From a virus: a stretch of 27,835 bases of DNA. The stretch covers positions 1-27,835 of IMG/VR virus record IMGVR_UViG_3300009605_000104; one strand, 5' to 3'. Below, one piece after another: positions 1 to 27,835 of the stretch (position 1 is the stretch's first letter; the number at the start of each line of letters is the position of its first letter). The position numbers and the translations under genes are program-made. The notes below the pieces were generated by a model. It was not told the origin of the DNA and did no database searches. It saw only the letters and a list, made by a program, of their open reading frames with translations.

Positions 1-890
1 GAGAACTCATCTTCATTAAACACAGGAGAGTATTTTACATCAATACAAGTTACCTTCAGCTTATCGTAGGGGATGGGATGATGATCAGCTTCTACCATCA
101 CTCTCAAGAAAGTAAAATAATTAGGATCATTAATAATCTCTAAGTTGTCTTCTACATCTTTGGCAGTATAAACCAAATGACGAGGCCCACATATAGGTTG
201 TTTATATTCTACATCCCCCTCATCATCTAAGATAGCATAAAAATTATCTTTGAATGCTTCCCCATAGTTGGTAGTATAGGGAGTCCCCAAACAAACTACT
301 CTGCTATGAGACTTTGGTAGTCCTCCTTGTCCCTCACGAAAACGGTGAATATGCCCCAAATAAGTAGTAGCATTGAAGTTAGAAAGAGAGATGCCAAAGT
401 CAGCGTCCCCAGCGGAATTAAGACAGCCAGCATAACCAAAGTGACCGAATACCGTATAGCCCTCAGGGACCATTTCCAAAGCGTTGATAATAGTTTCTTC
501 ATTTTCATAATGCGGGATAAAAACCCGCTTCCTTCTGTGATCAATGTGAGTGTGTGTTATAACCTTTGTAAGGTTTGATGGTCTTTCAAATAAACTAAGA
601 GCAGTAACCCCATCATCAGCTTTGGTTTCACTGTCATGATTACCTCGTAATATTGTGATAGGGGTCATGTGTCCAGGGTATGTGAGGTCTCCAGGCATCC
701 CTGCAATCAAGTCTCTAAAGGCCAGTAGTTCACTGGGAGAAGGCTTACGATACATAAACACATCCCCCATAATAATAACCTCATCAGGTCCTTCCTTATT
801 AAAGATATCTAAAACACAACCAACCTGGGCATCCAGGAGCCCTGGTATCCTGGAGTTAAGATGCAAATCTGTTACTAAGAGGGTTCGCAT
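1..890 (-). CDS. SbcD/Mre11/T4 gp47-like metallophosphoesterase (partial, C-terminus beyond window)
   Basis: This reading frame starts at ATG 890 and stays open to the left edge, giving about 296 residues without a stop, so the gene is cut by the window. It carries the calcineurin-like phosphoesterase motifs in order: D8-x-H10 (TDLHLN), G42-D43, G83-N-H-D86, G149-H150 and G179-H-I-H182, all expected metal ligands. In the T4 family such a protein (gp47, SbcD/Mre11 type) works with an SMC-like ATPase partner (gp46) in DNA end processing and recombination. T4 gp47 is about 340 residues, so roughly the last 40 may be missing. A Shine-Dalgarno TAGGGAG (905-899) lies 8 bases before the start, inside the end of the polymerase gene, which it overlaps by 16 bases. 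The partner gene, if present, would lie left of the window. The fold is secure; the gp47 assignment rests on gene context. Confidence 0.82.
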   Translation of the reverse strand, partial: MRTLLVTDLHLNSRIPGLLDAQVGCVLDIFNKEGPDEVIIMGDVFMYRKPSPSELLAFRDLIAGMPGDLTYPGHMTPITILRGNHDSETKADDGVTALSLFERPSNLTKVITHTHIDHRRKRVFIPHYENEETIINALEMVPEGYTVFGHFGYAGCLNSAGDADFGISLSNFNATTYLGHIHRFREGQGGLPKSHSRVVCLGTPYTTNYGEAFKDNFYAILDDEGDVEYKQPICGPRHLVYTAKDVEDNLEIINDPNYFTFLRVMVEADHHPIPYDKLKVTCIDVKYSPVFNEDEF

Positions 891-1999
891 GTCATATACT
901 CCCTAATTTCTTGAATGTTCTGTGGTTTACCATCTTTAAAGTCTACCTCCACCCCATCTCCAAAAGAGAAGCCTACCTCAGCATCAATCTTAAAGGGTAC
1001 GTCAAAGTATATATTAAACGTCTCCTTAATAAGAGGATAATTTACAAGCTCATCGTAAACAATTTCCAAACACCTTGAGATGTTATTCTTATGGCAAATT
1101 AATTCAATACTATCGTGAACCGTAGCCACAGGATACGCTTTTACCTTCTCCTTTCTGAGGCGTCTGTGTGCCCCCAGGAGGCCACACAAAAGTATATCGG
1201 ATGCCGTGGACTGTATAGTAAAATTAAGCCCCTGACGGGCAGCACGGCTCACTACAGAGTAATCCTTGGAGGTAATGTCAGGTAGATTCCTACGTCTTCC
1301 GAAAATCGTGTAGGCATATTCATTTTTCTTGATAAAATTCTCTACAAAAGACATGTATTCGAAGATAGCGGGGTAAACATTCTTGTAATTACCAATAATA
1401 TTCTTAGCCCTACCAATAGAAATTCCCGTGGTTTCAGACAGGTTAAAAGGGCCTCCCCCATAAGCAATAAGGAACGACACAGCTTTAGCTATCTGTCTCT
1501 CCTCCTTAGTAACCTGAGGTTTATTGAACAGCATACGCGCAGTGTAAGTATGAAGGTCTTCTCCCTTTTGAAAAGCAGTCTGCATATTACCGTCCTTAGC
1601 GATGTGGGCCAAGACTCTAAGCTCCATAGACGCATAATCCACTGTAATAAAACAGTGATCTTTAGGACAGTTAAAGAGGCTCCGAATGTTATTCTCTTTG
1701 TCGCGGGGCAGAGTATGGAATGATACTCCCATGGGCTCACTAGCTACATAAGCCGCACAAGATAACCTACCAGTAGAAGTACCATCAAATCGGTAGTCAA
1801 CGAAAACTTTAGGAACCTTATTATATGCTATAGCTTTCTTGGTTCCCTCAATATAAGTCTTGGTTAGCTTTTGAGACTTGCGAAGATCTAGAAGTCCCTT
1901 GATAAACTTTCGAGAATTAGTTAGCTCTTCAGTACTTTTATTCCCAAGGACAGCTTGGCTAATTCTCTTGCCTTCATCTCTATGACTCCACTTACCCAC
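875..1999 (-). CDS. DNA polymerase family A, palm-fingers piece (third piece of split polymerase)
   Basis: This is the catalytic C-terminal part of a PolA-type DNA polymerase, 374 residues. Visible motifs are TSTGRLS (74-80), motif A DYASMELR with catalytic D121, the O-helix with R168, K172, F176 and Y180 followed by G181, and motif C VHDS with catalytic D297. F176 occupies the E. coli F762 position (Phe type). The usual Glu after the motif C Asp is Ser298. The protein lacks the exonuclease domain and thumb, which the two preceding genes supply. The start is GTG at 1999; a TAA in the same frame at 2008-2006 rules out a longer version. GAGGAA (2015-2010) lies 10 bases upstream. The start overlaps the end of the middle piece by 8 bases. 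It probably acts as replicative polymerase together with those two proteins. Confidence 0.93.
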   Translation of the reverse strand: MGKWSHRDEGKRISQAVLGNKSTEELTNSRKFIKGLLDLRKSQKLTKTYIEGTKKAIAYNKVPKVFVDYRFDGTSTGRLSCAAYVASEPMGVSFHTLPRDKENNIRSLFNCPKDHCFITVDYASMELRVLAHIAKDGNMQTAFQKGEDLHTYTARMLFNKPQVTKEERQIAKAVSFLIAYGGGPFNLSETTGISIGRAKNIIGNYKNVYPAIFEYMSFVENFIKKNEYAYTIFGRRRNLPDITSKDYSVVSRAARQGLNFTIQSTASDILLCGLLGAHRRLRKEKVKAYPVATVHDSIELICHKNNISRCLEIVYDELVNYPLIKETFNIYFDVPFKIDAEVGFSFGDGVEVDFKDGKPQNIQEIREYMTCEPS

Positions 2000-2471
2000 G
2001 TTTATTTAATTCCTCTTCAATCTGATTTAACAGTAGCTTTAAAGTGGGGGCAGACACCGAAGGTGACCCCTTCCCCGTACGATCAGGAGGGTACATTTCA
2101 AATGCTCCCTCACGAGTATACAGTATCTCAATCAAGTCATTATTAGAGGATAGATTATCAGAAGTTTCCACTTCTTTAAAATTATATAGAAGGTCTTCCT
2201 CCTCTATGTTCGCCACTGAGAGTTGCCGCCCTACCTCCTTGAGTTTAGTTTCATCAACACTCATCCCTTCGTGCTCCATCTCCGAAAAGGTAGACAACGA
2301 CGGCATGATAAGATTGGAAACTATATTTTCCATGCCTAACTCTTTGATCTTATCCTCGATAAGATTGAATAGCTTTAAGGTAAAGTAGGAGTCGGCTGCA
2401 TTACCCTCGCAGCAATCCGACAGAGGCATGTTAGCCCAGTCAAAGGTTCTAGGGTTAGAAATTGTTAGCAT
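1992..2471 (-). CDS. DNA polymerase family A, Exo III and thumb piece (second piece of split polymerase)
   Basis: This 159-residue protein matches the middle of PolA. The segment GNAADSYFTLKLF near residues 23-35 corresponds to the Exo III motif of the 3'-5' proofreading domain, with its Asp retained but Gly where Tyr is usual. The thumb follows, with GMSVDETKL, NLSSNNDLIEILY (compare NLNSPKQLQEIL in cellular enzymes) and SAPTLKLLL. It has no polymerase active site and ends just before the palm region. The start ATG (2471) overlaps the stop of the upstream piece in the arrangement TAATG, and GGAG (2483-2480) sits 8 bases before it, so it looks properly translated and coupled. Homology runs up to both junctions. 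Its frame differs from the flanking pieces, which share one frame with each other. A standalone role is unlikely; it probably assembles with the other two pieces. Confidence 0.82.
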   Translation of the reverse strand: MLTISNPRTFDWANMPLSDCCEGNAADSYFTLKLFNLIEDKIKELGMENIVSNLIMPSLSTFSEMEHEGMSVDETKLKEVGRQLSVANIEEEDLLYNFKEVETSDNLSSNNDLIEILYTREGAFEMYPPDRTGKGSPSVSAPTLKLLLNQIEEELNKRG

Positions 2472-3499
2472 TAGAGGTTCTCCAACTCGTCCGCAAAGTA
2501 TAACTTAACCAAATCCATCAGGCTCTTAGGAGCAGTCTCATTGATAAAGTGGTGCATGATCTTCGTATCCCACACATTCTTAGGGCGAATTCCATAACTT
2601 AGTAGAAACTTAAGATCAAACTTAGCATTATGAAACACCTTCTTATTCCTAGGATTGCGTAGGATACGACGAAGAAGGGTCCACGCCCTGGCGGGATCAT
2701 TAGTTCCAATTCCTTTTCTAAAGGGGCTGTCCTTATGGTCTAGAGGAATAACATAAGTCTCCTTAGCTGTTGCCAAAGCAATAGTCTGGATCTTATCAGT
2801 TAGGAAATTAAGCCCTGTAGTTTCAATGTCCACAGCTATAGTATCACGGGTGCCTTGTAGCTTCCTAGCTATATCTTCTACCTCTTCGATCTCTGTCGCC
2901 ACCTTGTAAGTGAAGGTTGAGGTGGTCTTTTTGCCAAGTATATATTTTTCATAGGCATTCTTGATATCCGTTTCGAAGAGGTAGGCATGACGCGGTTCTT
3001 TAAGTACGGAATAGGGGTGATAGATCGGTACCACGACACAGCTAAAGCCAGAACTAGTTGTAAATTCATAAGAACTCCCTCTCTTGTTAGTAATGCCGCT
3101 CTTCCTAATCAGCATCTTCATTGCTAAATTTCCACACACATAAATAAGGCGCGGCTTAACCTGCTCTATGGTAGCATCGAGATGTTCTCGACACAGTTTC
3201 ATATTCCCTGGTGTCATGTCTGCTTCTTTAACCGAAGGACACTTAACCGCAGCAGAAAACTGAGCTTTCCCTGGGTATAACCTTTCTATAAGTCCTAACT
3301 CTTTCTTAGAAAAGGCATCTAGCTTTCCATTTCTATGCTTAAAGGAATCAGAAAGGAAAAGAACGGGACCAGAGACTAACTTTTTATAATCTAAGTAAGC
3401 ATACTTGGGTTTACTTTGAGAAAGAATAGTACACCCCTCACATATAGGATTACCACAGTTAGGTTTAAGACCTGAGTAAATGTTTTCTAGCTCTGACAT
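2471..3499 (-). CDS. UDG-like Fe-S-type domain fused to 3'-5' exonuclease N-half (first piece of split polymerase)
   Basis: This is a two-domain protein of 342 residues. Residues about 1-190 resemble the uracil-DNA glycosylase superfamily: cysteines C20-x2-C23, C87 and C103 are spaced like the 4Fe-4S ligands of family 4 enzymes, KPRLIYVCGNLA fits the central strand, and YHPYSVL (160-166) fits the His-Pro motif. The usual catalytic GEAPG segment is replaced by FLSDSF (48-53), so glycosylase activity is doubtful. Residues about 195-342 are the DnaQ-like proofreading domain with Exo I AVDIETTGL (D224, E226) and Exo II HNAKFD (N291, D295). Exo III lies on the next gene. As I recall, UDG-like N-terminal domains occur on PolA of SPO1-type phages. 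The start lies 16 bases from the divergent sigma gene, and I see no well-spaced ribosome site. The domain may serve DNA binding or subunit contact (inference). Confidence 0.82.
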   Translation of the reverse strand: MSELENIYSGLKPNCGNPICEGCTILSQSKPKYAYLDYKKLVSGPVLFLSDSFKHRNGKLDAFSKKELGLIERLYPGKAQFSAAVKCPSVKEADMTPGNMKLCREHLDATIEQVKPRLIYVCGNLAMKMLIRKSGITNKRGSSYEFTTSSGFSCVVVPIYHPYSVLKEPRHAYLFETDIKNAYEKYILGKKTTSTFTYKVATEIEEVEDIARKLQGTRDTIAVDIETTGLNFLTDKIQTIALATAKETYVIPLDHKDSPFRKGIGTNDPARAWTLLRRILRNPRNKKVFHNAKFDLKFLLSYGIRPKNVWDTKIMHHFINETAPKSLMDLVKLYFADELENL

Positions 3500-3515
3500 T
3501 AGCCTATTATAAGAT

Positions 3516-3872
3516 ATGGGGAAAAAAGTGTATTACATAGACAACAAAAGATTTGAAGAAATTATCCCCCTATATCTTCTTAATCACGCAGACTACGAAG
3601 AGGAACTAATGGGACTGTTCGATCTATTAATCACTAACATACTTGAAAGTTTCAAGTTTAATATAGACAAGGAGGACGCAAAACAAGAATGCTTTTTATT
3701 AATTCTTAAAACACTGAAGAACTTTCAACCCTCAAAAGGGAGTGCTTTCAATTACTTTACTACAGTAATAATTAATAATCTAAAACTTCTCTACACTAAA
3801 AATAAAAAGTATGAGAAGAAGATGAGTGAATACCAAGAATTAAAAGGAAATCACAAACCTAATTCTTCATAA
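3516..3872 (+). CDS. T4 gp55-like late-transcription sigma factor
   Basis: This 118-residue protein resembles only the core-binding and promoter-melting region 2 of sigma-70 proteins: KEDAKQECFLLILKTL (about 52-67), then KNFQPSKGSAFNYFTTVIIN, then a basic stretch. The layout follows T4 gp55, including an N-terminal YYIDNKRFEEII that parallels YVNNKELLQAII and the NF(D/Q)..K....(A/F)Y(I/F)T block. There is no region 4, as expected for gp55, which relies on a sliding clamp and coactivator. It would direct host RNA polymerase to late promoters of the TATAAATA type. It is on the plus strand, divergent from the polymerase genes and overlapping the converging 104-residue gene by 22 bases. No ribosome site precedes the ATG; GTG at 3528, preceded by GGGGA, is a possible alternative start. 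Confidence 0.72.
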   Translation: MGKKVYYIDNKRFEEIIPLYLLNHADYEEELMGLFDLLITNILESFKFNIDKEDAKQECFLLILKTLKNFQPSKGSAFNYFTTVIINNLKLLYTKNKKYEKKMSEYQELKGNHKPNSS

Positions 3873-4165
3873 ACCTTAGATAAGTAATCCTCAGACTCCA
3901 TAGCACCTCTCTTAAGCTGGATAAGGTGAGGAAGTTTAGAGGTGTTAAAGATGACAAACGCATGAGGCATCTTGAAGCTGTCAACTATGTAAAGAGGCTT
4001 ACCTTTATCTCCCCATAAATTTCTACGAATTTCTTTAACAAGCTTCTCGGACTGATCATCCCACAAAGAAACAAATAAAATTCCTATATCATTCTTAGTT
4101 TTTCTCTGTCTCCGTAGAACTTTATTAAGTTCGTTTTCTGTCTTCAGAAATATAGCAGAATACAT
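3851..4165 (-). CDS. Hypothetical protein, possible thioredoxin-like fold without CxxC
   Basis: This 104-residue protein is not recognised with certainty. A hydrophobic strand IGILFVSLW (about 27-35) leads into a helix (SEKLVKEIRRNL), followed by strand PLYIVDSF, then MPHAFVIFNTSKLPHLIQLKRG and a C-terminal helix. That order, with Pro before a strand-turn-strand ending in KRG, resembles the second half of a thioredoxin fold with its cis-proline. No cysteine is present, so it could not be a redox enzyme. Its ATG overlaps the stop of the upstream 117-residue gene (TAATG), so the two are co-translated. Its end overlaps the convergent sigma gene by 22 bases. Placement beside the sigma factor could suggest an accessory role in late transcription, but this is only contextual. 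The coding call is firm, the fold guess weak. Confidence 0.6.
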   Translation of the reverse strand: MYSAIFLKTENELNKVLRRQRKTKNDIGILFVSLWDDQSEKLVKEIRRNLWGDKGKPLYIVDSFKMPHAFVIFNTSKLPHLIQLKRGAMESEDYLSKVYEELGL

Positions 4166-4518
4166 TATTCTACGAAATCCACAGCACCACTAGCGGTAGC
4201 TTCATCCACACCAGTCAATTTACCTGAAGTATCAAAAGTAAATCCTGAAGCTTCATACTCTTCACGGTTAGCTTCCATGTGTTCTACTAAATTATTAGTA
4301 AGCTGCTCTTCTAACGCACGCACCCCATTGAAAAAGATCGAGCGAACAAATTCATCCATCTGTACATTATCAGGCTTCACATTATTCGAAAAATTCTTAA
4401 AGGCTTCTGATTCTTCTTTATTTAATTTAAGTTGAAACTTCATTCTATTTTTACTCCGATACTCAATTTTAACTTTCCAACCGTCAGGCTTGAAAGTAAA
4501 CTTTATTTTTTCTGACAT
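4165..4518 (-). CDS. Hypothetical protein, possible ribbon-helix-helix
   Basis: This 117-residue protein has no recognised family. A short strand (KFQLKLN, about 27-33) is followed by helix EESEAFKNFSNNV and then helix QMDEFVRSIFFNGVRALEEQL, the order seen in small ribbon-helix-helix DNA-binding proteins. An acidic, Ser/Thr/Gly-rich tail ends in VDFVE. The N-terminal 30 residues are basic. It is the first gene of a two-gene unit with the 104-residue protein, joined by TAATG, and starts divergently from the nuclease gene at 4556 with 37 bases between them. A copy of TATAATAGG ends 10 bases before its start, and only a weak AGG ribosome site is visible. DNA binding is a low-confidence inference from predicted secondary structure. 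Confidence 0.6.
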   Translation of the reverse strand: MSEKIKFTFKPDGWKVKIEYRSKNRMKFQLKLNKEESEAFKNFSNNVKPDNVQMDEFVRSIFFNGVRALEEQLTNNLVEHMEANREEYEASGFTFDTSGKLTGVDEATASGAVDFVE

Positions 4519-4555
4519 GATCTAACAACCTATTATAGTTCAAAGGAACATAGTC

Positions 4556-5071
4556 ATGGACGATAATTACGATATAAAAAAACTTAGAACTAAACCCAAG
4601 AGAAAGAACAGCCGCGCTAAAGGGAATGCCTTTGAACGACAGATCGCCAAGACACTCAATGATAGATTCAAGACCACAGAATTTTCAAGAAGTCCTGGAT
4701 CAGGTGCTTTCGCTACCACCCACACCCTACCAGAACACTTAAAAATTCATGGGGATATAATAACCCCAGAGAACTTTAAATTCTGTATTGAATGCAAAAA
4801 AGGATACAATAATTTAAACTTCTATTGTTTATTTAATTATAGATCTGAGTTTTGGGAATTTATAACTCAATGTGAAAAAGATTCTGGCAAATGTAACAAA
4901 TTGCCTTTATTAATATTTAAGCAAGATAGACAGTCAGCATTAGCTATTATACCTGGAGAGATTGAGTTACCTGAAGAACTTACACACATAAACATACACA
5001 AGAATAAAACTTATAAAGTATATATTTTTGAGGAATTAATTAAGTGTTGGGACTCTATGTGGTTTGATTAA
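4556..5071 (+). CDS. PD-(D/E)XK-type nuclease, possibly a Holliday-junction-resolvase-like enzyme
   Basis: This 171-residue protein has the layout of a small restriction-like nuclease. KGNAFERQIAKTL (about 22-34) supplies the N-terminal Glu helix. FSRSPGSGAF follows, then HGDII with the metal-binding Asp, then FCIECKKG with the E-x-K pair. This order (E, GD, ExK) is that of Hjc-like resolvases and related phage endonucleases. In a phage with T4-type replication it could resolve branched DNA before packaging, but the substrate cannot be read from sequence. AAAGGAA (4542-4548) gives a ribosome site 7 bases before the ATG. It is one of only two plus-strand genes and converges on the 908-residue gene, overlapping its end by 17 bases. 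Confidence 0.72.
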   Translation: MDDNYDIKKLRTKPKRKNSRAKGNAFERQIAKTLNDRFKTTEFSRSPGSGAFATTHTLPEHLKIHGDIITPENFKFCIECKKGYNNLNFYCLFNYRSEFWEFITQCEKDSGKCNKLPLLIFKQDRQSALAIIPGEIELPEELTHINIHKNKTYKVYIFEELIKCWDSMWFD

Positions 5072-7781
5072 GAAGAATTTCTAGTAGTTTTTGTTGACCT
5101 TTTAAATAGTCTTTAAACAATCCACTACTGTCTTCCCCAGTTTTTGTCTTCTTCTTGACAGGGTCCTTAGGTGATTTTCTTGGGTCTTCAAAACTTTCTG
5201 GGTCAGCAGATTCGGATTTCTTTACAGTGTTGAAAACATTTTTGCTGGTTCCTGATTTTACTTTATATTCTCCTCTCTCCGCGTTGAAAGTAGCTCTAGT
5301 ACGTTGAGTCCTGTCTCCTTTTTCCTTTGGATCTAAGTCTTCATTAATTATACTCACAGTAGTAGTCCACTTACCTCCTCTCTTAGATCTTTTATATTTA
5401 GCGTGTTTTATGTTAGCCCTTTGCTCCGCATTCCTTAGCCCAGACTTCTGTATATCTTCTTCTAAAATTCTTTTGTCATTAAGAGTTTCATTATGTCCCA
5501 TACTAGTAGCCATACTCTGTAGCTTAACGAACCCTAGTCCCCCTCTAATAAGGTATCCGTTCTCGTCAGTATCCCTATCCAGGTGTTTAGTAAATACTGC
5601 GTTCTGAATTTCTCCTTTCATTTTATCTAACTCTTTACAGTTCTTTTGATCTTCTTGGGCTGTTTGATAATCAGCTTGATCAGCAGGATCCATAGGAATA
5701 GGTTCCTTTTTATCCCTAGAAGCTTTGTCCATTTCCTGATACTCTTTCATTCTTTCCATGTTGTTCATTCTAGTCTGGGACAGCTTCATGCAGCCTATAG
5801 CTGATTTTGCTCTGGTCCTCGCTTTTTCCTTATCGGAAGGACCATACTTTTTATCAAACCACTGTCCAACCATTTCTCCTGCCGCATCTGGGACCCCATC
5901 TACCCAGGCCCCAGGCTGTAAAATTTTTAAATACGGATCTATTTCTCTATCCATTTGATTATTAAATTCACACGCTTCTAGAAGAGCCGCTTCCCCTTTT
6001 TTTCTATTAGCGACCCCCTGCTCCTTAGTTTCTTTATCTTCACAAAAACTTCCTAGAAAATCTTCTTTTATGTTATCCATAAAAGTTTTTTCTTTATCAT
6101 CTAATGTTATATTCGCGGCTTGAGTTTGGTAAAACTCCCCTTCGTCACTCCCCTTTGTATCTTCACACAGATGATCCCACAATGCTCTTCTTTTGTCGTG
6201 AGACGTTTCCCCCCATGTGGACCCAGAACCTTCCTCTTTTCCATGAATTTTAATTTCTCTGTCAACTTGGTAACACCACTCATCAGGGTCTCTAATTAAA
6301 TCATTGTCTAATATGTCATCAATACTTCGGGGGGGACATGCCGATTCGTAATACTTTATTTGTTCCTCAGAAAGAAGATTCTCTTTAATTTGATTTCTTA
6401 TTCTCTCTTTTCCTTCGTACCCGTCATCCTTACAATAAATGTCCAACGCATCTACTTTAGCTCCCGTAAGATCACTTCTTCCTGCTTGTCCTTGCCCTGT
6501 TCCTTCTGTTCTTGTAGGAACAGCATCTCCATGAATAGCTCTAGCAAAATCTCCGTTAGCAAAGACCATCATAAATAAAGCTTCCATCGCTACTTTTTGT
6601 TTCTCCGTATCATCGCTGTACCTACCCATCAGCAAATCAAAGTACTCTTCCACTTGATCCTCAGTCATTCCATTACGTTCCATTATCTTGTTTCTAACAT
6701 ATCTTGCCATGGCTACATCAATGGTTTCCTCTTCCTTAATAATAAGCTGATCCTTTCCCGCTGCTATACCAATGAGGAAGGTTTCAACTACTCTTTCTGC
6801 TACTAGTTTTCCTTCCCCTGCGGCTACACGGTCAATTAATTTATCAAAAAATGCATTACATTCCGCTTGATCATCTTTTCTGGTTTTTGTCTCAAAGCCT
6901 TGCTCTAAACATTTTTCAAAGTCAGGCTCCAAAGAATCCATTAGCTCCCCCACCGTTCCCCTATCCGCATCTGGCAACGCTTTACGCACTATTCTTTTGC
7001 CCCCTCTGGCTTTAGCTACCTTCCTACGTTGGACTCTATCTATCTCCCTAGCAGACTCTCTTATCGCCCTCCCCAGAGGAGATTCATCCGAAGTAATCCC
7101 AATAGAATGCCCATTAAATAAAATTACCCCCTCTGGAGTTCTAATAACGTCATTATCTTCTAAAAATTTCGTGATCCTCTCGGCATAATTTCCCTTATTA
7201 GCGTCAACAGGGTTGTTATATATTAATAGAGATAAATTTAAAAACTCAGTAACAATCCTTAGAGTTTCTTCCATATCTACAAGAGGAATATTCTGCAAAA
7301 GAGTTTGGTTAAGTTTAATTTTTTCTAGTTGGTCTTCTAAATTTCCCTCTTCAAAATCTTTCAATCTTTCAATAAATTTTCCTAGATCTGTGGTAGCAGT
7401 TAACAGGGGTTGAGTATCCACTCCTGTATCCACGGGCCCCTTATCAGGGGTAGGCTCCTCTTCTCCTGGAAACATATTTTTCCACATCATATCCTGATTG
7501 GGTCCTTCAACTCTTTGGCCGTTCTCACCTACCAATTCTCCATTTCTTGACCCCAACCTACCCATAACACGTTGGGTACCTTTTTTTAACCACAATTCTA
7601 CATCATTTATTGTTTGTGCCTCTCCTGGTTTGGATGAGGGAGATCCAGTAGCAGTACTTATAACAGTCTGTATTTGGTCATCCGTAGAACCCCCTCCAAC
7701 ATCTTGCTCTTTCAAAGAAAGCTTAAACTTTCTTTTTTTAAGGAGATCGTAGCTTTCTAGTAGTGAGTTGTAGTATTCCAT
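5055..7781 (-). CDS. Large charged protein of unknown function, candidate internal head or ejected protein
   Basis: This 908-residue protein is not recognised. It is hydrophilic and charge-rich, with helix-rich segments, about ten scattered cysteines, low-complexity linkers near residues 28-52 and 95-125, and a basic C-terminal third ending in a probable helix. It lacks transmembrane segments and shows nothing resembling a portal, tape measure or terminase. The N terminus MEYYNSLLESYDLLKK contains L-x-E followed by S at residue 10, reminiscent of the short capsid-targeting leaders that the T4 prohead protease cuts after (L/I)xE. It follows the tail tube gene, the position of the portal gene in T4, but begins 19 bases after a strong terminator hairpin and has no visible Shine-Dalgarno. 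Its end overlaps the convergent nuclease gene by 17 bases. The gene is certain; the internal-protein idea is speculative. Confidence 0.75.
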   Translation of the reverse strand: MEYYNSLLESYDLLKKRKFKLSLKEQDVGGGSTDDQIQTVISTATGSPSSKPGEAQTINDVELWLKKGTQRVMGRLGSRNGELVGENGQRVEGPNQDMMWKNMFPGEEEPTPDKGPVDTGVDTQPLLTATTDLGKFIERLKDFEEGNLEDQLEKIKLNQTLLQNIPLVDMEETLRIVTEFLNLSLLIYNNPVDANKGNYAERITKFLEDNDVIRTPEGVILFNGHSIGITSDESPLGRAIRESAREIDRVQRRKVAKARGGKRIVRKALPDADRGTVGELMDSLEPDFEKCLEQGFETKTRKDDQAECNAFFDKLIDRVAAGEGKLVAERVVETFLIGIAAGKDQLIIKEEETIDVAMARYVRNKIMERNGMTEDQVEEYFDLLMGRYSDDTEKQKVAMEALFMMVFANGDFARAIHGDAVPTRTEGTGQGQAGRSDLTGAKVDALDIYCKDDGYEGKERIRNQIKENLLSEEQIKYYESACPPRSIDDILDNDLIRDPDEWCYQVDREIKIHGKEEGSGSTWGETSHDKRRALWDHLCEDTKGSDEGEFYQTQAANITLDDKEKTFMDNIKEDFLGSFCEDKETKEQGVANRKKGEAALLEACEFNNQMDREIDPYLKILQPGAWVDGVPDAAGEMVGQWFDKKYGPSDKEKARTRAKSAIGCMKLSQTRMNNMERMKEYQEMDKASRDKKEPIPMDPADQADYQTAQEDQKNCKELDKMKGEIQNAVFTKHLDRDTDENGYLIRGGLGFVKLQSMATSMGHNETLNDKRILEEDIQKSGLRNAEQRANIKHAKYKRSKRGGKWTTTVSIINEDLDPKEKGDRTQRTRATFNAERGEYKVKSGTSKNVFNTVKKSESADPESFEDPRKSPKDPVKKKTKTGEDSSGLFKDYLKGQQKLLEILLNQTT

Positions 7782-7800
7782 TGGATGTTATATCATAGAA

Positions 7801-7834
7801 AAAGCCCAGCCCAAAAAAATCCAGGCTGGGCTTT
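7801..7834 (-). terminator. Intrinsic terminator after tail tube gene
   Basis: A perfect 11-bp stem (AAAGCCCAGCC at 7801-7811 and GGCTGGGCTTT at 7824-7834) encloses a 12-base loop. Read on the minus strand it is followed by a run of T (7803-7799), so it ends transcripts of the sheath/tube unit, whose last stop codon is at 7877. The plus-strand read has only CTTTGTT after the stem and is a weaker terminator, though it could limit transcription coming from the nuclease gene. Confidence 0.88.
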
Positions 7835-7876
7835 GTTATATGTTATGTATATTTTATAGTAGAATTATCATTCTTA

Positions 7877-8449
7877 TTAGAGATCTCCATGATTCATGAA
7901 ATCATAAGCGAAGTTTACTTCAATAGTGTGGAATTCATTGGTACCATAGTTAAATTCAGCAGACTTCCAACTCTTAGGCCAGACTCCAATTAAGGTAGTC
8001 TCATACTGCGGAGCTTGGGTGGGACCTAGGTTAAGGATGGTCATTTTTTGAACTTTATTCCCAGACGTAAAAACACCACGCATGGGATCATAAGTAGTCT
8101 GGAACCATTGCCATAAGAGATTGGCTATTTTGCCGTTGTTTGCATAAAAGTTATCAAAAGTTACGGTAACACCATCATTAGAAGCCTTGCCTGGATAGTA
8201 TACTTTATCGTTTACACGATGAGCTTCGATGGCTTCAGAAGAAAACCCTGTAGCTGTAACTTGTTTAGCAGCTAAAACTAACTTCTCTACAGTAGTCTGC
8301 CCAGAAATACTGGTGGGGAGTTCAAAATGAATTTCCCATTGATAGGTCCTTACAGAATCTAGTCCTTGTGAAATCAAGGGCATAGATACTGACTGAGGAG
8401 TTAGAGTACGAGAGAACGTGTTAGTTCCATAATGTGATTTTGTTGCCAT
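7877..8449 (-). CDS. Tail tube protein (T4 gp19-like)
   Basis: This 190-residue protein resembles the T4 gp19 family of contractile-tail tube subunits. Diagnostic features are YQWEIHFELP (about 37-46), which opens the first sheet, AAKQVTATGFSSEAIEAHRVN with KVYYPGKAS (the loop before the inner strands), VTVTFDNFYANNG, the segment LWQWFQTTYDP, and a C-terminal KSAEFNYGTNEFHTIEVNFAYD strand pair. Stacked hexamers form the inner tube through which DNA passes. Length is close to T4 gp19 (163 residues) with a longer N-terminal arm. It follows the sheath gene after 20 bases, with AAGGAA as ribosome site, and is the last gene before a strong terminator. High late expression is expected because many copies are needed. 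Confidence 0.9.
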   Translation of the reverse strand: MATKSHYGTNTFSRTLTPQSVSMPLISQGLDSVRTYQWEIHFELPTSISGQTTVEKLVLAAKQVTATGFSSEAIEAHRVNDKVYYPGKASNDGVTVTFDNFYANNGKIANLLWQWFQTTYDPMRGVFTSGNKVQKMTILNLGPTQAPQYETTLIGVWPKSWKSAEFNYGTNEFHTIEVNFAYDFMNHGDL

Positions 8450-8469
8450 TTAAATAGTTCCTTATATAC

Positions 8470-10656
8470 TTATGCTATTTGAGCAGATTGATTAGTGAGG
8501 TTTAGTTCGAACACTACCATTTCCGCAGTCTTCGTAGGCTTGATAAGAACCTTACACCACATTTCATTCCTATCAACCCTTACTGGGGTGTTAGTGGTCT
8601 CATCACAGACAACCTTAAACTCTGTGATTCCTCGTCGCATGGAAATATCTGCCAACATCGGCTGAATTAATGTAACAACCCTTTCCCAAGTAATAGGATC
8701 ATTAGGCTCAAATACTAGCCTCTGAGTAGAAGCAAGAATTTGTTTCTTAATATAGATCATCATGCGTCTAACATTAATTCTATCTAAAGCAGTAGGCTGT
8801 CTTTGAGAAGTTCTTTGTCCAAAGATAGCAATACCATTCTGTGGGAAATTAACAATCGGATTCAGGCAGTTACCTCCTGAATACATTGAATCCCTGTCCC
8901 CTTGGTTTAGAATAACTTCAACATCTGTAGGCTTAGTTAAACGTCCTCTTACAAAACCAGCGGGAGCAAACCATGGGTCTGAAACACTATCTGTAAAGGT
9001 AATCTGTCTTGCACCATAAATCTCAGGAGCTAACCAACGATCTTTTCCATCAAAGACCTGGAATACCTTTAACCAAGGCCAGTAAATAGCACCATAAGAA
9101 CTATTTATAGCAGCCGTTCTCTGAGTAGCAAATCCATTACTCCAGTTGATAGCATCCCCTGGGGTACCAATCGCATATGGAGGGGAAAGAAGAGCTAGGA
9201 AATCTGTAGTTGCTTCTGCTTTAGTAATAAGAGCATTTTGTACATTCTGAAGATCTCCTACGCCTGGACCAGGAGCGAGACCTATTGAAATATTAAGCAC
9301 TGGGTCATCCATCGCTTCAATACCAGTCTTCCCACCATCCGATTGTACTGCTCCTATAATTGCTGTAGCAACAGCCGCATCAGTAGTGGGGATACCATTA
9401 GTACCTCCTCCTAAATTGTAAGTACCTTGAACCAACTTGACAAAACGAGGATCAGCAGGACCCGCAGCACCAGTCTGGTCACCAACAATTGTTAATGCTG
9501 TACCTACAAGGCTAGTAAGAGGCTTTTCAAAGGAAGTTATAGCTGTTACTCCTAGAGTATCGTCTAAAGTTCCACCAGCATTAGATCCTGATGCAAAATT
9601 AGCTGTTATATAATTAGAAGTTCTTCCCGCATAAGTAGTTCCAATTACATCTTCCAGGAAAGAAGCAGAGACAGTACCCGCTTTAAAGTCCTCAGCAGCC
9701 ACTCCCAAATCGTTAACTTGGTTATTAGTTGTGTGTCCACCGATAGCCTTTACTTCAAAGCTTACACCACTAGTAGACCCATCTGATTTAGTACCTGCAT
9801 TATACCCTTCCCCTGGCCATAAACTTTTAGCTAGATAGGATACCGAAGTAGTATCCACCGAAGTTCCTGATGCAGTAGTAGAGGAAGCCGCAGTTCCGCT
9901 AGCCCCAACCATATTTAGTGGGGCAATCATATCAAAACCATGCCACGTACTATTACCATCTAGAATTTCTGCTTTAACCTCGATAGTAGCTGCGTCTCCT
10001 GCCGCTAGGCCAACCAAGAAGGATGAAGCATTCAGACTATTGGAATCAGCAAACGCTCCAATCTTATCGGCATCTAATGATCCACCCAATACCTTTTGTA
10101 ATCCTAAGATAGTAGTAGCCCCATTAGAAGAGGATAAACTTAGAGTACTAGGTGGGATAGTATAAACTTTAGCATCAACAGTTTTAGTTCTAGCTTTATC
10201 ATAAGCTGTGATGGTGAATCTCACAGAAGAAGTAGTATCATCTGCACTGCCTATAGCTGACATTCCAATATTAGCGCCCCCTCCCCCAGAATTAGGTGCG
10301 ATAGGAGCATACTGCGTACCACTAATAGAGAAAGCAGGGCACCCACCTATTGTGGTGAGGGCAGAAGCATTAATAGCATCCGATGCACACCTAATGAATC
10401 TCATAGAATCAGTAGTCTCTAAGATTTCAAGAGCCCCCTCCAAGGCTTGACCTTTAATGTCCTCACTTGGCTCTCCAAAAGTATCAATCAGTTGCTGAGG
10501 GCTAGTAATTAAAGTTGCTTTTTGTTCGTTGGTCCCCGCAACAGGGCCTCGGCCAGCAAAGCCTACAATTCCAACAACAGACGAATTAATGGTGACGGGA
10601 TAATCTGAGATGTCTTTCTCAATAACATAGACACCTGGACTTACAAAATTGGGCAT
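8470..10656 (-). CDS. Contractile tail sheath protein (T4 gp18-like)
   Basis: This 728-residue protein belongs to the tail sheath family. The N terminus MPNFVSPGVYVIEKDIS, followed by INSSVVGIVGFAGRGP, is typical of sheath subunits. The C-terminal domain contains INVRRMMIYIKKQI, STQRLVFEPND and TWERVVTLIQPMLADI, and the last strand VFELNLTNQSAQ supplies the inter-subunit handshake. The centre (about 130-480) is Ser/Gly/Thr-rich and variable, as expected for surface domains. It is somewhat longer than T4 gp18 (659 residues). The sheath surrounds the tube and contracts at infection. AGGAG (10668-10664) lies 7 bases before the start. It is followed directly by the tube gene, the universal order in contractile tails. 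Confidence 0.93.
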   Translation of the reverse strand: MPNFVSPGVYVIEKDISDYPVTINSSVVGIVGFAGRGPVAGTNEQKATLITSPQQLIDTFGEPSEDIKGQALEGALEILETTDSMRFIRCASDAINASALTTIGGCPAFSISGTQYAPIAPNSGGGGANIGMSAIGSADDTTSSVRFTITAYDKARTKTVDAKVYTIPPSTLSLSSSNGATTILGLQKVLGGSLDADKIGAFADSNSLNASSFLVGLAAGDAATIEVKAEILDGNSTWHGFDMIAPLNMVGASGTAASSTTASGTSVDTTSVSYLAKSLWPGEGYNAGTKSDGSTSGVSFEVKAIGGHTTNNQVNDLGVAAEDFKAGTVSASFLEDVIGTTYAGRTSNYITANFASGSNAGGTLDDTLGVTAITSFEKPLTSLVGTALTIVGDQTGAAGPADPRFVKLVQGTYNLGGGTNGIPTTDAAVATAIIGAVQSDGGKTGIEAMDDPVLNISIGLAPGPGVGDLQNVQNALITKAEATTDFLALLSPPYAIGTPGDAINWSNGFATQRTAAINSSYGAIYWPWLKVFQVFDGKDRWLAPEIYGARQITFTDSVSDPWFAPAGFVRGRLTKPTDVEVILNQGDRDSMYSGGNCLNPIVNFPQNGIAIFGQRTSQRQPTALDRINVRRMMIYIKKQILASTQRLVFEPNDPITWERVVTLIQPMLADISMRRGITEFKVVCDETTNTPVRVDRNEMWCKVLIKPTKTAEMVVFELNLTNQSAQIA

Positions 10657-10669
10657 TTAAGATCTCCTA

Positions 10670-10846
10670 TTATACATCTTGAATTTTAATCAGATTTCTT
10701 TGGTGATACCTGATAACATCCTCGGTAAGATATGAAGCAGGAACCTTAATTGTCTTTTTGGGAGTAAGAAAAAAAGTTTTCACTCCCTCGGGTGTTTGGA
10801 ATGGGAGACTCCAGCTCTGTAGACTCGTGTTGGTAATAGACTTCAT
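10670..10846 (-). CDS. Small 58-residue protein upstream of tail sheath
   Basis: A short complete frame runs from ATG at 10846 to TAA at 10670-10672, giving 58 residues starting MKSITNTSLQSWSLPFQTP and ending LIKIQDV. It fills the space between the gp15-like and sheath genes on the same strand. The composition is that of a compact soluble protein: a beta-like first half, then VPASYLTEDVIRYHQRNLIKI with a probable helix. The stop codon lies 14 bases before the sheath start, and the sheath ribosome site directly follows it. A weak AGAG precedes its own start. Small proteins of this kind are often minor structural parts, but no function can be assigned. Support is the frame, spacing and strand only. 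Confidence 0.6.
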   Translation of the reverse strand: MKSITNTSLQSWSLPFQTPEGVKTFFLTPKKTIKVPASYLTEDVIRYHQRNLIKIQDV

Positions 10847-10899
10847 AATTTATTCTCTTTAGTATTTACTATATGTAGATCAATTTTTGATCATTTTTT

Positions 10900-11625
10900 T
10901 TAATAGATTGTGGTCTCACTATTAAATTCTTCAATTTCTCCTGTACTTGTTACTAAAAACTTAGGATTAGGAATATAAGCTTCTACTTTAACTTTGAATG
11001 ATCTTCTTATTATCCTCTCTTCTCTGTCTGATATATCTAAAGTAGAAGTGTCGGACTCCTGCTCCACAAAAGATAAAGCTGTGGTAGTATAAGGAGTCTC
11101 TACTACTAAGCTAGGATTAAACATAAGCCTAATTTGCTCTACAATTTGATCTAAATTTGCTTTATACTTGGCCCATATATTAATCCCATATTCTATATCC
11201 ACGGGCCTAGGAACAATAGAAAGAACTCTAAAAGCTCTTTTTCTTTCCGCACTCCACCAACTATCTACAACTATATTTGAGGACTGTCTCCTTCTTTTAT
11301 CAGCGTTATCAGAAGAATTTTGGCTAATAGAAATTATAGGAAGTATGATATTATCTTCTTGATGTAGCTTGGCTATAGTCCTTTCAGGATTAGAATGTAT
11401 GCATTTAATATCAACCAGTTCAGTATCTGAATTAAGGTAAGCTAAATTTCCTAATCTAGATATAAAGAATCGTAAGACCTCCCTATAAAAAAGAGGAATG
11501 GTATTAGAAACAGTGGTTTTTTCTTGTACTTTTTCTTTTGCCCACTCTAAAGCCCTTTGAGACGTAGGAAAGGACGGTAGTACTCCTGATGCCTGGGATT
11601 CCAATACATAAGTTTTAAAGGCCAT
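10900..11625 (-). CDS. Tail sheath stabilisation/terminator protein (T4 gp15-like)
   Basis: This 241-residue protein is placed between neck and sheath genes like T4 gp15, which caps the tail and binds the last sheath ring. The core NTIPLFYREVLRFFISRLGN (about 41-60), LPIISISQ, FRVLSIVPRPVDIEYGINIW and LDQIVEQIRLMFNP follows the pattern of this family: a 'full prediction of polynomial' type fold with paired strands and a helix before FNP. Length is close to T4 gp15 (272 residues). The start is well marked by AGAGGAGG six bases upstream, and the gene overlaps the end of the gp14-like gene by 11 bases. A 6-bp inverted repeat near 10878-10892 lies just after the stop but is too weak to call. Assignment rests on pattern and position. 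Confidence 0.65.
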   Translation of the reverse strand: MAFKTYVLESQASGVLPSFPTSQRALEWAKEKVQEKTTVSNTIPLFYREVLRFFISRLGNLAYLNSDTELVDIKCIHSNPERTIAKLHQEDNIILPIISISQNSSDNADKRRRQSSNIVVDSWWSAERKRAFRVLSIVPRPVDIEYGINIWAKYKANLDQIVEQIRLMFNPSLVVETPYTTTALSFVEQESDTSTLDISDREERIIRRSFKVKVEAYIPNPKFLVTSTGEIEEFNSETTIY

Positions 11626-12211
11626 CGTAAGCCTCCTCTATAGTCTTCGGAATATTTCTAGAAAGAGGATCAGATACCTGGGTGATAACACTATCTTGAA
11701 CATCAGGAGAATCTCTCAGGAGTTTAGCCGCACATACTAAATGATACACTCCATAAATCTCAAAGCTATCTTCTTGAACTTCAATGATTTCATACTTTTG
11801 ATTTTGAAATTTTGGTTGAAGAACATCTCCAGGTTTTAAATACCCCTTAATTCTCTGCTCCATATAACTTTTATTAAATATGAATACTTGATCATTGGTT
11901 AGCTCAATACCAAATTGTCCTAAAGCTTCCTCCAAAACCTTTGGTTCGTAATGCCCATACACTAAGATTGGCTCTTTAGATAAAGGTTTATTTCGTGCCT
12001 CCATATAAACAGGGTCATACTGCATGTCCCCCTGCATATAGGAATAGTATAAAATTTCAGATCCAGAAATCTTAATCATCTCATCATCTACTAAGTTGAA
12101 AAGATTAATATCAGGATTAGCAGGATCAAAGAAGTTTAACTGCCCATCGGATTCCTCTAATTGAGGGAGGGGTGGAGGCTTGACACCAACTTTATAATTT
12201 TTATTTGACAT
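11615..12211 (-). CDS. Neck protein (T4 gp14-like)
   Basis: This 198-residue protein is probably the second neck protein. Features are NLFNLVDDEMIKISGSEILY (about 36-55), YDPVYMEARNKPLSKEPILV and YGHYEPKVLEEALGQFGIEL, then a KPGDVLQPKFQNQKYEIIEV strand pair that resembles small beta-barrel connector segments. The 'DDEMIKISGSEILYY ... YDPVYMEARNK' pattern recurs in T4-type gp14 proteins. T4 gp14 is longer (256 residues). Its ATG overlaps the stop of the gp13-like gene as TAATG, with no strong ribosome site, so it is probably translated by coupling. Together with gp13 and gp15 partners it would join the filled head to the tail. Confidence 0.62.
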   Translation of the reverse strand: MSNKNYKVGVKPPPLPQLEESDGQLNFFDPANPDINLFNLVDDEMIKISGSEILYYSYMQGDMQYDPVYMEARNKPLSKEPILVYGHYEPKVLEEALGQFGIELTNDQVFIFNKSYMEQRIKGYLKPGDVLQPKFQNQKYEIIEVQEDSFEIYGVYHLVCAAKLLRDSPDVQDSVITQVSDPLSRNIPKTIEEAYDGL

Positions 12212-13077
12212 TAGTATGTTGAGAAGCGTGGTGGCTCTTCGAACTCATCCAGTAGCCTTTGAATTAATTTATCTTTTTCTTCTTGGCTTTCTTTTACAAG
12301 AGCGTCCCCATTTAATCTCGCCCCCCCTCCTGGAGAAGGCACAGTCTGATACTTGCCTCGAATCTGGCCCAAGGTTCCTTTAGCCGCAGCCAATGCATAC
12401 TGCTGTATCCAATTTCTATAAGCAGGATGCAAAGTATCTGAGTTTATTGCTCGGTATACAATGATAACAGTTTGAGGAGTTACGACAGGCTTGGGTGTAA
12501 TGTGCAAATACTGATTATCTAATACAGTGAACGCTCCTTCTTGCCCTAAAATCTTTCTCATCATCTCTAAATTTTGTTGGAGAAGATAAAAATCTCCCAC
12601 TCCAAAATTTTGAAAGAGGAAGTTGTCTTGAAAGTATTTAATGAAAAAGTCAAATTCTAGGGTGCCTGCGGCTTGCTGAATAGATAGAAGGGTCTTCTTA
12701 TACACAACATATTCTAGGTTATCCAAGATGTAACTAGGAATTTTATAAGTACTATACCCAGCGGAAGCATCAAAAGTAGCAAACTGATGAGCAAAAAGCG
12801 GAGCATGATTATACATAGTCCCTACCGACTCATCTATGCAAGTCTTTATTTGGTAGGGTGTAAGTTCAACACGCACTACAGGATGTCCCAAGCGTGCTAG
12901 TATAAAATCTTTTATGTTCTCTTCAAAATGAGTCCACTCCACCCCGTCAGACATGGTGGTATTGTTAAGAGTCTCATAATTAATTTCCCCATTAGTTATA
13001 CTAGCGGAATTAATATTTTGCCCCGCATAGGGAGCAAAACTATTTCCCCAGGCTGCTAGTTTGGGTTGTAGTGGCAT
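12211..13077 (-). CDS. Neck/head-completion protein (T4 gp13-like)
   Basis: This 288-residue protein opens the neck gene cluster. After a low-complexity N terminus it has KDFILARLGHPVVRVELTPY followed by QIKTCIDESVGTMYNHA, a helix-strand-helix pattern typical of gp13-like connector proteins in T4-related phages. STYKIPSYILDNLEYVVYKK and QNLEMMRKILG follow, then LHITPKPVVTPQTVIIVYRA and HPAYRNWIQQYALAAAKGTLG. Length is close to T4 gp13 (309 residues). The ribosome site GAGGTGA is about 6 bases before the start and lies inside the preceding 78-residue gene, which overlaps it by 38 bases. Its product would bind the portal after DNA packaging. Assignment is from pattern and gene order. Confidence 0.62.
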   Translation of the reverse strand: MPLQPKLAAWGNSFAPYAGQNINSASITNGEINYETLNNTTMSDGVEWTHFEENIKDFILARLGHPVVRVELTPYQIKTCIDESVGTMYNHAPLFAHQFATFDASAGYSTYKIPSYILDNLEYVVYKKTLLSIQQAAGTLEFDFFIKYFQDNFLFQNFGVGDFYLLQQNLEMMRKILGQEGAFTVLDNQYLHITPKPVVTPQTVIIVYRAINSDTLHPAYRNWIQQYALAAAKGTLGQIRGKYQTVPSPGGGARLNGDALVKESQEEKDKLIQRLLDEFEEPPRFSTY

Positions 13078-13276
13078 TCTTTCTCACCTCTTTTTGTGGT
13101 TGAGTTACTTTAGGCGTAGGGGCACTCATCTTTTTTTGTGGAGCACCATAAGATACCACCACAAATTCCGAAGAAACAGGTTTAGCAATATTAACAAGGT
13201 CTCCCTTATTAACTTGAATTAATTTACCCTCAACTACACATACCGTGGGTATAGTTCCTATGTATTTATACTTCAT
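13040..13276 (-). CDS. Small protein of unknown function at start of neck operon
   Basis: This 78-residue protein is the first gene after the capsid terminator. Residues 1-45 (MKYKYIGTIPTVCVVEG, then KGDLVNIAKPV) look like a small beta domain, while residues 46-78 are Pro/Thr/Lys-rich and disordered. GAGAGAGG (13290-13283) gives a clear ribosome site. Its 3' end overlaps the gp13-like gene by 38 bases in another frame, suggesting coupled translation. A TATAAATA sequence lies in codons 3-5. Small head-decoration or connector proteins are common here, but no family is recognised. Confidence 0.6.
   Translation of the reverse strand: MKYKYIGTIPTVCVVEGKLIQVNKGDLVNIAKPVSSEFVVVSYGAPQKKMSAPTPKVTQPQKEVRKNATTTQTSSLGK
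13263..13270 (-). promoter_or_regulatory. Possible T4-type late promoter (TATAAATA) before neck genes
   Basis: An exact T4 late promoter core, TATAAATA on the minus strand, lies directly downstream of the capsid terminator hairpin. Initiation about 6 bases further on would give a transcript lacking the start of the 78-residue gene but carrying the gp13-like gene at 13077 with its ribosome site. It is inside coding sequence (codons 3-5, YKY), so chance is possible in AT-rich DNA. Confidence 0.28.
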
Positions 13277-13308
13277 AAAAAACCTCTCTCTTTATATAGG
13301 TAAAAAAC

Positions 13309-13338
13309 AAGAGCCAGGAAATTAATTTCCTGGCTCTT
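13309..13338 (-). terminator. Intrinsic terminator after major capsid gene
   Basis: A perfect 30-base palindrome (arms AAGAGCCAGGAAATT and its complement) can form a stem of about 13 bp closed by a TTAA loop. On the minus strand it is followed by G and six T (13307-13302). It lies 30 bases beyond the capsid stop codon and separates the head-assembly unit from the neck/tail unit. Confidence 0.9.
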
Positions 13339-13367
13339 ATTTATTTAGTTAGACTATACTAATCTAC

Positions 13368-14954
13368 TTATGCATAAGAATTGCGTATTGCAGCATTGTA
13401 TGGCTTGAAGATGTAGTTAGCACTGAAGCCAACCAGTCTAATAATCCGATAGAACCTATTTTCAGGAGTAACCGCTGCCTTACCATAACGAGTCAGGATT
13501 CCCTTTCTCGGCTGGAAGGTAGACGGATCCGTGATAGTAGGCAGTTGCTGGAGCGGAATGTATGGGCAATAAACAAACCCTGCATCCATCGGTCCACTAC
13601 CTTTGTAGCCCATCATGATTTCATCCTCTGGATACATAGGATCAACATAAAGATCATACTTACCAGCGAATTTACCCTTGTATTCTACGCTATTACCCTT
13701 AATGTTAGTGGGGCCAGCCTTAGAATCAATACCCCCCTCTAGCTTCGCAGCAGACTCAAGCATAGCTGCGACGGTCGGAGAGGTGATAACCCAAGTACCA
13801 GGACCACGCATGGTGGTTACATAGATATCCTGTGAGGCAAAGTTCAGTGCCGCCAGCAGGTTAGCATACACCTGACCAACATGTTGTGGTGCATAAGCCG
13901 TACCCAGGAAAGATCCAGAAAGATCAAGCAAGAACACGTTGCTAGCAGTACCCGATGGGTTACCAACACCAGCGTTTGCAAAATCATACAGATAAGTACC
14001 AGGAATAAAGCCCTCAGTGTTAAAACCAGTTTGCGTACCAGCAGGACCAGCACCAGTAGCAGTACCACCCTTCGGTGTACCTAAAGTACCTACCTGTCCA
14101 AAGTTATTGGAGTTGGGGTTATCAAGGGAATCTCGGTTCCACCCTGTAATACTCTTAGGATCGTAAGCAATCATACGAAGATCTTCGATAAGCTCACGGT
14201 CGATCTCCAAGGTCAATTCCTTGGAAAGCAGATCCGTAAGTTCACCTTCAAGATCCAGGTTATGGTATGCGCGAAGATCCTGTGCAGCTTCCAGAGTCCA
14301 GAGAGCCCTCATCTTACGAGTACGGGCCACAACAGCCTGTTGCTCGATATGCATGTTCATCTCAGGAATCTCACCATCAGCAAGATGCTCACCAGCAGAG
14401 ACACTGTAGCCCAAGATAGTAGAAGCATCAGGGAACGCAGCAATTTGACCACCCATGGTAGCCGAAACATTAGCAGCGAGTCCAGGAGCTACACTGGACA
14501 GGTAGAGACTCATCGCAGACGGGTTGCTCGCCGCTTGGGCCGCAGTGATTCCGCCATCATACAGGCCACTGGCAACCATGCCGCCGTAGGTCAGGTTATA
14601 TTTACTATAAATAGTCTGGTCACGGCCCCATTTATTAGAGGCGCGATCGTAGCCCAGATAAAAGATTTGAGAGACAGGGCCTCCCATAGGTTGAACGCCA
14701 ACAATCTGGTTGGCAATCAGTTGTGGGTAAACACGCCGAACGAGGGGGAATGCGAACTTCTGGAAAGTACCTAGCTTACCAACCGTAGTTGGTGAAGCAT
14801 CTGACATCCCACCTGCCTCGTCTAATCTTTCGGACAGAATAGACTTGGCTTGGTTTTCAAGCAGTTGTGCGGTAACTTTCCTAGTATAATCGCTATCAAT
14901 TCCCTCCAATACAGGTGCCCACTTATTCAGAATTTCAGAATTTTCTGCTAACAT
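13368..14954 (-). CDS. Major capsid protein (T4 gp23-like)
   Basis: This 528-residue protein is the main shell subunit with the HK97-type fold expected for gp23. The N terminus parallels T4 gp23 closely: ENSEILNKWAPVLEGID against AELLNKWKPLLEGEG, then LLENQAKSIL against IFENQEKDF. FPLVRRVYPQLIANQIVGVQ (about 70-89) against MVRRAIPNLIAFDICGVQPM is diagnostic. Residues 44-47 read LDE-A, matching the LTE-A site where T4 gp21 cuts gp23, which predicts removal of 46 residues during maturation. Length matches T4 (521). The ribosome site AAGGAAAAA lies in a leader nearly identical to that of the 155-residue gene at 17671. It follows scaffold after 15 bases and ends at a strong terminator. Confidence 0.95.
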   Translation of the reverse strand: MLAENSEILNKWAPVLEGIDSDYTRKVTAQLLENQAKSILSERLDEAGGMSDASPTTVGKLGTFQKFAFPLVRRVYPQLIANQIVGVQPMGGPVSQIFYLGYDRASNKWGRDQTIYSKYNLTYGGMVASGLYDGGITAAQAASNPSAMSLYLSSVAPGLAANVSATMGGQIAAFPDASTILGYSVSAGEHLADGEIPEMNMHIEQQAVVARTRKMRALWTLEAAQDLRAYHNLDLEGELTDLLSKELTLEIDRELIEDLRMIAYDPKSITGWNRDSLDNPNSNNFGQVGTLGTPKGGTATGAGPAGTQTGFNTEGFIPGTYLYDFANAGVGNPSGTASNVFLLDLSGSFLGTAYAPQHVGQVYANLLAALNFASQDIYVTTMRGPGTWVITSPTVAAMLESAAKLEGGIDSKAGPTNIKGNSVEYKGKFAGKYDLYVDPMYPEDEIMMGYKGSGPMDAGFVYCPYIPLQQLPTITDPSTFQPRKGILTRYGKAAVTPENRFYRIIRLVGFSANYIFKPYNAAIRNSYA

Positions 14955-14969
14955 AGTGTTTTTCCTTAC

Positions 14970-15617
14970 TTAAGTATTAGACTGAGGCATGAACTTCATA
15001 ACCTCTGGGGTTAGAAGGTCATTTTGTGCTCTAGACAGTATATCTAGCTCATCTACCTCCTTCTTGTCAACATCTTCAGAGATGATGACGGCTTTTTCAG
15101 AAGATTTAAACGGCTGATCTTTAGATTCCTCTAAAATTTCGACTGCCTCTAAAAGAGTAGCCTTGTCTCCTTCAAGTTTATCAACTTTTGTAGTTAGAGC
15201 ATCAACAAGATTATTAGTTCGTTCGTTTTCCTCAAATGATTTTCTGAGTTCGTCCGTAAGAACCTCTACCTCTGCCTCAAACTCCTTCTGCTCTTCAACG
15301 AGATCGGAAACAGCGTTTCCCTCATCGTTTTTATTTATTTCTAGTGCCATAAGAGTCTTCACTGATTCGAAAAGAGATGCATTTCGCATTGTTTCGTCCT
15401 CTTCATGAAGCTCTCTCAAAGCTTGATCTTTTAATTCGTCAATTCTAGAGCGCATAAAACCCCTTACTTTAGATTCTAGTTCTCGGGTTTTGTCTTCCAC
15501 TTGCTCGGAAATGACATTGTTTACCAGCACCGCTATCTCTGAAATAGCTGCTTCCGAAAGACCTTCAGGAAGCAACTCTGCGATAGGCAGTGTCTGCTCA
15601 GTTTTTGATTTTACCAT
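14970..15617 (-). CDS. Prohead core scaffold protein (T4 gp22-like)
   Basis: This protein of 215 residues lies between prohead protease and capsid genes, exactly as T4 gene 22. It begins MVKSKTEQTLPIAELLPEGL and then has long charged helices with heptad character (about 35-75 and 105-165), as expected of a scaffold that fills the prohead and is later degraded. Several (L/I)xE sequences, such as LSE before Ala and LPE before Gly near residues 15-21, are suitable protease sites. A longer version would start at ATG 15659, but that codon has no ribosome site, whereas ATG 15617 has GGAG (15631-15628) 10 bases upstream, and the segment before it looks non-coding. I therefore prefer the shorter start. 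Confidence 0.85.
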   Translation of the reverse strand: MVKSKTEQTLPIAELLPEGLSEAAISEIAVLVNNVISEQVEDKTRELESKVRGFMRSRIDELKDQALRELHEEDETMRNASLFESVKTLMALEINKNDEGNAVSDLVEEQKEFEAEVEVLTDELRKSFEENERTNNLVDALTTKVDKLEGDKATLLEAVEILEESKDQPFKSSEKAVIISEDVDKKEVDELDILSRAQNDLLTPEVMKFMPQSNT

Positions 15618-15627
15618 AGGATGTATA

Positions 15628-15631
15628 CTCC
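15628..15631 (-). promoter_or_regulatory. Ribosome binding site deciding the scaffold start
   Basis: GGAG on the minus strand, 10 bases before ATG 15617. The alternative ATG at 15659 is preceded only by A/T-rich sequence without purine pairing potential, so this site supports the 215-residue product. Confidence 0.65.
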
Positions 15632-15675
15632 AGTTTAAATATTTACAGATGTTATCCATAAAGTGTTAAAAATTT

Positions 15676-16281
15676 TTATTTTTTGCAAAGTTTATTTTCT
15701 AATACCCTTATAAAAATTTTCTCGTTTAGGGCCTTATCGTATGTGGTCCTAATAGTTTTTTCAATAAATTGAGAATTATTGGCTTCATTTACAAGGTCAG
15801 GGAAGGCACCTTTGGTGGAGGGGTCAGCCACAAGATCAAAAGTTACAAGCTTAAAATCATCATTAACCATGGAATACTCCCCCTTCTCCGTCAAAGACCC
15901 CATACCTCTTGAGGAAATACCTAACTTAACTCCACCCTTAATAAGGGCCTGAGCCACTTGCCCACACGGAGTATTAAGAATTTCAGCTTCACCAAGCATA
16001 TCATTGCCAGCCATTTTAAGATGCGTAATAAGATGAGATACATTTCCCAATTTGATAGCATCGTGTGTAGGGTGGTCTAGTTCCCCCATTAAACGTCGCT
16101 CCTTAATAGCCTCATCTAATCTACTCATTTCTCTTACTAAAATTTTCTTTTCATAGATTCTCTTGTTATTATTTGGAGAAGCGGCTCTTTGGAAAATACC
16201 TGCAATCTTCATAGTGCCGTTAGCCTTAGACTCTTCTAGCACCTGTAAGTTTTCAATGATAAATGTATCGGTAATAAACAT
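15676..16281 (-). CDS. Prohead core protease (T4 gp21-like, peptidase S80 type)
   Basis: This 201-residue serine protease matures the prohead by cleaving scaffold, core and capsid proteins. Hallmarks of the family are present: NNNKRIYEK (37-45), GELDHP with the probable catalytic His70, NVSHLI (80-85), LNTPCGQ (102-108), GISSRG (121-126) with the probable nucleophile Ser at 123/124, and FDLVADPSTKGAF near 147-159. Length fits T4 gp21 (212 residues). It precedes scaffold and capsid genes as in T4. AAGGAAC gives the ribosome site. Its own N terminus (FIIENLQVLEES) contains I/LxE sites that could allow self-cleavage. The cleavage specificity expected from the family, after (L/I)xE, fits sites visible in several neighbours. 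Confidence 0.92.
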   Translation of the reverse strand: MFITDTFIIENLQVLEESKANGTMKIAGIFQRAASPNNNKRIYEKKILVREMSRLDEAIKERRLMGELDHPTHDAIKLGNVSHLITHLKMAGNDMLGEAEILNTPCGQVAQALIKGGVKLGISSRGMGSLTEKGEYSMVNDDFKLVTFDLVADPSTKGAFPDLVNEANNSQFIEKTIRTTYDKALNEKIFIRVLENKLCKK

Positions 16282-16283
16282 TT

Positions 16284-16730
16284 TTAAGTTCCTTGCTTTA
16301 CTTTTCTTTTAGAATTTTTAATCTTATCTTCAGCTCCAGGACCGTATAGCTTTTCTAATCTTTTTGATTTAATATGGCCGTGTTTTAAAGAAGTTCTAAT
16401 AGAGTGGGCTTTAATACTAGACCAATCAGAGCTAGGGGTAGAACTTCCAGGAGTAAAGCCTTTAGCTATTCTTCCCTTACTCTTAGAACCCCAATCAGCT
16501 TTAGATATTACATAGACTCTATCTGCTCCTTTGGTCGTAAAAGCTTGACCCACATGCCCTTGTTCCAATGCATGTGCAATAGTAGCAAATACTCTTACCC
16601 TACTTTTTTTAGCTTTAACAGCCCCTTTTTTGGTAGCTCCCTCTTTTGAAGTATACTTCTTTCTACCTTCTTTGGAACCCCTACCTTTCTCGGCTCTGTC
16701 TTCATTTAAAATATCGAACAAGGTCATCAT
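16284..16730 (-). CDS. Basic protein, candidate prohead core or internal protein
   Basis: This 148-residue, Lys/Gly/Ser-rich protein has no recognised family. It starts MMTLFDILNEDRAEKGRGS; LNE followed by Asp at residue 11 would suit the prohead protease, and the N terminus resembles a short capsid-targeting leader. A basic stretch (about 13-45) follows, then a more ordered block VRVFATIAHALEQGHVGQAF and DRVYVISKADWG (about 45-80), and a basic C-terminal tail. Basic proteins in this position could bind packaged DNA. It overlaps the stop of the upstream gene by 4 bases (ATGA) and ends 2 bases before the protease gene. T4 has the core gene 68 here, so an analogous role is plausible but unproven. 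Confidence 0.65.
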   Translation of the reverse strand: MMTLFDILNEDRAEKGRGSKEGRKKYTSKEGATKKGAVKAKKSRVRVFATIAHALEQGHVGQAFTTKGADRVYVISKADWGSKSKGRIAKGFTPGSSTPSSDWSSIKAHSIRTSLKHGHIKSKRLEKLYGPGAEDKIKNSKRKVKQGT

Positions 16731-17194
16731 TTTTTCTGCTTGATTCTTTTTAACATTTTAGCTAAATCAGTTTCTGATTTAGATTTTTTAGTTTTCCTAG
16801 GCCCAACCCCTAAACCACCTACAGCAGTTATTTCAACTAAAGTTTGCCTTACTTCAACTAATAGATCTTTAATTTCATTCATAAGATTTTGAATGTCAAC
16901 CACTTCTAGAATAGATTCAACCTCTACTATATCAGATGCGGCAGGAGTGTGTTCCTCCACTACAGCACAAGAACTATCCTCCTCATTACTTTCACAAATC
17001 CTAGTAACAAAATCAGTAGGAACCACCACCTTAGAAATGTCGGGAGCTTGTTCTACTACATTAGAAGAATAAAAGGAGCGAGGTGTTTCTGTGAACTCTA
17101 CGAGTTGCGACGGCTCGCCCTTTGTTACCACTCCCTTCTCTTGTTCCTGAGCTAATAGTGATGCGGCAAAATCTCCAACTGAGACGTTATCCAT
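16727..17194 (-). CDS. Hypothetical protein in head-assembly operon
   Basis: This 155-residue protein is not recognised. The first two thirds are acidic and Val/Glu/Ser-rich, likely disordered. DIQNLMNEIKDLLVEVRQTL (about 100-119) forms a probable amphipathic helix suited to coiled-coil pairing, followed by a Gly-rich hinge (GGLGVGP) and a basic tail ending KRIKQKK. Such an acidic body with helix and basic end would fit a prohead core component. GAGGG lies 7 bases before the start. It sits between the acidic gp67-like candidate and the basic 148-residue protein with minimal spacing, so it is one operon with protease, scaffold and capsid. Confidence 0.6.
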   Translation of the reverse strand: MDNVSVGDFAASLLAQEQEKGVVTKGEPSQLVEFTETPRSFYSSNVVEQAPDISKVVVPTDFVTRICESNEEDSSCAVVEEHTPAASDIVEVESILEVVDIQNLMNEIKDLLVEVRQTLVEITAVGGLGVGPRKTKKSKSETDLAKMLKRIKQKK

Positions 17195-17203
17195 AACTTA
17201 CCC

Positions 17204-17671
17204 TCAGCCTTTAGAGGCGGCTTTTAATTCTTTAACTTTGGCTTTTACTTTTGCAGTACGCTCATCAACCTCTTCCGTCTCTTCCGTCTCTTCCTCTTCA
17301 TCAATTTCCTCTTCTTCCTCGATGGACTGAAGAGCAGACTGAATTTGAAGTATATGCTCCTGAATCTGTTCATCAGTGAGGGCTTCCTGAAGCTCTGATT
17401 CACATAAAGGACATGTGTGTGCCTCAACACTCTCACATTTCTCATCATCATCTTCGTAATCCATCTTACCAGGATCGGTCTTAGACTTGTCACCCTTACG
17501 GGCTTTTGTGGTAAAATCAGGCTTGTCACCCTTCTTACCCTTAGCAGGCTTGTCACCCTTCTTTCCACCACGCTCTTGAAGCTCCTGAATACCAACACGC
17601 GCAGCATCCCAAGCAGCATTCTCTACCAGAGCCTCAACAAAGCTCTCTTCAACTATAATATGATCTGTCAT
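17204..17671 (-). CDS. Acidic protein with KKGDKP repeats and a Cys cluster, candidate prohead core protein
   Basis: This 155-residue protein opens the head-assembly operon. Residues about 36-68 carry KKGDKP-type repeats, a centre holds CESVEAHTCPLCESEL with Cys residues in a C-x7-C-x2-C arrangement that could bind zinc, and residues about 118-140 are almost entirely Glu, Asp and Thr before a basic end. T4 has the acidic core protein gene 67 just before its core and protease genes, so a gp67-like role is a reasonable inference from position and acidity, not from sequence identity. EALVENAAW near residue 13 includes an LVE site for the prohead protease. The start has TAAGGAAAAA upstream in a leader nearly identical to that of the capsid gene, and a TATAAATA element lies 57 bases before it. 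Confidence 0.62.
   Translation of the reverse strand: MTDHIIVEESFVEALVENAAWDAARVGIQELQERGGKKGDKPAKGKKGDKPDFTTKARKGDKSKTDPGKMDYEDDDEKCESVEAHTCPLCESELQEALTDEQIQEHILQIQSALQSIEEEEEIDEEEETEETEEVDERTAKVKAKVKELKAASKG
17520..17563. repeat. 17-bp direct repeat coding KKGDKP
   Basis: The sequence GGCTTGTCACCCTTCTT occurs at 17520-17536 and again exactly at 17547-17563, a period of 27 bases or 9 codons. A third, diverged copy (ACTTGTCACCCTTACGG) lies at 17485-17501. They encode KKGDKP, KKGDKP and RKGDKS in the acidic core protein candidate, so copy number could vary by slippage or recombination. Confidence 0.85.
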
Positions 17672-17727
17672 AACATTTTTCCTTAATTAAGTTAGCTCAG
17701 GACTGTATTTAGAACGTCCCTACCATA

Positions 17728-17735
17728 TATTTATA
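17728..17735 (-). promoter_or_regulatory. Probable T4-type late promoter (TATAAATA)
   Basis: An exact TATAAATA on the minus strand lies in the 103-base gap between the PAAR-like gene (stop at 17775) and the first head-assembly gene (start 17671). Initiation about 6 bases downstream would give a leader near 50 bases containing the ribosome site TAAGGAAAAA. The phage encodes a gp55-like sigma factor, which in T4 recognises this octamer without a -35 element. This is the only copy in a true intergenic gap on the coding strand. Confidence 0.5.
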
Positions 17736-17774
17736 CATCTCACCTAAGATATAAATTTTTTATTTATTTTTGTA

Positions 17775-18125
17775 TCAAATCCCCACCCAGACAGTAGACT
17801 GATATACAGGTTTCACAATATCAGGAGTTTCAGTCCCCCCCACTTCCGTCTTATCGTCTTCTCTAGCGATAGGACGTAGCCCTACTCCAGGGACTCCCAC
17901 GAAAACAGTCTGACATGCTGCTTTAATTGTAGGAGTATGATTTTTACAGTCCGCCCCCTCCTCAATCTCATGTGTTGTAATACTAGCACCGTGATATGTT
18001 ATTGGGGCTACATAAATCCTCACACTCTCTACAGACTGATCAGTTGTTGAAATTTTATCACAATCATGATTAGTTTCAATACCATCAAATCCTTTCCCTC
18101 GTGCTACTTTCTTTAACTCGGCCAT
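17775..18125 (-). CDS. PAAR-like spike tip protein
   Basis: This 116-residue protein resembles PAAR proteins, which cap the central spike of contractile tails and type VI secretion machines with a metal-bound tip. The pattern ARGKGFDGIETNHDC (8-22), THEIEEGADCKNHTPTI (51-67) and ACQTVFVGVPGVGLRPIARE (70-89), then GG and VYQSTVWVG, follows the family's repeated short strands with 'TVFV-G-P--RP-A' turns. His20, His45, His52, His63 and Cys22, Cys60, Cys71 are possible metal ligands. Length is slightly above the usual 95 or so. In T4 the equivalent is gp5.4 at the tip of gp5. Its start overlaps the 723-residue gene by 13 bases. Assignment is by pattern and moderately confident. Confidence 0.55.
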   Translation of the reverse strand: MAELKKVARGKGFDGIETNHDCDKISTTDQSVESVRIYVAPITYHGASITTHEIEEGADCKNHTPTIKAACQTVFVGVPGVGLRPIAREDDKTEVGGTETPDIVKPVYQSTVWVGI

Positions 18126-20284
18126 GCAAATAACTTCCCAAAATATTTTTGATTAACATACCCAAGATCATTAGGGACAGTAACCTGAATCATGCTCTCC
18201 ACCAAATCAGTCCCCCCAGATTTTAATCTTGATGTTGTGAGATAAGTTTTCTCTAGATCCGTTCTCTTAATGGGTATAATTTTTATATCATTATAGGTTC
18301 CATTCCATATCTTAGATACTATATCTTGAGGGATATCCTTAATCAAACTTACAATTTGAGGCATCGTAAGCAAACCAAATAAATCTCCTTGCGGGAGCTG
18401 CTTTCCGCCCTGCCCATCTTGTAAATCATAATTTGTATCCACAGTAGAAATCATGTCAAGAACGGTTCCCAGGATTGATTTTTGTGAAGTAAAAGATAGT
18501 CCAGTCTTAGACAGATTTAGAGTTTTATTTTCCGCTGAAAAATTCTTATTGTAAACAAAAGCTCCTGGGCTAGGTTCGTTACCAACCCCCCTCCCAGTAG
18601 GGGATAAAATTGATGCAACGTAATTCTCATTTTGCACCTCTCCAAAAGGATTATTAATAATTTGAATACTTCGTTTAACAGGTAATCCCTCAGTATATTG
18701 ATCTAAAGTAGATTCTATACCGTAGTAGGGATCATAAATAGGATTATTCGCTGCGAATATCATAAAATCAGAAAAAATTTGCCTGGGATACACCCCGTTT
18801 AACGCAAGATTTAAATCATTAAAAGTTAATTTAAGATAGTGGTTACCGTCTGCATTTGGAATTAGCATTACATCTATAAAAGGATTTTTAGGATTAATAT
18901 AAATACTAGTTCTGGGGCCTGAGTAACCCGACACTACTGCATTAAAATCATCATCAGTATAACTCCCACTATCATCCTCCTGCCATGCTAATTTATACGT
19001 GGCTTCTGTAGTCCTAAATTGTGAATTGGAGGGTGGCATCTCTTCAATTGAACTCGGAATAAGAGTATACAACATTCCTTCGGGGATAGCTACACCTCCC
19101 CCCGTCACTTCTACACTCTCTTCCCCAATACCCCAATCCGTTTCTGCCGTAATAGTATACGTGTATTCATTATTAGAACTATTTTCATCATAAAACATCC
19201 CATCTAGTATACCGCGCCCAGCAACAGGAGTATAATAAGCTTCATTTCTACGAGAAGGAAGGGCAACCGTAACCTCAGTATTATCTTGTTTAATAATAGA
19301 ATAAAACTCATTTTTTTCTGTGATAGTGGCAGTAGTGGCATCCTGTTTAATAACTGAAATAGTATTAGCATCAGACACACGAATCCCTGTCTCTCCCCCC
19401 TGAGTAGTAACACTAAAACATAAATCTATATCAGTGGGGGGGATATATGCTAGTCTTATATTTTGTTGAGCCATAGAGACAACCTCCTGACCAGAAGCTA
19501 AACTCTCTCTAAATTGTTCTCGTAGTTGGTAACCTGTATTTCTATTATACTCTTTGTCCGAAATAGGAGTTATATCTTTAGTCTCTAAACTAAAGGAAGA
19601 AGAGTCTAGTATTTTATCAAAAAACCAGTCAGGATAGTTTTCCTGATCCCCATACATAGTGGCTTGCCATATACCATTTAGTAAATAAGATGGTAAAGAA
19701 TGGGAAGCTATATTAGAACTCTTAACTGCATTTAACCAACCTCTAGTGGTTTCATTTAAAGAATCACTAATTATAGATGGATTATATAAAAACGCCCCCA
19801 ATGTTACACCATTGAAAGGAATCGTACTTCCCCCATTATTATTTAATATATCAGCTAAAGTTTTGGGGATAGAGGACTTAAAGATGTAAGCAGGATCCCA
19901 CATCCGATCATTAGGAACTTCCTCGTTAGCTAAATCTAGAAAAGTAGAGTTCGTGGCAATTTGATAATTGTAACTTTCATCATAAATTATAAATGCATAA
20001 TTTAGTTCTCCAAAATCAGGCCCCTCACTAGTAGAAGTCGGTAATCTTTCAGGCAACGGGGGTCTGTCAGGGCCTGGAGAATTTCCCGCCCTGGGTCCTT
20101 TTCCTCCTATGACGGAACCCGCACCATTAAAGGTCCCACCTCCAGGCCCTTTTAAAAAATGGCTAGCATCAGGAATACACTCTTTCCAATAAAATGTTTC
20201 TCCACAAAAACCTACCCCATTATTCCCCTTAGGAGGAGGACAAATTGGTGACGGAAGACAAGGGCAAGGATAGGAAACAGACAT
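18113..20284 (-). CDS. Large virion protein of unknown function upstream of PAAR
   Basis: This 723-residue protein is not recognised. The N-terminal 85 residues are rich in Pro, Gly and Cys (starting MSVSYPCPCLPSPICPPPKG), probably flexible. The remainder has alternating strands typical of phage structural domains, including YTYTITAETDWG (about 377-388), ISVIKQDATTATITEKNEFY and a repeat-like TNSTFLD region. The C-terminal part, TMPQIVSLIKDIPQDIVSKI and VPNDLGYVNQKYFGKLFA, looks helical. Its end overlaps the PAAR-like gene by 13 bases, suggesting the two proteins are translated together and may form part of the tail tip or baseplate. A weak AGAG precedes the start. No enzyme motif was found. 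Confidence 0.65.
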   Translation of the reverse strand: MSVSYPCPCLPSPICPPPKGNNGVGFCGETFYWKECIPDASHFLKGPGGGTFNGAGSVIGGKGPRAGNSPGPDRPPLPERLPTSTSEGPDFGELNYAFIIYDESYNYQIATNSTFLDLANEEVPNDRMWDPAYIFKSSIPKTLADILNNNGGSTIPFNGVTLGAFLYNPSIISDSLNETTRGWLNAVKSSNIASHSLPSYLLNGIWQATMYGDQENYPDWFFDKILDSSSFSLETKDITPISDKEYNRNTGYQLREQFRESLASGQEVVSMAQQNIRLAYIPPTDIDLCFSVTTQGGETGIRVSDANTISVIKQDATTATITEKNEFYSIIKQDNTEVTVALPSRRNEAYYTPVAGRGILDGMFYDENSSNNEYTYTITAETDWGIGEESVEVTGGGVAIPEGMLYTLIPSSIEEMPPSNSQFRTTEATYKLAWQEDDSGSYTDDDFNAVVSGYSGPRTSIYINPKNPFIDVMLIPNADGNHYLKLTFNDLNLALNGVYPRQIFSDFMIFAANNPIYDPYYGIESTLDQYTEGLPVKRSIQIINNPFGEVQNENYVASILSPTGRGVGNEPSPGAFVYNKNFSAENKTLNLSKTGLSFTSQKSILGTVLDMISTVDTNYDLQDGQGGKQLPQGDLFGLLTMPQIVSLIKDIPQDIVSKIWNGTYNDIKIIPIKRTDLEKTYLTTSRLKSGGTDLVESMIQVTVPNDLGYVNQKYFGKLFAWPS

Positions 20285-20307
20285 TTGTAAAAACTCTAAT
20301 CCATTCT

Positions 20308-23259
20308 TTAACTTATATCAATTATAGTTTCTTTCTGCCATGGGACATACCCACCATTGATGGCATCAGCCTTACCAGGGTTGCCTGCGTTCCCAATACC
20401 ATACAGCATAGTGTGTTGGTGAGCAGTACTACCCCTATAATTTTTATTACTAAATACGGGATCTGCTGGATATCCAATAATAGTAAACTTAACAGTGGGT
20501 AAAAAAGCTCCCCCTACTTTGGGTATCTTTCTAGTGTTAGTCTTGGGAGGTAGCCACGACTCATGGACCCCATACTTTGTTTGGGGAAATTGAGGACAAA
20601 TTACAGAATACATCATCCATTGCCAATCTCCTCTGCCTGGAATGCCACACGCATTACTCGCACAATCCCACCCTTTCCAAGATTTGGTTGGAGTTGGACT
20701 GTACTTCAGATCATAATTATAGCCGTTCGTTGGGTCATCCCACTGGAAATCCTTAACGTAACTGCCAGTGCTTGCGTCTCCCTTATTAGCAAAGGAAGTA
20801 ATTATTATAGTCGCCCCACCGCCAGCATCAATCGACCCCTTACTAACCTGTAGCCCTGTTGCCATCTTGACAGATCGGCCACTCCCGCCACCCTCTCCCT
20901 GCGCTGGACTACAATTTGAGTATTCTGTCAGGACATCGTAACTCTCTACCCACGCTGGCATTTGAAGATGCAACTTCTTACTACAACCGTAAATCTGACC
21001 CGACTCGATTACAGGTTGTACAAGCGGGCCACCACCCCAACCAAAACCCGATTGTGCAGGCCAATTGCCCTGTTGAGGATTACCCGTGCCAACGACCAAA
21101 CCTTCCCAAGGTCCAGCCCAGCCAGAGGTATACCGCATAGGTCTAGAGTAACTTTGACCCTCCATCCACAACCAATAAGTTGGAGCAGGAGAACGCCCCC
21201 TGAATCCAGATTTGTAGAAGGGGTCTCCAGCCGATTTGGAGCCGCTGCCATAGCTGTGGTTGGTGCCTACCATCTCATTATATTGTGTCAAATTCTCTAC
21301 GGGCATGTCCCATTCAGGCCATAGCGGTATACATCTCCCTATATGTGTAGTATTATCTTGTGCGGGTAAATCTAGATAAGTACCAACAGTCGCAGTAGCG
21401 GGTACACTAGGATTAGAAAGCCATCTTTTCAAGTCACCCTGTCTCTCGTTAACTATATACTCTAAATAAGCGGTTTTTAACATTCTATCGGGTTTCAACA
21501 TATATTCTTTGGAACTTGTAAGAGACGCAAAACTATAGCTTACTGCATTACCTTTAGATGTATAGGTTTTATTCTGTGTCGTACTTCCCCAAGGATCATC
21601 AGCACCTGTGCCTACATCACACATGGCTAACATAGCACCCTCAACCCCAAAAGCCAAACCTCCCATTATATGATCCGTATAAATAGCTTGTCCTGCTGCT
21701 GGCTTCTGGGCTATTAAACCTTTCAACGCATCAATCTGCCTCTGTAAATCTTCCTCCTGAGCATCTAGTACACTGTGTAATTGATAAGCTCCTACTGCGG
21801 GGTTTGCAAAAGATAGTGGCGGATTGGCTGCGGCAACACCCGCTCTCTCGTTATACGTAAACTCTGTAGTACGCAGGAACGGACGAATATCAATAATATT
21901 CTCTTTAACAATTTCTGGTTGGTCCTTATTCACCACAATATAGGCCAAAGGTAGAGCAGCCTGTCCAACTAGCTGTAATTGATCTAAGCCTGTGACATCC
22001 AAAGCCATAACAGGTGCTATATTTAAGAGATCATCAGGAGATGGGAAACTTCCATGAATTTTTGTCGGCAACGGTTTATCGTTACCTGCGGTAATTCCTA
22101 CATTTGCATCGGGCTCTGTGTCGGATATATTAGCAAGAATTTGTCCAGCCTGATTCTTATCCGCGTTAGCAAAGCCCTTTATACCATGAGGCACATGTCG
22201 GTTCCCCCCAGGGGGATGTTCGTCTCTAGCAATACCAACTCCAGCCCCCATTACTATTCCCAACATAGGTTTGGTTAATTTTTTTGGTGTCCACGTACCA
22301 TCAGATTGTTGGCTCCCTGAAAGTTTTTCCTGATAATCAACAATATGAGTAGCACTAGAATCAATAGGTAAACTATAAGCTACCAATAAATCAATTCTTT
22401 GTTGTGCTTCAGTAAGGTACTGCCACTCATTGTTATCATCGTAATAGCCAAAATCTCCAGGATTAAATGCAGGTACTTCAATAGTAGAATCAGGGACATC
22501 TACTACAGCAGTTCTAAAAACTCCCCTCCACATTTGAACAAACATAAGATGAATAGTAGGCAAGTTTGAAGAAGAATATCCATTTGGCTCAGAATAGGTG
22601 TTTAACTTCAAACCTAAATTAGGATTTCCTGCCATCCACTTCTGGTAAGTACCTCTGATGTTGGGCCATAAAGTATTCTGGGGCCATACCTGCCCCTCAT
22701 ACCAAGGATAGTTTATACCTACTGCTGCTGGCTCGTTTGTATGAGGATCCACACCCCAGCTTCCCCATTCCCCCTCCTCTACTGGGGTAGAATAAAAAGA
22801 ATAGTATAACTCCAACCCATTTGTATTATATGCATTAGCAGCCGCTTTTGGTCCTATGAAGTCACTCCACACTTTATCCCTCTGAGCTGTAGTCCAGACC
22901 TGCTTAAGCTCAGGCAGTATTTTAGGAAGCCCAGCATACTGATCAACCATCAATTGTGCAAGAGGTTTATTCATATCAAATGCATCATTTATACGAGATA
23001 CAAACCTGCCTGCATTTACCTTTACTGTTCGTCCCCCATCAACCTTTGGTCTAAGCTCTTTAATATTATAAATACTTATCTCATCCCCTTCCATGACAAA
23101 GCCCTTCATCTTAGCATGAGTCTCAACTTTATCTTTAACGTAAAGAATATTTTCTTCTAGTTGACGCAGAGGGATATTATCAACCTCGTAGTAATAGGGG
23201 TCATTAGCTTTGTAATATCTAATAGGGGTAACAAAATTATAAGGTATTGGGTCTGCCAT
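20308..23259 (-). CDS. Large baseplate/tail structural protein with shared N-terminal motif
   Basis: This 983-residue protein begins with DPYYYEVDNIPLRQLEENIL (20-39), a short motif also seen in altered form in the next gene upstream; it probably docks onto the same baseplate partner. A possible coiled coil (QEEDLQRQIDALKGLIAQ) lies near the middle. The C-terminal half is rich in Trp, Gly, Pro and Tyr, for example SYGSGSKSAGDPFYKSGFRG and GPWEGLVVGTG, a composition typical of fibre and receptor-contact domains. No transmembrane or enzymatic signature is seen. It lies 2 bases after the beta-helix gene in the same unit. T4-related phages commonly encode several such large proteins, but I cannot match this one to a named gene. 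Confidence 0.65.
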   Translation of the reverse strand: MADPIPYNFVTPIRYYKANDPYYYEVDNIPLRQLEENILYVKDKVETHAKMKGFVMEGDEISIYNIKELRPKVDGGRTVKVNAGRFVSRINDAFDMNKPLAQLMVDQYAGLPKILPELKQVWTTAQRDKVWSDFIGPKAAANAYNTNGLELYYSFYSTPVEEGEWGSWGVDPHTNEPAAVGINYPWYEGQVWPQNTLWPNIRGTYQKWMAGNPNLGLKLNTYSEPNGYSSSNLPTIHLMFVQMWRGVFRTAVVDVPDSTIEVPAFNPGDFGYYDDNNEWQYLTEAQQRIDLLVAYSLPIDSSATHIVDYQEKLSGSQQSDGTWTPKKLTKPMLGIVMGAGVGIARDEHPPGGNRHVPHGIKGFANADKNQAGQILANISDTEPDANVGITAGNDKPLPTKIHGSFPSPDDLLNIAPVMALDVTGLDQLQLVGQAALPLAYIVVNKDQPEIVKENIIDIRPFLRTTEFTYNERAGVAAANPPLSFANPAVGAYQLHSVLDAQEEDLQRQIDALKGLIAQKPAAGQAIYTDHIMGGLAFGVEGAMLAMCDVGTGADDPWGSTTQNKTYTSKGNAVSYSFASLTSSKEYMLKPDRMLKTAYLEYIVNERQGDLKRWLSNPSVPATATVGTYLDLPAQDNTTHIGRCIPLWPEWDMPVENLTQYNEMVGTNHSYGSGSKSAGDPFYKSGFRGRSPAPTYWLWMEGQSYSRPMRYTSGWAGPWEGLVVGTGNPQQGNWPAQSGFGWGGGPLVQPVIESGQIYGCSKKLHLQMPAWVESYDVLTEYSNCSPAQGEGGGSGRSVKMATGLQVSKGSIDAGGGATIIITSFANKGDASTGSYVKDFQWDDPTNGYNYDLKYSPTPTKSWKGWDCASNACGIPGRGDWQWMMYSVICPQFPQTKYGVHESWLPPKTNTRKIPKVGGAFLPTVKFTIIGYPADPVFSNKNYRGSTAHQHTMLYGIGNAGNPGKADAINGGYVPWQKETIIDIS

Positions 23260-23261
23260 AG

Positions 23262-26200
23262 TTATAAATCTCTATCTAAATCGAAAAGGTTAGCGGACCC
23301 TGCCCATACTGGGCCTGCTCCTCCACCACCCTGGTTTTGAGTAGGGACCTGTGCCTCGCCTGGATAAACAGTCTCTGCTTTATAATAGCTAAATATCTTC
23401 TTCCTGCCTGAGGTGCTTAGAATACCATTCTTAGCATTAGCAAAAGTATTAATAGCTGATTCATCTAACCATATTCTAGAGGCAGAATCATGGGGAAGCA
23501 TAGCACTTGTGTAAAAGAAAGAAGAGGCTACATAACGAGTTTGGTGGTTATTAGGCAATGTACCAATATAACCACTAAATCCTAAATCTTGATAAACTGC
23601 GCTAGTATTCGTATAATTGGGACCTTGACTATTAAGAGCACTACAATCAGAAGAAGTAGCATACCCTTGAGCAAATAATTGATAAGGTTCTCCTTCTTGA
23701 AGACTAAACACATCCCCAGCAAAATTAAAGCCCATACTATTGAAATCTCCAGGTGAAGTATAATCAATATTAGGCATATAATGTTGCCCATTAGCATCCA
23801 CTGGATAAGCTAGGAATTTAGCTTTGGGGTCTGGGGAGACATATAATCTAAATGGTCCGATATTTTCCTGTTCCGTTTTCCCATAATATCCTAACGCTCC
23901 TCCAGTCTGTACTCCTCGTCCAAAGGAATCTAACACACTTAAAGATGACGTATCAGGCGTAGAGGATGGTGCTCCCGATAACCCCACCGTAGTAAGAGAG
24001 GAAGTCCATACAGCACTAGGTCCATAATAATAACCACTTAAATCTTGAGGATGTTTAGGTCCCCCTGTACTAATATCATTCCCCACCGTTAAATAGGAAG
24101 CGTGCAACTCAGAATTATCGGCAATATTCCAAATCCTTAATTGGCTACACTGTCCAGGAGCTGAAAGACTATAAACAGGGCCTGACGCATTCTCCCACCC
24201 ACAAGGGAATACCACATTTTTTACATTAACTTGGCTATCTCCTACTGCTCTCACACACATCCCTCCATAAGATAATCCGCTGACAGCGGGGGGAGTAATG
24301 GGTGCTCTAGAGAACCCCCCATAAGTTCGTGCATTAGACCCAGGACTCACTAGCTGTGTCCCAGGATACGTAGCTTGGTTATTAGCCAGCCCTGGATTAT
24401 CAGAATAACTTACAAAGGGGTTAGCATAAAATTGCATATACCCAGCATAACAAAAAGACGAAGTATTCAATGTGGCAGTAAGATAATCCTGATTCGCGTT
24501 ATACTTGGACTCCCAGAACGCCCCGTAATCCCCTAAGTTATACATATTAATAATAGAATTTTTATTAGCTACTAAACAAGCTCTAGTAGAATGTAATTCA
24601 ACCTTGGTGTGATTAGCAGGATCTCCCAAATTCCAACCACTTGCATCTAGGATACCATCTCTACTATGCGGGCCGAAATCTATAGTAGAATTATCCTCTG
24701 CTAAAACATCTACTCCTGCCTGCACAATGGTAGTGGGCCCCGCAAATTTAACGCTTGAATTATTACCCACATAAACAGCAGCAGTTTTTTGGTTCTTAGC
24801 CCAATCAGCATTTCCAATTATAAAAGTATAATCATTCTTATGTCCATTCAATTCTAACCTACTATCATTAACAACTCTAAAACAGGTACCCTTGAGTGAG
24901 GTTTGGTAATAGGTACTGATCTGCGGGTCTCCCCAGTAGGCTCCCAATAAAATAGATTTACTAGCTACAGCATTCATGTAAGAATTATTAGTAAGTTCAA
25001 CTGCTGGTACAGTTTGCCTTGTGGTAACCGCTGGAGGCGGGTCTAATCTAATATCGAATTCGTGGTTTCCACTAAAGGATAATCGAGTATAAATATTATC
25101 CATAGATTCCCCGACCCCACTTACATAGGTAGGGACAAATTCCGAAGAATTTAGTTTAACATGCTGGCCGTTCCCTGTAAAATTAGTAACGGGATAAAAC
25201 GGACCCTGGGTATAAGTTATAGCATCTGCATTTTTGTTATAATTAAACTTAGATTTAGAAGCCAGTAATCCTTGTTTTTCATTATGGTCTAAGGATATTT
25301 GGGATACTCTACATATAGAATTATCTAATTTCATCCCTATATTATTTTGGAAAGAAGATATTTTATTACTTATATCAATCAAAGATTCCGTAGCTTTAAT
25401 TCCTTCAAAATTATTAAAGAAGGACTGTAAAACTACCGTCTGTGATCCGAAAGAGTCTGCGGAGGTCTCCCCATCCATATTTGTACCATATCGTACTTTC
25501 TGCGGGGTCACTAGGTTAGAATTGTGAAGGTCTACACCTATTATATTTCTATAAAAGCTAAACGGAGCATCTATGGGGAGACCTCTATACTGGTCCGTAG
25601 AAGCACTCAAAGTAATATTTGAGTTGACAGCTTTTAACCCCGCTGTAGGATTTTCCAGTATTTTTGTATCTAAAGTCGCGGCACCTGTAGTAAGTTCATA
25701 ATTACGGAATGCTATGAACCCTCTATTCAAAGTAACATTAGAATTAACAGCCAGCATCCCTGCATTCTTACATCGTGCCACAGTACAGTTTTCTATAACC
25801 ACATCCGAATTTTGAATATCAAATCCTATATTAGTGTTTTGGGCAGTAATAGTCCTAGCATCACCTCCGTCTACACAAAATCCTCTAATATAAATATTAC
25901 CATTACAGTTTTTTATCTTAACATTTTGTAAAGCATTAGCATAAACAAATCCAGTAGATCTCCCTATATTAGTAGTAGGAGGAATAATATCAGGACGTTG
26001 AACAGTTAACCCTCTACTCTCAATATCTGAACCAACGGAGTTATCAGTATAGGCATACACTGTAAATTGATTAGGAACCCCACCGTTCATAAAAACTCCA
26101 TCTGCTGCCACATTTTTAAAATTGGTAGATAACGATATAGTTTTTCTACTATTACTTTGGGGTCTAGACCACTCAGGAGTCTGGACAAAAGTTCTCGTAA

Positions 26201-26825
26201 AATTATTCCAGTAGTTAGCAGCTTCTACAGATGTACCTCCCGCACTATCCCATACCACAGAACTTACCCCAAGAGCTTCTGACGCAAGCATAGTATTACT
26301 GACATCTGTAGAACTAAAAATAGTAATGGAACTTCCTTCAGCAGGGGTTGCTCCTCCATTCGTAGCAGTGATACAAGCAGAAAGTGTATTGGTCCCAATT
26401 CCAGAGCCTGTCAAAACTTTAACAAACCCCCTATTAATAATTTCTAAGCCAGCACCAGGACCTTCAAATTCTATACTCTCTAAATGTAAGTCTCCGAGGT
26501 AACCACTGGTTGCTACCTCAATAGTTACAGGGAACCTAATAGTATTAGGCAGTGCATCAACAGCGGCTGATAAAGACCCAAATACTTTTTTATTATCTAC
26601 ACCCGCAGAGGAAACGGTTAGCATCACCCCATCTACGGAGGATGTGGGGTATCCTGCCATTTCAAATAGATAATCGCCTCTATCTTCTAGATCATAAATC
26701 GGAAGGTTATCTTGTTCCCAATTATAAAAAGAACTTGAATCAAATTTATAAACAGGATCTACCCAATTATTGATTAATTGAGCCGTTCCAGATGCTAAGT
26801 ATCTATCGTTAGGTAAAAATGCCAT
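23262..26825 (-). CDS. Giant beta-helix tail fibre or spike-like protein
   Basis: This 1187-residue protein is the largest in the window. After an N-terminal motif FYNWEQDNLPIYDLEDRGDY (33-52) shared with the 983-residue protein, it has pectate-lyase-like entry strands (FPVTIEVATSGYLGDLHLES) and then about 15-20 turns of a parallel beta-helix. These appear as repeated short strand units such as GFDIQNSDVVIENCTVARC, GLKAVNSNITL, GVDLHNSNLV, GIKATESLIDISN and GMKLDNSICRV, with Asn ladders (residues about 290-700). Such folds are used by phage tailspikes to bind or cut surface polysaccharide; no catalytic Glu/Asp pair can be named with certainty. The C-terminal domain may mediate trimerisation. 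Its start follows the upstream stop after one base (TAATATG). Confidence 0.72.
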   Translation of the reverse strand: MAFLPNDRYLASGTAQLINNWVDPVYKFDSSSFYNWEQDNLPIYDLEDRGDYLFEMAGYPTSSVDGVMLTVSSAGVDNKKVFGSLSAAVDALPNTIRFPVTIEVATSGYLGDLHLESIEFEGPGAGLEIINRGFVKVLTGSGIGTNTLSACITATNGGATPAEGSSITIFSSTDVSNTMLASEALGVSSVVWDSAGGTSVEAANYWNNFTRTFVQTPEWSRPQSNSRKTISLSTNFKNVAADGVFMNGGVPNQFTVYAYTDNSVGSDIESRGLTVQRPDIIPPTTNIGRSTGFVYANALQNVKIKNCNGNIYIRGFCVDGGDARTITAQNTNIGFDIQNSDVVIENCTVARCKNAGMLAVNSNVTLNRGFIAFRNYELTTGAATLDTKILENPTAGLKAVNSNITLSASTDQYRGLPIDAPFSFYRNIIGVDLHNSNLVTPQKVRYGTNMDGETSADSFGSQTVVLQSFFNNFEGIKATESLIDISNKISSFQNNIGMKLDNSICRVSQISLDHNEKQGLLASKSKFNYNKNADAITYTQGPFYPVTNFTGNGQHVKLNSSEFVPTYVSGVGESMDNIYTRLSFSGNHEFDIRLDPPPAVTTRQTVPAVELTNNSYMNAVASKSILLGAYWGDPQISTYYQTSLKGTCFRVVNDSRLELNGHKNDYTFIIGNADWAKNQKTAAVYVGNNSSVKFAGPTTIVQAGVDVLAEDNSTIDFGPHSRDGILDASGWNLGDPANHTKVELHSTRACLVANKNSIINMYNLGDYGAFWESKYNANQDYLTATLNTSSFCYAGYMQFYANPFVSYSDNPGLANNQATYPGTQLVSPGSNARTYGGFSRAPITPPAVSGLSYGGMCVRAVGDSQVNVKNVVFPCGWENASGPVYSLSAPGQCSQLRIWNIADNSELHASYLTVGNDISTGGPKHPQDLSGYYYGPSAVWTSSLTTVGLSGAPSSTPDTSSLSVLDSFGRGVQTGGALGYYGKTEQENIGPFRLYVSPDPKAKFLAYPVDANGQHYMPNIDYTSPGDFNSMGFNFAGDVFSLQEGEPYQLFAQGYATSSDCSALNSQGPNYTNTSAVYQDLGFSGYIGTLPNNHQTRYVASSFFYTSAMLPHDSASRIWLDESAINTFANAKNGILSTSGRKKIFSYYKAETVYPGEAQVPTQNQGGGGAGPVWAGSANLFDLDRDL

Positions 26826-26826
26826 A

Positions 26827-27474
26827 TTAGAAGTTTAATGTCCACTTAAAAACTAGTGAAAAATCACCAGTCTTATATATGTTTGCGAAAGGTCTATATG
26901 CTACTAACTGAGACCTTTTTATAGTTTCTCCTAGAGGGTTCTTCATAAACAACCCAACTTCATTAAGGATAATATCATTACAAGAATTTCTCTCAATCCA
27001 TAATATATAGGTAACAGAATTAAGATCCACTCGTTTAATACTATTATCAGATATTACCCCAAAGAACCATAGAGGATTATTTTTTGAATCAAGTTTAGAT
27101 GCTCCATTAGATTCCATCAACTGGTGCTCTGAGAGAGGTAAGTTGGCAGCACTATTAGTTTGGTAGTCTTTCCATCTTTGTGTGGGCTCAGAGGGATCCG
27201 CTTGATTTTCTTGGGCTAATGCAGAAACTAACGTAGTTTCACTTACCCCATAAGTATCAATAATCGTATCTCCCCCTACCCCTAATTGGAAATACCGAAT
27301 TTGAAAATTAGTTATATCATCGGCCCCAGACCCAGCATAAAGTAACCCAAGTCCTACACCCATTCCAGAGGTTATAGTATTAGGATCACTAAAAACTTGC
27401 TCCTCAGTGCCATCTTCATAGACCTTATAAATTTGTAAGTGTCCTGAAGGATCTAAAAAATCTTTTTGTTTCAT
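26827..27474 (-). CDS. Fibre/baseplate-like protein, paralogue of upstream gene
   Basis: This 215-residue protein has an N-terminal DPSGHLQIYKVYEDG segment, SGMGVGLGLLYAG and FQIRYFQLGVGGD, then a C-terminal block NEVGLFMKNPLG, LVAYRPFANIYKTGDFSLVF and KWTLNF that matches the C-terminal block of the next gene upstream residue for residue in many places. The NEVGLF signature is common in tail fibre and collar-type phage proteins. AGGAAC lies 4 bases before the start. It precedes the giant beta-helix gene by one base and probably contributes to the same tail or baseplate assembly. The name cannot be made more precise from sequence alone. Confidence 0.65.
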   Translation of the reverse strand: MKQKDFLDPSGHLQIYKVYEDGTEEQVFSDPNTITSGMGVGLGLLYAGSGADDITNFQIRYFQLGVGGDTIIDTYGVSETTLVSALAQENQADPSEPTQRWKDYQTNSAANLPLSEHQLMESNGASKLDSKNNPLWFFGVISDNSIKRVDLNSVTYILWIERNSCNDIILNEVGLFMKNPLGETIKRSQLVAYRPFANIYKTGDFSLVFKWTLNF

Positions 27475-27518
27475 AACAGTTCCTGTTTATTATAGTTATT
27501 TAGGGTAGATGAGAATAT

Positions 27519-27835
27519 TTAATAAGAAGACCCTCCACCAGCACCAGGAGATGTACCTCCTCCCCCACCACCGTAACCTCCGATAGATCCTCCACCCTGG
27601 CCTCCGACATCTCCCCCTCCTCTTACTCGCCCTATTGGTCCAGGTGGGGAAACCGATCCTGTGAAATAAGTATCCACTGTATTATTTAATCCTAAGAACC
27701 CTATACTCCAGTGCATCACTATAGAAAAATCTTTAGTTTTAGGTATAGCAGTAAAACTCTTATAAGCTATTAGTAAAGGAGAATCTTCCTGGAAACCTTT
27801 AGGGTTCCTAGCGAAGAGTCCCACTTCACTAATAC
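27519..27835 (-). CDS. Fibre-like protein with Gly-rich C-terminus (partial, N-terminus beyond window)
   Basis: The frame is open to the right edge, so the start lies outside; the visible 104 or so residues begin ISEVGLFARNPKG. This matches NEVGLFMKNPLG of the downstream gene, and LLIAYKSFTAIPKTKDFSIV matches LVAYRPFANIYKTGDFSLVF, so the two genes arose by duplication. Unlike its paralogue, this copy continues after the WSIGF strand with a 35-residue tail at the stop end (codons at 27522-27626) made of Gly, Ser, Pro and Arg, such as GGGSIGGYGGGGGG. The tail resembles the polyglycine loops of T-even fibre adhesins. A GTG in the visible part is not the true start, because sequence homology extends upstream of it. 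Confidence 0.72.
   Translation of the reverse strand, partial: ISEVGLFARNPKGFQEDSPLLIAYKSFTAIPKTKDFSIVMHWSIGFLGLNNTVDTYFTGSVSPPGPIGRVRGGGDVGGQGGGSIGGYGGGGGGTSPGAGGGSSY

Follow-up and report, generated by a model that had tools for sequence, protein, structure and literature searches.

A 908-residue protein encoded directly after the tail tube gene of uncultured T4-type phages is probably a late, capsid-targeted internal head protein, from which a short tag would be cut off and whose body, possibly an enzyme, would be ejected with the DNA. It belongs to a protein family, unnamed so far, that occupies the same position in many uncultured T4-type phages. Because the locus is shared by many phages and the N terminus looks like a removable head address tag, virions probably carry the protein and deliver it to the host cell. 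If packaged, it would rank with the larger single proteins that T4-type phages deliver, combining a short candidate packaging tag (about 25 residues) that carries a predicted cut site with a few invariant residues.

The gene lies in a virus record of 27.8 kb (27,835 nucleotides, hereafter the window) that is classed as a possible fragment. Its minus strand carries a T4-type late module comprising the head protease (15676-16281, phrog_207, E 1.4e-53), a gene in the scaffold position, the capsid gene, neck genes, sheath stabiliser, sheath and tube. PHROGs names both the sheath (8470-10656) and the tube (7877-8449), bearing out the gene order from which the original prediction had started. The frame that it had placed at 5055-7781 has the correct coordinates; it is open for 908 codons from an ATG on the minus strand, which had gone unstated, and the plus strand there is full of stops. 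The tube gene, on the same strand, is 95 bases away.

5055-7781, minus strand: 908-residue ORF, the candidate capsid-targeted protein (family of 112 ORFs; adjoins the tube gene in 107 of 108 loci)

Used as a query, the 908-residue protein found near-identical copies only, at three loci on viral contigs. Relatives were therefore reached via the neighbouring genes, sheath (80 loci retained from 152 relatives) and tube (58 loci), giving loci L002-L134. The family comprises 112 ORFs, 109 collected by iterated profile search and three (L102, L104 and L106) by position. Where at least 300 bases follow the tube gene, which is so at 108 loci, a member comes directly next at 107 of them, within the module of late virion genes; the exception, L083, has a short open frame there that starts with a similar leader. 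A homologous ORF beside the tube at this frequency makes the observation more than chance. Each of the four long records read holds one copy. Apparently intact members range from roughly 690 to 1,297 residues, and two loci have fragmented or shortened family ORFs (L065, 3082-5330; L122, 5165-5428), reflecting either sequencing error or real decay. Fifty-one of the 112 ORFs, several of them cut by contig ends, were aligned, and 42 of these 51 form the core alignment.

Outside this lineage the family appears isolated. The window protein matched nothing among 50,697 isolate phage records, nor did a tblastn search of isolate phages with five family members, including the window's and representing other clades. 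Against Pfam, PHROGs and the PDB the window protein gave no match of value, and Pfam and PHROGs scans of 51 members gave isolated matches only, each in a single member, among them phrog_10171 (E 2.3e-5). Scans with profile consensus sequences were weak and inconsistent (Rotamase at 7e-4, on the helical part; phrog_2022 at 4e-4; phrog_12983 at 1e-3), and phrog_12983, re-checked on 10 records, matched none. The best PDB hit by sequence was a four-helix bundle (E 0.0017) on a helical insertion. Bacterial and archaeal genomes returned 162 pattern matches with no relative among them. A full-text literature search, with papers judged by title and the start of the abstract, gave no description of this protein family. 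A diverse uncultured lineage thus carries a protein that has no relative in the isolate collection searched.

In T4, the portal gene comes after the tube, and this place is what speaks for the 908-residue product being a divergent portal protein. The original prediction had noted the position and seen no portal resemblance. The PF07230 portal profile has no match in the window, an absence that proves little there since the window is a fragment. Full PF07230 portals are found elsewhere in four of 18 relative records searched (E 1e-79 to 6e-87). These four are the longest of the 18 and all of them also hold the family gene, at about 50 to 63 kb from the portal in G001, G002 and G004; in G004 the portal adjoins the large terminase. 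The absence of portal resemblance is accordingly borne out, a divergent portal in the T4 portal position is ruled out for the family, and we leave that reading practically no probability. Naming portals by their place after the tail tube is therefore unsafe in metagenomic T4-type phages.

The gap between the tube and the 908-residue gene holds two elements that bear on expression.

7800-7834, minus strand: terminator-like hairpin with T-tract, between the tube and the 908-residue gene (z -5.84)
7791-7798, minus strand: CTATGATA, candidate late promoter directly ahead of the start codon, a variant form of the CTATAATA box

The 95-base gap (7782-7876) folds at -29 kcal/mol, with a z score of -5.84, round the T-tract hairpin. 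We aligned 56 of 75 distinct gaps from the family, excluding near-duplicates and unusually short gaps, and 10 of the 11 hairpin pairs show pair-preserving double changes. In most of these 56 gaps, CTATAATA or a near variant lies close behind the hairpin, some 2-9 bases ahead of the start codon. Taken alone, the CTATAATA motif has 68 matches with one mismatch over the window, against 53 expected, which is not a clear enrichment. We read the hairpin as terminating the tail operon, and infer that the CTATAATA-like box is a separate, probably late, promoter; if so, the messenger would be nearly leaderless. Elsewhere in the window, TATAATA, often as TATAATAGG, also occurs upstream of 2471-3499, 4165-4518, 8470-10656 and 26827-27474, no more than about 30 bases from their start codons, and is perhaps a promoter or start signal of the lineage.

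The N terminus was compared across the family by reducing the 112 ORFs to 76 distinct sequences and then to 68 clustered N-termini.

7707-7781, minus strand: conserved leader, residues 1-25, a candidate capsid-targeting propeptide (68 clustered N-termini)
7755-7763, minus strand: L7-L8-E9, the site first proposed for the prohead protease (E kept in 44 of 68)
7707-7715, minus strand: L23-K24-E25, the predicted prohead-protease site ([LIVM]xE in 68 of 68)

The leader follows the approximate pattern M-[DNEK]-[YF]-x(2)-x-L-[LM]-x-[SN]-[YF]-x-x-L-[KR]-x-R and is shorter in one clade. L132, L133 and the C-terminal fragment of L065 were dropped from the count for want of an anchor; the first two share an identical short leader, MKLHEA..., which contains LHE. 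In the four long records no ORF other than the family gene gave a meaningful leader score.

[LI]xE is the preferred site of the T4 protease. The window protein begins MEYYNSLLES, with L7-L8-E9-S10 just as the original prediction had read it, and its proposal of a prohead-protease leader is supported for the leader as such, with the site corrected. Position 9 is E in 44 of the 68 leaders, and otherwise D (9), T (6), N (5), K (3) or A (1). All 24 leaders without E9 retain a second site, [LIVM]-x-E, which is the strict [LI]-x-E in 21 of them, and since E9 is replaced in these 24 with the second site kept in every one, the LLE of residues 7-9 is unlikely to be the defining one. The second site is [LI]xE in 64 and [LIVM]xE in all 68. 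When the 18 residues after SY were shuffled 2000 times, [LI]xE was found in a mean of 27.0 leaders (maximum 40) and [LIVM]xE in 29.5 (maximum 42) of the 68, figures that are no true probability because the leader sequences are related. A stronger point is that the pattern is constant although its place and wording move: it appears as LRE, LKE, ISE, INE, LTE, LLE, LHE or IDE, its E falls anywhere from residue 16 to 28, and in the short-leader clade it is shifted up along with the leader. The residue that follows is most often Q (28), A (14) or E (11). LKE at 23-25 is thus favoured, which predicts a mature N terminus at Q26 rather than S10; E9 is also common, which leaves room for two cuts or for none.

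Beyond the leader, [LI]xE is not depleted from the bodies of family members (527 seen against 496 expected, ratio 1.06); the ratios for comparison are 1.07 in sheath, 1.08 in tube, 0.87 in capsid and 1.31 in 123 long-record ORFs of at least 300 residues. A mature protein would therefore need its other sites hidden. Taken together, the sequences support an N terminus with the behaviour of a prohead-protease leader, kept throughout the lineage; alternatively, it could serve as a docking helix and stay uncut. Beside the head protease, a basic protein of 148 residues (16284-16730, minus strand) starts with MMTLFDILNE-D, another possible [LI]xE leader, and could be a second internal head protein.

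A late protein that stays outside the virion, for example an enzyme acting at the end of infection whose leader binds a partner in the cell, would agree with the terminator and promoter-like box that set the gene apart from the tail operon, and with the replication genes that lie beyond it. We regard this as very unlikely, as each of the 68 leaders has a site matching the one in the capsid proteins: in the capsid proteins of the same viruses, [LIVM]xE stands ahead of G[TAV]FQKF in 28 of 28 distinct sequences.

The remainder of the protein comprises a linker, a conserved core and a conserved C-terminal helix.

7422-7706, minus strand: predicted disordered linker, residues 26-120 (pLDDT below 50 for residues 16-120)
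6162-6971, minus strand: most conserved core, residues 271-540 (invariants in 51 of 51 aligned members; secondary structure)
6945-6947, 6450-6452 and 6249-6251, minus strand: core invariants E279, D444 and K511, respectively, with G440 also invariant
5058-5117, minus strand: conserved C-terminal helix, FLxGQxxLLExLLxQTT, in the last 20 residues

The description of the protein as hydrophilic and charge-rich is correct, with D, E, K and R making up 34.4% of it and the highest 19-residue Kyte-Doolittle window at 1.08. The proposed likeness in composition to internal head or ejected proteins is by itself a weak argument and gives way to the family and leader evidence. An AlphaFold2 model built on the alignment of 51 relatives has a mean pLDDT of 74 and a pTM of 0.73, with 239 residues at a pLDDT of at least 90. 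In the model, residues 16-120 are disordered, the long middle is helical, and strands lie near 424-527 and 767-855. Mean column identity in the alignment is 13%, and the invariant columns are L7, E279, G440, D444 and K511. E, D and K are kept in all 51 members over variable spacing (109-210 residues from E to D, 37-190 from D to K). These invariants suggest an enzyme rather than filler.

The leader logic applies equally to a head assembly factor, a core or scaffold protein that would enter the prohead by the same leader and be degraded or expelled before the DNA enters. In T4, gp21 cuts core proteins to pieces (PMC9958956), and the body of the window protein has 12 further [LI]xE sites. Against this, the scaffold position is already filled by a separate ORF (14970-15659) between protease and capsid, and the large, well-predicted fold with its enzyme-like invariant residues is at odds with such a role, which we judge improbable.

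The place after the tube could also indicate a structural tail protein, either a tape measure or a component of the tail end. The tape measure is encoded one or two genes past the tube or sheath in SP-15, LIS04 and immuto, the model of the family protein has long helical stretches, and its length differs among relatives. However, a hydrophobic segment reaching at least 1.6 (Kyte-Doolittle, 19 residues) is present in none of the 51 members, and G001 and G004 carry, within a separate hub cluster, a tape-measure-like protein of 546-594 residues, named by eye and nameless in PHROGs. The Kyte-Doolittle peaks of these tape-measure candidates are 1.75 and, for the 594-residue one, just 1.49, itself below that threshold. 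Furthermore, prohead-protease leaders belong to heads, and invariant E, D and K residues are unexpected for a ruler. We consider a tail role unlikely.

An internal head protein with an enzymatic body remains our preferred reading, and the arrangement of the invariant residues was compared with known active sites. The site of PD-(D/E)xK nucleases consists, in order, of a helical E, a D preceding a strand and a K inside one. The family has the same order: in the model, E279 lies within a helix, D444 immediately ahead of a strand and K511 within a strand. The residue two before K511 is E in 23 of the 51 members, as in these nucleases, and otherwise G (18) or S (10). In contrast to such nucleases, the family has neither a fold match nor a profile match to the PDDEXK_15 protein encoded in the window: Foldseek searches with the whole model and with a 221-residue core model (pLDDT 79) returned nothing at E 0.001 or better, and the core profile compared with the window's own PDDEXK_15 family gave a probability below 1%. 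The VIA-align lists contain no nuclease; their rows cover mainly helical parts, so this is no evidence against one. With the fold search blank and the profile comparison failed, the body is likely an enzyme and 'nuclease' is a guess; a divergent metal-dependent nuclease is the leading one for the delivered part, held tentatively. The fullest version of this proposal is a rather doubtful one, in which the whole uncultured T4-type lineage would, in every member open to view, carry one giant enzyme packaged in the head and delivered with the DNA: a metal-dependent nuclease, new and strongly diverged (E279, D444, K511), expressed from its own terminator-promoter junction and acting on host DNA or defence nucleic acids as soon as infection begins.

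For the capsid-delivered protein as such, the following course would apply. The gene would be transcribed late, from its own promoter; residues 1-25 would recruit the protein to the prohead core; the head protease would cut after LKE-25; the trimmed protein would be packaged among the DNA; and at ejection it would exit through the tail into the host. Packaging, cleavage, ejection and enzymatic activity are what we infer here, the steps after expression from the leader and from precedents. In T4, the head protease removes 65 N-terminal residues from gp23, and gp21 removes short N-terminal peptides from the internal proteins and Alt (PMC9958956). The family resembles T4 IPI-IPIII and gpAlt in its short N-terminal leader, prohead-protease-type site, gp21-type protease and T4-type head (PMC9958956, PMC3012670); unlike IPI, which has 76 residues when mature, the family protein is much larger and single-copy. 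An Alt-type ADP-ribosyltransferase had no Pfam match in the 51 members at E up to 0.1, a search that a remote one would escape.

Large packaged proteins offer further precedents. P1 packages DarB (250 kDa) in its capsid by means of an N-terminal signal, and the first 30 residues of DarB carry a reporter in (PMC9024508); DarB shares large size and a short packaging signal with the family, whereas its methylase and helicase domains are absent from the Pfam matches of the 51 members. The ejection proteins gp47, gp53 and gp54 of the giant phage SPN3US are likewise large head proteins, with N-terminal propeptides in which more than one candidate site can occur (PMC5694885). Their propeptides are about 80-130 residues long, in contrast to about 25 for the family leader, and no homology was found. 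Polyvalent proteins, which are multidomain effectors, are also large, injected and encoded among late virion genes (PMC5512222), but no known polyvalent domain was found in the 51 members by the Pfam and PHROGs scans.

Several other features of the window and its relatives were recorded. A DNA polymerase I-like gene in the window (875-3499, minus strand) is apparently split into ORFs of 342, 159 and 374 residues whose ends touch, and relatives have a 340-residue first piece at the same place. The head protease ORF of G004 (L154, 12651-14420) has 589 residues, whereas that of the window has 201, and shows additional matches, among them phrog_764, a cytidyltransferase, at residues 210-254. In G001, a long run at about 12116-28945 (L142, L143) holds apparent sugar-nucleotide epimerase and glycosyltransferase genes, as judged from N-terminal sequences only.
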